Shown piece by piece: positions 1-64,000 of a stretch of DNA of 64,000 bases. The translations under genes and the position numbers were made by a program. The notes below the pieces were generated by a model. That model did no database searches and was not told the origin of the DNA. It saw nothing but the letters and a program-made list of their open reading frames with translations. Location: NCBI RefSeq assembly GCF_030162935.1, contig NZ_JASAUZ010000001.1:186001-250000 (forward strand). The letters run 5' to 3'. This stretch comes from Comamonas halotolerans (lineage in GTDB: Bacteria; Pseudomonadota; Gammaproteobacteria; Burkholderiales; Burkholderiaceae_C). How positions within the stretch are numbered: the stretch's first letter is position 1; each line of letters opens with the position of its first letter.

Positions 1-2
1 TG

Positions 3-185
3 GGCACAGCAGGTTTTATCTGGCTGGCTGCAGGTGGTCTGCTCTACACCATTGGCATAGTGTTCTTTGTCTTTGATGGACGCGTACGGCATTTCCACGG
101 TATCTGGCATCTGTTTGTCCTGGGTGGCAGCGTGCTGCACTTCATCACCATCCTGGGCTATGTCTTGCCCAACAACACCGCCTGA
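3..185 (+). CDS. Hemolysin III / TrhA (PAQR-type) membrane protein, C-terminal fragment
   Basis: The window opens inside this gene; the frame starts at base 3 and only the last 60 residues are present. They form two hydrophobic segments joined by a short loop reading FDGRVRHFHGIWHLFV, then VLHFITILGYVLP. The HxxWHLFVLxGSxxHF pattern is typical of the last two helices of hemolysin III/TrhA proteins, inner-membrane PAQR-type proteins linked to membrane energetics; the conserved histidines are present. The start and upstream context lie outside the window. Confidence 0.8.
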   Translation, partial: GTAGFIWLAAGGLLYTIGIVFFVFDGRVRHFHGIWHLFVLGGSVLHFITILGYVLPNNTA

Positions 186-217
186 TACAGCAATGCCTCC
201 GGAGGCAGACTGCTGTC

Positions 218-898
218 TCAGGCCAGCCGCAGCTCTGGCGGGGCCAGTATTTCATCCCAGGTCACACCAGCCAAAGGCTCCCAGTGCGCCACGATAATCC
301 AGCGCGGAGACTCAGGAGCACTGGCCAGCTCCTCACCAAGACGATCCAGAGCCTTGCTCAGGTAACGAATGCTGGAGCTATCCAGAGCAGCAACGGGCTC
401 CTCAATCACTGTCAACCGTGCGCCACTTGCCAGCCCGGCTGCAATGCCCAACTTGCGCAAGCTGCCTGTTGAAAGATGCCATAACGGTTTGGCTAAATGC
501 TCTTCAAGCTCAAACCCCTGGCAATGCTCGCTCCAAGCGCCATCACTCCATGTTGGCCAACGCTGCGCAACTTGCTGCAGCCACTGCTGCGCAGATATTT
601 CACTATCTTGCAATTCAAGACGCGGGTTGTGCCAGTACACCTGTGCCTGATAGGCAGCGGTATCACGCTGGGTGTTCAGCCCCGCACATTCCACCCTGCC
701 GGATCGCGGCATTGCATAACCAGTTAATACCGCCAGCCACTGCGATGCTATCTCCCCCGTTTCATCCAGCAGCACATTCACGCCTGGGCGTATTTGTTCG
801 GACCAGCCATTCCCCTCTGCACTCACCCCATGCGGCGAAACTCCCTCCCAAAGCATGAGCTGCGGCTGTGTGCAGCATTCACCCTGTGCCTTTATCAC
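218..898 (-). CDS. Degenerate ABC-type ATPase domain protein lacking the P-loop
   Basis: A 226-residue soluble protein laid out like one ABC ATP-binding domain. The signature-like stretch LSTGS (about 142-146), a Walker B-like RLTVIEEP (161-168), a D-loop ALD (171-173) and an H-loop-like IIVAHW near the C-terminus appear in the right order. Where the Walker A loop should follow VNVLL there is DETGEIAS (45-52), without glycine-rich GKS/T, and the Walker B aspartate is glutamate. Nucleotide hydrolysis is therefore doubtful. I chose GTG at 898 because AAGGGAG lies just upstream; an in-frame TTG at 940 is the alternative. No permease or binding-protein gene is adjacent, so it may be regulatory or vestigial. 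Confidence 0.6.
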   Translation of the reverse strand: MIKAQGECCTQPQLMLWEGVSPHGVSAEGNGWSEQIRPGVNVLLDETGEIASQWLAVLTGYAMPRSGRVECAGLNTQRDTAAYQAQVYWHNPRLELQDSEISAQQWLQQVAQRWPTWSDGAWSEHCQGFELEEHLAKPLWHLSTGSLRKLGIAAGLASGARLTVIEEPVAALDSSSIRYLSKALDRLGEELASAPESPRWIIVAHWEPLAGVTWDEILAPPELRLA

Positions 899-940
899 GT
901 CATCTCCCTTGTTGTCTTGATCCGCTTTGAAATTGCCCAA

Positions 941-1784
941 CCTAGGAAGCTCGGCGTACTTTGTTAACGCAGATCACATTAGTTGACGATCAATATAACA
1001 ACCCGTATCGCTATCAATCTATACGCTACCTAAGTAAATAGCTATAGATTTTTCAATCTTGTTACGCAATGAAACATGCAAATGAAAACCCTCATTTCAC
1101 AAACTCAAGGAGCTGCGTTAGCTTCAGTCGTCAAAACAAGCAAATTTGCCCCCAATACCAGCCCCGGCGTTGGTGCAGAAGTTTGTGCAGGAGCAGGAGT
1201 GAGAAAATCGCAGAATGCAAAGACTGGTAGAAAACTCTTGTCAACATGGCTGTAAAAACTGCGACTGATGCAGCCTTGCTGTCAGAAGCTGAACACTATA
1301 TTTGTAACGTTTTGCAATGATGCACAGCAGCAACAAGCAAGCCTTTAGGGATGACTGCATCGCGACCCTAGAGCAACCGCACACAGTACAGCTGCACACC
1401 GCTATGGTCTGTGGACAAGAGGCTGTCCGAATGCCAATCACGACTTGCATCTTCAGCCATGGCGCAGCAAGCCAAATATTCATGTCCACACATGTGTGGA
1501 ACGTAACCCGCCACTTCCAGTTGCACAGAGCAGCACCCGAAGTAGTTGGAAAAACCATCGCATCCAGCTTTTACATCTCGTGCTCTGCAAGACTGACTGC
1601 ACCAAGGGCACAACATGTCGCATGAAGCTGCAGCAAGCCATGCGCAAAGCTGAGACTTCTAATCTCAAAGCAAGAGCCACTTTCAAACAAGAAGCCTCGG
1701 CACTTGCCCTAAAACACTGCCTGTCGCCACAATGCTGCGCAACACTGCTGTGTGTGGACCCCTAAAAACACCGAGAGGCTTTTC
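941..1784. other. 840-base region without a convincing gene
   Basis: The first part (about 960-1110) is AT-rich and probably carries the promoter of the minus-strand ATPase-like gene. A 57-codon frame at 1082-1255 has no Shine-Dalgarno sequence and no recognisable product. The rest contains only short overlapping frames on both strands without ribosome sites or protein-like composition. A perfect 16-bp palindrome lies at 1485-1500 and is listed separately. Confidence 0.5.
1485..1500. repeat. Perfect 16-bp palindrome in a gene-free region
   Basis: TCCACACATGTGTGGA equals its own reverse complement and the symmetry stops at both flanks. It lies 285 bases upstream of the ydfG-like start. It has no T-tract, so it is not a terminator; a dimeric regulator site is possible but unproven. 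Confidence 0.5.
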
Positions 1785-2537
1785 ATGATCGTTCTTATCA
1801 CCGGCGCATCGGCTGGTTTTGGCGCTGCCATGGCGCGTAGTTTTGTTCAAGCAGGCCACCGCGTCATTGCTACCGCACGCCGTAAAGACAAGCTGAATGT
1901 GCTTGCTCAGGAACTGGGCGAGCAGCTACTGCCCTTGGAGCTGGATGTGACCGATGCAGCAGCTGTTGCTGCCCTGCCTGAGCAACTGCCTGCGGACTGG
2001 GCCGAAGTGGATGTTCTGGTGAACAACGCTGGTCTTGCATTAGGACTGGGCCCTGCGCAAGAAGCGGACCTGACCCAGTGGGACACCATGATTGATACCA
2101 ACTGCAAGGGGCTGATTCACATGAGTCGCGCAATCCTGCCCGGGATGGTGGAACGCCAGCGCGGTCACATCATCAACATCGGCTCTACCGCCGGTAACTG
2201 GCCTTATGCCGGCGGCAATGTGTATGGCGCAAGCAAGGCCTTTGTGAAACAGTTCAGCCGCAATCTGCGCACCGACTTGTTTGGCACACCCATTCGCGTC
2301 AGCAATATCGAGCCAGGCTTGTGCGGTGGCACAGAGTTTTCCAATGTACGTTTTGGCGACGATGCCAAAGCCGCCAAGGTCTACGAAGGCGTGGAGTTCA
2401 TCACCCCTGAAGATATTGCCAATACCGTGCTCTGGATTGCCCAGGCCCCCAAACACATGAATGTGAACAGCATCGAGATCATGCCCGTGCAGCAAAGCTT
2501 TGGTGGTCTGAGCGTTCACCGCCGGCCTGCAGCCTGA
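1785..2537 (+). CDS. ydfG: SDR-family NADP-dependent 3-hydroxy acid dehydrogenase, YdfG type
   Basis: A 250-residue classical short-chain dehydrogenase. The N-terminal Rossmann motif TGASAGFG (about 6-13) is followed by ATARRKDKL, as expected for NADP-binding members; NNAG and the catalytic YGASK are in place, as is the YdfG-like PGLCGGTEFSNVRFGDD stretch. E. coli YdfG oxidises L-allo-threonine and 3-hydroxy acids and reduces malonic semialdehyde; that substrate range is known for the family, not shown here. The start is ATG 1785, preceded by GAGAGG; an upstream in-frame ATG at 1752 would only add residues before the beta strand. It is monocistronic. Confidence 0.85.
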   Translation: MIVLITGASAGFGAAMARSFVQAGHRVIATARRKDKLNVLAQELGEQLLPLELDVTDAAAVAALPEQLPADWAEVDVLVNNAGLALGLGPAQEADLTQWDTMIDTNCKGLIHMSRAILPGMVERQRGHIINIGSTAGNWPYAGGNVYGASKAFVKQFSRNLRTDLFGTPIRVSNIEPGLCGGTEFSNVRFGDDAKAAKVYEGVEFITPEDIANTVLWIAQAPKHMNVNSIEIMPVQQSFGGLSVHRRPAA

Positions 2538-2733
2538 CTGTCAGCGTCCCCGGTTATTGCACTCGTGCTTGAAGCATCAATCCGGGGATTTCATTTGACC
2601 TACCGTACACGAGCACCTAGCGCAACGCTTTGCGGTCTTTCACATCACAGCAGAGCTTAAACATTGCCTACAGCCACCCAGCGTACAAGCCCTCTAGGAT
2701 GCGTGCATGCCCACATTCACGCAAAGGTGCTGT

Positions 2734-3660
2734 ATGACCACCGCTCCTTCACAAGCAACGTCCACCATCAGTCGCCGCAGCGTCGTGCAGGCGGTAGCCT
2801 GTGCTCCTTTAATCGCCACTTTAAGCGCTTGCGCCACACGCACCTCCGCTGTTGCCAGTGCACTCACGACGACTGAGGAGTTTGCGTCTGCGCAATGGGC
2901 CACGGGAGGCGCCCGGGCCATCAATGCTGCAGCCCGTGCCTTCCAACCATTTGACGCGGCAACCAGCTCGTGCCAGCTAAGCTGCGAAGCCACCATAGGT
3001 CCTTGCCACACCACATCACCACAGCGGGTCAACATCAGTGACGGCTGGGATGGACTCCCTTTGCACATGGTCTTGCGTGTGCTTGATACACAGTGCCAGC
3101 CCGTACGCGATGCGATTGTCGAAATCTGGCACACCAACCACACCGGAGGCTACTCAGGCAACATTGTGCAAATGTGCAATAACAACGCTGCGGATATCAG
3201 CCAGCAGTTTTTTCGAGGCTATCAGCGCACGGACACACAAGGCACGGTGCGTTTTGACACCTGCTTTCCCGGCTGGTATCGAGGCCGCGCCAACCATGTG
3301 CATCTGCGCATCATGAAAGGCGAGTACAACGCCGATGACCGCGCTCAGGCCTGGGCCGTCACGCAATTGCTGTTCCCCGACGCATTGAACCAAGCCATCT
3401 TTGCAAGACAGCCCCTGTACATGCAAAAAGGACAGCCCGACACCACCTCGGACACCGACAATGTCATGGGTGGCGAGAGCAATAAAGCGCCCTATCTGTT
3501 TGACGTACACCGCGTCGATGGCGTGATGGTGGCAAGCAAAACACTGACCATTCGTACCAACCTGGATGCTGCCAGCTGCGAAATCCAGGGCAGAAGAGCG
3601 GAAGGCTTTCCAGGCCGCTCCGGGGGGCACAAGCGGCCGCCTATGCCCCCTCAAACCTGA
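2734..3660 (+). CDS. Exported intradiol ring-cleavage dioxygenase-family protein
   Basis: A 308-residue protein with the intradiol (catechol/protocatechuate) dioxygenase fold. VEIWHTNHTGGYSG, FPGWYRGRANHVHLRI and the spacing between them supply the expected Tyr, Tyr, His, His iron ligands. Unlike cytoplasmic catabolic enzymes it begins with a twin-arginine stretch (ISRRSVVQ, Arg14-Arg15), a hydrophobic run and a lipobox-like LSAC (Cys33), suggesting Tat export and possible lipidation. ATG 2734 is preferred over ATG 2707 because AAAGGTG lies just upstream. Exported members are known, usually with unknown substrates; no aromatic-catabolism genes are adjacent. The C-terminus is a proline-rich basic tail. 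Confidence 0.8.
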   Translation: MTTAPSQATSTISRRSVVQAVACAPLIATLSACATRTSAVASALTTTEEFASAQWATGGARAINAAARAFQPFDAATSSCQLSCEATIGPCHTTSPQRVNISDGWDGLPLHMVLRVLDTQCQPVRDAIVEIWHTNHTGGYSGNIVQMCNNNAADISQQFFRGYQRTDTQGTVRFDTCFPGWYRGRANHVHLRIMKGEYNADDRAQAWAVTQLLFPDALNQAIFARQPLYMQKGQPDTTSDTDNVMGGESNKAPYLFDVHRVDGVMVASKTLTIRTNLDAASCEIQGRRAEGFPGRSGGHKRPPMPPQT

Positions 3661-3842
3661 GCCTCTTTGAATCCGAAGCTCGTTCCTCCTGGCTTTTTTC
3701 GTCTGACACCGCGGTATCAATCCGTGATTTGATGGGCAACAGCCTCGGCCATCCTGCCCTGAGCTGCTGCGCCCCTTGGTGATACACAGATGCTTGGCCT
3801 AACATGCAGGCAGCTTTTGTGTTTCACTGACTTTTCGCCTGC

Positions 3843-4802
3843 ATGCAAATCATTTCCCAGACCGATACCGAACACCACCTCCCCTTCCCCGCATTGCTCA
3901 ATGCCATGGAACAAATGTTTGTTCAAGGCTGCGAAGTACCGCTGCGCCACAACCACGCCATCCCAGGGAGTACGCCTGACAGCAATGGCATCTTGCTGCT
4001 CATGCCAGCCTGGCAAACCGGCCAACGCCTCGGGGTCAAGACAGTCTCCATCTTCCCTGGCAACCATGCTCATGGATTGCCGGGGCTGCACTCGGTATAC
4101 ATCTTGTACAACGCCAACACTGGCCAGCCTTTGGCCGTGCTCGATGGTGACACCATCACCTCTCGGCGCACGGCTGCAGCATCTGCCCTGGCTGCGCGTT
4201 GGCTCAGCCGACCTGATGCTCAGAATCTGCTGGTGGTTGGCACTGGCCGTGTAGCCAGTTTGCTGCCTCAGGCCTACGGCTGCGTGCGCGACATTCAATG
4301 CATCGAAGTCTGGAACCGCAGCCCCGCCAGCGCGCACGCACTGGTTGAGCGCCTGCGCGCCCAAGGCATGAATGCCCAGCATACCCCCGACCTGGAAGCC
4401 GCCGTACGCCGTGCCGACATCGTCAGCTGCGCCACCCTCTCGACCGCGCCGCTCATCCGCGGTGAATGGCTGCAGCCCGGCTGCCACCTGGACCTGATTG
4501 GCAGCTTCACCCCAGCCATGCGCGAAAGCGATGGTGAGTGTCTGCGCAAAGCTTCTGTGTTCGCAGACACCACGGAAGCTTTGATCAAAGCCGGTGACCT
4601 GCTGAGCGCCATCGAAGAAGGCGCATGGGCCAAAGAGCGCCTGATTGCCACACTGGAGCAACTGTGCCGCAGCCAGCATCCCGGCAGACGCAATGCCGAT
4701 GAAATCACTCTCTTTAAGTCTGTGGGCAGTGCCTTGGAAGACCTGGCTGCCGCATCGCTGGCGTATGACCAGTTCAACGCTGCCCTTGCCTCAAAGAACT
4801 GA
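3843..4802 (+). CDS. Ornithine cyclodeaminase / mu-crystallin family protein
   Basis: The 319-residue protein shows the family pattern: a substrate-binding N-terminal half with RLGVKTVSIFPGN and GDTITSRRTAAAS, then an NAD(P)-binding Rossmann motif LLVVGTGRVA and a C-terminal LIGSFTPAMRE and FKSVGSALEDLAA. Relatives either deaminate ornithine to proline, reduce delta1-pyrroline-2-carboxylate or other ketimines, or make alanine-related compounds; the sequence alone does not choose between them. It is convergent with a RidA-family gene 133 bases away, a possible functional partner for reactive imines. Its own Shine-Dalgarno sequence is weak. Confidence 0.85.
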   Translation: MQIISQTDTEHHLPFPALLNAMEQMFVQGCEVPLRHNHAIPGSTPDSNGILLLMPAWQTGQRLGVKTVSIFPGNHAHGLPGLHSVYILYNANTGQPLAVLDGDTITSRRTAAASALAARWLSRPDAQNLLVVGTGRVASLLPQAYGCVRDIQCIEVWNRSPASAHALVERLRAQGMNAQHTPDLEAAVRRADIVSCATLSTAPLIRGEWLQPGCHLDLIGSFTPAMRESDGECLRKASVFADTTEALIKAGDLLSAIEEGAWAKERLIATLEQLCRSQHPGRRNADEITLFKSVGSALEDLAAASLAYDQFNAALASKN

Positions 4803-4935
4803 TCTTCCCAAAAGGTGCCTCTTGTCTTGACCCACCGTACAAGGCAAAGCGCAGCCTCAACACAAGCAACGTGGCGAATGCGGTTGCGCAGCGCGTTCTT
4901 TTTACGCTCCGCACTTGTCGCGCTTTCCGCACGCA

Positions 4936-5316
4936 TCAAGCCGCTCTGATTTGCGCGCCCATCACCACCACCTCAATCAGCCAATGTTCTCGCACCATAG
5001 GTGCCACCACTGTGCAGCGTGGTGGCGTGTGACCTGGCACAACCCACGCATCCCACACCTCGTTCATCACTGTGATGTCCGACGGGTTCTTGATAAAAAT
5101 CTGGCACGACAGAATATGCGCCTTGCTGCTGCCGCATTCAACCAGCAAACGTTCCACACGCTCCAACACCTCGGCAGTTTGCGTACGCATATCGCCGTGC
5201 GGATGAGATTCGGGCACCTGCCCAGCCAGATAGACCACACCGTTGTGCACGGCAGCTTCTGAAAAACGCTGGGAAACATGGTGACGCGTGACTGGGCCAG
5301 ATTGAGAGATGGTCAT
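4936..5316 (-). CDS. RidA (YjgF/YER057c/UK114) family protein
   Basis: At 126 residues it is a single RidA domain. It contains VVYLAGQVPES, the strand-helix-strand TAEVLERVERLLVECGSSKAHILSC region and the family C-terminal VREHWLIEVVVMGAQ. RidA proteins form trimers that hydrolyse reactive enamine/imine intermediates. The usual binding-site arginine in a CTRV-type motif appears here as RCTVVAP with a Val-Arg-Glu further on, so the subfamily may differ from the archetype. It ends toward the ornithine cyclodeaminase homologue. The start ATG 5316 fits the domain boundary. Confidence 0.85.
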   Translation of the reverse strand: MTISQSGPVTRHHVSQRFSEAAVHNGVVYLAGQVPESHPHGDMRTQTAEVLERVERLLVECGSSKAHILSCQIFIKNPSDITVMNEVWDAWVVPGHTPPRCTVVAPMVREHWLIEVVVMGAQIRAA

Positions 5317-5680
5317 GGCTTATGTGCCGCTGCGACAACGGCTTGATGAGTGATGAAAAAGGCTACTAGATTAAAACGGTTGAGCGTTATTTGTATCTTT
5401 AATTGGAAAAGCTTGCATGCAAAACCAGCGCACAGCGGCCGCAGGCTTTATGACATCAACCGAATTTGAGACGATCTTCCTGCCTGCGCACCCCGTCGCG
5501 CCGCATTTGCATGACGGCGTGGCTATGCGCAACAAAAGGCAGGAAAGACAGTGAATGGATCAGCATGACGCAGTTGTCGTTGTCGACATCTTCCGCCTAG
5601 ACTTGGATGCCCAGCAAGAGTGAGTACACCTCAGCCAGATACTGCACTGCCCATGCCCACTTTCTGCAATGCGCTTACCG
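5317..5680. other. 364-base region without a confident gene
   Basis: Upstream of the RidA gene the sequence is AT-rich (about 5340-5420), consistent with its promoter. The rest lies downstream of the DUF2149 gene. A minus-strand stretch around 5470-5650 reads as fairly protein-like sequence but is broken by an in-frame TAG and lacks a start; it may be decayed coding sequence. A 46-codon plus-strand frame from 5417 has no clear ribosome site. No obvious intrinsic terminator follows the four-gene operon. Confidence 0.4.
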
Positions 5681-6064
5681 TCACTTTCCGGGTGCCACAT
5701 CATCTGGAACGTAGATGATTTCGCCACTCTCCAATCGGTAGGCCGTGCCCACACGTTGGCCCTGGCGGGCTTGTTGCGGGTTGGTTGCATCTGCCTTGGT
5801 GGCATCAGCCACATAACGTGAGACCTTGCCTCCTTCACGGGTGATGATTTCCATGTTCGGCTGGCCTGGGTTTTTGACCACCGTGAAATCCTTGGCAGTG
5901 AGCATGTCGGCAATGCGCAGGTTGGACACCAGCGCAATCATCAGCGCCAAAGCAAACACCAGCGCCACGTCAAACAGGTTGATCAGAAAGCCCATGGGGT
6001 CCATGTCATCGCTGTCAGCGCCAACGCTCAAGCCACCGCGCAGCAGGGAGCGCCGCCTTCTCAT
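5681..6064 (-). CDS. DUF2149 protein, HmuV-like subunit of the chelatase-linked channel
   Basis: The 127-residue protein has a cytoplasmic Arg-rich start (MRRRRSLLRGG), a DPMGFLINLFDVALVFALALMIALV transmembrane helix (about 22-46) and a small soluble domain. This is the DUF2149 layout, resembling ExbD/TolR: a single helix carrying an acidic residue (the D of LFDVALVF) followed by an outer-face domain. Its ATG overlaps the stop of the ExbB-like gene by 4 bases, implying translational coupling. In Bacteroidetes hmu operons the last gene (hmuV) belongs to this family. It probably pairs with the adjacent channel to energise the TonB-dependent receptor; this is inference from context. Confidence 0.85.
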   Translation of the reverse strand: MRRRRSLLRGGLSVGADSDDMDPMGFLINLFDVALVFALALMIALVSNLRIADMLTAKDFTVVKNPGQPNMEIITREGGKVSRYVADATKADATNPQQARQGQRVGTAYRLESGEIIYVPDDVAPGK

Positions 6065-6678
6065 GATGCCTCCGCCTGCGCAGGCCCTTGCAGTCGCGCG
6101 CTCACCAGCTCCAGCAGTGACAAATCATCCATTGCCCAGCGCTGTGCCGCCTGGTGCAACAAAAATCCGATAGCACCAATCACCAGTCCCACAACCGTGG
6201 TTGCAAAAGCCACTTCCATCTTGCGCGCCAGCACTGCGATATCACCACCCGCCAAAGCCACCAGCGCAGGACCAAGCGGGATCAACGTCCCCATCAGGCC
6301 CAGCAATGGACCAATGCGTGTCATGGTTCGGAATAACGCAAGGCGGCGGTCAATGGCAAGCTCGAACTCTGTGAGCACGCGCTCATGCCAGGTGATATCG
6401 GTTGGCGCTTGGCGCAGTGCCTCCAGCGCCTGGCGCAACGTATCAGCCTTGCGCGGACTGGCGCGGGCCAGCAAATCCAGCAACTCGTGGGCGGGCACAT
6501 TGGCCAGGGCACCCGTGCTCAGGCCCGTGGCATGAGCACGCCGCACACGGTCACTCCAGCGGCCAAAGAAATCGCCCAACGCTATCAGGCAGCGCGCAAG
6601 CAAATAGAGGATGGCAACCACCACCGGCACCTGCAGCGCGGTCGAAATCCATGAGAGAGTGTGTATCAACGATTCCAT
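6061..6678 (-). CDS. MotA/TolQ/ExbB-family proton channel subunit (HmuU-like)
   Basis: A 205-residue inner-membrane protein with an N-terminal helix (about 15-35), a cytoplasmic helical segment and two further helices. The second contains RIGPLLGLMGTLIPLGPAL, the glycine/proline-rich signature of the TolQ/ExbB/MotA family, and the third AFATTVVGLVIGAIGF carries the conserved Thr pair. These proteins use the proton gradient to drive TonB-type or Tol-type machines. It lies between the HmuT-like and DUF2149 genes and overlaps the latter by 4 bases. Its place next to a receptor gene suggests a dedicated energising complex. Confidence 0.88.
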   Translation of the reverse strand: MESLIHTLSWISTALQVPVVVAILYLLARCLIALGDFFGRWSDRVRRAHATGLSTGALANVPAHELLDLLARASPRKADTLRQALEALRQAPTDITWHERVLTEFELAIDRRLALFRTMTRIGPLLGLMGTLIPLGPALVALAGGDIAVLARKMEVAFATTVVGLVIGAIGFLLHQAAQRWAMDDLSLLELVSARLQGPAQAEAS

Positions 6679-6703
6679 ATTCGTGTTGTTTTTTCCAGAT
6701 AAA

Positions 6704-7369
6704 TCAACGCAGGCGTTGCATCAGCAAGCCCACGGCAGCAAGCGCCGCCACAATCACAGCGACCCAGACAAGTCGCCCGCCCCACAACGGCACCTGATCT
6801 ACAAGCGCTTGCATGGCAGGCCGGGCCAGCCACAAGGCAGCTACAGCCTGGGCTGCGTGCAATCCCACGCGCAAGGTGCAGCGCAATGGCCTCTCTGGCA
6901 GCGCCCAGCCAAGCAGCGCCACAGCCAGGCACAGCAAGAGTGCAAAGCCTGCGCCGCACAGCCACGCCAGCGTGTCGTAGTCCCAGCCATCAACCAGCAG
7001 CATCACGGCCACCTGGGCCAAGAACAGCGACAGCAGCGCCGACGGCGGCGGCAGCCAGCCTAGCCTGCGCCACCATCCTGAAAGCGCAGCTTCCTGCGCC
7101 TGCGCAAGCCGCACGGCATGGCTGCCGAACAGCAACGCCTCCGCCAGCAGTAACGCAGCCAGATCCTGCCTGCGCTGCGACGATGAAACCCAGCGCAAAA
7201 TTTCTGCGGCGCTGGTGCGGCTGGCCAGCTCGCCAGAGGCGAGCAGCGCCACAGCCAGCGCCAATGCCACGCCACACTGATGCGCACGCCCCCACTCTGC
7301 CGCTTGCAACGCAAACAGCACAATGCAACAGGCCACAAGCAGCAGCAAGATGCTGCCATCGACATTCAT
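6704..7369 (-). CDS. Multi-spanning membrane protein of the chelatase operon (HmuT-like position)
   Basis: This 221-residue protein has about six predicted hydrophobic helices separated by short Arg-rich loops, and no recognisable catalytic motif. Its ATG overlaps the stop codon of the CobN-like gene (ATGA, 4 bases), so the two are almost certainly co-translated. In hmu operons a membrane protein of unknown function (HmuT) sits at exactly this position between the CobN-like protein and the ExbB-like channel. I cannot prove homology by eye, so the assignment rests on position, size and topology. It could be a scaffold or permease for the released metal or ligand. Confidence 0.6.
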   Translation of the reverse strand: MNVDGSILLLLVACCIVLFALQAAEWGRAHQCGVALALAVALLASGELASRTSAAEILRWVSSSQRRQDLAALLLAEALLFGSHAVRLAQAQEAALSGWWRRLGWLPPPSALLSLFLAQVAVMLLVDGWDYDTLAWLCGAGFALLLCLAVALLGWALPERPLRCTLRVGLHAAQAVAALWLARPAMQALVDQVPLWGGRLVWVAVIVAALAAVGLLMQRLR

Positions 7370-10300
7370 GCCTTAGCTCCTTGGATGCGGCGACGCAGCC
7401 ACCACACAAGCGCTACCAGCACCAGCAAGGCCGCAGCCAGCACCGCCAAAGCGGCTGCGCTGGGGCGCAGCGCCAGCGAAGGCTCAGCGCGGGACGCATC
7501 AGCCGCTGGCCTGCGCTGCTCAGCGCCAGCCTGAGATGAAGGCGCCTTGCTAGCGACAGCCTCACCTTCCTTACGCAACACCGTTGCCTTGTCACTGCCT
7601 ACCACCTCACCCCGATTGGCTGCCTGCAGCGCATCGTCATAACTCTTGCGTGCTTCAGGCACGAGCTTGTCAGCAATGAAGCTGCGCAGTGCCCGGTTGT
7701 CATTGACAAAGCCCGTACCAGCCGCGCCAAAGCGCGTGACCAGATCGGCATGCACACGGGCCACCTCGCTGAGACGCTGCTCGCCGGGTTGCCAGTAGCC
7801 CTTGCGCGCAGTCTCCAGCATCACTGCTGTCATCTCCTGCAACGCGTAGGGCTGCGTGCGCTCAAAGAACTGCTGCACGCCCAGTCCATGCGCATCACGC
7901 ACATAGGTTTCATGCAGCGCATCCCATGTCTCGGGCGCAATGGCGTCAGGCTTCATCACATTCCAGCCATACAGATTGCGGAAGGTCTCGGCAAAGGTTT
8001 CAGCCGACGATGCACCGCCCTGAGTCATGGTTTCAATATAGGCCGGGTTGAGCAGCGTGGAGCGAGCCTCCACCGCAATCGCGGCCTTGGCTTGACGCAC
8101 GCTGGGGTGCGAGGCATTGCGATAGTCACTGAGATATGCCTCTGGCTCCTCGCCGCTCACCTGCCGCACAGCCAGATTCAGGCCCCCCATGAATTCATAA
8201 ACGTGGTCCAAGGAGATCGGCCCCCAGGTATTGGATTCAAGCGGATGCACCACGGCTTGCGTTCCCGCAAGCGCGGCCTCGAAGGCCCCCTCCTGGAACG
8301 CCCCCCACAGGTCGCCCTCACCAAACGCAGCCCCCATGTTGGCAATATAGGTTTGGGCGACTTCAGAGCGCTCTTGCCAGCGGTCGCCTGCCTCCACCAT
8401 GCCCATGATGCCTGTGCCGTAATTGCCGTTGACGCCACCAAACACGCGCACTGCCGAAAAGCGGCGAGCATCTGCGGGCGATGCGCCGCGTTCTTTGAGC
8501 GCACGCTCCACGGCCTGCACCCCTTGCGCTACGGCGTTGTCCTCTTCGCGCGCCTGTGCCGCCATGGTCACGGCCTGGTTGATGAGGTAAAGGCGCGAAG
8601 CCGCGAGGTCTCTCAACTGGCCCGAGGTCTGCACCACCACGTCAATGCGCGGACGCCCCAGCTCCTCACGCGGTATCAGGCGCAGACCAGACACGCGCCC
8701 AAATGGGTCTCTCACTGGAGCCACGCCCAGCAGATACAGAATCTGCGCCACGCTCGTGCCTTCGGTATGGATGAAATCACCCGCCCACAGCGTAAAGGCC
8801 ACCTTGTTGGGCCATTGTCCGTCGTGCGCTGCGCGGTGCTGCGCCAGCATCTGCTCAGCCAGTTGTCGCCCCACAGTCCACGCTTGCTCGGATGGGGTTT
8901 TTTCCGCATCAATGGAAAACAGATTGCGCCCCGTGGGCAGCGAGGCCGGGTTGATCAACGGATCGCCGCCCGACGATGGTGGCGTGAAACCACCGGCTAG
9001 CGCATTGCTCAGCGCGACCAGTTCACGGGCGGGGCTTTCGGCCAGCTGACCACGGTAATGCGGTATGGCGACCAGCCGCTCCTGCAGCGAGAGCACGGCC
9101 TGGGCAAAACGTCGCTCCGCCTCATCGCGCTGGCTGGCCACGCGCTCCAGCGCCAGCGTGAGATGCGCAACAGCACCCATTACTTTTTCTTTGCGCGACG
9201 TCCAGGGCTCGGGCAACTGCTCAACTTGCTGCCAAAAGCGCAGCGCAGCCAGCAACTTTTCCTGCTCGGCCACAGCCATGCCCGCCACGCGCCGGGCTGC
9301 GGATGATGCATCGGCAGTGGCTTCGGCAGTAGCTAGTGCGCCTTCGTGCGCACGGGCCTGCTCCAGCAGCGCAGCAATGACACGGCCTGTCTCGGCCTCT
9401 ATGCGCGACTGCAACTGTGGGTCAGCCAACCACGCGAATATCTTTTGCCGCACAGGCTCAGCTTGCATGGCCGCCAATAGGGGCTTGACGTCTGCACTCG
9501 TCGCAATGTCCAGGGCCTGCCCCATCGCAGGAATGGCCTTGGCAACAGTGCGTGCGGTCTTCAACGCCTCTGGGTCCAGCGCGCGCAGAGCATGCTTGAG
9601 CTTCTGGTCAGAGCGCAGCCCTTCAAGAAACTCGCGCTTTTTCGGATCCGCCAAAGCTCGCACCAAATGCTGGCGCAGCGTTGCGTCATCGGCTGTGGCA
9701 TCAGGCGCTGCTGCCCCCTTGGGGCGGGCCTCTCCCATAGAGATCAGGCCACGTATCAGCTCTTCGTCGCCCGGGCGCCGTTGTGCCTGCTCCCATGCCT
9801 GCGCACGCTGCAGCTCACCAGGCTGCAGCACCTGGCCAAGAACGCGATCAGCGGCCTCGCCGCGCTCAACCTGCGCAATCAGTGTCTGCGCACGCGGCTG
9901 GTAGGTGCGCGCAAGCCACGCCGCATGTTCCAACTGCTCGCGCCGCACCGTACCACGCGCCACATCAAGCTCGGCCAGCGCCTGCACTACCGCATCCTGA
10001 CCCATCAGCCGCGCAGTATCGAGCTGCGCCTGCTTCACATAGGGCGTTCCCAGGGTATAGAGGCCTGCCGTGATACGTGCGCTCTCCACCGTCTCCATAT
10101 GGTCGGTGAGTTGCACAAGTTGTGCGTCCGTCCAGGGCTTTTGTTCATCGAGCGACAGATCACGGTGCAAGCCAAATGCCACGGCCTGTTTTTGAATGTC
10201 CTGCGCATACTGGCTTTTGACTGCCGGGCTGCCAGCGCCTTCCCAGGCCAGCAGTAGGTCTGTCAGCTGCTTGTAACCCGACTGCGCTCCGCCCTCACGC

Positions 10301-12144
10301 AAGGGTGGCGTGAGGTGCGAGACAATGGTCGCGTAGCTGCGGCGCTTGGCAATCATGGCCTCCCCCACATTGCCCATGGTGTACAGATAAAGATGTGGCA
10401 CGCTGCCGATCAATGCGTCCGGCCAGTCCTTGTCGGACAGTGCCACCTGCTTGTAAGGCGTGAACTCCAGACTGCCGTGGGTGCCGAAGTGCATCACCAC
10501 GTCAGCAGCGAAAACCTCGCGTGTCCACAGATACGAAGCCACATAAGGCCACGGCGGCGCAAGATTCGTTCCGTGCACCAGCTTGAAGTTGTCGTCGCCC
10601 ACACCCGGCAACGGCTGCGGCAACAGCACCACGTTGCCAAAGGAGACACGCGCCACAGCCACACGGCCGCTGTCACTCAGGTAAGTGCCGGGGGCGGGGC
10701 CAAACTGCTGCGTCACCTGATCGCACAAAAGCTGCGTGATCTGCTTGCCGCACCAGCCTTTCAACTGCTCTGCCTGCACCCAGGCAGGATCTGCATCCTG
10801 CATGAAACGTGCGAAATCTCCCTTTGCATAGCCAGCAATGTTGGGGCCTCGCTGCTGCAGCAACTGAGCAAATCCGGCTTCGCTAGCGGGCAGCCCCTCC
10901 ACGCGGTAGCCTTCGGCGCGCAGACGCCTGAGCAAGGCATAAAGCGATGGCACCACCTCCAGGTCACCAGCTGTCAGCGCGCTCTGGCCTGGGCCTTTGT
11001 AGTAGTAAATGGCCAGCTTCTTGTCGGCGTTGGACTTGCTCTTGAGCGCCACGGTGCGCTGCACCAGATCGGCAAAGCGCTCAAGCCGCTGCGGCATGGC
11101 CTGAAACACGCGCAGACCATCCTGATCACGAAACTGCGCGGCAATCGCCATGGGTGTAGTCGCCCCATCAAGTTCCGGCAAGGTGACCGACATGGTCAGC
11201 AGACCACCGTCGAAGCTGCGCTGCTCAGCCAGCCACTCACTCTCTTGCGTGAAGACGCTGACGGGCGCAAAAAGCGGAATATTGCGCTTAAGCAGCCACT
11301 GCCGCGCTTCATCGGCCTGCCCGAGTGTCAAGCGCCCGTGAGGCATGTACACCACTGCCGCAGGATCCGCTGCCTTGAGAAATTCAAGGCGCTTGCGCAC
11401 GGCAGAAATTGGCACCACCTCAAAACCACGACCCTCGAATTCACGGATAACCGCATCTACATGGTCACGATTGGCATTGAATGGACCGGGCACGCTGGTC
11501 AGCAGTGCCAGACGGGGACGCTCCGCTTTCCAGCCCTGCTGTTTGCTCTGCCACGCTTTAAGGTCAGCGTAATTGGTGAAGATAGCGTCGTCGTCCAGAT
11601 GAAAGAACACATCCTGCGGAATCGGAAAAACAGGCTGTACTTGGTCCACAAACAGTTTTTTTCCATCCAGCACGCTGCGTGCGTAGGTCTGCAAGCGCGC
11701 ATAGTTCACAGGTCCGCCGTCGCGCAGATAGGCTGTGATGGCATCAAGATCAGCCCCTTGCAGGGTGGTAAGCATGTCATGTTGCGGATTGGTGGGGCCG
11801 TCCACATAGACGGGCGTTCCCGACTGCGCAGCAGCACGCAACTGCTGCGCCTGTGCATCGTCAAGCTTCAAGCCACGTCCAAAGACCAGCACAAGGTCAT
11901 AGCTGCGCGCCTTCGCCAGCTGTTCCAGGGGTAAAACTTCAATGCGCGTAAAGGCGCCAGGGCTTGCTTTCAGCAGACGTGCCACCTGGAATTCTGGATA
12001 TTGCACCAGTGCCACACGCGTCGGTGCCAACCAGGTGCGCCAAGCCAGCCACAGCGCTATGACAGCCGCAAGGATCAGCACCGCAGCAAGCAGTGCTCGC
12101 CGCCTGCCCTGTTTTTTTTTGTTTGAGCCACGAGCACATCCCAT
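7366..12144 (-). CDS. Membrane-anchored CobN/Mg-chelatase-type protein (HmuS-like)
   Basis: At 1592 residues this exceeds ordinary CobN (about 1250-1300). The core is unmistakable: VMHFGTHGSLEFTP near residue 550, AKRRSYATIVSHLTPP, GGDPLINPASLPTGRNLF near 1055 and a long C-terminal domain with VFGGVNGNYGTGIMG. It adds a transmembrane helix at about 17-36 and another at about 1562-1583 followed by RRRIQG, so the bulk should be on the periplasmic face. No CobS/CobT AAA partners or cobalamin genes are present. HmuS-type relatives are reported to remove metal from haem rather than insert cobalt. GAGG precedes ATG 12144. It heads a coupled four-gene operon diverging from the receptor. Confidence 0.88.
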   Translation of the reverse strand: MGCARGSNKKKQGRRRALLAAVLILAAVIALWLAWRTWLAPTRVALVQYPEFQVARLLKASPGAFTRIEVLPLEQLAKARSYDLVLVFGRGLKLDDAQAQQLRAAAQSGTPVYVDGPTNPQHDMLTTLQGADLDAITAYLRDGGPVNYARLQTYARSVLDGKKLFVDQVQPVFPIPQDVFFHLDDDAIFTNYADLKAWQSKQQGWKAERPRLALLTSVPGPFNANRDHVDAVIREFEGRGFEVVPISAVRKRLEFLKAADPAAVVYMPHGRLTLGQADEARQWLLKRNIPLFAPVSVFTQESEWLAEQRSFDGGLLTMSVTLPELDGATTPMAIAAQFRDQDGLRVFQAMPQRLERFADLVQRTVALKSKSNADKKLAIYYYKGPGQSALTAGDLEVVPSLYALLRRLRAEGYRVEGLPASEAGFAQLLQQRGPNIAGYAKGDFARFMQDADPAWVQAEQLKGWCGKQITQLLCDQVTQQFGPAPGTYLSDSGRVAVARVSFGNVVLLPQPLPGVGDDNFKLVHGTNLAPPWPYVASYLWTREVFAADVVMHFGTHGSLEFTPYKQVALSDKDWPDALIGSVPHLYLYTMGNVGEAMIAKRRSYATIVSHLTPPLREGGAQSGYKQLTDLLLAWEGAGSPAVKSQYAQDIQKQAVAFGLHRDLSLDEQKPWTDAQLVQLTDHMETVESARITAGLYTLGTPYVKQAQLDTARLMGQDAVVQALAELDVARGTVRREQLEHAAWLARTYQPRAQTLIAQVERGEAADRVLGQVLQPGELQRAQAWEQAQRRPGDEELIRGLISMGEARPKGAAAPDATADDATLRQHLVRALADPKKREFLEGLRSDQKLKHALRALDPEALKTARTVAKAIPAMGQALDIATSADVKPLLAAMQAEPVRQKIFAWLADPQLQSRIEAETGRVIAALLEQARAHEGALATAEATADASSAARRVAGMAVAEQEKLLAALRFWQQVEQLPEPWTSRKEKVMGAVAHLTLALERVASQRDEAERRFAQAVLSLQERLVAIPHYRGQLAESPARELVALSNALAGGFTPPSSGGDPLINPASLPTGRNLFSIDAEKTPSEQAWTVGRQLAEQMLAQHRAAHDGQWPNKVAFTLWAGDFIHTEGTSVAQILYLLGVAPVRDPFGRVSGLRLIPREELGRPRIDVVVQTSGQLRDLAASRLYLINQAVTMAAQAREEDNAVAQGVQAVERALKERGASPADARRFSAVRVFGGVNGNYGTGIMGMVEAGDRWQERSEVAQTYIANMGAAFGEGDLWGAFQEGAFEAALAGTQAVVHPLESNTWGPISLDHVYEFMGGLNLAVRQVSGEEPEAYLSDYRNASHPSVRQAKAAIAVEARSTLLNPAYIETMTQGGASSAETFAETFRNLYGWNVMKPDAIAPETWDALHETYVRDAHGLGVQQFFERTQPYALQEMTAVMLETARKGYWQPGEQRLSEVARVHADLVTRFGAAGTGFVNDNRALRSFIADKLVPEARKSYDDALQAANRGEVVGSDKATVLRKEGEAVASKAPSSQAGAEQRRPAADASRAEPSLALRPSAAALAVLAAALLVLVALVWWLRRRIQGAKA

Positions 12145-12176
12145 TTTTTCTGCCTCATTCTAAAAAATAATATGTG

Positions 12177-12188
12177 ATGTTATAACAT
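12177..12188. promoter_or_regulatory. Candidate Zur box in the receptor/chelatase divergent promoter
   Basis: ATGTTATAACAT is a perfect 12-bp palindrome built from the TGTTATA half-site typical of proteobacterial Zur operators. It lies 32 bases from the chelatase ATG and 34 from the receptor ATG in a 78-base intergenic region, so one bound dimer could repress both directions. A Zur-type gene lies immediately beyond the receptor. Binding is inferred. Confidence 0.65.
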
Positions 12189-12222
12189 TCCGTTTTCACA
12201 AATTGCTAAAGATGGAGAGGCC

Positions 12223-14532
12223 ATGTTTAGATTTAGATTGACGCGGCTTCAAACAGCCATGCTGGAGATATGGGCAGCCGCCGGCGCGGTATGCGCCCAA
12301 GAAATACCAGCGCGTACACCGGCTCAGGCCGAAACAGAGGAGGTCGCCAAACTATCTGGCGACGCAGCAGAACTACCAGCCATAGTTACCACCGCCACCC
12401 GTCGGCCAACGGCTGCGCTGACCACGCCCGCGACGGTAACGGTGATTGACGCGCAACAGCTGCAGGAAAATCTGGTGACGGACTTCAGCGAGATGTTTCG
12501 CTACGAGCCCGGAATATCAGTCAGCCATGAGGCACGTGGACGCGGTGGCGAAGCAGCCATCCAGGTGCGCGGTATTGGCGCCCAGCGCTTGGGCATATTC
12601 CTCGATGGCGTTCGCCAGCCTGGAGGCTATGTGGCGGCGGGAGCCAACACCGGTCAACTGCGCGTGGACCCCTTGTCGTTGCGCCGCGTTGAAATTCTCA
12701 AAGGCCCTGCTTCTGGCCTGTATGGCAGCGACGCGCTGGCAGGCGTGGTTCTGTTTCGCACGCTGTCTCCACAAGATTTTCTGGATGATTCCAAAAACCT
12801 CGGAGGCTCAACCTCCACAGGTTACGACGGCCGCGACAATGGCCGCTGGGCCAATGCCAATCTGGCGTTGCGCATGGGCAGCACACAGAACCTGCTGTCA
12901 TTGACGGCACGTAACGGCCATCAACTGAAGAACCATTCCGACAGCGGCTTGCCCCCCAATCCACAGGACACGCAGATACGCAATCTGCTGTTCAAATCAG
13001 TGCTGGGCATCGACCCCGCACAATCGCTGACCTTGACCGCCGAGCACTATGAGCAGTCGATCCGCACCGGCCAGCACTCACTGATTGGCCCCATTGCTGG
13101 CGGCACACGCATCAGCAGCAGCCAAGCAGATGACGTCAGCCGCCGCGACCGCTTAGGCCTGGCGTACCGCTATGCACCCAGCAACACCTGGTTCGACCAT
13201 TTCTCTGCGCAAATCGACTACCAGCGCAGCTACAGCAAAGAGCGCACCTACGAAGGACGCAATCCACCTGGATTTGCCCCGGCATTGCTGCGAGACAGCG
13301 CCATGACCTACCGAGAGCCTCAGTGGTCAGGCAACTTGCAATTCGATGGCAAGACCATCCAGGGCAATGCGACCCACCGCTGGGTAGCAGGCATGGACGT
13401 GTTGTCCAAATCGATCAGCCAGTACAACAATGCCGTACAGCGCCCGGACACAGGCGCTGGCGCTAGCCAATTCATCGATGGCGAAATCTTCCCGCGCCGC
13501 ACAGCGCCCGAAGCCGATGTACGCAGTCTGGGCCTGTTCATTCAGGACGAGATTGCCTTCGGCGACGGCAGACTGCGCCTGACGCCGAGTTTGCGTTTTG
13601 ACACCTATAAGATTTCAGCCCAACCAGACAGCTTGTTCGCCAACGCCAACGTGACAGGAACACGTGCAGCAGACCTTTCGAAAAATTCATGGACACCGCG
13701 CCTGGGGCTGAGCTACGAATGGCAGCCTCATCAGGTCGTCTACACTAATGTGGTCACGGGTTTCCGCATGCCTACACCGGACCAGCTCAACCGCACCGGA
13801 CAGACTGCCGTAGCCACCTTCGTCCACGATTTCGTCCCCAATCCCGACCTCAAACCCGAACGTAGCCGGGGGGTGGAACTGGGTATGCGTGGCAAATCAG
13901 ACATAGGCTCCTATGAGCTATCGGCCTTCTACAACCGCTACACCGACTTCATCGACACGCAGATGACGGCCTATATCCCACCAGGAATGAGTGGTGGCCC
14001 GCGTGCAATCAGACGTTTTCAGTCGCGCAATATCGGCGAGGTGGAAATCTACGGTATCGAGGCCAAAGGGCAGATGCCAATCAGCCACTGGTTCAATGCT
14101 GCTGATAGCTGGCACCTGATCGGAGCCATGCAGTGGTCAAAGGGCAATGACAAGAAAGCTGACCAGCCACTCAACAGCATTCAACCTGCTAAGTTGGTGG
14201 CAGGACTGCGCTGGGATGCGCATGATGGCCATGTTGGCGGGCAGCTCACAGGCAACTTTGTGGCTGGCAAACGCGACGTCAACGAGGCATTGACGCAGAC
14301 CGGGCCAACCGCGCCCGTTCCACTCAAAACTGCAGGCTACGCCACCATGGATATGAGCGCCTACTGGCGCATCGGCAAACAAGCTACCTTGAACCTGGCT
14401 GTCTACAACCTGTTTGACCGCAAATACTACGACTGGTCTGCCGTGAGCGGCCTGACGGGCAATGATGCGCGACTGCCTGCCTATACGGCAGCGGGCCGCA
14501 CTGCCTCAATCAGCATGCGAGTGGATTTCTGA
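12223..14532 (+). CDS. TonB-dependent outer-membrane receptor, haem-receptor-like
   Basis: A 769-residue receptor: signal peptide ending near AVCAQ, a plug domain (about 50-180) with IVTTATRRPTAAL as the likely TonB-box region, VQVRGIGAQR-type and VEILKGPASGLYGSDALAG motifs, then a beta-barrel ending in a phenylalanine (SISMRVDF). An FRMP (514-517) and an NPDL (540-543) flank a histidine at 535, echoing the FRAP-His-NPNL signature of haem/haemoglobin receptors. GGAGAGG precedes the ATG. It diverges from the chelatase operon across a Zur-like site and its last 27 bases overlap the convergent zur gene. The ligand is probably a metal-tetrapyrrole or metallophore; the sequence cannot decide. Confidence 0.88.
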   Translation: MFRFRLTRLQTAMLEIWAAAGAVCAQEIPARTPAQAETEEVAKLSGDAAELPAIVTTATRRPTAALTTPATVTVIDAQQLQENLVTDFSEMFRYEPGISVSHEARGRGGEAAIQVRGIGAQRLGIFLDGVRQPGGYVAAGANTGQLRVDPLSLRRVEILKGPASGLYGSDALAGVVLFRTLSPQDFLDDSKNLGGSTSTGYDGRDNGRWANANLALRMGSTQNLLSLTARNGHQLKNHSDSGLPPNPQDTQIRNLLFKSVLGIDPAQSLTLTAEHYEQSIRTGQHSLIGPIAGGTRISSSQADDVSRRDRLGLAYRYAPSNTWFDHFSAQIDYQRSYSKERTYEGRNPPGFAPALLRDSAMTYREPQWSGNLQFDGKTIQGNATHRWVAGMDVLSKSISQYNNAVQRPDTGAGASQFIDGEIFPRRTAPEADVRSLGLFIQDEIAFGDGRLRLTPSLRFDTYKISAQPDSLFANANVTGTRAADLSKNSWTPRLGLSYEWQPHQVVYTNVVTGFRMPTPDQLNRTGQTAVATFVHDFVPNPDLKPERSRGVELGMRGKSDIGSYELSAFYNRYTDFIDTQMTAYIPPGMSGGPRAIRRFQSRNIGEVEIYGIEAKGQMPISHWFNAADSWHLIGAMQWSKGNDKKADQPLNSIQPAKLVAGLRWDAHDGHVGGQLTGNFVAGKRDVNEALTQTGPTAPVPLKTAGYATMDMSAYWRIGKQATLNLAVYNLFDRKYYDWSAVSGLTGNDARLPAYTAAGRTASISMRVDF

Positions 14533-14979
14533 CGAAGTGCCCCCCTGCGGCTCCGTCTCAATGGTAGGGGCGTGGTCACAACGGCCGCAGATACCATGCA
14601 TCTCGACAGTGGCTGCCCCCATGCGGAAGTCGTTGTCTTTCGACCAGCCTTTGAGCCTGCGCTCAATCGCCTGGTCCGCAAACTCATCTACACGCCCGCA
14701 CTGGTCACAAATGGCAAAAACAACCAGTCCGTGCTGGTGATCATGGGGGTGTGCACATGCAACAAAGGAGTTCAGCGTTTCCACGCGGTGCACAAGCCCA
14801 TACTCGATCAACTTGTCCAGTGCGCGATATACCTGCTGCGGTGCACGCAGCCCTTGCGCCCGCAACTGATCGAGCAAGGTGTAGGCACTTGCAGGATTCT
14901 CCTCACGCTCCAGCGCATGGAGCACGAGAGACTGGTGTTTGGTCAGCTCACGGGTGTGCAGCTTTGCAGGGGATGACAT
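14506..14979 (-). CDS. zur: Fur-family zinc regulator Zur
   Basis: The 157-residue product matches Zur more than Fur: SAYTLLDQLR, VYRALDKLIEYGLVHRVETLNSFVAC, FAICDQCGRVDEF and MHGICGRC align with E. coli Zur features, including two CxxC pairs for structural zinc and a HPHDHQHG cluster. A His-containing tail follows. ATG 14979 gives the normal length; an upstream in-frame extension has no support. Zur with zinc binds TGTTATA-type operators to repress zinc-acquisition genes, and such a site lies in the neighbouring divergent promoter. The gene is convergent with the receptor and overlaps it by 27 bases. A weaker half-palindrome before its own start hints at autoregulation. Confidence 0.82.
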   Translation of the reverse strand: MSSPAKLHTRELTKHQSLVLHALEREENPASAYTLLDQLRAQGLRAPQQVYRALDKLIEYGLVHRVETLNSFVACAHPHDHQHGLVVFAICDQCGRVDEFADQAIERRLKGWSKDNDFRMGAATVEMHGICGRCDHAPTIETEPQGGTSSEIHSHAD

Positions 14980-14989
14980 GGCTTGAATT

Positions 14990-15002
14990 GTTATGCTGTA
15001 AC
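14990..15002. promoter_or_regulatory. zur: Weak Zur-like inverted repeat before zur
   Basis: GTTATGCTGTAAC, 11 bases upstream of the zur ATG, carries GTTA and TAAC arms separated by five bases and resembles a degraded TGTTATA dyad. It could allow autoregulation. The match is partial and may be chance. Confidence 0.25.
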
Positions 15003-15371
15003 GCTGGCAGTTTAGCGCTTGCAGCGGGCAGTGAAAGTAACAAACAAGCCCAGGCCTGCGGCATGCATCAGCGGTCATGCGCTGTTATGCAAATGCACAC
15101 TGTTGGGCAATTCCGACGACATGCATCCGCACCATAGCCGCGGCGGATCCAAAGTGTTCTGCGCCAAACTGGATTGGATAAAAGCTTCTCCAGCGCACGC
15201 CAGCCGCAGGACTGGCGCACCTTCACACAAAACTCATATCGGCAGCGGATGTTTGAGCGCAACGAGTTGCGCCGGATAGCCATCAGCAGACGCGCTTATT
15301 TGGTGACTTTCTTGTTACGGACAAGAAAAGCCCCGTCAGTACAGCAGCAGCAAGAAGCACCGCATCCAAAC

Positions 15372-15408
15372 AAAAAGGCTGCGCCCCCAAAGAGTCAACA
15401 GCCTTTTT
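15372..15408 (-). terminator. Intrinsic terminator of parC
   Basis: A perfect AAAAAGGCTG / CAGCCTTTTT stem with a 17-base loop lies 58 bases beyond the parC stop, giving a T-run in the minus-strand transcript. Confidence 0.75.
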
Positions 15409-15466
15409 CAAGTTCCAGAACTTGCTAGACAAACGCCTGCAACTAGCGCATAACAGTCAGCCAAAC

Positions 15467-17818
15467 TCAATCATTACGGAAGACACCATTGGGCTTGAAC
15501 GTCCACCCCGTGGTCTTGCCTTTGCCGCCACGCTTGCCGCCAGCCGCATTCAACGAACGAATCTCCAGCGATTCTTCCTTGAACTTGCCGCCCCGGCCCA
15601 CACCGGTGATACGCACGGAACGCGTGTACGCCGCTGCGCCCGCCAGGGCGTACTTGTCGTCAATCTTCATCAGTTGCAAACCACGGCCTCCGGACATGAG
15701 CTTGAGCTCTGACAGCGCGTAGGTCAGCACATTGCCGCCCGTGGTCAGGCAGGCCACATGCGTGGCATCAGGCAGTTCCACGCTGCCATTGGTGCCACCA
15801 ATGACGGAAGGCTGGCACAGGGTTTCGCCATCCTGAATCGTCACAAAACTCTTTCCGCCTTTGTTGCGGGCGCACATGGACTCGACCTTGGCAATAAAGC
15901 CATAGCCACCACTACCACTCATCAACAGCTGCGCGGTCACAGGACCTGCAAAGTAGCTCACGATGGTGGTGCCAGACTCCAGATCAATCATGGTGTTGAC
16001 GGGTTGACCATCACCACGGCCACCAGGCAAGGTGGCTACGGCAACGCTGTACACACGACCGTTATTGCCAAATACGATGAGCTGATCCACCGTGCGGCAT
16101 TCAAAGGTGCCCCACAACTGGTCACCCGCCTTGAAGCTGAAGTTGCCCGCTTCATGACCGTGGCCCTTGTGCGTGCGCACCCAGCCCTTCTCGGAGATGA
16201 TGACGGTGACTGGTTCGTCCGGCACCTTGATTTCGGCAGTGACTTTTTTCTCTTCCTGGATGAGCGTGCGGCGCTCGTCGGCAAAGGTTTTGGCATCAGA
16301 CTCGATCTCTTTGATCATCAGCCGCTGCAGGCTCTTGGGGTTGGCCAAGATATCCTGCAGTTTGCCTTCTTCTTCGCGCAGCTCATTGAGCTCCTTCTCG
16401 ATCTTGATGGCTTCCAGCCGGGCCAGCTGCCGCAGACGAATTTCCAGAATGTCTTCAGCCTGCCGGTCACTCAGATCGAACCGGGCTATCAGCGCGGCTT
16501 TGGGTTCGTCGCTCTCACGGATGATGGCAATCACCTCGTCAATGTTGAGCAGAACAATCTGACGGCCTTCCAGAATGTGAATGCGGGCCTGCACCTTCTC
16601 CAGGCGATGCTGCGAGCGGCGGGTGATGGTGGTCTGGCGGAATGCAATCCATTCTTCCAGCATGCGGCGTAGCGACTTTTGCACCGGCTTGCCATCCAGA
16701 CCGATCATGGTCAGGTTGATGCTGGAATTGCTCTCCAGGCTGGTGTGTGCCAGCAAGGTGGTAATGAGGTCTTGCTGCGGGGTCTTGCCGGTCTTGGGCT
16801 CAATCACCAGACGCACGGGCGCATCTTTGCTGGACTCGTCACGCACGCCGTCAAGCACGCTGAGGATGGTGGCCTTGAGCTGCTGCTGGTCTTGTGTGAG
16901 CGCTTTCTTGCCGGTCTTGACCTTGGGATTGGAAAGCTCTTCAATCTCTTCCAGAATCTTCTGGGCCGACACGCTGGGCGGCAGCTCGTTGACCACCATT
17001 TGCCACTGGCCACGAGCCATTTCTTCAATAGTCCAGCGCGCGCGCACCTTCAGACTGCCGCGCCCCGTGCTGTAAGCATGGCGAATATCGTTTGCGCTGC
17101 TGATGATCTGACCGCCACCGGGATAGTCGGGACCGGGAATCAGCGCATACAGCTCGTCATCCGACAAGGCAGGTCTTTTCACCAGTGCCACGCAGGCGTC
17201 AGCCACTTCGCGCAGATTGTGGCTGGGAATCTCTGTGGCCAGACCGACGGCAATACCGCTGGCACCATTGAGCAGCGAAAACGGCAGGCGTGCAGGCAAC
17301 TGACTGGGCTCCTGGGTGGAGCCGTCGTAGTTGGGCACAAAGTCCACCGTGCCTTCATCAATTTCATCGAGCAGCAGCGTGGTGATCCTGGACAGACGCG
17401 CCTCGGTGTAACGCATGGCAGCGGCACCATCGCCGTCGCGGCTGCCAAAGTTGCCTTGCCCATCAATCAGCGGATAACGCTGATTGAAGTCCTGAGCCAT
17501 GCGCACCAGTGCATCGTAGGCAGACTGGTCACCATGCGGGTGAAAGCGGCCCAGCACATCACCGACCACGCGGGCCGACTTCACGGGCTTGGCCGCCGTG
17601 TTGTTGTTGGGGCCACCGTAGCTCAGACCCATGCGGTCCATGGCGTACAGAATGCGGCGCTGCACAGGCTTCATGCCATCGGCCACATCGGGCAGCGCAC
17701 GGCCCTTGACCACACTCAGCGCATATTCCAGGTAGGCACGTTGGGCGTACTGACCGAGCTCCAAAGCGTCACCAGACGCCTGGGTGGCCAAATCCAATAG
17801 TTGGGGTTGATCGCTCAT
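15467..17818 (-). CDS. parC: DNA topoisomerase IV subunit A
   Basis: The 783-residue subunit breaks and rejoins DNA during chromosome decatenation, partnered by Par[11 protein letters not shown] places the catalytic Arg136-Tyr137, and [11 protein letters not shown] (92-102) is the quinolone-resistance region. The C-terminal part has beta-propeller-like blades, including [12 protein letters not shown]. Gln98 occupies the position of E. coli ParC Ser80 and Asp102 that of Glu84, a natural difference from the enterobacterial enzyme. It is the last gene of parE-transglycosylase-parC on the minus strand and is followed by a strong terminator. GyrA is excluded by the ParC-type layout and the parE context. 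Confidence 0.95.
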
Positions 17819-17901
17819 GGTTTCTTAGTTTTTGACAGCAGTGGCAGAGCGTCTCCTCCAACGCACAGCCCTGCTGGGTTGATGTTCTGCAGCCGACCGG
17901 A

Positions 17902-18768
17902 TCAGTTTTTCACGTCTCCAGTGGCTGGTATGGTCATGCGAAAGCGACTGTCGTCCGTCGGGCTGCGCCCCAGTTGTGCGCTGCCACCATAAAGACCCAC
18001 ACTACCATCAGCCACCAAGGTAGGCTGCAGACTGGCGTACAAAGTCATCACGGTTTTGACGTAGTTTTGCGTTTCTTTGTAGGGCGGAATTTTGTTCCCG
18101 AAGCGTTGCACCGCACCTTCTCCCGCGTTATAGGCGGCTATCACCAGATCGATACGCCCCGGAAACAAACCTTGCAGGTAACGGACATAACGTGCGCTCA
18201 CAGGGACGTTGATGGCTGGGTCTTTGAGCTTTTGTTCAATGGAGCGGTTTTTATCACCTGCAACACCAAAACGCGCCGCAGTATCTGGAATCACCTGCAT
18301 CAGTCCAATCGCACCTTTCGGAGAGACTGCCGATGCGTTGAATCCGGACTCTGCCGTGGCAATGGCCTTGAGCAGTTGCTCGTCCACTCCAACCTTGCTG
18401 GCTGCCGCACGGATGTGCTTGGCATGCAACTTGTAGCCTGGGCTGTTGGCAAAGTAACGGGTGGCAGCGCTGCGGTCTTTTTCCGAAGCCACCGCCAACT
18501 GGTTGGCCGCTTTGCGGATATCCACGAACAGCGGGCCGTCACCCGGCTCCAGCGTGTTCATGGAAAAGCGGTGGTAGCGCTCATCCACACGTTCATTGGC
18601 GTAGTGCAGCACCCCATCATTGTCCACAAAGAACCAGGTCTCGGCCTGTACCATCTGCGCACCCCCTACAGCCAGCACGCCGCATGCAACGCGCAGCAGC
18701 CACCGCCGCGCAGCTGAGCGGTAAGCAACTGTGTGGACACCAGGCAGGAATGGATCTTTGTTAGTCAT
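17902..18768 (-). CDS. Lytic transglycosylase domain protein (SLT family)
   Basis: A 288-residue exported protein. A signal segment (about 22-42) ends near VQAET; then a DUF4124-like WFFVDNDGVLHYANE stretch; then an SLT domain with the catalytic glutamate in TAESGFN and the downstream GAIGLMQVIPDTA, AAYNAGEGAV and YVKTVM motifs. Such enzymes cleave murein glycan strands to 1,6-anhydromuramic ends in the periplasm. It lies between parE and parC on the same strand, 83 bases before parC. The clustering looks like a conserved betaproteobacterial arrangement, without obvious functional coupling to topoisomerase IV. Confidence 0.9.
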   Translation of the reverse strand: MTNKDPFLPGVHTVAYRSAARRWLLRVACGVLAVGGAQMVQAETWFFVDNDGVLHYANERVDERYHRFSMNTLEPGDGPLFVDIRKAANQLAVASEKDRSAATRYFANSPGYKLHAKHIRAAASKVGVDEQLLKAIATAESGFNASAVSPKGAIGLMQVIPDTAARFGVAGDKNRSIEQKLKDPAINVPVSARYVRYLQGLFPGRIDLVIAAYNAGEGAVQRFGNKIPPYKETQNYVKTVMTLYASLQPTLVADGSVGLYGGSAQLGRSPTDDSRFRMTIPATGDVKN

Positions 18769-18905
18769 TGCTCACATTTAAGCATTTGAAGACCTTGTAC
18801 CGTAAGTTCACACCATAAACCCGTGTGGAGTTACAGCCCATCATCCCCAAATGCCAAAGATGCCGTAAGACGAGTGCGCTTGTCGCTTGTATGAGGCTGC
18901 CCGGC

Positions 18906-20885
18906 TTAGACATCCACCTCGACTTCGTCGCCATGCAGCTCCATCAACTCACGACGCGCAGCGGCTTCGCCCTTGCCCATGAGTTGACTGAAGATGTGTT
19001 CTGACGTGGCAATGTCCAAGGCGTCCACCTGCACAGGCAGCAGGCGACGGGTGTCCGGGTTGAGCGTGGTCTCCCACAACTGCTCGGCATTCATCTCGCC
19101 CAAGCCCTTGAAGCGGCTGATCTGGCACTTCTCACGCGCCACACCTTCCTTGGCGGCTTTGTCCAATATGGAATTGAGCTCCCCCTCGTCCAGCGCGTAA
19201 ACCTTGGCCGCAGGCTTTTTGCCACGCGCAGGCACATCCACGCGGAACAGCGGTGGCAAGGCAATGCAGACGTGGCCCGCCTCGATCAACTTGGGAAAGT
19301 GTTTGAAGAACAGCGTCAGCAGCAGCACCTGGATGTGGGAGCCGTCCACGTCCGCATCCGACAAGATGCAAATCTTTCCGTAGCGCAGGCCAGACAGATC
19401 AGGATTGTCATTGGGGCCGTGCGGATCCACACCAATTGCTACAGAGATGTCATGCACCTCGTTGTTGGCAAATAAGCGGTCGCGGTCCACTTCCCAGGTG
19501 TTCAGAACCTTGCCGCGCAAGGGCAGCACGGCCTGGGTTTCCTTGTTGCGGCCCATTTTGGCGGAGCCGCCCGCAGAGTCACCCTCCACCAGAAACACTT
19601 CGTTGACAGCCAGATCGCGGCTTTCGCAGTCGGTGAGCTTGCCGGGCAGCACAGCCACGCCCGAGCCCTTGCGCTTCTCTACCTTCTGCCCTGCTTTCTG
19701 GCGAATTTGCGCAGCCTTGATGGCCAGCTCCGCCAGCTTTTTGCCGTGCTCCACATGCGCGTTGAGCCATAGCTCCATGGCAGGTTTGACAAAGCCGGAG
19801 ACCAGGCGCACCGCATCACGACTGTTGAGCTTTTCCTTGACCTGTCCCTGAAACTGCGGATCCAGCACCTTGGCCGAGAGCACAAAGCTGGCGCGGGCAA
19901 ACACGTCATCCGGCATGAGCTTGACGCCCTTGGGCAACAGCGCGTGCAGCTCGATAAAGCCTTTGACTGCCTGAAACAGGCCATCACGCAGACCACTCTC
20001 GTGCGTGCCACCTGCGGTGGTGGGAATCAGGTTGACATAGCTCTCGCGCATCGGTGCGCCCAGCTCGGTAAAGGCCAGGCACCAAGCTGCGCCCTCACCT
20101 TCACTGAAAGTGTCATTGTGCTTGTCGGCAAAACCTTCGCCTTCGAGCAAGGGAATGACAGGATCGGCATTGAGCGTTTGCGACAAATAGTCTTTCAAGC
20201 CGCCCTTGTACTGCCATTGCTGAACCTCTTTGTTCTTTTCATTGGTCAGCGTGACGCTGACGCCCGGCATCAGCACTGCCTTGGAGCGCAGCAGGTGCAC
20301 CAGCTCATGCATGGGCAGGTTGGCGCTGTCAAAGTATTTGACATCGGGCCATACGCGCACCGTAGTGCCTTGTTTGCGGTCGCCAGCAACCATGGCACGG
20401 GTGCGCAAAGGTTCGACCACATCACCACCCGAAAATGCCAGCGTGGCTACCTTGCCATCACGGTGGACACTGACTTCCAGACGTGTGGACAGCGCATTGG
20501 TCACCGAAACGCCCACACCATGCAGGCCACCGGAGAAGCTGTATGCGCCCCCGCTGCCTTTGTCGAACTTGCCACCGGCATGCAGCCGTGTGAAGACCAG
20601 CTCCACCACTGGGGCTTTTTCTTCGGGGTGCAGTCCAAAGGGAATGCCACGCCCGTCGTCTTCCACACTGACAGAACCGTCGGTGTGCAAATTGACCTTG
20701 ATTTTCTTGCCATATCCGGCAAGGGCTTCGTCCGCAGCGTTGTCAATCACCTCTTGCAGAATATGCAAGGGATTGTCGGTGCGGGTGTACATGCCCGGGC
20801 GTTGCTTGACGGGCTCCAGGCCCTTGAGCACGCGAATCGAGCCTTCCGAATAAGCGGATGCAGAAGTAGAGGTTTTAGCTGCCAT
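18906..20885 (-). CDS. parE: DNA topoisomerase IV subunit B
   Basis: The 659-residue ATPase subunit of topoisomerase IV. The GHKL fold shows EVIDNAADEALAG, DDGRGIP and GLHGVGVSVTNALS; the TOPRIM domain shows LVEGDSAGGSAK and LSDADVDGSHI, and the C-terminus has FKGLGEMNAEQLWETT. ATG 20885 begins the conserved N-terminus (AYSEGSIRVLKGLEPV), whereas an upstream in-frame extension to 20987 reads through likely promoter sequence. ParE-like length rather than the longer GyrB supports the call. It is divergent from the MFS gene and upstream of the transglycosylase and parC. Confidence 0.95.
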   Translation of the reverse strand: MAAKTSTSASAYSEGSIRVLKGLEPVKQRPGMYTRTDNPLHILQEVIDNAADEALAGYGKKIKVNLHTDGSVSVEDDGRGIPFGLHPEEKAPVVELVFTRLHAGGKFDKGSGGAYSFSGGLHGVGVSVTNALSTRLEVSVHRDGKVATLAFSGGDVVEPLRTRAMVAGDRKQGTTVRVWPDVKYFDSANLPMHELVHLLRSKAVLMPGVSVTLTNEKNKEVQQWQYKGGLKDYLSQTLNADPVIPLLEGEGFADKHNDTFSEGEGAAWCLAFTELGAPMRESYVNLIPTTAGGTHESGLRDGLFQAVKGFIELHALLPKGVKLMPDDVFARASFVLSAKVLDPQFQGQVKEKLNSRDAVRLVSGFVKPAMELWLNAHVEHGKKLAELAIKAAQIRQKAGQKVEKRKGSGVAVLPGKLTDCESRDLAVNEVFLVEGDSAGGSAKMGRNKETQAVLPLRGKVLNTWEVDRDRLFANNEVHDISVAIGVDPHGPNDNPDLSGLRYGKICILSDADVDGSHIQVLLLTLFFKHFPKLIEAGHVCIALPPLFRVDVPARGKKPAAKVYALDEGELNSILDKAAKEGVAREKCQISRFKGLGEMNAEQLWETTLNPDTRRLLPVQVDALDIATSEHIFSQLMGKGEAAARRELMELHGDEVEVDV

Positions 20886-21061
20886 GGGGGCGGATTGTAG
20901 TTCCGGCCACAGCTCGGTGCTGGATAAATTCACAGTAACCAATCGCGGACTCCGTGAAGAAAGAAGGCAAAGCTGACATCGTGCCATTCGATGGCAGCTT
21001 TGCGCAATGCGTATCCCGCAAGTTGCACCTATTACGAAATCATTTGGCTACATTGCTTGCC

Positions 21062-22300
21062 ATGCAAAACAACACACAACAGACACCGACACTGCGCTTG
21101 CCCACTTTGCAAGTGCTGTTGTGCGGAGGCATGGTGGTGACGCTGGCCATGGGTATTCGCCACGGTTTTGGACTGTGGCTGCAACCCATCACCCAGGACA
21201 TGGGCTGGACACGCGAGAGCTTTTCGCTGGCCATCGCCATACAAAACCTCTCCTGGGGCATTTTCGGCATTTTTGTGGGCATGATTGCCGACCGCATTGG
21301 TGCCTTCAAGGTGCTGATTGGTGGTTCCATCCTGTATGCCCTGGGGCTGGCTGGTATGGCACTGGCGCCCAGCACGCTGTGGTTTGCCATTTTTGCGGGC
21401 TTGGTCATTGGCGCAGCACAGGCCGGCACCACCTATGCCGTGGTCTACGGTGTGCTGGGAAGACAGATCCCGACAGAGCGACGCAGCTGGGCCATGGGAG
21501 TGACAGCGGCTGCCGGATCATTTGGTCAGTTTTTCATGGTTCCTGTGGAGGGCACCCTGATCAGCGCCTTTGGCTGGAGCAATGCGCTGCTGATTCTGGC
21601 AGTGCTGGTATTGCTTATCTGCGTGCTGGCCTTTGGCCTGCGCGAGCCCGGCTTTACGAGTGGCACCGCTCCCAAGCGGGAACAAACCATTGTGCAGGCG
21701 CTGAAAGAAGCCTGGACCAACCCCAGCTTCGTGCTGCTGACTGCGGGCTACTTTGTCTGTGGCTTTCAGGTAATGTTCATCGGCGTACATATGCCCAGTT
21801 ACCTGAAAGACTTTGGCATGGCCCCCCACGTGGCGAGCATCGGACTGGCACTGGTGGGCTTGTTCAATATTTTCGGCACTTATCTGGCGGGCAATCTGGG
21901 CCAGAAATACCCTCAGCACAAACGCTATGTGCTCTCAGGCATTTATGGCATGCGCTCGGTGGTGACGGTGCTGTTCTTGCTGGCTCCGTTGTCGAACTGG
22001 TCGGTGTATCTGTACACAGCAGCCATGGGCTTTCTGTGGCTATCCACCGTGCCGCTGACCAATGCCACGATTGCACAAATCTTTGGCGTGCAACACCTGT
22101 CCATGCTGGGTGGTTTTGTCTTTTGCAGCCACCAGCTCGGCAGCTTCATGGGAGTGTGGCTGGGCGGTTACCTGTATGACCTGAGTGGCAACTACGATAT
22201 GGTCTGGTACCTGTCGATTGCACTGGGCGTGTTTGCAGCATTGGTGAATCTGCCAGTGCGTGAAGCCCCTTTGCAGCGCAAACCTGCAGCGGCTGCGTAA
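21062..22300 (+). CDS. MFS transporter, OFA/monocarboxylate-like
   Basis: A 412-residue carrier with 12 hydrophobic helices and a central loop. RHGFGLWLQPITQDMGW at the N-terminus and the ADRIGAFKVL loop between helices 2 and 3 are typical of the oxalate/formate antiporter-like and monocarboxylate MFS branch found widely in Burkholderiales. ATG 21062 matches the expected cytoplasmic N-terminus; the ribosome site is weak. A small membrane-peptide gene starts 3 bases after its stop. The substrate is probably an organic anion but cannot be read from sequence. Confidence 0.85.
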   Translation: MQNNTQQTPTLRLPTLQVLLCGGMVVTLAMGIRHGFGLWLQPITQDMGWTRESFSLAIAIQNLSWGIFGIFVGMIADRIGAFKVLIGGSILYALGLAGMALAPSTLWFAIFAGLVIGAAQAGTTYAVVYGVLGRQIPTERRSWAMGVTAAAGSFGQFFMVPVEGTLISAFGWSNALLILAVLVLLICVLAFGLREPGFTSGTAPKREQTIVQALKEAWTNPSFVLLTAGYFVCGFQVMFIGVHMPSYLKDFGMAPHVASIGLALVGLFNIFGTYLAGNLGQKYPQHKRYVLSGIYGMRSVVTVLFLLAPLSNWSVYLYTAAMGFLWLSTVPLTNATIAQIFGVQHLSMLGGFVFCSHQLGSFMGVWLGGYLYDLSGNYDMVWYLSIALGVFAALVNLPVREAPLQRKPAAAA

Positions 22301-22303
22301 TAT

Positions 22304-22468
22304 ATGTGTCCCATGGCCTCCACCAACACCCCATCCCCCATGTTGCCCCTGTGGCTGCGACTTTTGGTCTGGGCGGTCGTTCTGGCTGCCCTGCTGGCGG
22401 TATTTGCCCTGTACACACAGCCCGAATTCATGCGCACACTGGCAGATCAGGTTTGGGCCTGCTTTTAA
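22304..22468 (+). CDS. Small single-span membrane protein, 54 residues
   Basis: Starting 3 bases after the MFS stop, this frame encodes a short Ser/Thr/Pro-rich N-terminus, one strong hydrophobic helix (LRLLVWAVVLAALLAVFALY) and a C-terminus ending DQVWACF. Base composition fits real coding sequence and the tight spacing suggests coupling to the carrier. ATG 22313 is an alternative start. I recognise no named family; a role as a small accessory peptide is speculation. Confidence 0.55.
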   Translation: MCPMASTNTPSPMLPLWLRLLVWAVVLAALLAVFALYTQPEFMRTLADQVWACF

Positions 22469-22491
22469 GCTGAGGGATTCTCCCCGGCGGC

Positions 22492-23322
22492 ATGGCTGGG
22501 AGAGATGTTTTGCCTCGCATCATCATCACCGGCGCCTCGGATGGCATTGGCGCTGAAATGGCCCGCCAACTGGCACATACACACAAAAATCAAGCCCAAC
22601 TGGTGCTGGCAGCACGCAATGCGGCCAACTTGCAAACAGTGGCTCTGGAGTGCCGCGCCGCTCAGGCGCAGGTACTGGTGGTGCCAACCGATGTTTCCGT
22701 GCAAGCCCAATGCAGGGCCTTGATGGTTCAGGCTGTGGACGCCTTCGGCGGCATTGATGTGCTGGTGAACAATGCCGGTGTTTCAGCACACGCCATGTTT
22801 GCAGAAGTAAGTGCCCAGAACCTGAAATGGTATGAAGACCTGATGCGTGTAAACCTGTGGGGCACCATCTGGTGCAGCCATGCCGCTTTACCCCACTTGC
22901 AGGCATCGCGGGGGCGTCTGGTTGGTGTGTCGTCACTGGCCGGTCTGGTTGGCGTGCCCGGACGCACCGCCTACAGTGCCAGCAAATTTGCCATGGCCGG
23001 TTTTCTGGAAGCCTTGCGCGCAGAACTCAAACCCACAGGCGTTAGTGTCACGACTGCATATCCCGGCGTAGTGGACACACGCATTCGCTACCATGGTTTC
23101 AATGCGCAAGGACAGGCAGCAGGTGTGAGCGCACTCAAAGAAGAAGGTGCCATGCCCGTGGCCGAGTGCGCACGCCTGATCATCAACGGCATGAACGCCC
23201 GCCAGCGCGAGGTCGTGATGACGGGCAAGGCCAAAGTGGGCCGCTTCATGAAACTGATCGCTCCAGGTCTGGTCGAAAACATGGCTTTGGCAGCGGTCAA
23301 AGACGAAAACCGACCACACTAG
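22492..23322 (+). CDS. SDR-family oxidoreductase
   Basis: A 276-residue classical SDR. ITGASDGIG (about 12-20) is the cofactor glycine motif, NNAGVSAHAMF follows, and the catalytic triad is in SSLAGLVGVPGRTAYSASK (Ser, Tyr, Lys). The C-terminus has an extra helical part (TGKAKVGRFMKLIAPGLVENMA) seen in DltE/YqjQ-like membrane-associated SDRs. ATG 22492 is assigned; a TTG at 22510 has a better spaced GGGAG and is a possible true start. The substrate is unknown. It sits 24 bases after the small membrane-protein gene. Confidence 0.85.
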   Translation: MAGRDVLPRIIITGASDGIGAEMARQLAHTHKNQAQLVLAARNAANLQTVALECRAAQAQVLVVPTDVSVQAQCRALMVQAVDAFGGIDVLVNNAGVSAHAMFAEVSAQNLKWYEDLMRVNLWGTIWCSHAALPHLQASRGRLVGVSSLAGLVGVPGRTAYSASKFAMAGFLEALRAELKPTGVSVTTAYPGVVDTRIRYHGFNAQGQAAGVSALKEEGAMPVAECARLIINGMNARQREVVMTGKAKVGRFMKLIAPGLVENMALAAVKDENRPH

Positions 23323-23396
23323 CCTGTACTACGAGACAGGCCATACATACCCTCGTCTGCATGGCAGGGACCATCGCTTGCCCTATAGTTGATTGC

Positions 23397-23966
23397 ATGA
23401 TCTGCGCTTCGACTACTTCGCTTGCCACTGCTACTGCAGCGCCCCCTTCTGAATGGATTCAACGCTTTGCTCACCTGCTTCCAGCACAGGCTCGGGTACT
23501 GGACGTTGCCTGTGGCAGCGGTCGCCATGCGGTCTATCTGACACAGCTAGGTCACCAGGTGACAGGTCTGGATCGCAACACTGAAGCGCTGGCACAGTTG
23601 CCCTCAGAAGTGACATCAATTGAAGCCGACATCGAAAACGGCCCATGGCCATTGGCGGGCCAACAGTTTGATGCGGTCATCGTCACCAACTACCTGTGGC
23701 GCGCTTTATGGCCGCGACTGCTGTCCAGCGTGCGTGAGGGGGGTGTTTTGCTTTATGAAACCTTTGCCCAAGGCAATGAGGTCTACGGCAAACCCTCGCG
23801 TCCAGACTTTCTGCTGGCCCCCGGCGAACTCCTGCAGGTTTGCGCTGGCTGGCACATCGTGGCTTATGAACATGGTATGCGCAGCCAGCCGGAGCGCGTG
23901 GTGCAGCGTATCGCAGCGATTCATCCTGACTCAGCTTCGATAGCTGCCTTCCCTATCCAGGCTTGA
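23397..23966 (+). CDS. Class I SAM-dependent methyltransferase
   Basis: The 189-residue protein has motif I as VLDVACGSGRHAVYL, an acidic end to strand 2 (TGLDRNTEAL), IEADIENGPWPL for motif II and a DAVIVTNYLWRALWP motif near strand 4. The SGRHAVYLTQLGHQVTGLDRN pattern is close to TehB/UbiG-type small-molecule methyltransferases. ATG 23397 starts the unit; longer frames upstream overlap the SDR gene and lack support. The acceptor is unknown and the adjacent genes give no clear pathway. Confidence 0.82.
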   Translation: MICASTTSLATATAAPPSEWIQRFAHLLPAQARVLDVACGSGRHAVYLTQLGHQVTGLDRNTEALAQLPSEVTSIEADIENGPWPLAGQQFDAVIVTNYLWRALWPRLLSSVREGGVLLYETFAQGNEVYGKPSRPDFLLAPGELLQVCAGWHIVAYEHGMRSQPERVVQRIAAIHPDSASIAAFPIQA

Positions 23967-24158
23967 GCAGTATTCGACGGCTACAGACTCGTTGTTGCTT
24001 TTCTTTACGTTGAGCTGCGTGCACTTGCGATTTGCACTGCTGCGCCCGCGCTAATCTATGCGGCGGCAAACTTTGTCACCGTCTGCACCACCTCTGTCTT
24101 GTACTGCCAGCCGCAATGCCGCTGACACGTTTAGAGTTCAACCCTGCATTCTTTCCTC

Positions 24159-26306
24159 ATGCCTCGCTACGCCCTGCTGCTTGCCCACGACGAACGCCCC
24201 AGCCCAACCACCGTATGGCCCTCACAAGCAGGCAGCAACTGTGACGGCTGGGCCGAATGGTTCAGCGCCACGCCACTGCTTTTTAGCGTATTGCTTGGCG
24301 ATGCGCACCAGTTGCCGGAGTTGACGCCCTGCAGCGCCTACCAGGACAAGGAAAACCTTTCAGCTCTGGCTGCCCCTATGGACGCAGTCAAGACACGCTG
24401 GCAGTGGCTGAAAGCGCAGATGGAGCCCTTACCGGCCCACTGGCCGAACTCATTGCACAAACTGTGGCAAGAGATTGACGCCACCATTACCCAAAGCACA
24501 CGCCAGTGGCTGCTGCTGGATTGCGCCACGCTATGCCCGCATGACTTCGACGAACCTGAGTTTTTGCTGTTTTTACAAGCGCTTCGTGATCAATGCCTTG
24601 CATGGGACTGCAGCAGCAATGACTTCCCCGAAGTGCTTCAAAAACTCAAGCAAGACCCCGTATCACAACTAGGATGGTGGAGCCCGTCGGTGATTGCGCG
24701 CACCGAGGTGGTAGAGCCTGATAGCGAAGAGAACTGGCCCGCATGGCTTGCCAACCACTACGAGCCCCGCTACCACAATGCCTGGGAAGAGGCTTTGGAT
24801 GCCTATATGGTCATGCCCAAGCTGCACCCACGCACTGGTCGGCCTCCCCAAAACAAATCCGAGCGCGACGACTGGCCGATGGGGCTGGTCACGCCCTATG
24901 GCCGCTGGCTGCTACGCCCCATTGAGGGTGCCAGCATGGCCTTTGCCAGTGGCGACGCCATCAGCGTGCGCTACCCTGAAACCACGCCCGGCGAAGGCTG
25001 CAAGTCTGGCCTCAAAGACCTCAACGGCGTGTGGACCGTGCCGCCCAGCGCGGGCTACCGGGACGCCTACGCCATCACGCCCCATGTGATGGCCTGCAAG
25101 AGCACTGCCGACCCTGCCCGCGAAGACCTGCGCAGCCTGCCGGGGTTACAGTTGCTGCACGAAGCTGTCTCCCACGTAGAGTACGATGAAGAAGGTGATG
25201 GCGTGCTGCGTGCCGCAGCTGGCGACGACCTGGCACCGCAGGCGCTGATGCTCAACACCCACGGCCAGCCGCTGTTCGACAGCAGCCGCTATGAACGTGT
25301 GAACCCCTTCAACGCCAAGACCGGTCTGGCCGTGGCCCTCATACGCAGACCCTACACGGATGCGCATGGAGAGGAAAATTCGCACATCTATGAAGGTGTG
25401 CTGCACATCAGCGGCAAAGAAATTGTGCCCTGCGAGTTTGAGTTGATAGAGCGCGGGTTCAACAACTCCCCACCCAAAGTCTTCCCCGGCGGCAAGCTGC
25501 TGGCATTCACGCACGAGGGAAATCCACGCGTCTACAACACCCAAGGGAAACTGCTGGCCGCACCAGACATTTGGTGCGCGCCACTACACCGCAATGTGAA
25601 GAAAAACGAGTTGCTGGCATTCATGGGTGAGCGCCCGGATGCAGAGATGGGCATGTTCTCGCTCAAGGACTTCAGCTTCTCGCCCAGTGGTGAAACCTGG
25701 CAGGACTATTCCGATGCACTGCAAGGTGCCTTCAAGCGCTTGATCGAGCCCAGCGAGACCACCACGGTCACCCGCACGGCACTGATCGAGGGTGAGGATG
25801 CGCAGTGGATGCAGGCCATCACCCGCATTCTGTCGCTTGGCGATGAGACTGAAGCAGCACAGCTGCTGGAGCAATGGCGTGAATGCGTGGCCAACCCTGA
25901 CCCCGATGATCTGGGCTGGGACAGCGACGAAGACGAGTTTGCCCCGGAACACATGGAGCTGCCTGCCGACGAAAACCTGCTCACGCTGTACTGGGTGCAC
26001 CTGCAGGCCATTGCCACGCACTTTGCCCATATCGACTGGAAGAACAGCGACGCGCTGCGTGACAGCACCTGGCTGCCAGGTGCGCAGGATTGGTGCTGGG
26101 ACCGCGCTGATGAAGGTGATGGCATCAGCGATGGCTTCGCCAGCCTGGCAGCACATCTGGAGCCACAGGGATTGAGCCTGCTGCACCTGGCCACCGATGA
26201 TGATTCACGCCGTTTTGGCGTGGTACGCACCGAAGATGCGCAAGAGTTGCTGGAGCTGCTTGATCAGGCTGTGTGCCGTGCATGGCTGGAGCAAGCTGTC
26301 CATTGA
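24159..26306 (+). CDS. Uncharacterised 715-residue protein with WG-repeat-like segment
   Basis: I do not recognise a named family. The N-terminal third is Trp- and Asp-rich. The middle has beta-type repeats resembling WG/KWG repeats: DAISVRYPE, NTHGQPLFDSSRYERV, GVLHISGKEIVPCEFELIERGF and NTQGKLLA. An acidic segment (DPDDLGWDSDEDEF) leads to a C-terminal domain with IDWKNSDALRDSTWLPGAQDW. There is no signal peptide or membrane helix, so it is probably cytoplasmic. The first residues (MPRYALLLAHD) look like a genuine start. It is monocistronic, with a weak terminator downstream. A housekeeping enzyme role is unlikely; a beta-propeller or interaction scaffold is my guess. Confidence 0.7.
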   Translation: MPRYALLLAHDERPSPTTVWPSQAGSNCDGWAEWFSATPLLFSVLLGDAHQLPELTPCSAYQDKENLSALAAPMDAVKTRWQWLKAQMEPLPAHWPNSLHKLWQEIDATITQSTRQWLLLDCATLCPHDFDEPEFLLFLQALRDQCLAWDCSSNDFPEVLQKLKQDPVSQLGWWSPSVIARTEVVEPDSEENWPAWLANHYEPRYHNAWEEALDAYMVMPKLHPRTGRPPQNKSERDDWPMGLVTPYGRWLLRPIEGASMAFASGDAISVRYPETTPGEGCKSGLKDLNGVWTVPPSAGYRDAYAITPHVMACKSTADPAREDLRSLPGLQLLHEAVSHVEYDEEGDGVLRAAAGDDLAPQALMLNTHGQPLFDSSRYERVNPFNAKTGLAVALIRRPYTDAHGEENSHIYEGVLHISGKEIVPCEFELIERGFNNSPPKVFPGGKLLAFTHEGNPRVYNTQGKLLAAPDIWCAPLHRNVKKNELLAFMGERPDAEMGMFSLKDFSFSPSGETWQDYSDALQGAFKRLIEPSETTTVTRTALIEGEDAQWMQAITRILSLGDETEAAQLLEQWRECVANPDPDDLGWDSDEDEFAPEHMELPADENLLTLYWVHLQAIATHFAHIDWKNSDALRDSTWLPGAQDWCWDRADEGDGISDGFASLAAHLEPQGLSLLHLATDDDSRRFGVVRTEDAQELLELLDQAVCRAWLEQAVH

Positions 26307-26417
26307 CTCTGCGCAGCCAGGCACTTGGTTGCGCGTTGACACAAAAAACGAGGCCACAAACTCTCTTCTCACGGAACTTGCTCTGCGCTGTAACAATCTA
26401 CCTGGAACGGATAATGG

Positions 26418-26445
26418 AAAAGCACGATCCACTGTGCTTTTATTT
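26418..26445 (+). terminator. Probable terminator downstream of the 715-residue gene
   Basis: AAAAGCAC / GTGCTTTT forms an 8-bp stem with an 8-base loop followed by ATTT. The T-tract is short, so efficiency is uncertain. Confidence 0.45.
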
Positions 26446-26568
26446 GGATAGCATCTGTGTAAACAGGATGCTGGATTACGCTGGCTTTGGTCGCACCCTG
26501 TACAAATCACAGGTGGCAGGCGCAAGTACAGTCGTTAGAATGCACTTTTCCCGTTTTCTCTTGCGGTC

Positions 26569-27465
26569 ATGACCACATCTACAGTCGCCTTGAAAGGCAG
26601 CATCGTTGCCCTTGTTACTCCCATGCATGAGGACGGTAGCGTCGACTACCCCAGCCTGCGCAAACTGATTGACTGGCATGTTGCCGAAGGCACCAACTGC
26701 ATCGGCGTTGTGGGCACTACGGGCGAATCGCCCACCGTGAACGTGCAAGAACACTGCGAAATCATCCGAGTGTCGGTGGAACAGGCAGCAGGCCGTGTGC
26801 CTGTGATGGCTGGATGCGGTGCCAACAGCACCCACGAAGCCATTGAGCTGGCCAAGTACGCCAAGAGTGTCGGCGCTGATAGCCAGCTGCAAGTTGTGCC
26901 TTACTACAACAAGCCAACACAAGAAGGCCAATACCAACACTTCAAGGCGATTGCAGAAGCCGTGGGCGATCTGCCCATGATGCTCTACAACGTGCCCGGC
27001 CGCTCGGTGGCAGATATGCAGCACGACACCGTGTTGCGTCTGGCTCAGATTGACAGCATTTTTGGCATCAAGGAAGCCACCGGCAACATCGAACGAGCCC
27101 AGTGGCTGATTCGTGAAGTCCCCAAGGATTTTGGCGTGTACTCTGGCGATGACCCAACCGCAGTGGCTCTGATGCTGTGCGGCGGCCACGGCAATGTATC
27201 GGTGACTGCCAACGTTGCCCCCCGCCTGATGAGCGAGCTTTGCGCAGCAGCACTGGCTGGCGACACCAAGCGCGCCATGGAAATCCAGTTCAAGCTGATG
27301 CCCCTGCACAAGCAACTGTTTGTTGAAGCCAACCCTATCCCTGTGAAATGGGCCGTTTCGCGCATGGGCCACTGTGGTGGCACCTTGCGTCTGCCCATGA
27401 CCGAATTGTCAGCCGCTCACCAGCCTGTGGTAGAAACCGCGCTGCGCAATGCGGGCCTGATCTAA
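26569..27465 (+). CDS. dapA: 4-hydroxy-tetrahydrodipicolinate synthase
   Basis: DapA condenses pyruvate with aspartate semialdehyde in lysine and diaminopimelate synthesis. The 298 residues show GTTGESPT, the catalytic tyrosine in [11 protein letters not shown], the Schiff-base lysine in FGIKEATGN and [10 protein letters not shown] near the C-terminus. The length is normal. It is followed 44 bases later by bamC, the same order as dapA-nlpB in enterobacteria, so the pair is probably one operon. Related lyases (NanA, KdgD) are less likely given that context. Confidence 0.95.
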
Positions 27466-27509
27466 TCGCACTGCATTATTTGTCTTTGCATCACCCGAGG
27501 AATTTCCGA

Positions 27510-28625
27510 GTGAAAGTGACCCATACTACTGCCCGCTTAAGCCTGATCGGCTTGGCTGTTGCACTGTCTGCCTGCTCTGTGATTGAAGAGAGCAAGATCG
27601 ACTACAAGAGCGCCAAGAAGGCCAGCACGCTGGAAGTCCCTCCAGACCTGACACAGCTGACCAAAGACACCCGTTACTCCGCCGCACCCGACCGCTCAGT
27701 ATCGGCAGTGGCCCTGCAAGCCGGGCAAGCCCAAGTGCCGACGGTGGAACGTGCAGCCCCCTTGCAAGTGGGTGATGTCGAAATCATGCGCGATGGCGAC
27801 AAACGCTGGTTGGTGGTCAACCGCCCCGTGGATCAACTGTGGGAGCCTACGCGCGAATTCTGGCTGGATCACGGCTTCAACCTGTCTCAAGAAAAGCCTG
27901 ACCTGGGCATCATCGAGACCGATTGGGCTGAAAACCGTGCCAAGCTGCCGCAAGACTTCATCCGCTCTGCCCTGGGCAAGGTCTTTGACTCGCTGTACTC
28001 CACCAGTGAGCGTGACCGCTTCCGCACGCGCCTTGAGCGCCGCGCTGATGGCAAGACCGAAATCTACGTGACACACCGCGGCATGCAAGAGGTCTACAGC
28101 AACAGCGAAAAGGACTCTACCATCTGGCAACCTCGCGCTGCAGATCCTGAGCTGGAAACTGAATTCCTGCGCCGCCTGATGATCAAGCTTGGCACCACCG
28201 AAGAGCAGTCACGCGCTTTGGTTGCGGCAGACAAAGCCACCACCGCGCCCACTCTTGCAGCAGCCAAGGTTGCCACAGTGAACGGCCAGCCCGTTGTGCA
28301 GCTGGATGAGCCCTTTGACCGCGCATGGCGCCGTGTCGGCGTTGCACTGGACCGCACAGGCTTTACTGTCGAAGACCGTGACCGCTCCAAGGGTGTGTAC
28401 TACGTACGTTACGTAGCTCCCAACCCTGAAATGGAAACCAAGAAAAAGGGCTGGTTCAGCGGCTGGTTCAGTTCCAAGCCAGAAAACAAGCCCGGCCAGT
28501 ACCAGATCGCTGTTCGCAGTGAAGGCAACCAAACCCAGGTCTCCGTACTAGATGCCAAGGGCCAGCCTGAAGCTACGCAAGCAGCACAGCGTATCGTGCG
28601 CGTCATTGCGGATGATCTGAAGTAA
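27510..28625 (+). CDS. bamC: Outer-membrane assembly lipoprotein BamC
   Basis: BamC (NlpB) is a lipoprotein of the beta-barrel assembly machine. The 371-residue product starts at GTG 27510, preceded by GAGG, and has a signal with lipobox LSAC (Cys22), then an unstructured stretch (IDYKSAKKASTLEVPPDLTQL) that in E. coli BamC contacts BamD, and two helix-grip domains separated by a linker. KKGWFSGWFSSK is a lysine/aromatic insertion late in the protein. It ends 19 bases before a good terminator and is co-directional with dapA. Confidence 0.92.
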   Translation: MKVTHTTARLSLIGLAVALSACSVIEESKIDYKSAKKASTLEVPPDLTQLTKDTRYSAAPDRSVSAVALQAGQAQVPTVERAAPLQVGDVEIMRDGDKRWLVVNRPVDQLWEPTREFWLDHGFNLSQEKPDLGIIETDWAENRAKLPQDFIRSALGKVFDSLYSTSERDRFRTRLERRADGKTEIYVTHRGMQEVYSNSEKDSTIWQPRAADPELETEFLRRLMIKLGTTEEQSRALVAADKATTAPTLAAAKVATVNGQPVVQLDEPFDRAWRRVGVALDRTGFTVEDRDRSKGVYYVRYVAPNPEMETKKKGWFSGWFSSKPENKPGQYQIAVRSEGNQTQVSVLDAKGQPEATQAAQRIVRVIADDLK

Positions 28626-28644
28626 TCCTTCAGACCTCTTCATG

Positions 28645-28678
28645 AAAACCGCTCTGCTCATTCAGCGAGCGGTTTTTT
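28645..28678 (+). terminator. Intrinsic terminator of dapA-bamC
   Basis: AAAACCGCTC / GAGCGGTTTT stem with a 12-base loop followed by TT, 19 bases after the bamC stop. Confidence 0.85.
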
Positions 28679-28782
28679 ATATGTAATTCCTGCTGTAAGC
28701 AACAATCAAATGCTGCGAAATGCCAAAACGCAGAGCTTGATGTCATGCAAGAAAGTACGTCAGCACAAAGACTCAGACAAAG

Positions 28783-28816
28783 AAAAACCCGCTGCGCATA
28801 CACACAGCGGGTTTTT
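28783..28816 (-). terminator. Intrinsic terminator of the repeat lipoprotein gene
   Basis: A perfect 12-bp AAAAACCCGCTG / CAGCGGGTTTTT stem with a 10-base loop lies 42 bases past the lipoprotein stop. Its A and T arms allow function in either direction, so it also backs up the bamC terminator. Confidence 0.8.
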
Positions 28817-28858
28817 CTTTGCATCCTTTCCAGCCTAGGCTGAAAAGAGCGATTCGAA

Positions 28859-29212
28859 TTACTTGGCAGCTTCGATAGCAGACTTCGCTTCTTCGGCAGC
28901 CTTGTCAGCTTCAGCCTTGGCAGCTTCAGCAGCCTTGTCAGCTTCTTCCTTGGCTGTATCAACAGCTTGCTCCACCTTCTCGGCAGCCTGGTTCACAGCT
29001 TCAGCAGCTTGCTCAGCTACGGGAGCAGCAGGGACTTCAGCAGCAGGGGCTGCTGGAGTCTCAGCAGCAGGAGCTGCGGGAGTCTCAACAGCAGGAGCTG
29101 CAGGTGTCTCAACAGCAGGAGCTGCAGGAGCCACAGGCGCATCTTGCTTGTCGCCGCAAGCGACCAGAGCGGCAGAAGCGATAACGGAAGCCAAGATGAA
29201 AGCGTTCTTCAT
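28859..29212 (-). CDS. Small Ala/Pro-rich repeat lipoprotein
   Basis: The 117-residue product has a lipoprotein signal (MKNAFILASVIASAALVAC, Cys19) and lacks aspartate at +2 (Gly20), so outer-membrane sorting is plausible. Residues 35-66 are four 8-residue units of the type ETPAAPAV. The remaining C-terminal half is an Ala/Lys/Glu helix with heptad-like AEKVEQAVDTAKEEADKA. The layout of lipid anchor, extended spacer and amphipathic helix suits a protein spanning from outer membrane toward peptidoglycan, similar in concept to Lpp but not homologous by eye. It has its own strong terminator. Strand slippage in the repeats could vary the spacer length. Confidence 0.75.
   Translation of the reverse strand: MKNAFILASVIASAALVACGDKQDAPVAPAAPAVETPAAPAVETPAAPAAETPAAPAAEVPAAPVAEQAAEAVNQAAEKVEQAVDTAKEEADKAAEAAKAEADKAAEEAKSAIEAAK
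29015..29110. repeat. Four 24-bp tandem coding repeats
   Basis: These 96 bases encode four consecutive 8-residue units (consensus ETPAAPAA) in the lipoprotein spacer. The units are near-identical at DNA level with a few synonymous changes, so the array is a candidate for length variation. Confidence 0.75.
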
Positions 29213-29390
29213 ATCAATACCTCAAAGGGTTGAAAAATGGTTGCAGTACCACGCCCATGCGTGATGAATCCGCCACCAGCGCTGATGCCCGAATAGGCAT
29301 CTCATGTACATGCGCTGATCTCCCACTCTTAACGTCTGCATGGGCAGGACGGTTTACAAGTTGCCGAGAACCAAATTGTAACAAGATGAT

Positions 29391-30518
29391 TTATTCGTTC
29401 ACGCTCTCGGCCCAGCCAGCATCCACCCACTCGGACAGCAGCTCCAGGGCATCGTCACTGAACTGCTGTACTTCACGACGGCTCAGCACGCGTGCATCAG
29501 CCAGCTGCTGCATCAGCCTGGCGTCTTTACCACCGGCCAGATAGCTCTCGCCATTGATAAAAATGTGCTTGGCGTCATACATCATGCGCGTGCGCCGATT
29601 CAGGCGCACGCCTTCAATCATTGCATAGCCTTCAGCGGGCTCAAACCAGACGTTGGGCTTGGGGTCGGTCATGTATTCGCCCAAAGCACGCTCCAGAGCC
29701 AGGGGTTCAGCCAGTGCCTTCTTCAAGGCCTCACGCGCGAACTCGTACATGCCTTCCGGAATCAATCCAGGTGTTGCCACTGCAGCTTGCCTGGGGTCTT
29801 TGTAGACGACTTCCTTGGGGCACTCGTCCGGCGCATCCGACATGCGCAAGAAAATCTCACGAGCCATCTCATCTTGCTTGGGCGAACGGAAGCCCACCGA
29901 GTACGTCATGCACTCGCCTTCAGCAATGCCATCATGCGCCCACTTGGGCGGCAGATACAGCATGTCACCGGGCTCCAGTACAAATTCTTCTTCAGGTTCG
30001 AAGTTGGTCAGGATTTTCAGCGGTACCCCTTGCTGCAAAGTGAAATCCTTTTGACGACCAATGCGCCAGCGGCGCTTGCCATGGGCCTGGAGCAAAAACA
30101 CGTCGTAGTTGTCAAAGTGCGGACCTACGCCGCCTTGATCGGTCGCAAAGCTGATCATCAGATCGTCCATGCGCGCATCAGGCACAAAGCGAAACTGCTG
30201 CAGCAAGGCATGCGCTTTCTCATTGTGCAAGTCCACGCCCTGCACCAGTGCTGTCCAGCCTTGCTTGGACAGCGAAGGGAAGCTGCGACGTGAGAAAGGC
30301 CCATGCGAGAGCTTCCATTCACCACCACCAAGCTGCTGGATCAGGCGCGACTCCACGCCATCTTCGCCAGCCATCGCCAGCAATTCAGCGCGGTTCAAGA
30401 CAGGCTTGAAACCTGGGATAGCCTGTCGAATCAGCAGCGGCTTTTTGTGCCAGTACGTACGCATGAATTTCTCAGGCGAAATGCCGCCGAGCAGCGTCAA
30501 AGGTGCTTTGGTGTCCAT
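29391..30518 (-). CDS. roxA: JmjC-type ribosomal protein oxygenase (RoxA/YcfD-like)
   Basis: A 375-residue 2-oxoglutarate/Fe(II) oxygenase. The metal triad is His134 and Asp136 in GPHFDNYD and His195 in KWAHDG. The N-terminal WHKKPLLIRQAIPGF and the C-terminal winged-helix-like region (LNRRTRMMYDAKHIFINGE) match the YcfD/RoxA group, which hydroxylates an arginine of ribosomal protein L16 in E. coli. Related cupins act on other targets, so the substrate is inferred. ATG 30518 fits the family N-terminus. It is downstream of the AraC-type gene on the same strand but separated by a hairpin. Confidence 0.88.
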   Translation of the reverse strand: MDTKAPLTLLGGISPEKFMRTYWHKKPLLIRQAIPGFKPVLNRAELLAMAGEDGVESRLIQQLGGGEWKLSHGPFSRRSFPSLSKQGWTALVQGVDLHNEKAHALLQQFRFVPDARMDDLMISFATDQGGVGPHFDNYDVFLLQAHGKRRWRIGRQKDFTLQQGVPLKILTNFEPEEEFVLEPGDMLYLPPKWAHDGIAEGECMTYSVGFRSPKQDEMAREIFLRMSDAPDECPKEVVYKDPRQAAVATPGLIPEGMYEFAREALKKALAEPLALERALGEYMTDPKPNVWFEPAEGYAMIEGVRLNRRTRMMYDAKHIFINGESYLAGGKDARLMQQLADARVLSRREVQQFSDDALELLSEWVDAGWAESVNE

Positions 30519-30542
30519 GGATGAAGAAGCCTTAATCTGAAA

Positions 30543-30571
30543 ACAGCCTCTATTGTCTTATTTCAGGCTGT
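30543..30571 (-). terminator. Weak terminator after the AraC-type gene
   Basis: ACAGCCT / AGGCTGT forms a 7-bp stem with a 15-base loop, followed on the minus strand by TTT. It lies between the AraC-type gene and roxA and may separate them. Confidence 0.4.
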
Positions 30572-30652
30572 CCACAGTTTGCAGTACCTCATCACAACCA
30601 CAAAAGACATGCACTTTGACGCATGCAGCGTGCATGTTTTGCGCCTTTGGGC

Positions 30653-31609
30653 TTAGTGTGGAATGCGAATGGCACGAAACTCTCTGGGTGACATGCCTGT
30701 GTACGCCTTGAAAGCGCGGCTGAAATGCGCGCTGCTGCCAAAACCACAACCCATCGCAATATCGGTAATGGTGCGCTCCCTCAACTCAGGCAGCAACAAT
30801 TCACGCATACATAGCTCCAGGCGACTTTGCTGAATAAAGTTGCCCAGGCTTTGGGGCTCGTCAGCAAAAGTATTGTGCAAATGGCGCTTGCTGCAATTGA
30901 GTGCTTGAGCCACCCCTTCAACAGATAGCGAAGAATCTCGCAAGTGGCTCACCACATAGCTGCGAATACGTTCTTTGAGCGCCAGTTGATGCGTATTCAC
31001 ATAGCTTTGTTCCGCCAGTTCCTGCAGCGACAAATGCACCATGTCTATCAGCAGCTCACCTGCGCGCAAAGCCATTTGAGGAGACATTGCGGTCAGCTCT
31101 TGGTAGACGCTGCGCATGGTCTCCAGTGCAATGCGTGCCATACCCGTACTGCCCCCTACATTACGCCCCATCAAGCCTTCCAGGCGAATGCCTCGATTCA
31201 AGATGGCTTGCTTGGGCAGCATGACAATGAGCAACTCCGACCAGCCAGGGTTGGCCACCTCGTACGAAACTGTGGTGTCATAAATCACCCAACTGCCATT
31301 GCGTGCGCTGGCCTGATGCCCACTTTGCAGTACCGACGCCTCTCCTTCCCAGGGAGCCACGATCTTCAGATAGCCCACTTCATTGGTGTGATCACCCTGC
31401 ACACTGCGCATCACACGGTGGCGACTTGCCTCCAGTTTGGTCATCACCACGCTGCCAGCATGTTGCACACGCAAATGTCCTTCAAAGTTGGTGTCGCCAT
31501 AGAGATCGCTACTCAACCCTGAGAACAGGCCTGCCATCCAGTCACTCCATGCCTGAGCGGCCTCTTGTCCGCTCAACCCATCTGTAGTGAGTGCCAGTCC
31601 ATTGCTCAT
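30653..31609 (-). CDS. AraC-family activator, probably of the p-cresol operon
   Basis: The 318-residue regulator has an N-terminal AraC-binding-like sensing domain and a C-terminal double helix-turn-helix (about 215-315). The second HTH is intact: ERTITDIAMGCGFGSSAHFSRAFKAYTGMSPREFRA. The general layout is that of FeaR-type activators of aromatic amine/aldehyde operons. It is divergent from pchACXF across 305 bases that carry paired direct repeats, so it is the obvious candidate to sense 4-cresol or 4-hydroxybenzaldehyde. That ligand is inference. Confidence 0.88.
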   Translation of the reverse strand: MSNGLALTTDGLSGQEAAQAWSDWMAGLFSGLSSDLYGDTNFEGHLRVQHAGSVVMTKLEASRHRVMRSVQGDHTNEVGYLKIVAPWEGEASVLQSGHQASARNGSWVIYDTTVSYEVANPGWSELLIVMLPKQAILNRGIRLEGLMGRNVGGSTGMARIALETMRSVYQELTAMSPQMALRAGELLIDMVHLSLQELAEQSYVNTHQLALKERIRSYVVSHLRDSSLSVEGVAQALNCSKRHLHNTFADEPQSLGNFIQQSRLELCMRELLLPELRERTITDIAMGCGFGSSAHFSRAFKAYTGMSPREFRAIRIPH

Positions 31610-31738
31610 ACCATCTCTCCTGCCAGCCCAAAATTATTGACAAGTGTTTGCGCTGGATTATGTCGATCGCACCTTTTCCAGCAACCGCATCATCTTTTTG
31701 CGCTTTCTCAAGGAGAAAAAGGGAAAACTCTAGACCGA

Positions 31739-31781
31739 GTGCACATTGAGTCAAATCAAAAGTGCACATTAGGTCGTGCAC
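31739..31781 (+). promoter_or_regulatory. Direct-repeat operator candidate upstream of pchA
   Basis: GTGCACATTGAGTC (31739-31752) recurs as GTGCACATTAGGTC (31762-31775), 23 bases apart, and a third GTGCAC follows at 31776. This is the geometry AraC/XylS regulators use for two half-sites on one DNA face. A possible TTGCAG/TATCTA promoter lies downstream (about 31808-31838). The rest of the 305-base gap holds nothing else evident. Confidence 0.55.
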
Positions 31782-31914
31782 TTGCAACGCATCACTTTTA
31801 CGCTTGCAGCAAGCTTTGTGCTACTTCTTATCTACAACAGGAATATGAGACTGTGCTGCAAGAGATCGCTTGCCAAATCTCTCGAGCACCCTTTCTGGAT
31901 TCCCAGGAGACACC

Positions 31915-33366
31915 GTGATTGAACAAAAAATGCTGATTGGCGGCCAGGCCGTCACTGCCACCGGCAACGCCACATTTGATCGACTAAACCCGCTGGATGG
32001 GCAAGTGGCAACACGCGCCCCAGCGGCCACACCAGACGATGCCCGCGCTGCAGTCGATGCAGCAGCCAAGGCGTTTCCGGCATGGGCAGCCATGGGCCCT
32101 GCCGAGCGGCGCGCCATGTTGATGAAAGCCTCTCAAGCTTTGGCCGCCAAGGGCGATGCGTTCGCAGCCGCCATGGCGGCTGAAACCGGGGCTTCCGGCA
32201 TCTGGGCAGGCTTTAACGTGCACCTGGCAGCCGATATGTTTCTTGAGGCTGCGTCGCTGACCACACAGATCAATGGACAGCTGATCCCTTCCAACATTCC
32301 CGGCAGCGTGGCCATGGCAGTACGCCAGCCCGCAGGCGTGGTGGTCGGCATCGCGCCATGGAATGCGCCCGTCATCCTGGCTGTGCGGGCAATTGCCACA
32401 CCACTTGCTTGCGGCAACACCGTGGTGCTCAAGGGCTCTGAGCTGTGCCCTGCCACCCATGGCCTGATCATTGAAGCCTTGCAGGAATGCGGGCTGCCCG
32501 CAGGCGTGGTGAACTTTGTGACCAATGCCCCTGCCGATGCAGGCGCTGTGGTGGAGGCCATGATTGCCCACCCGGCTGTGCGCCGCGTGAACTTCACCGG
32601 CTCCACCCGCGTAGGTCGCATCATCGGCCAGACAGCGGCCAAACACCTCAAGCCTGCAATTTTGGAGCTGGGCGGCAAAGCCCCGTTCATCGTGCTGGAC
32701 GATGCTGACATCGACGCAGCCGTGGCGGGCTGCACATTTGGTGCCTTTGCCAACTCGGGCCAAATCTGCATGTCGACCGAGCGCATCATTGTAGACAACA
32801 AAGTGGCCGATGAGTTCATCACCAAGCTAGTCGCACGCGCCCAGTCGCTGCCCCTTGGCGATCCACGCCATGGCCCTGTGGTACTGGGCTCTGTGGTGGA
32901 CATGAACACTGTAAACAGAGTCAACGCGCTGATTGACGACGCACTGAGCAAAGGCGCAAAGCTGCTGTGCGGCGGCAAGGCCACCGACACCCTGATGCCC
33001 GCGACCTTGCTGGACCATGTCACGGCAGAAATGAACATCTTCTACGAAGAAACCTTTGCCCCCGTCAAAGCCATCGTGCGCGTCAACGATGTCGAGCAAG
33101 CCATTTTGGTAGCCAACGACAACGAGTTTGGCCTGTCCTCTGCCATCTACGGAAAAGACACCGCCCGAGCATGGCAAGTGGCTGCACGCATCGAGTCTGG
33201 TATCTGCCACATCAACGGTCCCACCGTGCACGACGAAGCGCAAATGCCATTTGGTGGCGTAAAGAGCTCTGGCTATGGCCATTTCGGTGGACAAGCCGGC
33301 ATTGACGCCTTCACCGACACCCGCTGGATCACCATTCAGACAACCGAGCGCCACTACCCCTTCTGA
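31915..33366 (+). CDS. pchA: Aldehyde dehydrogenase, likely 4-hydroxybenzaldehyde dehydrogenase
   Basis: The 483-residue enzyme is a classical NAD(P)-aldehyde dehydrogenase, with the general-base Glu251 in LELGGK and nucleophile Cys285 in SGQICMS. IAPWNAP, GSTRVG and FGGVKSSGYG are further family marks. GTG 31915 is chosen because AGGAG lies 5 bases upstream. It is the first gene of the operon and precedes pchC, pchX and pchF in the order known from Pseudomonas putida p-cresol operons, where PchA oxidises 4-hydroxybenzaldehyde to 4-hydroxybenzoate. The substrate rests on context. Confidence 0.92.
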   Translation: MIEQKMLIGGQAVTATGNATFDRLNPLDGQVATRAPAATPDDARAAVDAAAKAFPAWAAMGPAERRAMLMKASQALAAKGDAFAAAMAAETGASGIWAGFNVHLAADMFLEAASLTTQINGQLIPSNIPGSVAMAVRQPAGVVVGIAPWNAPVILAVRAIATPLACGNTVVLKGSELCPATHGLIIEALQECGLPAGVVNFVTNAPADAGAVVEAMIAHPAVRRVNFTGSTRVGRIIGQTAAKHLKPAILELGGKAPFIVLDDADIDAAVAGCTFGAFANSGQICMSTERIIVDNKVADEFITKLVARAQSLPLGDPRHGPVVLGSVVDMNTVNRVNALIDDALSKGAKLLCGGKATDTLMPATLLDHVTAEMNIFYEETFAPVKAIVRVNDVEQAILVANDNEFGLSSAIYGKDTARAWQVAARIESGICHINGPTVHDEAQMPFGGVKSSGYGHFGGQAGIDAFTDTRWITIQTTERHYPF

Positions 33367-33463
33367 TCTAGCCACCCGCCATCGCCGCGCACTTCCGCCG
33401 CCTGCCTCACATGCAGGCTGGCGCTAGCCATCTCATCAAAAAACATACGACAGGAGAACCTCG

Positions 33464-33787
33464 TTGAAACACGCCACCAAGCTGACGCTGGCAGCCCTGC
33501 TGTCGGCCTTCAATTTTGCGGCTTCAGCCTCCGACCCGCAAAGCATTGGCGCTGGTCAGCGCTTTTTTGAAAAAACCTGCGCAAAGTGCCACACCGCTGA
33601 TATCGGCCCCGAGCTGCGTGGCCGCCAGTTGCCCCCTGAATATTTTGTCGCCATCGCCCGCAATGGCCTGAACGCCATGCCCGCGTTCCGCATCACCGAC
33701 ATTGACGACACCACCTTGCTGGAAGTGGGTAAATACCTGTCGCAAACACCTGTGCCGACAGCCGCCACTCCAGCCATCCAACCATGA
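33464..33787 (+). CDS. pchC: 4-cresol dehydrogenase cytochrome c subunit
   Basis: The 107-residue precursor has a Sec signal (to about residue 22), then one haem site, CAKCH (Cys39, Cys42, His43), and an axial methionine in LNAMPAF (Met72). The small size and position directly before pchX and pchF identify the electron-accepting cytochrome of p-cresol methylhydroxylase. TTG 33464 is the start, with AGGAG 7 bases upstream. It accepts electrons from the flavin of PchF in the periplasm. Its stop lies 13 bases before pchX. Confidence 0.9.
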   Translation: MKHATKLTLAALLSAFNFAASASDPQSIGAGQRFFEKTCAKCHTADIGPELRGRQLPPEYFVAIARNGLNAMPAFRITDIDDTTLLEVGKYLSQTPVPTAATPAIQP

Positions 33788-33800
33788 GCGGGAGTACGTG

Positions 33801-34304
33801 ATGCAAACCGATCGTCGCACCCTTCTCAAGGGCTTGGCCGCAGCAGGACTGGCCGTCTCCGGCATTGGCTGGGCTCGAGCTTCAAACAGCAATGCCCGCA
33901 CAACAGCTGACAGCACAGAAGTGCTGGCGGTGACTTCCAGCCTGCAAGCCAGCGCACTGGATGCCGCGTTTGTCGCAGGTGTACAGAATGCTGCCTGCAA
34001 TGTCTCTCACACCGGACTGCAAGGCCTGGACAGCGCTGCGTTCACACGGCTTGGCAATTTGCTGGCCGACGGCCAGGAGACGCTGCTGGTGGGCCTGCTG
34101 GATGATGCCTGCGCCACCTTGGTGCTGGACCTGGTGCGCTCCGCTGGCGGCCGTGTGCTTGCCATGGACAACCACCGTATTGACCGCACCGCCACCGACT
34201 GGGCCCAGCATCTGGGTCAGTCGCTGGCCTCCGGCCAGACCTTCACCCCTTCCAGGATAGCCGCTGGCAGCGAAGCCCGCGTTTCTTTCCGCTGCGTGAT
34301 TTAA
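33801..34304 (+). CDS. pchX: PchX: Tat-signal protein of the p-cresol operon, unknown function
   Basis: The 167-residue protein starts with a textbook twin-arginine signal, DRRTLLKGLAAAGLAVSG (Arg5-Arg6), cleaved near WARAS. The rest has no cofactor motif: one C-terminal cysteine is near the end and two are central, and it shows an alpha/beta look (LLVGLLDDACATLVLDLVR). In the known pchACXF operon PchX has no assigned role. It lies between pchC and pchF, 17 bases before pchF, so it should be made in equal amounts with the flavoprotein. Because PchF has no signal of its own, PchX could be a Tat escort; this is inference. Confidence 0.8.
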   Translation: MQTDRRTLLKGLAAAGLAVSGIGWARASNSNARTTADSTEVLAVTSSLQASALDAAFVAGVQNAACNVSHTGLQGLDSAAFTRLGNLLADGQETLLVGLLDDACATLVLDLVRSAGGRVLAMDNHRIDRTATDWAQHLGQSLASGQTFTPSRIAAGSEARVSFRCVI

Positions 34305-34321
34305 GCAATAAGGAACAGACC

Positions 34322-35872
34322 ATGACAAGCAAATACATGGCCCTTCCCAAGGGCATGAGCGAGAGCAGTTTTGATGCCGCCATCGCCAAGTTCAAACAAG
34401 CCCTGGGCGAAGACAATGTGATGATTCAGGACGAGCTGGTTCGCCCTTACACCAAGGTGATGATGGCCGTGCCTACCGAAGCGCACACTCCATCTGCTGT
34501 GGTCACAGCCACAACCGTCGAACAGGTGCAAGCCGTCGTCAAGATCTGCAACGAGCACAAAGTGCCCGTGTGGACGATCTCGACAGGCCGTAACTTCGGC
34601 TACGGCTCTGCGGCACCCGTCGAGCGCGGTCAGGTGATTCTGGATCTGCGCAAGATGAACAAGATCATCCACGTGGACCCCGAGCTGTGCACCGCCTTGG
34701 TCGAACCCGGCGTGACCTACCAGATGCTCTACGACTATCTGGAAGAAAACAAGATTCCGCTGATGCTGTCCTTTTCAGCACCTTCGGCGATTGCCGGCCC
34801 CCTAGGCAACACCATGGACCGCGGCGTGGGTTACACCCCTTATGGCGAACACTTCATGATGCAATGCGGCATGGAAGTGGTGATGGCCAACGGCGATGTC
34901 TACCGAACCGGTATGGGCGGCGTGAAGGGAGACAAAGCCTGGCAAGTGTTCAAGTGGGGCTATGGCCCAACGCTGGACGGCATGTTCACCCAATCCAACT
35001 ACGGCATTTGTACCAAGATGGGCTTCTGGTTGATGCCCAAGCCCCCTGTCTTCAAACCATTGGAAATTCAGTTTGACGACGACAGCGATATCTCTGACAT
35101 CGTGGAGTTCATCCGCCCCTTGCGCATTGCCCAGGTCATCCCCAACTCCGTGGTGATCGCAGGCATTCTGTGGGAGGCGTCCACCTGCAACACTCGCCGC
35201 ACCGATTACACCACCGAGCCTGGCTACACCAGCGATGCCATCCTCAAGCAAATCCAGAAAGACAAGCACCTGGGGGCCTGGAATGTGTATGCCGCGCTGT
35301 ACGGCACCAAGGAGCAAGTCGAAGTCAACTTCAACATTGTGCAAGAAGCACTCAAGAAGCTTGGCAAGGGCCGCCTGATCACGGAAGAGATGGCTGGCGA
35401 CACCCAGCCTTTCAAATACCGTGCCCAACTCATGTCAGGCGTGCCCAACCTTCAGGAGTTTGGCCTGTACAACTGGCGTGGAGGCGGTGGCTCCATGTGG
35501 TTTGCACCTGTGTCGCAAGCGCGTGGCAGCGAATGCGACAAGCAAAAGTCGCTGGCCAAGAAGATTCTCAACAAACACGGTCTGGACTACGTGGGCGAAT
35601 TCATCGTCGGCTGGCGCGATATGCACCACGTCATCGACGTGCTCTACGACCGCAGCAACGAAGAGGAAACCCAACGTGCCAATGCCTGCTTTGCAGAACT
35701 GCTGGACGAATTCGAGAAAGAAGGCTACGCCGTGTATCGCGTGAACACGGCCTTCCAGGAACGCGTGGCCCAAAGCTACGGTCCGGTCAAGCGGGATATT
35801 GAGCGCAAGATCAAGCGTGCGCTCGACCCCAACGGCATCCTGGCTCCCGGCAAGTGCGGTATTGACATTTAA
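34322..35872 (+). CDS. pchF: 4-cresol dehydrogenase flavoprotein subunit
   Basis: The 516-residue flavoprotein of p-cresol methylhydroxylase oxidises 4-cresol via 4-hydroxybenzyl alcohol to 4-hydroxybenzaldehyde. It is a VAO-type oxidase: an N-terminal FAD domain with STGRNFGYGSAAP, GNTMDRGVGYTPYG and a C-terminal cap. Tyr383 in FGLYNWRGG matches the tyrosine that carries covalent FAD in the P. putida enzyme. Identity to that enzyme appears high throughout. No N-terminal signal is visible, although the enzyme works with a periplasmic cytochrome. A good terminator follows. Confidence 0.95.
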   Translation: MTSKYMALPKGMSESSFDAAIAKFKQALGEDNVMIQDELVRPYTKVMMAVPTEAHTPSAVVTATTVEQVQAVVKICNEHKVPVWTISTGRNFGYGSAAPVERGQVILDLRKMNKIIHVDPELCTALVEPGVTYQMLYDYLEENKIPLMLSFSAPSAIAGPLGNTMDRGVGYTPYGEHFMMQCGMEVVMANGDVYRTGMGGVKGDKAWQVFKWGYGPTLDGMFTQSNYGICTKMGFWLMPKPPVFKPLEIQFDDDSDISDIVEFIRPLRIAQVIPNSVVIAGILWEASTCNTRRTDYTTEPGYTSDAILKQIQKDKHLGAWNVYAALYGTKEQVEVNFNIVQEALKKLGKGRLITEEMAGDTQPFKYRAQLMSGVPNLQEFGLYNWRGGGGSMWFAPVSQARGSECDKQKSLAKKILNKHGLDYVGEFIVGWRDMHHVIDVLYDRSNEEETQRANACFAELLDEFEKEGYAVYRVNTAFQERVAQSYGPVKRDIERKIKRALDPNGILAPGKCGIDI

Positions 35873-35896
35873 GGCTTACGCCTCTCTGGCTCACAC

Positions 35897-35935
35897 AAAA
35901 GCTGCCTGACGGGTCATGCCCTTCAGGCAGCTTTT
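35897..35935 (+). terminator. Intrinsic terminator of pchACXF
   Basis: AAAAGCTGCCTGA / TCAGGCAGCTTTT makes a 13-bp stem with a 13-base loop, 24 bases past the pchF stop. Confidence 0.88.
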
Positions 35936-36114
35936 CTCTTGCTGCTTAGCCGGCCAGTCAGCGTTGCAGGCCATGCAATGTCCCAAGCCACAGCCTCGTT
36001 TCAGCAGTCGTGGGAAAATTCATGGCAGTCGCACTGTGCATCTGGCTGCATTCCGCTGGATGTACGGTCTTTTCTTTCCCTTTTTCGCGGCATGAGCCGC
36101 AAAGACTGCAATTC

Positions 36115-36642
36115 ATGGAAATCACCCCTCAATGCGTGGTCGCGCTGACCTGGACCCTCAAAGACACACTGGGCGATGATCTGGATGTGCTGAGCGAACC
36201 TGTAGAGTTTCTCGTCGGTGGTGACGACTTGCTCAAGCGCATTGAAGAAGCCTTGCAAGGCCATGTCTTGGGCGACAAGCTGCAGCTGCACCTTGAGCCC
36301 GAAGAGGCTTTTGGCGACTATGTGGACAGCCTGATCTTTTTGGAAAAGCGCGAGCTGTTCCCCAAAGAGCTGGAAGAAGGCATGACCTATGAAGGCTCCA
36401 GCCTGCCCAAGGGCTGCAACCCTGAAGCCCCCAAGGATGCGCTCTACACCGTGACCGATATCTACCCCGAGCATGTGGTGCTGGACGGCAACCACCCTCT
36501 GGCAGGTATTGCCCTGCGCATCGAGCTGAAGGTGGAAGCCGTGCGCGAAGCCACCGAAGAAGAGATTGGCCGTGGCAGCGCGGGCACGGGCTTTTTCCGC
36601 ATTCAACCACCTGCTGTGCCCGGCAACACCACGCTGCACTAA
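36115..36642 (+). CDS. slyD: FKBP-type peptidyl-prolyl isomerase, SlyD-like
   Basis: A 175-residue SlyD-type protein: a split FKBP domain (FLVGGDDLLKRIEEALQGH, then LEPEEAFGDY) with an inserted chaperone flap (about 70-130) and a return to the FKBP strand VVLDGNHPLAGIALRIELKVEAVREAT. It assists folding of proline-limited steps. The His/Cys-rich metal-binding tail of E. coli SlyD is absent; the C-terminus is PPAVPGNTTLH. ATG 36115 matches the family N-terminus. It is convergent with the reductase gene, separated by a 22-base inverted repeat. Confidence 0.88.
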   Translation: MEITPQCVVALTWTLKDTLGDDLDVLSEPVEFLVGGDDLLKRIEEALQGHVLGDKLQLHLEPEEAFGDYVDSLIFLEKRELFPKELEEGMTYEGSSLPKGCNPEAPKDALYTVTDIYPEHVVLDGNHPLAGIALRIELKVEAVREATEEEIGRGSAGTGFFRIQPPAVPGNTTLH

Positions 36643-36654
36643 GAGCCTCGTGCC

Positions 36655-36676
36655 TTAGAACGTGTTTACGTTCTAA
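36655..36676. repeat. 22-base perfect inverted repeat between convergent genes
   Basis: TTAGAACGT / ACGTTCTAA with a GTTT loop is a perfect 9-bp stem between the slyD stop (36642) and the reductase stop (36682). It has no T-run on either side, so it is a weak terminator at best. Confidence 0.6.
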
Positions 36677-36681
36677 AGATG

Positions 36682-38052
36682 TCAACGCATCTGGAAGGCT
36701 TCCTGGTGCACAGACCATCCACGCTGCTGCTGCGCCGCCTGGCGCATGGCGCGTCCCAAGCCGGCCGGGCCACACAGCCAGATATCGAGAGCTGCGCCAT
36801 AAGCCGCCAAATGCTGTGGCTTGAGAAGTTGCCCATGTGCCGCATCATGCACCTGCAGGGTGACAGATGGCTCAGCAGCCTCGCACAAGGCCTTCAAGCG
36901 AGGCAGGAGCACATCTTCAGATGCATTCCGGGTGCAGTAATGCAAATGCGCGCTTTGTAGTTGCTGCCCACCCTCCGCGCCGGGTTGGCGAGCCTCCAGC
37001 AATGCCAGAAATGGAGTGATTCCTACACCACCCGCAATCCAGACTTGTTCGCGCTGTGCTTGGCCCAGCGCATCGAAACAACCGTAAGGCCCTTCGATAC
37101 TTACCGGCTGTCCCTGCTTGAGCACGGCATGCAGATTATTGGTGTAGTCGCCCAAAGGCTTGATCACCAAACGCAACAGCATGCGTCCATCAGGCAGGTG
37201 TCCGCAGCTGCCCGGTGCGCTGGCAATCGTGAAGGGGTGCGGGCCTTCCAAGCCATCAAAGCTGGCAAATACAAACTGTCCCGGCGTATGTCCCTGCCAG
37301 CTGGCAGGCATGGCACACAGCACTTCCAGAGGATCAAGACCTGGATGTGCTCCCATCACTTGGACAGCATGCACTTGCGCCTTGTGACTGTTGCCACCGT
37401 GTCCGATTCCACCCAACAGGGAATAAATTGCAGCACCGCTGCCCAGAGCCAGCAGCACGACCACCAAAGCCCCCATGGGCAATCGCCACAATGACATAGG
37501 CATCAGAGCCAGCGTATGAAAAGCCAGCAGCAGATACAACACGGGCATGATGCGGTGCAAACGGCTCCATGGACGGTAGGCTAGCAAACGTTGCAACAGC
37601 GTAAGCGCCACCATAACGAGCAACGCATAAAAGGCCCACTCACCCACATCCTTGGACACGCCACGCCAATCCGCAACCCAGGCCAGCACAGGCTCTTTAG
37701 CCGGGCGCCCGACTGTTCCCCAGATCTGTTTGATCCAGTCACTGGATTCCTTCGCGCCCCAGTGCAGCACTGCCGCAGACGCAGCTGCAATCCCTGCCCA
37801 TTTATGCAGGCGGTAAACCTGGTCCATACCGCCCAGTGGCCGCTCCATCCAGGGCTGACGCAGCGCCAGCAGCATGACGAGAGACATCATGCCAATACTC
37901 CAGATGCCGCTGAGATACAGCGCATGCTGACGCAGCTGCCACCATAGCCCCGCAGACGTTGGCTCGCCTAAAACTTGCCAAGGCATGGCCGCAGCAGCCC
38001 AAGCCACAGTCAGTAGCAGCCACCACGCTCCAAAAGCAACCCGTACGCGCAT
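36682..38052 (-). CDS. Ferric-reductase-like transmembrane flavoprotein
   Basis: The 456-residue protein combines a ferric-reductase-type membrane domain (about six helices, with haem-ligand-type histidines in VYRLHKWAG, AAVLHWG, SRLHRIMP and LLLAFHTLAL) with a cytoplasmic ferredoxin-NADP reductase module: GQFVFASFDG, HPFTIASAPG for FAD, EGPYG, GGVGITPFLALLEA and LWLCGPAGLG for NAD(P)H. It should carry electrons from NAD(P)H across the membrane to iron or another acceptor. ATG 38052 is chosen for the AGGGGGA upstream. It is downstream of a PepSY gene on the same strand and near a PhoPQ-like system. Confidence 0.88.
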   Translation of the reverse strand: MRVRVAFGAWWLLLTVAWAAAAMPWQVLGEPTSAGLWWQLRQHALYLSGIWSIGMMSLVMLLALRQPWMERPLGGMDQVYRLHKWAGIAAASAAVLHWGAKESSDWIKQIWGTVGRPAKEPVLAWVADWRGVSKDVGEWAFYALLVMVALTLLQRLLAYRPWSRLHRIMPVLYLLLAFHTLALMPMSLWRLPMGALVVVLLALGSGAAIYSLLGGIGHGGNSHKAQVHAVQVMGAHPGLDPLEVLCAMPASWQGHTPGQFVFASFDGLEGPHPFTIASAPGSCGHLPDGRMLLRLVIKPLGDYTNNLHAVLKQGQPVSIEGPYGCFDALGQAQREQVWIAGGVGITPFLALLEARQPGAEGGQQLQSAHLHYCTRNASEDVLLPRLKALCEAAEPSVTLQVHDAAHGQLLKPQHLAAYGAALDIWLCGPAGLGRAMRQAAQQQRGWSVHQEAFQMR

Positions 38053-38117
38053 GTGTTCCCCCTGTTCTTTTATTGGAAGTTGCAGGACACGACAGTCCTG
38101 CAAGAAGACGGTCTCGA

Positions 38118-38465
38118 TCAGCGTTTGACACGCGTGCGCAGTACAGCACCCGTGTGCCCATCAACATCCAGCTTGACCTGAGCACCTTGCGCATCACGTG
38201 CTTTGACTTCATAACGGTCATCGGACCACTCGATCTCTCGTATCTCGCGCCAACCTGCTGCATCCATAAGCTCATATACCTGACCTATCGTCAGTTTGGG
38301 TCCCTGTGCAGCAATGGCGGCAACAGGTGTGCTGACACGCGCTGGCGCCTTGGCTGCGTCAGGTTGAGAGGTCTGGGCAAGGACACTGCATGTCATGCCA
38401 GCCAATATGGCCACCGACATCAGTGACCGAAACTGAGGGAAAGGGAAGGTTTTGTTTGCTTTCAT
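38118..38465 (-). CDS. Exported PepSY-domain protein
   Basis: This 115-residue protein has a signal peptide (cleavage near SVLAQT) and a single PepSY-type domain: LTIGQVYELMDAAGWREIREIEWSDDRYEVKARDAQG. Such domains bind or inhibit partners in the envelope and often accompany two-component systems and haem or metal redox proteins. It is upstream of the ferric-reductase-like gene and co-directional with it, 65 bases apart, so the two may be one transcript. It is divergent from the second PepSY gene. Confidence 0.8.
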   Translation of the reverse strand: MKANKTFPFPQFRSLMSVAILAGMTCSVLAQTSQPDAAKAPARVSTPVAAIAAQGPKLTIGQVYELMDAAGWREIREIEWSDDRYEVKARDAQGAQVKLDVDGHTGAVLRTRVKR

Positions 38466-38563
38466 GTCTAGATCTCCTGGTCATGCAATCCATGTATTGC
38501 CAGCAACATTGCTGGTTCCATGAATTTTTCAAAACACTTGGTGAATCCAAACTGAAACCACTG

Positions 38564-38581
38564 TTCATGCGACATTCATGC
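38564..38581 (+). promoter_or_regulatory. Direct repeat suited to the OmpR-family regulator
   Basis: TTCATGC at 38564-38570 recurs at 38575-38581, exactly 11 bases apart, in the divergent promoter between the two PepSY genes. That spacing is the hallmark of tandem OmpR/PhoB-type binding, and such a regulator is encoded 417 bases downstream. Binding is not proven. Confidence 0.5.
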
Positions 38582-38632
38582 AGGTTTGGCTATAAGCACA
38601 TCCAGACCGACATCTTTAGGAGCCCTGCTGCC

Positions 38633-38998
38633 ATGCCCACTCATTTGCAGTCCAAGCTTTCCATTGCACGACCAAGGATTTGGTGTGGTGCCCTGGCAGT
38701 GGCATGCCTGCTGTGGACAAGTTACATGCCCTTGACCACACAGGCTCACTCCGGCGACAGCGATCACGAACTGGCTCGCCAAGCACTGCAACAAGGCAAG
38801 GTGCTTCCATTGCGTACCGTGCTGGACATGGTGGAGCGTGAGCACCAGGGACAAGTGGTCAAAGTGGAGTTTGAGCACGATGATGGCCGCTTCATCTACG
38901 AAATGCGGCTGCTGCACCCAGATGGCCAGATGAGCAAGCTCAAAGTGGATGCCGTAAATGGCCGCACCCTCGCCGTGCGTCGCAGGGGACAACACTGA
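38633..38998 (+). CDS. PepSY-domain protein preceding the two-component genes
   Basis: The 121-residue product begins with a signal or membrane anchor (LAVACLLWTSYMPLTTQAHS) and carries a PepSY-type domain with VLDMVEREHQGQVVKVEFEHDD and KLKVDAVNGRTLAV. It overlaps the response-regulator ATG by one base (TGATG), so it is translationally coupled to it. In analogous operons a PepSY protein modulates the sensor kinase from the periplasmic side. AGGAG is present but 14 bases from the ATG, which is long. Confidence 0.82.
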   Translation: MPTHLQSKLSIARPRIWCGALAVACLLWTSYMPLTTQAHSGDSDHELARQALQQGKVLPLRTVLDMVEREHQGQVVKVEFEHDDGRFIYEMRLLHPDGQMSKLKVDAVNGRTLAVRRRGQH

Positions 38999-39669
38999 TG
39001 CGTATTCTTGTTGTGGAAGATGAGCCCACGCTGTGCGCCCAGTTGTCGCAAGCCATCACTGCCGCTGGACATACGGTGGAAATCGCTGCCGACGGTGCAA
39101 CGGCACGCTATATGGGAGAAGTGGAAAATTTCGATGCAGTCGTACTCGACCTGGGCTTGCCAGTGGTAGACGGCCTGAGCGTGCTGCGCCACTGGCGCTC
39201 ACAAGGTCGCAATATGCCTGTACTGATTTTGACTGCGCGCAATGCCTGGCACGAAAAAGTCACAGGCATGGATGCTGGCGCCGACGACTACCTCACCAAA
39301 CCATTTCACATGGAAGAGCTGCTGGCTCGGTTGAGAGCCTTGCTTCGAAGACTCTCTCCTCATAGCAGCGCGCTGTGGCAATGCGGCAGCATTCGCCTGG
39401 ACACCCGGCAGGCCACCGTCTCTGTGGATGGTCTGCCGCTGACACTGACCAGCCATGAGTTCAAGATCTTGTCGCTTTTGATGCAGCGTGCCGGTGAAGT
39501 GCTCTCTCGCACGGAACTGTCCGAGCACCTCTACCCTCAAGATAGCGAACGTGACTCCAATACGATTGAAGTTTTTGTGGGTCGTCTGCGCAAAAAACTA
39601 CCTCCTGGCAGCATAGAAACCGTGAGAGGTCTGGGCTACCGTCTACACCCCACAGGAGAAATGGCTTGA
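38998..39669 (+). CDS. OmpR/PhoP-family response regulator
   Basis: The 223-residue regulator has a receiver domain with phosphoacceptor Asp51 (VVLDLGLP), the acidic pair Glu7/Asp8 and a Lys in LTKPFH, followed by a winged-helix DNA-binding domain (about 130-220) ending DSNTIEVFVGRLRKKL and GLGYRL. The sequence type is closest to PhoP/QseB. It overlaps the PepSY gene and the kinase gene. Likely targets include the adjacent divergent PepSY/reductase promoter with its 11-base direct repeat. Confidence 0.9.
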   Translation: MRILVVEDEPTLCAQLSQAITAAGHTVEIAADGATARYMGEVENFDAVVLDLGLPVVDGLSVLRHWRSQGRNMPVLILTARNAWHEKVTGMDAGADDYLTKPFHMEELLARLRALLRRLSPHSSALWQCGSIRLDTRQATVSVDGLPLTLTSHEFKILSLLMQRAGEVLSRTELSEHLYPQDSERDSNTIEVFVGRLRKKLPPGSIETVRGLGYRLHPTGEMA

Positions 39670-41087
39670 CGCAACGTCTGTCACTCTCGCTGCACCAGGG
39701 CTCACTTCGCATTCGTTTGCTGCTAGGAACTTTGGCGTGGATTGCCCTGGCCATCGCCATAGCAGGCTGGGGCCTGCGAGGGCTCTTTGAAGAACACATC
39801 AATCAGCAGCTGCAAGACCAACTGGTACGCCAGCTCGATCAGCTTAGCGCAGCTGTAAATTTCACCTCGGAACAACGCATCGAGGTTCTCCCAATGGCTG
39901 GTGACGCCAGACTCTCCACGCCGTTGTCTGGTCTGTACTGGCAGGTCGATGTATTGCCTGCTCAAGGCCCAGCAGAACTGGGCATCGCTCGCTCACGCTC
40001 ACTTTGGGACTTGGTGCTGCCACTGTCCGCAGACACTGCCTTGCCAGGCACCTCGCGGCAAGGCTATGCGGTGCTGCAGTTGCAAGATCCGCAAGGCCAT
40101 ACGTTGCTCGCAGTCAGCCGGTCTTTGCTGCTACCTGAGGTGCAGGCACCTTTGTTGCGGTTGACCGTGGCAGCAGACCATGCCTTGCTGGCAGAGCCTG
40201 TGCAACGCTTTACTACCATGCTGCTGGCTGCGCTGGGAACTCTGGCGGTCGGATTGGTGCTGGCCGTTGCCGTGCAACTGCAACTTGCCTTGCGTCCGTT
40301 GAACCTGCTGCATCAGAGCTTGACGGCAGTGCGCACCGGCAAAGCCACGCAACTGGAAGGACAGTTTCCTGACGAACTGCAGCCCTTGGTCAATGAATTC
40401 AACCATGTGCTTGGCGCGAATGCCGACATCGTGCAACGCGCCCGCACCCAGGCAGGCAATCTGGCCCATGCCATGCACACACCATTGACTATTTTGAGCA
40501 ATGCCGCAACTCAGGACGACACCGCTCTGGCACGACTGGTTGAAGAACAAGTGGCCATCGCACAACGCCAGATAAACCATCAGCTGGCCCGCGCGCGCGC
40601 AGCTGCCCGTCAAGCTACGGGCCTGCGCACCCCTTTGCAGCCACCGCTGGAGTCATTGGTCCGCACCATGGATCGACTGCATGCCGTGCATGGCATCCAC
40701 TTCACACTGAATGGCGCTGCGCAGTGTTGGGACTTCCTGGGCGACGAGCAGGACCTGATGGAAATACTTGGCAACTTGCTGGACAACGCAGGGAAATGGG
40801 CCAATCACGAAGTGCATCTGAGCGTGCAGGGTCAGGAGAGCGAGCAAGCAGGTCAGCAATTGCTGCTCACCATTGACGACGATGGACCCGGCATTGAAGA
40901 CGCGGACCTCGACCGCATTTTTGAGCGCGGTGAGCGCCTGGACGAACGCAGACCTGGCACAGGGTTAGGACTGGACATCGTCCGCGATCTGGTTCGAACC
41001 TACGGTGGCCGCATTACGGGCAGTCGTTCACCACGAGGAGGGCTACGCATGCAACTGCAGCTGCCTGGCACAAAAAGAATGGAGTGA
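39666..41087 (+). CDS. Sensor histidine kinase, PhoQ-like
   Basis: The 473-residue kinase has two membrane helices (about 15-35 and 180-200) bounding a periplasmic sensor domain, a HAMP-like linker, the dimerisation helix with LAHAMHTPLTIL and an ATP domain with NLLDNAGKW, DDDGPGIEDADL and GTGLGLDIV. TTG 39666 overlaps the regulator stop and has AGGAG 7 bases upstream, so TTG is the likely start. The H-box form resembles PhoQ. The signal is unknown, though adjacent PepSY proteins suggest periplasmic modulation. Confidence 0.88.
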   Translation: MTQRLSLSLHQGSLRIRLLLGTLAWIALAIAIAGWGLRGLFEEHINQQLQDQLVRQLDQLSAAVNFTSEQRIEVLPMAGDARLSTPLSGLYWQVDVLPAQGPAELGIARSRSLWDLVLPLSADTALPGTSRQGYAVLQLQDPQGHTLLAVSRSLLLPEVQAPLLRLTVAADHALLAEPVQRFTTMLLAALGTLAVGLVLAVAVQLQLALRPLNLLHQSLTAVRTGKATQLEGQFPDELQPLVNEFNHVLGANADIVQRARTQAGNLAHAMHTPLTILSNAATQDDTALARLVEEQVAIAQRQINHQLARARAAARQATGLRTPLQPPLESLVRTMDRLHAVHGIHFTLNGAAQCWDFLGDEQDLMEILGNLLDNAGKWANHEVHLSVQGQESEQAGQQLLLTIDDDGPGIEDADLDRIFERGERLDERRPGTGLGLDIVRDLVRTYGGRITGSRSPRGGLRMQLQLPGTKRME

Positions 41088-41091
41088 ACGC

Positions 41092-41916
41092 TTATCGCTC
41101 TTGCAACGAGCGCAGTACCTGCACCAAAGTATCCGCCTCGGGAAACAGCCAATCGCCCAATGCGCCTAGCGCTACAGCGACGATCAGCGCCCCCAGCACG
41201 GGCTTCCAGCTCAACCGCAAGGCCACCAGCAGCCAGCCTTCACGCTCCACCACATACAGCGTGCGTGCCATCAGCAGCGCAAAAGCCACTTCGACGGCCA
41301 CGGCAAGGAACAGGTCCGCCCCGAACACCAGCCACAACAAAGAGCCCACACCCGTGACGGCCACCAGCAGCGCTGTAAACACCAGCAGCACCGGGACCAG
41401 AACCACCGCCCCTTCGTCCAGTCCATCCATGTCTGGTAAATCCATATCTGGCAAATCAATGCCTGACGGTGAAGAAGGCGCAGCCTCAGCCAGCGTGTCC
41501 TCCCATGCTCCATTGGCACCGCCACCGCCATACGAACCACCCTGGCCACTCTCAAAGCCCGCAGATTTGTGCGAGTAGGTGCTGGAACCACCGCTGTTGC
41601 CAGATAAAACATCCGGTATTTCCCAGTCTCGGCGCAGCATGCACCCAGCCCATAAACGCACCAACAGCAGATAAAGCAGATAGCCACCTGCCAGAGCCAA
41701 ACCATAGCGCACCGCCATGCTGTGCATCCCGGCTTGGAGCAAGCCCAGACTTAGCAACGACATCCCAGCCAGGCTGAGTCCCCCCGTCAGCGCCGCATGC
41801 AGGCGCAGCCAATGGCGTTGCTGCAAGCGGCGACGCATACGGTCTTCCTGCCTGAGTATCACGTGCGCCCATGATGCGCGGTGGCGCTGATGTGAGCGCC
41901 GGGGCTTTCTGGCCAT
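41092..41916 (-). CDS. Uncharacterised membrane protein with Asp-rich linker
   Basis: I do not recognise a family. The 274-residue protein has a basic N-terminus (MARKPRRSHQRHR), two helices (about 42-92), a Gly/Ser/Asp-rich loop with repeated DLPDMD units, then three helices. The stop codons of this gene and the kinase are 4 bases apart on opposite strands. It follows dut by 60 bases on the same strand, so it may be the last gene of the coaBC operon. The loop could bind a divalent metal; that is speculation. Confidence 0.6.
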   Translation of the reverse strand: MARKPRRSHQRHRASWAHVILRQEDRMRRRLQQRHWLRLHAALTGGLSLAGMSLLSLGLLQAGMHSMAVRYGLALAGGYLLYLLLVRLWAGCMLRRDWEIPDVLSGNSGGSSTYSHKSAGFESGQGGSYGGGGANGAWEDTLAEAAPSSPSGIDLPDMDLPDMDGLDEGAVVLVPVLLVFTALLVAVTGVGSLLWLVFGADLFLAVAVEVAFALLMARTLYVVEREGWLLVALRLSWKPVLGALIVAVALGALGDWLFPEADTLVQVLRSLQER

Positions 41917-41976
41917 ACAGACTTTCTGGAAACGTGCTGCGCTGCCAGCCCTGTTGCAACAGCGCAGGATTGAAGC

Positions 41977-42426
41977 TTATTGCTTGCCTGTGGATCCGTA
42001 GCCGCCCTCGCCGCGCTCCGACACGGCTTCAAACTCATCTACCACGTTGAAGGCGGGCTGCACCACAGGCACGATCACCAGCTGCGCCAGACGATCCATT
42101 GGCTGCAGGGTGAAAGCTGTTTGTGAACGGTTCCAGGCACTCACCATGAGCTGGCCCTGATAGTCCGAGTCGATCAGGCCGACCAGATTGCCCAGCACGA
42201 TACCGTGCTTGTGGCCCATGCCCGAGCGCGGCAGGATCATGGCTGCGTAGCCAGGATCTTTCAAATACATGGCCATCCCGGTTGGAATCAGCTGCCACTG
42301 ACCAGGCTCCAGCGTGACTGGTGCCTCAATACAGGCACGCAAATCCAGGCCTGCACTACCGGGCGTGGCGTAAGCGGGCATGTTCTCGCGCAAACGCGCG
42401 TCCAAAATCTTGATATCTACTTGCAT
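41977..42426 (-). CDS. dut: dUTP diphosphatase
   Basis: The 149-residue trimeric enzyme hydrolyses dUTP to dUMP and keeps uracil out of DNA. The five motifs are visible: [39 protein letters not shown] and the flexible C-terminal [13 protein letters not shown] 42426 starts at the family N-terminus ([12 protein letters not shown]); a longer frame upstream lacks support. It lies between two uncharacterised genes in the coaBC operon. Confidence 0.95.
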
Positions 42427-42457
42427 GGACGGGGATGGTAAGGGGAGAGAAGCTCCT

Positions 42458-43009
42458 TCAAGATTTTCCGGCACCAGAAGCCGCACGCACTACTCGGATC
42501 AGATTGAATACCACCCAGCCAATGATGACTGCCGGCATCCAAGCTGGCGCAAAAAAGCCAGCCAAGGCAAAACCAGCGACCAGGAACAAGGCCGGCAAGG
42601 CATTGGACTTGGCCTTCTTTTTCGCACCGCCAGTGCCTTGCTCGATGCGACTTTTTTGATTAGCCGTTTTTTGTGCCTGCTGCTGCACTTTCGCTGCCTG
42701 GGCTTTGGCCTTGCGCTTCCAGCGCTCCATGGGAGTGTCGACGCTACCGGGCTGTGCCATGGGCACATTCACTGATGCAGCTGGCGACGCACTGCTGCCA
42801 CGTCCCCATTGGCTGTCGTTTGAACTGCGCGCCTTATCACCCAAAGCCTTCAGGCGCAGGCGTTCTTGCTCCTGCTCCGCCCAGAGCATCAACCCTTCCA
42901 CATAGCGGACATAGTCCCCATTGGGGGGGCCACTGAAGTCTTTGTAATTGGGCCTCGGAGCTGAGAACATACGCAGCTTGTTGGACTGTTTCAACGGTGC
43001 AAATGCCAT
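42458..43009 (-). CDS. Uncharacterised protein between coaBC and dut
   Basis: The 183-residue protein has no family I recognise. It has a soluble acidic N-terminus with [33 protein letters not shown], a Lys/Ala/Gln-rich coiled-coil-like stretch (about 95-135) and a C-terminal helical hairpin ([32 protein letters not shown]). It is co-directional with coaBC and dut, with gaps of 36 and 31 bases, so all three should be one operon. It may be a tail-anchored inner-membrane protein of Comamonadaceae. Confidence 0.65.
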
Positions 43010-43045
43010 CGCTCCCTCCGCTTTCCAGTTGTGTCTTTCGTGCTA

Positions 43046-46045
<3,000 letters not shown>

Positions 46046-46197
46046 TTTTCCAACTCACGGAAACAAGCCTTGAAAAAAGGAGCTGCCAGCGCTTGATAAT
46101 CAAGGTTTTCGGCACCAGCTAAAGCCGAAGTCTTTGAAATATAGGCGCTGCAGCTTCAGTTTTTGAAGCATGCCGGGCATGCCATAAAGGAAACACC

Positions 46198-47055
46198 ATG
46201 AAACTCTGCGGCTTTGACGTTGGTCTGGACAAGCGCTTTTTCCTGATTGCAGGCCCCTGCGTCGTCGAGTCTGAGCAACTGCAGATGGATGTGGCAGGCC
46301 AGCTCAAGGAAATCACTTCCGAACTTGGCATCAACTTTCTGTTCAAGAGCAGCTTTGACAAGGCCAACCGCTCCTCCGGCACCAGCTTCCGTGGCCCTGG
46401 CATGGAAAAGGGTCTGGAAATTCTGGCCAAGGTGCGCAAGGAAATTGGCGTACCTGTGCTGACCGATGTGCACACTGTTGAAGAAATCCCGCATGTAGCC
46501 GCTGTAGTAGACATGCTGCAGACCCCAGCATTTCTGTGCCGTCAAACGGATTTCATTCGCGCCGTCGCCCAGTGCGGCAAGCCCGTGAACATCAAGAAGG
46601 GGCAATTCCTGGCACCGCATGACATGAAGAATGTCATCGACAAGGCACGCGCCGCGGCCATTGAAGTGGGCCAGGATCCCGACATGTTCACCGCTTGCGA
46701 ACGCGGTGCCAGCTTTGGCTACAACAACTTGGTGAGCGACATGCGTTCGCTGGCCATCATGCGCGAAACGGGCGCACCCGTGGTGTTTGATGCCACGCAC
46801 AGCGTGCAGTTGCCCGGTGGCAATGGCACCTCCAGTGGAGGTATGCGTGAAATGGTGCCGGTGCTCTCCCGCGCGGCCGTGGCCGTCGGTGTGGCCGGCT
46901 TGTTCATGGAAACTCACCCCGATCCATGCAACGCCTTGAGCGACGGTCCCAACGCTGTTCCCCTCAAGCACATGAAGGCTTTGCTGGAGACTTTGGTGGC
47001 GCTGGACGATGTGACCAAGCGCAACGGTTTCCTTGAAAACAACTTTTCAGCCTAA
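46198..47055 (+). CDS. kdsA: 3-deoxy-8-phosphooctulonate synthase
   Basis: Condenses arabinose 5-phosphate with phosphoenolpyruvate to make KDO-8-phosphate for lipopolysaccharide. The 285-residue enzyme has [30 protein letters not shown] and GNGTSSGG motifs and belongs to the DAHP/KDO8P synthase fold. AAAGG precedes ATG 46198. It lies in the pyrG-kdsA-eno-ftsB cluster and is followed by an intrinsic terminator. Confidence 0.96.
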
Positions 47056-47107
47056 GTTTGCGTAAGATGCGCACCGCGCGAACTGTGAATCCGCTTTCAT
47101 GCACGAT

Positions 47108-47134
47108 AAGCACGCTCCGTGGGGCGTGCTTTTT
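47108..47134 (+). terminator. Intrinsic terminator of kdsA
   Basis: AAGCACGCTCC / GGGCGTGCTT stem-loop with a GTG loop followed by TTTT, 53 bases after the kdsA stop; eno must have its own promoter in the 99 bases after it. Confidence 0.85.
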
Positions 47135-47224
47135 CACATGTTCGACAAGAATGTCTGGCAGATTCAGCCCACAATCACAGCAACTCTGCTGACGCTGCCC
47201 CCCAGTTTCAAAAAACCTTCATAG

Positions 47225-48520
<1,296 letters not shown>

Positions 48521-48541
48521 TCTCTAGGCTGCGGCCTTCAC

Positions 48542-48572
48542 AAAAACCGGGATCTCATCACCCCGGTTTTTT
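48542..48572 (+). terminator. Intrinsic terminator of eno
   Basis: AAAAACCGGG / CCCGGTTTTT stem followed by a T; it ends only 13 bases before the ftsB start codon. Confidence 0.88.
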
Positions 48573-48584
48573 CAAATCTCTGCC

Positions 48585-48860
48585 ATGGTTTCTCGCATCG
48601 TCACCGTCGTTTTGCTCTGCCTGCTGGCCATTACCCACGCTCAACTGTGGCTGGGCGCGGGCAGCATGGATCGTGTGGCCGAATTGCGCGGACAGATCAA
48701 TGAGTTGCACGCCGCCAACGACGCTGCGCGCAAGGAAAATGAACGCTTGGCCTCCGAGGTCAATGATTTGCGTGAAGGCAAAGACACGGTGCAGGAAAAA
48801 GCACGCAGTGAACTGGGCATGGTCAAGCCCAATGAGATTTATGTGCAGATCATGCGCTAA
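48585..48860 (+). CDS. ftsB: Cell-division protein FtsB
   Basis: A 91-residue bitopic membrane protein: a short N-terminus, one helix (VTVVLLCLLAITHAQLWLG), then a periplasmic coiled coil (LRGQINELHAANDAARKENERL) ending GMVKPNEIYVQ. FtsB forms the FtsQLB divisome complex that activates septal synthesis. Size and placement after eno are as in E. coli and other betaproteobacteria. The start lies just beyond the eno terminator and has no clear Shine-Dalgarno sequence, so read-through or a promoter inside the terminator region is needed. Confidence 0.92.
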   Translation: MVSRIVTVVLLCLLAITHAQLWLGAGSMDRVAELRGQINELHAANDAARKENERLASEVNDLREGKDTVQEKARSELGMVKPNEIYVQIMR

Positions 48861-48914
48861 GCCGTAGCGACTGGCTACAGCGCCAACACTCAACGCCACC
48901 CACCTTCTGCGCCC

Positions 48915-49340
48915 ATGCGCAACACCATCGCTTCACGCTCCCGCTTGCTTCTCTGCGCCAGTGCCGCACATTGTGCGCAGGTCTTGCAAGCCGCAGCAGC
49001 AACGCGAGTGCACCTGCATGAGCTGCAGCCCTGCACGCGATGGCCTGCGGCTACAGACAGCGATATCTTGCTGTTATGGGCCTTGCTACCCGAAGGTAGC
49101 CACACCACAGCAACCCATGCCCTGGAGACGCAGTGGCGCAGCTTGGTGCAACAAGGCAGTCACCATTTCACCGTCCAGATGCTCTACGGCAGCGCAACCC
49201 AGCAAGCCACACAGCTGGCGCCGTGGATTGCACGGAGTTCCTCCAGTGAAGTGGCACGAAATGCAGATGCCAGCTGCTGGGAGTGCCTGGATGCCGCCAG
49301 TGAACTAAAGCTTTTCCAACATTTGCTTACGCGCCGCTGA
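48915..49340 (+). CDS. Uncharacterised protein, 141 residues
   Basis: I recognise no family. The protein is rich in Ala, Gln, Thr and His with five cysteines, including CWEC near the C-terminus, and no signal peptide or helix long enough to span a membrane. It has an alpha/beta look (SDILLLWALLPEG, HHFTVQMLYGSATQQATQLAPWI). It starts 54 bases after ftsB on the same strand and may be co-transcribed. A nucleotide-binding or redox role cannot be shown. Confidence 0.5.
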   Translation: MRNTIASRSRLLLCASAAHCAQVLQAAAATRVHLHELQPCTRWPAATDSDILLLWALLPEGSHTTATHALETQWRSLVQQGSHHFTVQMLYGSATQQATQLAPWIARSSSSEVARNADASCWECLDAASELKLFQHLLTRR

Positions 49341-49407
49341 CAAAGCATCCGTCAACGAGGCAGTAGAAGCCCTCTTTTGAAAAAATTCGCAACGAACCCG
49401 CAATTGC

Positions 49408-50400
49408 TTATTGAACCGAAGAAGAGCCTGGCGCCTGGCTGGGCATATCAGCAAACAGCTGGCCTGCATCTACGGCATCGAAACGATATTGCGCACCGCA
49501 GTAGTCACAACCCACCTCCACGCAACCCTGCTCTTGCACCACATGCTCGACTTCTTGCTGCCCCAGGTTACGCAGCATGCCTTCGACCCGATCACGGCTG
49601 CAAGTGCAGGCAAAGTGCGGGCCATTATCTCCATCTTGAGGGACAAAACGCAGCAGTTTCTCCTCCCAGAAAAGACGACGCAAGATGGTGTCCACATCCA
49701 GCGTCAGCAGCTCATCACGTTTCAAGCTGGCAGCCAGTGTGGCAATGCGGTTGTACTCTTCGTTTTCACCGATGCGGTCGCTTTCATCCAGCGCGCTTTC
49801 TGTGGCACCCGCCAAGTTATCCTGGCCTTTGAGTGGCATGCGCTGGATCATCAACCCCGCAGCCACTTCATCATTGGCAGCCAGCACGATGCATGTGTCG
49901 AGTTGCTCGGATTGGCGCATATAGTGCTGAAGAACTTCAGAGATTTTCCCCAGCGGCTCGCCCTCTTCATTGTTCAACGGCACCACACCTTGGTACGGCT
50001 GTTGACCAGGCAAACGGTCTTTGGGATCCAGAGTGATGGCACAGCGACCTGCACCATTCACATTCACAAGATCCGCCAACGAGGCGCTATCTGCCACATC
50101 ACCGTTGACCGAGGCAGTAGCACGCAGGGCCAGGTCAGACTGCACCTCAGCGACGGCCACTTTCACGGGGCCTTCTCCAAAAATCTGAAATACCAACGCG
50201 CCATTGAACTTGATGTTGGACTGCATCAGCACACTGGCAGCAGTCATCTCTCCCAATAACTCGCGCACTGCCAGCGGGTAAGCGCCAGTGTCAGTGTTGC
50301 TAGCTCGACGCTGAAGAATATCTTTCCAGGCATCCGTCAAGCGAACAATCATGCCGCGCACGGGCAGGCCATCAAAGAGAAATTTGTGAAGTTCAGACAC
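49408..50400 (-). CDS. hslO: Redox-regulated chaperone Hsp33
   Basis: A 330-residue holdase activated by oxidation of a zinc-binding tetracysteine centre. The zinc cysteines are visible: CTC in FACTCSRD and CDYC in VGCDYCGAQYRF. The N-terminal SELHKFLFDGLPVRGMIV fits GTG 50400; a TTG at 50415 is possible but leaves a non-homologous start. The protein is longer than E. coli Hsp33 (292). It is co-directional with the gamma carbonic anhydrase gene, 40 bases downstream of it. Confidence 0.93.
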   Translation of the reverse strand: MSELHKFLFDGLPVRGMIVRLTDAWKDILQRRASNTDTGAYPLAVRELLGEMTAASVLMQSNIKFNGALVFQIFGEGPVKVAVAEVQSDLALRATASVNGDVADSASLADLVNVNGAGRCAITLDPKDRLPGQQPYQGVVPLNNEEGEPLGKISEVLQHYMRQSEQLDTCIVLAANDEVAAGLMIQRMPLKGQDNLAGATESALDESDRIGENEEYNRIATLAASLKRDELLTLDVDTILRRLFWEEKLLRFVPQDGDNGPHFACTCSRDRVEGMLRNLGQQEVEHVVQEQGCVEVGCDYCGAQYRFDAVDAGQLFADMPSQAPGSSSVQ

Positions 50401-50440
50401 GCGTGTGTATCCCAATCAGTGATTGCTAATGGCAGGCGTA

Positions 50441-50968
50441 TTAAGCCAGCTTGCGCAGACCCGCTCTGAAGCGGCGCGCGTTATCGATATAGTGCTGCGC
50501 ACTGGTGCGCAAGCTTTGCATTTGCTCAGCAGACAGTTGCTTGACCGCACGAGCCGGACTACCGAGGATCATGGATCCATCCGGGAACTCCTTGCCTTCA
50601 GTCACCAGCGCGCCTGCGCCCACCAAGCAGTTTTTGCCAATTTTCGCCCCGTTCAGCACAATGGCACCGATGCCGATCAATGTTTCGTCCCCAATCGTGC
50701 ACCCATGCAGCATGACTTGATGACCAACAGTGACATGTCGGCCAATGACCAAAGGCATGCCCAGATCAGCATGTAAAACGCTGGCATCTTGCACATTCGA
50801 TCCTTCGCCAATGGTGATGGTGGATGTATCTCCGCGTACCACGGTGCCAAACCAGATACTGGCATCAGCAGCGACGCTGACCTCTCCCATCACCTGGGCA
50901 CTGTCTGCCACCCAGGCACTGTCTGCAATCTGCGGAGCTACTCCATCCAATTCATATACAGCCATCAT
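50441..50968 (-). CDS. Gamma-class carbonic anhydrase family protein (YrdA-like)
   Basis: The 175-residue protein is a left-handed beta-helix built from hexapeptide repeats (VADSAQVMGEVSVAADASIW and onward), with the metal-binding histidines in ASVLHADLG and VTVGHQVMLHG. It matches YrdA/PaaY-type gamma carbonic anhydrase homologues, whose activity varies. It is upstream of hslO on the same strand and probably co-transcribed. GGAG precedes two adjacent ATG codons; the first is used here. Confidence 0.9.
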   Translation of the reverse strand: MMAVYELDGVAPQIADSAWVADSAQVMGEVSVAADASIWFGTVVRGDTSTITIGEGSNVQDASVLHADLGMPLVIGRHVTVGHQVMLHGCTIGDETLIGIGAIVLNGAKIGKNCLVGAGALVTEGKEFPDGSMILGSPARAVKQLSAEQMQSLRTSAQHYIDNARRFRAGLRKLA

Positions 50969-51010
50969 GTCTCCTCATTTTTGTGCTTTCAGGAAAATAC
51001 AATTGTAGGT

Positions 51011-51811
51011 ATGGAGCTTCGACAACGCGCCCTTGAGGTTTTGTGCCTCTGCGACCCTATTGCAAAAGCTGTCGCTGCCATGCAAATGCATGCCCAGGCG
51101 TCACAGTGGACGATTGCCGAGCAGGCACCGCTGCTGCCCTCTACAGCCACCCTGCCCGGACATCCAGAGCGCCCTCCACTGCTGCGCCACACGGAAGTAG
51201 CACGCCGCTCTCCTGCCACAGCAGAAGGACGCATCATCCTGATGCACGCAATCGCGCACATTGAGTTCAATGCCATCAACCTGGCCTTGGATGCCATCTG
51301 GCGCTTTGACCAAATGCCACAGCAGTATTACCTGGACTGGCTGCAAGTGGCTGGAGAGGAAGGCAAGCATTTCTTGCTCATCCGTGATTGGCTGCAAGCA
51401 CAGGGCCACGACTACGGCGACTTCCCTGCCCACCAGGGACTGTGGACAATGTGTGAAAAAACCGCTGCAGACGCAACGGCGCGCATGGCGCTGGTACCGC
51501 GCACTTTAGAGGCACGCGGTCTCGATGCCACACCACAGATTCAAGCCAAGCTACGCCAGGTGGGCACACCCGATGCCCTGGCAGCAACGGATATTCTGGA
51601 CATCATCTTGCGTGAGGAAGTCGGGCACGTGGCGATAGGTAACCACTGGTATCGTTTCTTATGCCAGCGCAATAGTTTGGACCCTCATTCACACTACACT
51701 GCGTTAGTCCGACACTATGAGGCACCGCGCCCGCGTCCTCCTTTCAACACTCAGGCCCGCCAAGCAGCGGGATTTACCGAAGAAGAAATAGCCTGGCTGG
51801 AGCAACATTAG
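51011..51811 (+). CDS. DUF455 ferritin-like protein
   Basis: A 266-residue helical protein with a di-iron-type pattern: an EGRIILMHAIAHIEFNAINLAL helix, EEGKHFLLI, and ILREEVGHVAIGNHW, giving Glu and His ligands spaced as in ferritin-like enzymes. DUF455 proteins are uncharacterised or linked to rubrerythrin-like functions. ATG 51011 fits; it is divergent from the carbonic anhydrase homologue across 42 bases. The N-terminal part (HPERPPLLRHTEVARRS) is typical of the family. Confidence 0.88.
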   Translation: MELRQRALEVLCLCDPIAKAVAAMQMHAQASQWTIAEQAPLLPSTATLPGHPERPPLLRHTEVARRSPATAEGRIILMHAIAHIEFNAINLALDAIWRFDQMPQQYYLDWLQVAGEEGKHFLLIRDWLQAQGHDYGDFPAHQGLWTMCEKTAADATARMALVPRTLEARGLDATPQIQAKLRQVGTPDALAATDILDIILREEVGHVAIGNHWYRFLCQRNSLDPHSHYTALVRHYEAPRPRPPFNTQARQAAGFTEEEIAWLEQH

Positions 51812-51858
51812 CAGCAGCCTGACCACACAACCGCCCCTCCGCCACCACTTTTGCAGAC

Positions 51859-53136
51859 ATGTCCGCTCTCACATCCTCTTCGACCTCCACCACTGCCAGC
51901 GCCAGCAACTCGGGCTCTTCCATGATTGCACGTCAGGCCATTGTGAATGTCGACAAGACGGTGATTGGGTATGAGCTGTTCAATCGTTCACGCGCACCCG
52001 CAGAGCACACTGCTGCGACCGATGTTCTTCTCATGTTTACTGCACTCTCGCATGCAGGCCGGGAAGACTTGGTGGGCACCAAGCTGCTGTTTGTAAACAG
52101 CACGCACGAAAGCTTGGCTGGAGGACATTTGGAGCTGCTCAATCCAGAAAAAGTTGTTCTGGAAGTGGAGCCTCTGGGCCATGTTGCAGCTTCGGAAGCC
52201 GTTGCACGCCTGCCCATCCTGCGTGCATTGCGTGAGCGTGGATTCAAGCTTTCGTTCAACCACACGGTGCTGGAATCAGCCTACTCCACATGGTTACCGC
52301 TGGCCGACTACATCAAGCTGGACTTGAACGTGCTGCGACCTGAGCAATTGGCCGTCTTGGTCAGCTATGCAACCCGCCATAGCAAAGCGCAGCTCATTGC
52401 AACCAAAATTGAAACCCAGGAGCAATTCGATCTGCTTAAAAGCATTGGTGTTTCGCTGTTTCAGGGGTACTGGTTTTCACGCCCCTCAGTCGTGGAGGCC
52501 AAACTTCTTGCCCCCAATCAAGTCAGCATCATCCAGCTCATCAACTTGCTGCGCCGCCAAGCCAGCACTGATGAAATCGAAGAGGTTCTCAAAAAGGATG
52601 CAGGGTTGGCTTTCAACCTGATGCGCCTGATCAACTCCGCAGGATTCACACATGCCAGGGAGATAACCTCCTTTCGCCAAGCCGTCATGATCATGGGCTT
52701 GAAGAAGCTCTTTCGCTGGGCTGCTCTGCTGCTCACGGCCTCCAGATACGGCAACACCAGCCCCACCATTGGCCACACTGCCGTGATTCGCGGCCGTTTG
52801 ATGGAACTCCTGGCCCTGGAATTTCTGAGCGAAGATGAGGCAGAGCAAGCTTTTGTGGTGGGAATTTTCTCCTTGCTTGATGTCATGCTCAGCATCCCCA
52901 TGCGAGATGCGTTGCAATTGATCAATCTGCCTGATACTGTGCGCCAAGCCTTGCTGGAACGCAAAGGCGTTTTCGGTCAGTTGCTGCAACTGGCTCAAGC
53001 TTGTGAAAGCAGCAACGACGAAGCCTTTGACCTGGCAGCAACAGCGCTGCAACTGAGTAACCAGCAAGTCAACTGGGCACACTTGCAGGCACTCGCCTGG
53101 TGTGATCAAGTCACCGAAGAGTTCCACCAAGCCTAG
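51859..53136 (+). CDS. EAL-HDOD domain protein, EAL apparently degenerate
   Basis: The 425-residue protein joins an EAL-type N-terminal domain (about 24-225) to a HDOD domain (about 225-420), as in YuxH-type proteins. The EAL signature is YELFNR rather than EALLR and the DDFG motif expected near LKLSF is replaced by FNHTVLE; residues for c-di-GMP hydrolysis therefore look lost, although DYIKLDL is retained. The HDOD part includes RLINSAGFTHAREITSFRQAVMIMGLKKLFRWAALL. The start ATG 51859 adds a Ser/Thr-rich linker. It probably acts as a signalling adaptor rather than an enzyme. Confidence 0.85.
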   Translation: MSALTSSSTSTTASASNSGSSMIARQAIVNVDKTVIGYELFNRSRAPAEHTAATDVLLMFTALSHAGREDLVGTKLLFVNSTHESLAGGHLELLNPEKVVLEVEPLGHVAASEAVARLPILRALRERGFKLSFNHTVLESAYSTWLPLADYIKLDLNVLRPEQLAVLVSYATRHSKAQLIATKIETQEQFDLLKSIGVSLFQGYWFSRPSVVEAKLLAPNQVSIIQLINLLRRQASTDEIEEVLKKDAGLAFNLMRLINSAGFTHAREITSFRQAVMIMGLKKLFRWAALLLTASRYGNTSPTIGHTAVIRGRLMELLALEFLSEDEAEQAFVVGIFSLLDVMLSIPMRDALQLINLPDTVRQALLERKGVFGQLLQLAQACESSNDEAFDLAATALQLSNQQVNWAHLQALAWCDQVTEEFHQA

Positions 53137-53184
53137 CGCACACTCGTCATAGCCAGCCTTTGTCATGGACTCACACCCGAGCAC

Positions 53185-53424
53185 ATGACAGGAACACCAA
53201 ACGACCGGCCCCAAAACCTTGCTTCAAACACAGGTCTGGATGCGCCGCTGCCAGTGATGATGTTGCGCTATGGGAATGGTGATGAAGCGGCTTTCACGCA
53301 CAAAATGCCAATGCATTGCAATATCAGACCACCTACCAGGTGGGTGCTGAAGTCAGCGCATTGTGGCAAGGCCTGGTTCCGTGCCATGGATCTTAGAAAC
53401 GGCCTGCACGATATGGAAACATGA
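53185..53424 (+). pseudogene. Possible remnant of a sigma-70/ECF-type gene
   Basis: The frame reads MTGTPNDRPQNLAS, then LPVMMLRYGNGDEAAF, the usual N-terminal look of many sigma-70 family (ECF-like) proteins, but then runs into a non-matching tail and stops after 79 codons. Conserved regions 2 and 4 are missing. The rest of the 328-base gap between the EAL-HDOD and Bug-protein genes contains nothing else. The match is by eye on about 15 residues and may be coincidence. Confidence 0.3.
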
Positions 53425-53450
53425 AAAGAGCCACCTTACGGTGGCCCTTT
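53424..53450 (-). terminator. Intrinsic terminator of the first Bug-type gene
   Basis: GAGCCACC / GGTGGCCC stem (one mismatch) with a 4-base loop, flanked by A and T runs, lies just past the stop of the minus-strand Bug gene. Confidence 0.7.
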
Positions 53451-53464
53451 AATCAGTTCATACC

Positions 53465-54445
53465 TTACTTGGTCGACAGATTCGCAGCTTTGATGATGCG
53501 TGCGTTATTGGCCGATTCCTGGACAATCTGGTGCGCAAATGACTGGGCATCGCCACCTGTAGGCACGTTGTCAGATTTCTTCAGTTTTTCCTGGATATCC
53601 GGCATCGCCAATGCTTTGTTGAACTCATGATTCAAACGCTGCAACACAGCCTTCGGCGTTTTGGCGGGTGCAAAAATGCCGAACAATGATGTGGAGTTGG
53701 CTTCCGCAAAACCCAGTTCAGCCAGTGTGGGCACATTTGGCAGCGACTCCAGCCGCTGTGGTGCACCCACGGCAAGAGGTTTGAATTTGCCGGCCTGGAT
53801 ATGCTGCATGACCGTTGGGCCTGCATTGGTTGACAGCACCTCGTACTGAGCACCCAATGCATCATTCAACTGTTGACCACCGCCTTTGTAGGGAATGTGT
53901 GTGATATCCACATTTCCTTTGTACTTGATCTGCTCCAACACGATATGGCCCAGAGAGGCCAAGCCTGCTGTAGCCCAGCGTACCGTCCCAGGACTGCGCT
54001 GCGCTTCCTCCAGCAACTCCTTGAAGGTCTTGGAACGCTCTGCAGTTGTCGCCAAGATCAATACGGGCGAATACATCACACTCACTACCGGTGCCAGATC
54101 CTTTTGTGGATCGAAAGGCACGGCCCCCAGGTGCGGATTGAGCGCTACAGGGCTGATGGCAGAAAAACCAATGGTATAGCCATCTGGTACAGACTTCGCC
54201 ACAGCGTCCAGACCAATGGCACCTCCTGCACCAGCCTTGTTCTCCACCACAATGGGGGTTGCCAGTTGAACACTGAGCTTTTCTCCCAGCGCACGTGCAA
54301 CCACGTCGCTGACGCCACCTCCAGGATAGGCCACCACGATGCGGATAGGCTTGCTTGGCCACTGTGCAGCTTCAGCCCAAGAAAGCGAAGGTACTGCCGC
54401 TGACAACATTGCCGCAGCAACCAAACCTCGTCGCAAGGTATTCAT
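53465..54445 (-). CDS. Bug-family (TctC-type) periplasmic solute-binding protein
   Basis: The 326-residue protein has a signal peptide ending near SWAEA and the Bug pattern WPSKPIRIVVAYPGGGVSDVVAR, followed by a two-lobed binding fold with ENKAGAGGAIG and GYTIGFSAISP. Bug proteins bind carboxylates or other small molecules and are strongly expanded in Burkholderiales; many are orphans without TctAB transporters. No tctA or tctB gene is adjacent. It lies downstream of xerD on the same strand, 77 bases away, with its own terminator. Confidence 0.88.
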   Translation of the reverse strand: MNTLRRGLVAAAMLSAAVPSLSWAEAAQWPSKPIRIVVAYPGGGVSDVVARALGEKLSVQLATPIVVENKAGAGGAIGLDAVAKSVPDGYTIGFSAISPVALNPHLGAVPFDPQKDLAPVVSVMYSPVLILATTAERSKTFKELLEEAQRSPGTVRWATAGLASLGHIVLEQIKYKGNVDITHIPYKGGGQQLNDALGAQYEVLSTNAGPTVMQHIQAGKFKPLAVGAPQRLESLPNVPTLAELGFAEANSTSLFGIFAPAKTPKAVLQRLNHEFNKALAMPDIQEKLKKSDNVPTGGDAQSFAHQIVQESANNARIIKAANLSTK

Positions 54446-54522
54446 GATCGTTAGTACTGATTGACAAAGATAAATACATTTTGCATTAAAAATTAATTTA
54501 CCTTAATCAACATCAGAATTTC

Positions 54523-55437
54523 TTAGCCTCGAGGATGGTGTTGTGCATGCAGTTGCTGCAATCGCTCGCGCGCCACATGTGTGTAGATGGTGGTGGTTGA
54601 AATATCCGCATGTCCCAGCAACATTTGCACCACCCGCAAATCAGCGCCGTGATTGAGCAAATGCGTGGCAAAGGCATGACGCAAAGTATGTGGAGACAAC
54701 GGTGCCGAAATACCTGCGAGCAGCGCATATTTTTTCACCAGCACCCAGAACATGACGCGCGTCATGCCACTGCCGCGTTGTGTCACAAACAAATCGCGGC
54801 TCACTTGCCCCCCCAAAATGAGCGGGCGAGCATCCTGCAAATACCGCAGCAACCAGGTCTGCGCTTCCTCACCAAAGGGAACCAGACGCTCTTTGCGGCC
54901 TTTACCTTCTGTGCGCAAAACGCCCGATTTGATATCGAGTTGATGCACTTGCAATCCAACCAGCTCACTGACCCGCAAACCACTGGCATACATCAACTCC
55001 AGCATGGCCCGATCCCGCAACCCCAGCAGGGTTCGATCATCAGGAGCTTGCAACAGCGCCTCGACTTGTTCTTGACTTAGCGTATGCGGGACCCGCAGTG
55101 GACGTTTGGCCGCGAGCAAACGCACGGTGGGATCACTTTGCACCCGATTCTCACGCAGTGCCCAGTGATAAAAACGCCGCAACACACTCAAGCTGCGATT
55201 GCTGGAGACTGCTTTGACACCGAGCGCATGCCGCTGCTGAATAAAGGCCTGTAAATCAAGTTCTTGCGCTTGCAGCAATGAACAAACACTGCCAGAAGTC
55301 GCCAAAAACTGGGCGCAAGCCATGGCATCGCGCCGGTACGCCTGCAAGGTGTTCGCAGACAGACCATCTTCCAAAAACAGGGCCTCAATAAAGTCATCGA
55401 CAACCGTGACACTGGCCTGCAGTGCAGCATTATTCAT
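54523..55437 (-). CDS. xerD: Tyrosine recombinase XerD
   Basis: The 304-residue recombinase resolves chromosome dimers at dif with XerC. The N-terminal SAM-like domain (about 1-100) is followed by the catalytic domain with ASGLRVSEL (Arg), HTLRHAFATHLL (His-x-x-Arg), LGHADIS and the nucleophile in TTIYTHV. ATG 55437 gives the family length. Chromosomal XerD is the most likely identity, rather than an integron or phage integrase, because the residues match XerD and no mobile element is seen. Confidence 0.92.
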   Translation of the reverse strand: MNNAALQASVTVVDDFIEALFLEDGLSANTLQAYRRDAMACAQFLATSGSVCSLLQAQELDLQAFIQQRHALGVKAVSSNRSLSVLRRFYHWALRENRVQSDPTVRLLAAKRPLRVPHTLSQEQVEALLQAPDDRTLLGLRDRAMLELMYASGLRVSELVGLQVHQLDIKSGVLRTEGKGRKERLVPFGEEAQTWLLRYLQDARPLILGGQVSRDLFVTQRGSGMTRVMFWVLVKKYALLAGISAPLSPHTLRHAFATHLLNHGADLRVVQMLLGHADISTTTIYTHVARERLQQLHAQHHPRG

Positions 55438-55452
55438 GCACACATTGTGCGC

Positions 55453-55486
55453 AAAAAAAGGCGCTGCATCATGCAAGTGCAGCGCC
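55453..55486 (-). terminator. Strong terminator upstream of xerD, ending the second Bug gene
   Basis: On the minus strand GGCGCTGCA / TGCAGCGCC with a 9-base loop is followed by seven T residues, separating the Bug gene from xerD. Confidence 0.88.
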
Positions 55487-55508
55487 CCGGCACCCCATTA
55501 CGGCTTGT

Positions 55509-56471
55509 TTACTCCAGCGTCAACTTTTGCTCCAACACCACCTTGCGGTAAACCTCGTACTCCGCCTTGATTTGCTGCGCAAATTCTTCCGGCGAGTTAC
55601 CCAGCACGATGGAGCCCGTGTCCTCAATACGCTTGCGCACCGCAGGATCCTGCAGCACCTTTCTCACAGCGGTATTGATCTTGTCAACCACGGCCTTGTC
55701 CATCCCTTTGGGACCCAGGATGCCATAGAACGCCATGCGATTGACAGGCTCCAGGCCCACCTCCTTGAAAGTCGGCACATCCGGCAAAACCTCCAGACGC
55801 TGAGGAGCAGCGACTGCAACAGCCAGCAAGCGCTTGTCCTTGATGAACGGCAGAGCCGAAGGCAGGTTGTCCAGGATCATCGGCACCTGGCCTGCCACCG
55901 TGTCGTTCAATGCGGGGCCTGCTCCCCGATAAGGGATATGGGTGATGAAGGTGCCCGTCAGGTTTTTGTACAACTCCATCAACATGTGCTGAATGCCTCC
56001 GGTACCAGAGGATGCATAGGAATATTTACCCTGTCCTGCTTTGAGCGTGGCCAGAAACGTCTTGTGGTCTGGAGCGCTGAATTTGGGATTGATCGCCAAC
56101 ACGTTCGGCGTGGCAGCCACGTTGATGATGGGCGTGAAGTCCGTCAAGGTGTTGTACGGAATTTTGGGATTAATGGCTGGATTGGTGGCTGTGGAAGACA
56201 CCGTGGCAATACCCAGGTTGTAGCCATCTGGCGCTGCACGCGAAGTTTCCAGCGCCCCCACAATGCCACCACCGCCCCCCTTGTTTTCAACAATCACTGT
56301 CTGTCCCAGCTCGCGTCCCAATGGGTCTGCAATCACGCGTGCCACGATGTCTGTGGTTCCGCCTGGCGCAAAAGGCACCAGCAGCTTGATGGGCTTGGAA
56401 GGATAGGTCTGAGCCATGGCGGTGGTACCAGCGATTGCCAGTACGAATCCGATACAGGTGCGACGATGCAT
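55509..56471 (-). CDS. Second Bug-family periplasmic solute-binding protein
   Basis: The 320-residue protein begins MHRRTCIGFVLAIAGTTAMAQT, a signal peptide, and then carries YPSKPIKLLVPFAPGGTTDIVAR, ENKGGGGGIVG and GPALNDTVAGQVPMI, the TctC/Bug fold. It resembles the first Bug gene at the pattern level but diverges enough to suggest another ligand. No membrane permease is encoded beside it. It is divergent from an AEC-type carrier across 210 bases. A strong terminator follows. Confidence 0.88.
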   Translation of the reverse strand: MHRRTCIGFVLAIAGTTAMAQTYPSKPIKLLVPFAPGGTTDIVARVIADPLGRELGQTVIVENKGGGGGIVGALETSRAAPDGYNLGIATVSSTATNPAINPKIPYNTLTDFTPIINVAATPNVLAINPKFSAPDHKTFLATLKAGQGKYSYASSGTGGIQHMLMELYKNLTGTFITHIPYRGAGPALNDTVAGQVPMILDNLPSALPFIKDKRLLAVAVAAPQRLEVLPDVPTFKEVGLEPVNRMAFYGILGPKGMDKAVVDKINTAVRKVLQDPAVRKRIEDTGSIVLGNSPEEFAQQIKAEYEVYRKVVLEQKLTLE

Positions 56472-56681
56472 AGGAACTTGTCTCCTTCGCTTTGCGACTT
56501 TGTAAAAAAGCGTTGATGGGCAATGCTAGTGGAGCGGCTTCAATTGCAGCAGGGCTCATTGACACTTTTTTCTCCGGAAATTCCCCTAGCTCCGAAAGAG
56601 TGCACAAGCTGTCACGTTGGTGCCAGATTTGCGACACGCTTCCCCTAATGCACACAGGAGAAAAGAGTAACCTTTGCGCTC

Positions 56682-57590
56682 GTGAACTACGCCCAGCTTC
56701 TTTTCCCCGACTTCGCCTTGATTCTTCTAGGCTACCTTTTGTGCCGGTTCAGCCCACTCAACCGTCAGGTCTGGCAAGGAGCGGAAGCTTTGGTGTATTA
56801 CCTACTGTTCCCGGTCCTGCTGTTTCACTCCATCGTCAAAAGCCCCTTGGACTGGGCAGCCACATCCAGCTTGATCGCTGCAGGCCTCACCGCCGGGCTG
56901 ATAGGCATTGCGCTGGCGTACAGCCTGCCGTGGTGGCCTGGTCTGCGCAAACATGTGCAACCGCGAGACCATGCCAGCGCCGCCCAGGTCGCATTCCGCT
57001 TCAACTCTTTTATTGGTCTGGCCCTGGCAGATCGTCTGGCAGGCGCGCAAGGGCTGTTTTTCATCTCCGTGCTGATCGGTTTTTGTGTGCCTGTTTTCAA
57101 TATTGCAGCCGTCTGGCCCATGGCCCGAGAAAGCCAACAAAGCTTCTGGAGACAACTGGTACGCAATCCCCTGATTGTTGCAACCGTTTGCGGCTTGTGC
57201 GCCAACTTGCTGGGCTTTCGCATGCCTGCATGGCTGGAGCCCCCCGTCACACGAATTGGCGCAGCCTCCATCGCGCTGGGCCTGATGTCGGCGGGTGCAG
57301 GCATGCAACTGGGGCTGCTCACGCATGCCAAGCGTTTGACTGTGGGTGTGCTCAGCATTCGCCATTTCATCCAGCCTTTGCTGGCCTTGGCTGCCATCCA
57401 CGTTTTTGCCCTGACTGGCAATCAAGCATTGATTTTGCTGCTGTTTTCAGCGCTTCCTACGGCCTCCACCTGCTATGTGCTTGCGGCCCGCATGGGCTAT
57501 AACGGACCCTATGTGGCCGGCTTGGTCACCCTCTCCACCGTATTGGGCATCATCAGCCTCCCCTACGCTCTCTCGTTAATTCCCGGGTAG
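56682..57590 (+). CDS. AEC-family (auxin efflux carrier-like) transporter
   Basis: The 302-residue carrier has about ten hydrophobic helices in the repeated five-helix layout of the mem_trans/AEC family, with VYYLLFPVLLFHSIV early, FRFNSFIGLALA in the middle and LPTASTCYVLAARMGY late. Bacterial members export or import malate, citrate or similar organic acids. GTG 56682 is the start; a weak GGAG lies 25 bases upstream. It diverges from the second Bug gene. Confidence 0.85.
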   Translation: MNYAQLLFPDFALILLGYLLCRFSPLNRQVWQGAEALVYYLLFPVLLFHSIVKSPLDWAATSSLIAAGLTAGLIGIALAYSLPWWPGLRKHVQPRDHASAAQVAFRFNSFIGLALADRLAGAQGLFFISVLIGFCVPVFNIAAVWPMARESQQSFWRQLVRNPLIVATVCGLCANLLGFRMPAWLEPPVTRIGAASIALGLMSAGAGMQLGLLTHAKRLTVGVLSIRHFIQPLLALAAIHVFALTGNQALILLLFSALPTASTCYVLAARMGYNGPYVAGLVTLSTVLGIISLPYALSLIPG

Positions 57591-57694
57591 GCATTTTTCG
57601 TCCGGCCTTGATTTGATTGCTTGGTCTTACTGCCGTGTTCTTGCGAGAGCATGCGCACTGTCAAAGTGCTGACTCCAGCATGACCGAGCACACG

Positions 57695-58798
57695 CTAAAC
57701 GCCAACACTATCCATAGTCACGCCCTGTGCCAAAGCCCACTGCACATGCTCTCGCACCACCGCGCTGTCGTGCGCTGCGTGCAACTGCAAGGCCATGCGC
57801 ATTGCATGCGCCTGCGCACAATCGTGCGTGCGATTTAGAGCATTGCCCAAGGCCACCGCAATATTGCGCAGCCAGCGCACATGACCAATGCGGCGAATCG
57901 GACTGCCTTCGGTGCAGCGCAAAAACGTAGCTTCATCCCAACTGAAAAGCTGCACCAAGGTGCTGCCAGTCATACCGCCACGCGGATCAAAATCAGGCAA
58001 CCCGCTGCGATTGGCAAACTTGTTCCATGGACAGGCCAGCTGGCAGTCATCACAACCATAGATACGATTGGCCAGCAAAGGGCGCATTTCCACGGGAATT
58101 GCGCCATCGTGCTCAATGGTCAGATAAGAGATGCAGCGCCGCGCATCCACGCGATGGGGCGCCACAATGGCCCTCGTAGGACAGGCATCCATGCAACTGC
58201 TACAACTGCCGCAGTGCGCTGTGACGGGCTGCGTTTCGGGCAAAAGCATATCCACATAGATTTCACCAAGGAAAAACATGGATCCCGCATCACGACTGAG
58301 CACCAAGGTGTGCTTGCCACGCCAGCCCTGACCACTGCGGCGCGCCAGCTCCGCCTCCATCACCGGCGCTGAGTCGGTGAAGGCGCGATGTCCGAGTGGG
58401 CCCACTTCCTGCGCTATGCGCTCTGCAAGCTTTTGCAAGCGGCCACGCAACACCTTGTGATAGTCGCGACCACGCGCATACACCGAAACAATCGCTTCCT
58501 GAGGGCGCTGCAGCCGCGCCCACTCCACGTCCTGCCAGTCCTCAGGCGTATGACGCGGCAGATAATCCATGCGCACAGTGATCACGCTCACGGTGCCAGG
58601 CACCAACTCAGCTGGACGGGCACGCTTGAGCCCATGGGCAGCCATATAGTCCATGCTGCCATGAAAGCCGGCACTCAACCATTGCAGCAGCCCATCTTCA
58701 CAAGACGACAAATCAACACCGGATACGCCAATTTGGGAAAATCCCAGTTCGCGGGCCCAGTCCTGCATCAAAGGAACCAATTGACTGCTGCAAACCAT
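57695..58798 (-). CDS. queG: Epoxyqueuosine reductase
   Basis: The last step of queuosine synthesis on tRNA. The 367-residue enzyme has a cobalamin-binding N-terminal region, then two 4Fe-4S sites: CGSCSSCMDACPT and CDDCQLACPW. The catalytic aspartate region FTDSAPVMEAELA is present, and a C-terminal HEAT-like repeat ends near HVQWAL. Its ATG 58798 overlaps the tsaE start by 18 bases on the opposite strand. Confidence 0.93.
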   Translation of the reverse strand: MVCSSQLVPLMQDWARELGFSQIGVSGVDLSSCEDGLLQWLSAGFHGSMDYMAAHGLKRARPAELVPGTVSVITVRMDYLPRHTPEDWQDVEWARLQRPQEAIVSVYARGRDYHKVLRGRLQKLAERIAQEVGPLGHRAFTDSAPVMEAELARRSGQGWRGKHTLVLSRDAGSMFFLGEIYVDMLLPETQPVTAHCGSCSSCMDACPTRAIVAPHRVDARRCISYLTIEHDGAIPVEMRPLLANRIYGCDDCQLACPWNKFANRSGLPDFDPRGGMTGSTLVQLFSWDEATFLRCTEGSPIRRIGHVRWLRNIAVALGNALNRTHDCAQAHAMRMALQLHAAHDSAVVREHVQWALAQGVTMDSVGV

Positions 58799-59293
58799 AA
58801 CTCTTCGATTGTAAAAAGCCCGGCCCCAGAGCAGCGGATACTGTCATGGCAAGACGAGGCAGACACTGAGGCTTTTGCCAAGCAATTGGCCACTCTGCCT
58901 GAAATGCGTGATGCCTACATCACCTTGCACGGAGATCTGGGCGCAGGCAAAACCACCTTGGTTCGGCATTTGCTGCGCAGCCTGGGCGTTCAAGGGCGCA
59001 TAAAAAGCCCTACTTACGCCGTGGTGGAACCTCATGAAGCGCAGGGTTTGACCATCTGGCACTTTGACTTTTATCGATTCGACGATCCACGCGAGTGGGA
59101 GGATGCCGGTTTTCGCGATATTTTTGCCAGCCAGGGCCTGAAACTGGCAGAATGGCCTGAAAAGGCCGCTTCGCTGACACCGCTAGCGGATCTAGCTATT
59201 TATATTGAAGCAATTGACGAAACCCAGCGCCGCGTCACTCTGCGCACCAGCACAGAGCGTGGTCGGCGCATGCTGCAGCACTGGCCACAATGA
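58781..59293 (+). CDS. tsaE: tRNA threonylcarbamoyladenosine ATPase subunit TsaE
   Basis: The 170-residue ATPase acts with TsaB and TsaD to form t6A on tRNA. The P-loop GDLGAGKTT (51-59), SPTYAVVEPHE and WHFDFYRF motifs are typical. I chose TTG 58781 because AAAGGAA lies about 5 bases upstream and no ATG fits; the start overlaps the queG start. It overlaps amiC by 4 bases (ATGA), as in yjeE-amiB operons. Confidence 0.9.
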   Translation: MTAANHNSSIVKSPAPEQRILSWQDEADTEAFAKQLATLPEMRDAYITLHGDLGAGKTTLVRHLLRSLGVQGRIKSPTYAVVEPHEAQGLTIWHFDFYRFDDPREWEDAGFRDIFASQGLKLAEWPEKAASLTPLADLAIYIEAIDETQRRVTLRTSTERGRRMLQHWPQ

Positions 59294-60765
59294 GCGACGA
59301 CGCCGCGCAACCTATTTTTACTGCCTACCGCCCCAACCGCCGCACCCTGATTCAAGCAGGCAGCTTGGCTTTGCTGTTAGCTGGCAAACACCAGATTGCC
59401 TTTGGTGCCAGTATCGTGGCCGTGCGTGTATGGCCTGCCGAGGATTACTCGCGCGTCACGCTTGAGTCCGATGTGCCGCTGGTGGCCAAGCAAACCTTGA
59501 TTGAATCCCCACCACGTTTGGCCGTGGACATTGAGGGCCTGCAACTCAACGATGCTCTCAAAGAGCTTGTCGCCAAAGTTCGCCCCGATGATCCCAACAT
59601 TGCTGCGATCAGGGTCGGACAGAACACACCTTCCGTAGTTCGCTTGGTTATCGACCTCAAGCAAGATGCTGTGCCCCAGGTTTTCTCACTCAAGCCTGTC
59701 GCTGCATACCAGCACCGCCTGGTTTTTGACCTGTATCCGTCCAAGCCGGTTGATCCACTGGAAGCGTTGATTCAAGAACGTTTGCGTGACGCCACCAGCT
59801 CTGCCGCCCTGCCGCCAGCACTGACACCACCTGTCTCACAAGCCCCCGCCCACGACCCTTTGGGCGACCTGATTGCCCAACACAGTCAACCGCCCAGCAG
59901 TACACCAGCGCCCATTGCTCCTACTGTACCGACTGTGCCAGACAAACCCGTTGCACAGGCCACCCCCCCCGTCAGCACACCGCCAAAGCCGAGCACTGAG
60001 CCTGAGGTGACTGCTGGCCCAGCACCTACCGCAAGGAGAACTGACCGCATCATCATCGTGGCGCTGGACCCTGGTCATGGCGGTGAAGACCCAGGAGCCA
60101 TTGGCCCCAAAGGCACGCGTGAAAAAGATGTGGTCCTCAAGATTGCGAAACTGCTGCGCGACCGCATCAATGGCAGCACTATCAATGGCAACCCCATGCG
60201 TGCCTATATGACACGTGATGGAGACTTTTTCGTTCCGCTGGGCGTGCGTGTACAAAAAGCACGCCGGGTTCAGGCCGACCTTTTCATCAGCATTCACGCA
60301 GATGCCTTCACCCGGCCTTCAGCCAAGGGAGCCAGCGTATTTGCTTTGAGCCAAAAAGGTGCAACCAGTACGGCCGCTCGCTGGTTGGCAGACAAGGAAA
60401 ATCAGGCCGATCTGGTCGGCGGCATCAATGTACGCAGCCAAGATGCCCACGTCCAGCGCATGCTGCTGGATATGAGCACCACCGCGCAAATCAATGACAG
60501 CCTGAAACTGGGTACTTCTGTGCTTTCTCAAATAGGCAGCTTTGCCAAATTGCACAAACCGCGCGTGGAACAAGCTGGCTTTGCAGTATTGAAGGCTCCG
60601 GATATTCCCAGCGTTCTGGTGGAGACTGCTTTCATCAGCAATCCAGAAGAAGAACAGCGCTTGCGCAGCTCGGCTTACCAAAACAAATTGGCCGATGCCA
60701 TGATGGCAGGCATTCGCCAATACTTCACCAAGAATCCGCCACTGGCCCGCTCACGCTCTGTGTGA
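59290..60765 (+). CDS. amiC: N-acetylmuramoyl-L-alanine amidase AmiC
   Basis: The 491-residue amidase splits daughter-cell peptidoglycan. It begins with a Tat-like signal (NRRTLIQAGSLALLLAG), then an AMIN domain (about 40-150) that targets the septum, a Pro/Thr/Ala-rich linker (about 160-250) and an amidase_3 domain with zinc histidine in DPGHGGEDPGAIG, HADAF and the catalytic glutamate in LVETAFISN. Translation is coupled to tsaE. A terminator follows. Confidence 0.93.
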   Translation: MSDDAAQPIFTAYRPNRRTLIQAGSLALLLAGKHQIAFGASIVAVRVWPAEDYSRVTLESDVPLVAKQTLIESPPRLAVDIEGLQLNDALKELVAKVRPDDPNIAAIRVGQNTPSVVRLVIDLKQDAVPQVFSLKPVAAYQHRLVFDLYPSKPVDPLEALIQERLRDATSSAALPPALTPPVSQAPAHDPLGDLIAQHSQPPSSTPAPIAPTVPTVPDKPVAQATPPVSTPPKPSTEPEVTAGPAPTARRTDRIIIVALDPGHGGEDPGAIGPKGTREKDVVLKIAKLLRDRINGSTINGNPMRAYMTRDGDFFVPLGVRVQKARRVQADLFISIHADAFTRPSAKGASVFALSQKGATSTAARWLADKENQADLVGGINVRSQDAHVQRMLLDMSTTAQINDSLKLGTSVLSQIGSFAKLHKPRVEQAGFAVLKAPDIPSVLVETAFISNPEEEQRLRSSAYQNKLADAMMAGIRQYFTKNPPLARSRSV

Positions 60766-60786
60766 ACCTGGCCCCTCCTGACTGAC

Positions 60787-60810
60787 AAGCCCGCTTTAGC
60801 GGGCTTTTTT
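60787..60810 (+). terminator. Intrinsic terminator of tsaE-amiC
   Basis: AAGCCCGC / GCGGGCTT stem with a 4-base TTTA loop followed by TTTT, 22 bases past the amiC stop. Confidence 0.9.
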
Positions 60811-61122
60811 ATTGCAGCAAATTCTTCAGCCGAATTCAATCAGATACACGCAGTTGAAAAACTTACTTTTTGCAATCCAACTATTCACAAAGATATGGAT
60901 TTGCACATAGGCAACCCTCAACAAAGCCGCCCTGCGCCAAGGGAAGTTGAAGCAAAAAACAATTAGAAACCGCATGTTTCGACACTTTTGGGAACATTTT
61001 CCCATTCCACAAAAAATAACATTTGAGCTTCCAAATCATCAACTTAGCTCATATGCAAACAAGTAACAAACGAAGAAAATAAAAAAATACTATCGATAAC
61101 AAAAATCAATGAATTATTCAGT
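60811..61122 (+). promoter_or_regulatory. AT-rich leader of the pga operon
   Basis: This 312-base region is visibly richer in A and T than the surrounding sequence and contains many A-tracts (for example around 60950-61100). It must hold the pga promoter and perhaps nucleoid-protein sites. No hairpin or riboswitch fold is obvious, and the pgaA ATG lacks a strong Shine-Dalgarno sequence. Confidence 0.5.
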
Positions 61123-63423
61123 ATGAGCTTCTCACACTGCACTCTGCCCCATGAGCACTGCTTGCGCAGGAAGATCAAATTCACCGCCGTAGCCACCCTG
61201 CTTGTACTCTCGCCTCTCAGCCTTCTTGCATCGACAGCGGGAGAGCAGGCACGCCATGCATTGCTTGGCACTGCTCAAAATTACCGGGATACCCAGGAAT
61301 GGGGCAAAGCTTTGGAAGCCTACCGCCAAGGCAAGCAACGGTTCCCTCAAGATACGGCATTTGTGCATGGCGAGATTTATGCCCTCGCTGATGGTGGGCA
61401 GCCGGAACAAGCCACTGTACTCGCCCAGCGATTGCTCGATGCAACCCCGAATGACGTGGATGCCCTGCTGGTCATGGGCTACGCTCAACTGCGTCATCAC
61501 GGCGTCTTTGCTTCACTGGAGTACATCGACCGGGCGATGCAAATAGGCAGCAACAAAGCCTATGTGGTACGAGACTATGTGATGGCATTGCAGCGTGCGC
61601 ACATGCCCAGTGCAGCCTTGGCCGTGGCTGAACGCCATCCAGATTTGCTGAGCCCCGCACAAATGCGCGAGCTGCAAGCGGATGCGGTGGCCGAGAGTGT
61701 TCGTTACGCAGACTTGCCTGCTCGCAGCGAAGCAGAGCGCTTTCAGGTCGCAGATGCGGCTCTGGCGAAGTACGACACATTGTTTGGACAGTGGGCACAG
61801 ATAGGCAGTGAAGTGCAACCGCTGCTGCAACGTGCGCGCATCGATCGCTTGCAGGCGCTCCATGCCCGTTTTTACATGGCCAAGGTGGTTCAAGAGTACG
61901 AAGCATTGCTCGCGCAGGGTGTTGAGGTGCCCAACTATGCGCTGGCAACAGTTGCCTCCGCCTACCTCTATGAGCGCATGCCAGAGCGCTCAACCCAGAT
62001 CTATGAGCAACTGATTGCCAGTGGCTATATGCGCGAAGACGCAGTCAGCCGCCAAAACCAGGACTTTGGCTTGCTGTACTCCTATTCGGACCAGGGTGAT
62101 GTTGCGGCTTCTCAAGAAGCGGCACACCCTCTGCGCGAGGAATATTCGCAATGGCGCTTTGTGGGAGGCGATGCAGCGCGTATTCCGAACGCAGCCTATT
62201 TGGATGCTCGGCATACGGCAAGCATGATGGATTTTTACGCCAACGATACCCCGCAGGCGCAAGTGTCGCTGGAGCAAATGCTTCATGCAGCTCCCAATAA
62301 CAACAGCTTGCGCACAGATCTCTCATCCATCTATCGCTCACGTGGATGGCCCCGTAAAGCCGAAGAAGAACTCAAGATTGCCGAAAGCTACGATCCCCGC
62401 GCCATGAGCGTGGAGATCGGCCAGGGATTGACGGCCCTTGACCTTCAGGAATGGCGCCAGGTGGAAGCCTTGAGCGGCGATATGCAGGCGCGCTTTCCGG
62501 AAAACCGCAGCAGTCAGCGCTTGCAGCGCCTTTGGCGCGTGCACAACATGCATGAATTGCGCGTGGAGGGCTATAAGGGACTTGGCAACAACAACCCCGT
62601 CGCTGGCGGACGAGACTTTGGCCTTGACACCACACTGTATTCGCAGCCTCTTGCATACAACTGGCGCATCTTCGCCGGCATGGGGCATCGCAGCGCCACT
62701 TATGACGATGCCAAAGCCACCCACAACTATGGCCGCGTGGGCCTCGAGTGGCGAAGCCGTGACTGGAACGTCACGGCAGAAGTCTCAGACAGCCACTACG
62801 GGCATGGCAGTCGCCTGGGTTCTGCACTGTCTGTGGATTACGCGCTCAATGATTACTGGTCGATTCACGCAGGGGCTCAATGGAAGTCACGCGATACCAA
62901 TCTGGATGCACTGCGCAACAACATCACCAGCAACCGCTTTGACTTCGGCGTTCAGTGGCGTGAAAGCGAGCGCCGCTCCTGGGGACTGACCATTACGCCC
63001 AGCGATTTCAGCGACGGCAACAACCGCTTGGAGGTTCTGTTGAGTGCTCAACAGCGCCTGTGGACGCGCCCGACCTGGTTCCTCGACGCCGGTCTGGAGC
63101 TTTTTGCTTCACGCAATAGCCGCACCGATGTGCCGTACTACAGCCCGCAGCGCGAATACAGCATTCTCCCGACCCTGAGCTGGAACCACACCATCTACCA
63201 ACGCTATCAAACGGCTTGGACCCAGCAGTTGAGCGCTGGACTGGGCGGTGTGAACCAGCACAGCTACGGCACAGGCTCAGTTGGAATGATCAGCTACGGC
63301 CAGCGCTACAAGGCCAATGATGTTTTTGAAATCGGAGGCACGCTCTCTGCTGTCTCACGCCCCTACGACGGTGTCCGCGAGCGTGAATGGCGCTTTGTCT
63401 TCGATATGACTTATCGTTTTTGA
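61123..63423 (+). CDS. pgaA: Poly-beta-1,6-N-acetylglucosamine exporter PgaA
   Basis: The 766-residue outer-membrane protein has a signal or anchor (about 17-38), an N-terminal periplasmic superhelix of TPR-like repeats (for example QEWGKALEAYRQGKQRFPQD) and a C-terminal beta-barrel ending REWRFVFDMTYRF with a terminal phenylalanine. The length and order match PgaA, which exports deacetylated PNAG. It is followed 8 bases later by pgaB. The N-terminus could be shorter if a later ATG is used. Confidence 0.9.
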   Translation: MSFSHCTLPHEHCLRRKIKFTAVATLLVLSPLSLLASTAGEQARHALLGTAQNYRDTQEWGKALEAYRQGKQRFPQDTAFVHGEIYALADGGQPEQATVLAQRLLDATPNDVDALLVMGYAQLRHHGVFASLEYIDRAMQIGSNKAYVVRDYVMALQRAHMPSAALAVAERHPDLLSPAQMRELQADAVAESVRYADLPARSEAERFQVADAALAKYDTLFGQWAQIGSEVQPLLQRARIDRLQALHARFYMAKVVQEYEALLAQGVEVPNYALATVASAYLYERMPERSTQIYEQLIASGYMREDAVSRQNQDFGLLYSYSDQGDVAASQEAAHPLREEYSQWRFVGGDAARIPNAAYLDARHTASMMDFYANDTPQAQVSLEQMLHAAPNNNSLRTDLSSIYRSRGWPRKAEEELKIAESYDPRAMSVEIGQGLTALDLQEWRQVEALSGDMQARFPENRSSQRLQRLWRVHNMHELRVEGYKGLGNNNPVAGGRDFGLDTTLYSQPLAYNWRIFAGMGHRSATYDDAKATHNYGRVGLEWRSRDWNVTAEVSDSHYGHGSRLGSALSVDYALNDYWSIHAGAQWKSRDTNLDALRNNITSNRFDFGVQWRESERRSWGLTITPSDFSDGNNRLEVLLSAQQRLWTRPTWFLDAGLELFASRNSRTDVPYYSPQREYSILPTLSWNHTIYQRYQTAWTQQLSAGLGGVNQHSYGTGSVGMISYGQRYKANDVFEIGGTLSAVSRPYDGVREREWRFVFDMTYRF

Positions 63424-63431
63424 GGGTAGCC

Positions 63432-64000
63432 ATGCATTTTTTCAAACACTTCACTGCGCGTCTTTTCGCTTGCGTCGTGGCAATGGCAATGCTCGCTGCC
63501 TGCGCAAAGGATATTCCCCATTTTGTCCCGCCCGAACAGCGCACCTTGGCCCATCAAGAGCATGCGTGGCCAGCCAATAAGTACTTGGCACTGGGTTATC
63601 ACGCCATCCAGGACAACCAGGCCGATCAGACCTATCTTGCAGTTCGAACCGACCAGCTGCTGGCACACCTGACCTGGCTGCAGGCCAATGGCTACCAGGC
63701 TGTCTCCGTTGAGCAGATTCTGAATGCGAAAAATGGCGGCCCGGCCCTGCCAGCCAAGGCTGTGCTGCTGAGTTTTGACGATGGTTACCAGGACTTCTAC
63801 ACCCGCGTCATCCCTTTGCTGCGCGCCTTTAACTGGCCAGCTGTTCTCGCCCCTGTTGGCGCATGGCTGGATACGCCCGCTGACCAGGCAGTCCAATTTG
63901 GAGATATTCAGGCTCCGCGCTCCATGTTTCTCAACCGCAAAGACTTGGCGCAGACCGCACGTTCTCCGCTGGTGGAGATCGGCGCGCACACTTTTAACCA
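63432..64000 (+). CDS. pgaB: PNAG N-deacetylase PgaB, N-terminal part
   Basis: The frame runs off the window. The 189 visible residues carry a lipoprotein signal (lipobox LAAC, Cys24), then a polysaccharide-deacetylase domain: LALGYHAIQD near 52, the SFDDGY motif (about 114-119) and IGAHTFN at the edge. PgaB partially deacetylates PNAG in the periplasm before export through PgaA. GAGGG precedes ATG 63432. The glycosidase-like C-terminal domain and pgaC/pgaD, if present, are outside the window. Confidence 0.9.
   Translation, partial: MHFFKHFTARLFACVVAMAMLAACAKDIPHFVPPEQRTLAHQEHAWPANKYLALGYHAIQDNQADQTYLAVRTDQLLAHLTWLQANGYQAVSVEQILNAKNGGPALPAKAVLLSFDDGYQDFYTRVIPLLRAFNWPAVLAPVGAWLDTPADQAVQFGDIQAPRSMFLNRKDLAQTARSPLVEIGAHTFN

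Follow-up and report, generated by a model that had tools for sequence, protein, structure and literature searches.

A Zur-linked, HmuS-like gene module in Comamonas halotolerans that may release zinc from imported tetrapyrroles

The window analyzed here, a stretch of 64,000 nucleotides from Comamonas halotolerans, carries a gene set resembling the heme iron-extraction machinery of gut bacteria beside an apparent zinc-starvation switch, a combination pointing to heme-like pigments as a possible zinc source for some bacteria. We regard it as an even call that the module is a Zur-controlled counterpart of the HmuS de-chelatase import system, specialized for zinc. It probably frees zinc from an imported tetrapyrrole, with the metal, the substrate and the direction of the reaction being the parts that we infer. 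Were this to hold, zinc coproporphyrin and similar pigments would count as nutritional sources of zinc, and the name cobaltochelatase would be wrong for many of the proteins that carry it. Published descriptions of a Zur-linked cobN-like locus go back to 2015, where the accessible text gives its role as 'to be determined' (PMC4542158), and a literature search mostly confined to journals free of subscription returned nothing that visibly connects de-chelation of the HmuS type to Zur. Once such loci are tied to the chemistry recently proven for HmuS, zinc removal by S becomes directly and cheaply testable.

Analysis of the reading frames showed all six genes of the module to be open. Four of them lie on the minus strand: V, a DUF2149 protein (5681-6064; PF09919, 95.1 bits); U, a channel protein of the MotA/TolQ/ExbB type (6061-6678; PF01618, 43.9 bits); T, a multi-spanning membrane protein (6704-7369); and S, an HmuS-like protein of the class I chelatase fold (7366-12144; PF02514). 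They are followed by R, a TonB-dependent receptor of the heme-receptor type on the plus strand (12223-14532), and by zur, which encodes a FUR-family regulator of the Zur type on the minus strand (14506-14979). A sequence-only reading of the same DNA had named receptor, CobN-type, multi-spanning, ExbB-like and DUF2149 genes, all of which are thus present as open frames. Because V and U overlap by 4 bp, as do S and T, S-T-U-V is probably one transcript. R diverges from S across a gap of 78 bp (12145-12222) and converges with zur; given this orientation, it therefore does not head an R-S-T-U-V operon. Accordingly, the earlier description of an HmuRSTUV-like module holds for the S-T-U-V order, but not for R as a co-oriented operon member. 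A search of 11900-15300 gave no sigma-70-type promoter.

The hmuYRSTUV system of Bacteroides thetaiotaomicron, as far as its published account was accessible (PMC12583661), has in common with the window the S-T-U-V set and order and a heme-type receptor. In contrast to that system, the window possesses a Zur-type regulator with its boxes, a divergent R, and six module proteins of which none contains an HmuY domain; Pfam detected no such domain in the ten neighboring proteins either.

By its sequence, S is not a cobalt-inserting CobN and is HmuS-like instead. Its closest solved relative in the PDB is the heme de-chelatase HmuS (9d26, 1199.6 bits, versus 370.6 for ChlH and 322.2 for CobN), and in a FastTree phylogeny it falls within a clade of 71 HmuS-like rows (local support 100) that is distinct from CobN, from BchH and from one more branch. 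Nine NCBIfam models of CobN and BchH match S and none reaches its cut-off, the best CobN model scoring 639.1 bits against a cut-off of 1248. In whole-genome searches for the two families, S was the sole CobN-family gene, and nothing exceeded the cut-off for CobS, the sub-cut-off match being a MoxR-like ATPase. The earlier expectations that CobS is missing and that a classical cobalt-inserting CobN is unlikely are therefore borne out, as is that of a double-anchored protein, since S has a hydrophobic segment at both ends (best 19-residue means of 2.68 and 2.80). Close orthologues are rare among the genomes sampled: 78 of 399 from the order gave a match, the best besides the genome's own (3541.7 bits) reaching 307.5 bits.

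The traits that define HmuS, according to the accessible portion of its description (PMC12583661), are the motifs HFG(T/A)HG and LSLDHxxEFMGG, the heme ligands His-254 and Met-79, and a Met-rich insertion, and its activity is an anaerobic, NADH-dependent de-chelation of heme. In S, the first motif reads HFGTHG, with the catalytic His-538 represented by His556, and the second, which holds His-1209 and Glu-1212, reads ISLDHVYEFMGG, differing only in its first letter, with the second catalytic histidine as His1314. Both active-site histidines and the hydrophobic anchors at both ends are thus common to S and the B. thetaiotaomicron protein, within what the same source describes (PMC12583661). His-254 is kept as His269 in S and in all 71 HmuS-like rows. 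Across the rows that cover them, H538, E577, D1208, H1209 and E1212 are invariant (71, 71, 70, 70 and 70 rows, respectively), whereas the H1209 position is Asp in 6/6 CobN rows. This His/Asp difference, if upheld, would supply a sequence rule separating metal removers from metal inserters. CobN, the cobalt-inserting component of the CobN-CobS-CobT cobaltochelatase, belongs to the same fold family as S (PF02514), but differs from it in this residue and in its AAA+ partners.

That S might work in the opposite direction, inserting zinc or cobalt into a periplasmic tetrapyrrole and so making or reloading a metallophore, gains from the fact that chelation and de-chelation are one reaction in two directions, as the accessible text on HmuS presents them (PMC12583661). 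However, no AAA+ partner was seen beyond the sub-cut-off MoxR-like match, and the histidine pair of S is that of a de-chelatase; we consider insertion most improbable.

Two of the traits of HmuS are missing from S, as judged against the available description (PMC12583661): Met-79 is replaced by Arg90, and the Met-rich insertion in domain IV is absent, the excised 295-residue region containing five Met. Redox-inert zinc would not need a heme ligated by Met at site 1, and the arginine was counted for the zinc reading on this ground. Yet Arg is the common state of this column across the 71 HmuS-like rows (R 44, M 20, H 4, I 3), and its presence is therefore not necessarily a sign of zinc use. The residue and COG0523 counts exclude eight of 77 loci, those in which the S frame is shorter than 1200 residues (L053, L058, L059, L064, L071, L075, L079 and L084). 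Loci L039 and L040 are near-identical.

R carries the Pfam plug and barrel domains and exceeds the cut-offs of two NCBIfam receptor models, TIGR01786 (443.8 bits, cut-off 323.75) and TIGR01785 (369.1 bits, cut-off 316.85). Its nearest match in the PDB is the heme receptor PhuR, at 311.3 bits. Heme receptors use a histidine of the plug; the plug-loop stretch of R is free of histidine in the window and in 13/15 aligned relatives, and His535 of R is kept in 15/15, both of which count for the zinc reading, whereas the presence of His in that stretch of L013 and L070 counts against it. ZnuD, which the accessible literature describes as a zinc TonB-dependent receptor induced by zinc starvation (PMC4542158), is unlike R, scoring only 25.7 bits.

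These affinities bear on the suggestion that R and S handle a zincophore other than a tetrapyrrole, from which S strips the zinc. Of the two sides of the argument, the zinc context is the more solid, and it was also listed in favor of this suggestion that a Pfam scan of 16 window proteins (the six of the module and ten neighbors) revealed no evident ligand-making enzyme. Conversely, R belongs to heme-receptor families, an HmuY-type domain occurs in a Bacteroidota locus, and the superfamily members of known function, HmuS, CobN and ChlH, act on tetrapyrroles in the accessible account (PMC12583661). A zincophore of another kind therefore appears unlikely.

The zinc context begins with the regulator. 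The zur product matches Pfam FUR, its best two PDB matches are 7dh7 ('Transcriptional regulator fur family') and 4mtd (Zinc uptake regulation protein), and its best NCBIfam model is NF008646 (Zur), at 94.6 bits and below the cut-off of 167. Alignment to E. coli Zur (4mtd) shows His, Cys, His and Glu at what we take to be the positions of the regulatory site. Two Zur-type boxes were recognized with the pattern TGTTATNNNATAACA, which is of the Neisseria type: one in the gap between S and R (12173-12187; 11/12, p 0.001) and one upstream of zur (14989-15003; 10/12, p 0.002), each judged against 5000 mononucleotide shuffles. This pattern was picked after viewing the intergenic sequence, and the match in the window is thus not fully independent, although its recurrence in relatives is; an earlier pattern, GTTATANNNTATAAC, was wrongly spaced and failed to pick up the site. 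In the whole genome, the pattern occurs nowhere with zero mismatches and at three places with one, the other two lying in or beside unrelated ORFs. Places with two mismatches number 37, versus 44 for a reversed control, and are thus no commoner than those of the control, so that the zur-promoter box is weak on its own. A two-mismatch box by a ZIP gene (C2) lies inside a coding frame and was dismissed as chance. By motif match, then, the module has a candidate Zur site.

In relatives, a Zur-type box of at least 10/12 precedes the module in 11/20 proteobacterial loci, compared with 11/164 other genes of those loci. The loci were hand-listed, with L053 included and the window excluded; the control genes were frames of at least 120 residues in a greedy non-overlapping set, and the counts ignore relatedness. 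Burkholderiales account for 7/8 and other proteobacteria for 4/12, while nine of the 20, Xylophilus (L011) among them, have no box. A check of zur conservation across Burkholderiales gave a BLAST match to the window zur in 6/8 loci, at 35-82% identity. The earlier view that the module adjoins a zinc rather than an iron regulator is upheld by the PDB matches together with this recurrence. The same recurrence argues against plain heme-iron uptake, with zur adjoining by chance or with control by both metals. R and S are indeed nearest to heme proteins, but the boxes recur at the module promoter, a zur-like gene is nearby in most of the Burkholderiales loci, and the site-1 Met ligand and Met-rich insertion are missing. 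We hold heme-iron uptake to be improbable.

A COG0523 GTPase occurs in the fetched stretch of 12/43 loci whose Met-79 column holds Arg, versus 0/26 of the others. Its value as a pure zinc mark is reduced by the presence in this family of CobW, a cobalt chaperone, according to the part of the source available (PMC2770081). The COG0523 frames are mostly poor in His (13/18), unlike CobW, whereas that of the Zur-boxed locus L134 is rich in His, as is CobW. The Acidobacteria loci and 7/11 hand-listed Arg-type Bacteroidota loci showed no member of the COG0523 cluster nearby. FolE2 lies near the module in L012 and ZnuA in L047, and Arg-type Bacteroidota loci have an HmuY-type domain between R and S (tested in L014). 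This genome lacks ZnuA, but the absence was rejected as a sign of replacement and carries no information: in a sample of 80 genomes of the family that includes this one, 33 have ZnuA, as do 8/12 module-bearing genomes.

The sequence-only reading had likened the module to PA1922-PA1925 of Pseudomonas aeruginosa, and the two are alike in kind by published description (PMC4542158, PMC8531726, PMC11761036). The accessible reports describe a TonB-dependent receptor, a CobN-like protein, an annotated ExbD homologue and a hypothetical protein, which are induced by zinc depletion, and binding of Zur to the PA1922 promoter in gel shifts (PMC4542158, PMC8531726, PMC8456098, PMC11761036, PMC13083405). 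In this comparison by description, however, only four genes are reported and none is described as T. Furthermore, the Pseudomonas CobN-like proteins carrying the His motif (DH..E) were found from a second CobN-like branch (branch C), and not from the HmuS-like clade to which the window S belongs.

Zur-controlled cobN-like operons have instead been interpreted, in the text accessible to us, as scavenging cobalt or corrinoids in a zinc-sparing response, in which the corrinoid metal substitutes for zinc (PMC4542158, PMC8531726, PMC11761036), and cobalt is reported to ease zinc starvation in P. aeruginosa (PMC13083405). Related modules adjoin nickel genes and cobalamin genes, the latter in L121, L135 and L136. 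Yet these three cobalamin-linked relatives have Asp at the second catalytic position, while the three Zur-boxed loci of branch C have His. His at this position is found in the HmuS-like clade and in part of branch C, where a Zur-type promoter box occurs in 3/7 His loci and 0/24 Asp loci. Cobalt scavenging by the window module is thus rather improbable.

Under the preferred reading of zinc release from a tetrapyrrole, Zur would leave the shared R/S operator at low zinc, as the box suggests, and R, by its family, would import a metal-loaded ligand into the periplasm, with a zinc tetrapyrrole (Zn-protoporphyrin or Zn-coproporphyrin, for example) as the likeliest candidate. S, anchored in the inner membrane at both ends, would grip this ligand between His556 and His1314 and, if it acts like HmuS, set the metal free. 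A proton-driven pair made up of U and V may energize R or, more likely in our view, S itself, a drive that would replace the AAA+ partners of CobN and ChlH. T may pass the metal inward or hold the complex together; alternatively, zinc might be imported by one of the two ZIP-family proteins that the genome encodes. A bolder version, which is possible but doubtful, would have the module as a PMF-driven zinc de-chelatase feeding on zinc tetrapyrroles. It would be one of a set of sister modules serving iron, zinc, nickel and cobalt, whose metal could be told from the second catalytic residue (His/Asp) and the site-1 ligand (Met/Arg), and the ExbB/DUF2149 pair, in place of the CobN/ChlH ATPases, would drive the enzyme and not the receptor.

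V has an N-terminal membrane segment with an acidic residue (LFDVALVF), and this column is Asp or Glu in 65/65 aligned sequences (62 D, 3 E). Homology of V to ExbD is unsupported by the one comparison made, in which a V profile of 13 rows showed no similarity to a single ExbD sequence (hhalign probability 0.09%). T has no Pfam or NCBIfam match. Its AlphaFold2 model is all-helical (pLDDT 91.2) and, in structural alignment, bears no clear likeness to any known metal permease. Outside Burkholderiales, the aligned T proteins are just 13-25% identical to it. The T slot is occupied in Runella by a protein that scores weakly as DsbD_2 and NicO, both below their cut-offs, and in T. lovleyi by a DUF2162 protein.

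The sequence-only reading had described a receptor, chelatase and channel module beside a zinc regulator, and gene calls and profile matches bear out all six of its genes at that place. On the minus strand, the HmuS-like CobN-fold protein S (7366-12144), T, the ExbB-like U and the DUF2149 protein V (5681-6064) follow in the order S-T-U-V, with S overlapping T and U overlapping V by 4 bp each, and 24 bp separating T from U. The gene for the TonB-dependent receptor R (12223-14532, plus strand) diverges from S across 78 bp (12145-12222) and converges with the FUR-family gene zur (14506-14979), their 3' ends overlapping by 27 bp. Past zur, the ten neighbours scanned comprise DNA gyrase/topoisomerase genes and unrelated functions. 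Elsewhere in the window (24159-26306), a large protein carries DUF7822 and DUF6630 domains, both of unknown function.

Among solved structures, the best sequence match of S is the heme de-chelatase HmuS (1199.6 bits), followed by ChlH (370.6) and CobN (322.2), and S falls below the cut-off in all nine matching NCBIfam CobN and BchH models. In a FastTree of 108 rows, 71 HmuS-like rows including the window form one group on a long branch with local support 100, and the remaining 37 comprise CobN, BchH and a further branch, C; the tool flags odd letter composition in many rows, with long branches meeting among these 37. The catalytic and lining residues of HmuS, as named in the available text of PMC12583661, are conserved; the numbering of Met-79, His-254, His-538 and Glu-577 was verified on the alignment of S with HmuS. 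Two family-defining traits are missing, as Arg replaces Met-79 and the insertion is not Met-rich, and S is therefore, judged by its sequence, HmuS-like rather than HmuS in the strict sense. Across the HmuS-like clade, Arg is the commonest residue at this column (44/71), and the 20 rows with Met there come from Bacteroidota, Lentisphaerota, Hydrogenedentota and an unclassified bacterium (L085).

The zur product, one of four FUR-family genes in its genome, lies nearest in the PDB to E. coli Zur and to 7dh7, a FUR-family protein not named Zur there, and scores under the NCBIfam Zur cut-off. The gap between R and S holds a predicted operator box matching the Zur-type pattern at 11 of 12 positions. 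Among related loci in other genomes, boxes of at least 10/12 stand at the module promoter in seven of eight from Burkholderiales (L012, L013, L031, L032, L047, L053 and L070, L011 being the exception) and in 4/12 other proteobacterial loci (L041, L048, L052, L062). In the same loci, 11 of 164 other genes carry one (Fisher p 4.5e-7, uncorrected for kinship), these controls including zinc genes themselves, the ZnuA gene of L047 and a COG0523 gene of L034. The box core ATGTTATAACAT is identical in six of nine aligned intergenic stretches (window, L012, L013, L031, L047, L053), differs by one letter in L070 and is absent in L011; L032 is unaligned. BLAST matches to the window zur occur at six of the eight Burkholderiales loci (L012, L013, L031, L032 at 39% identity, L047 at 35%, and L070); L053, one of the two without a match, has a contig of just 3.3 kb. 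FUR-family genes also occur at L041 and L055. From the box between R and S we infer that the module would be under Zur control.

Neighbouring genes also bear on zinc. COG0523 GTPases were found within the fetched stretch at 12 of 43 loci with Arg at the Met-79 column, versus none of 26 others (Fisher p 0.0023, uncorrected for kinship). According to the available text of PMC2770081, this family takes in the cobalt chaperone CobW, which bears a His stretch. At most three His per 15 residues occur in 13 of 18 COG0523 frames, which come from 13 loci, one frame being a fragment and two loci near-identical; the range is 5 to 12 in six other COG0523 proteins, five of which adjoin CobN genes, the sixth being from the Zur-boxed locus L134. 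FolE2 is encoded at L012 and ZnuA at L047, and the window's own genome gave zero ZnuA-family and two ZIP-family matches.

R exceeds the cut-offs of heme-receptor families, with PhuR as its nearest structure. His535, between FRAP- and NPDL-like stretches, is conserved in all 15 relatives aligned (seven from Burkholderiales, eight other Proteobacteria), and the plug-loop stretch lacks His both in the window and in 13 of these relatives, L013 and L070 having one each. Since zinc in porphyrins is usually five-coordinate, a single axial ligand rather than two would suit zinc, which is suggestive only. One candidate ligand is zinc coproporphyrin III, reported from a cheese-rind bacterium (PMC6104308); in its available text, zincophore, zinc acquisition, zinc uptake and zur are unmentioned. 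In Bacteroidota loci (L014, L020, L021, L022, L025, L033 and others), the gene between R and S encodes a protein of roughly 356 residues, and that of L014, the one tested, contains two HmuY-type stretches.

What is observed of the module is its gene content, homology, residues and boxes. In the mechanism proposed, zinc would be the metal, a tetrapyrrole the ligand and release the direction, with the U/V pair as putative motor. U and V are kept with S at five loci where BLAST with window R found no receptor in the fetched stretch, although a distant receptor could escape it (Kuenenia L039/L040, Aquisphaera L046, Hydrogenedentota L038, Lentisphaerae L056). Their staying with S there argues for the enzyme over the receptor as the partner that they would drive. 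At L039/L040 (Candidatus Kuenenia), with no receptor found in the stretch, ExbB and DUF2149 genes stand ahead of S and two COG0523 frames upstream. T is helical, with a predicted structure of good quality, and has no assignable relative.

Branch C varies at the second catalytic position, His in HmuS (H1209) and Asp in CobN. His occurs in 5/23 branch C rows of the tree and in seven of a wider set (L134, L137, L140, L180, L183, L192, L193). A box of at least 10 at the estimated receptor promoter accompanies three of these seven (L134, L140, L192) and none of 24 CobN-like Asp rows, true CobN, BchH and HmuS being excluded and some rows lacking the receptor or full flanks within their stretch. Against this link, four Asp rows (L119, L121, L184, L196) carry a box of that strength at another place, and one gene of Asp row L131 matches zur at 44 bits. 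A search with the L140 protein found His in all 119 readable motifs among the best 120 of 1487 relatives, with Pseudomonas, Halopseudomonas and Bordetella proteins among those 120. PA1923, the CobN-like protein of the zinc-limitation-induced P. aeruginosa locus PA1922-PA1925, may belong with these relatives.

Sister modules occur in other settings. On plasmid pRUNSL01 of Runella slithyformis (L120, 4119-12153), receptor, T-slot protein, ExbB, DUF2149 and CobN-like genes sit within a hyp NiFe-hydrogenase maturation operon; the T-slot protein has weak NicO/DsbD_2 similarity, and this is likely a nickel version. The same module on pGLOV01 of Trichlorobacter lovleyi (L121, 4708-12639) has DUF2162 in the T slot and is followed by its own ExbB-ExbD-TonB, with cobalamin lower-ligand genes nearby. 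In Bacteroides finegoldii, the module genes are hmu, with HmuY. The Burkholderiales relatives L135 and L136 of branch C are located with genes matching cobO, BtuC and BtuF. At L118 and L133, two CobN-family genes lie near each other, one adjoining a CobS-type gene, and the two differ in the motif at the second catalytic position.
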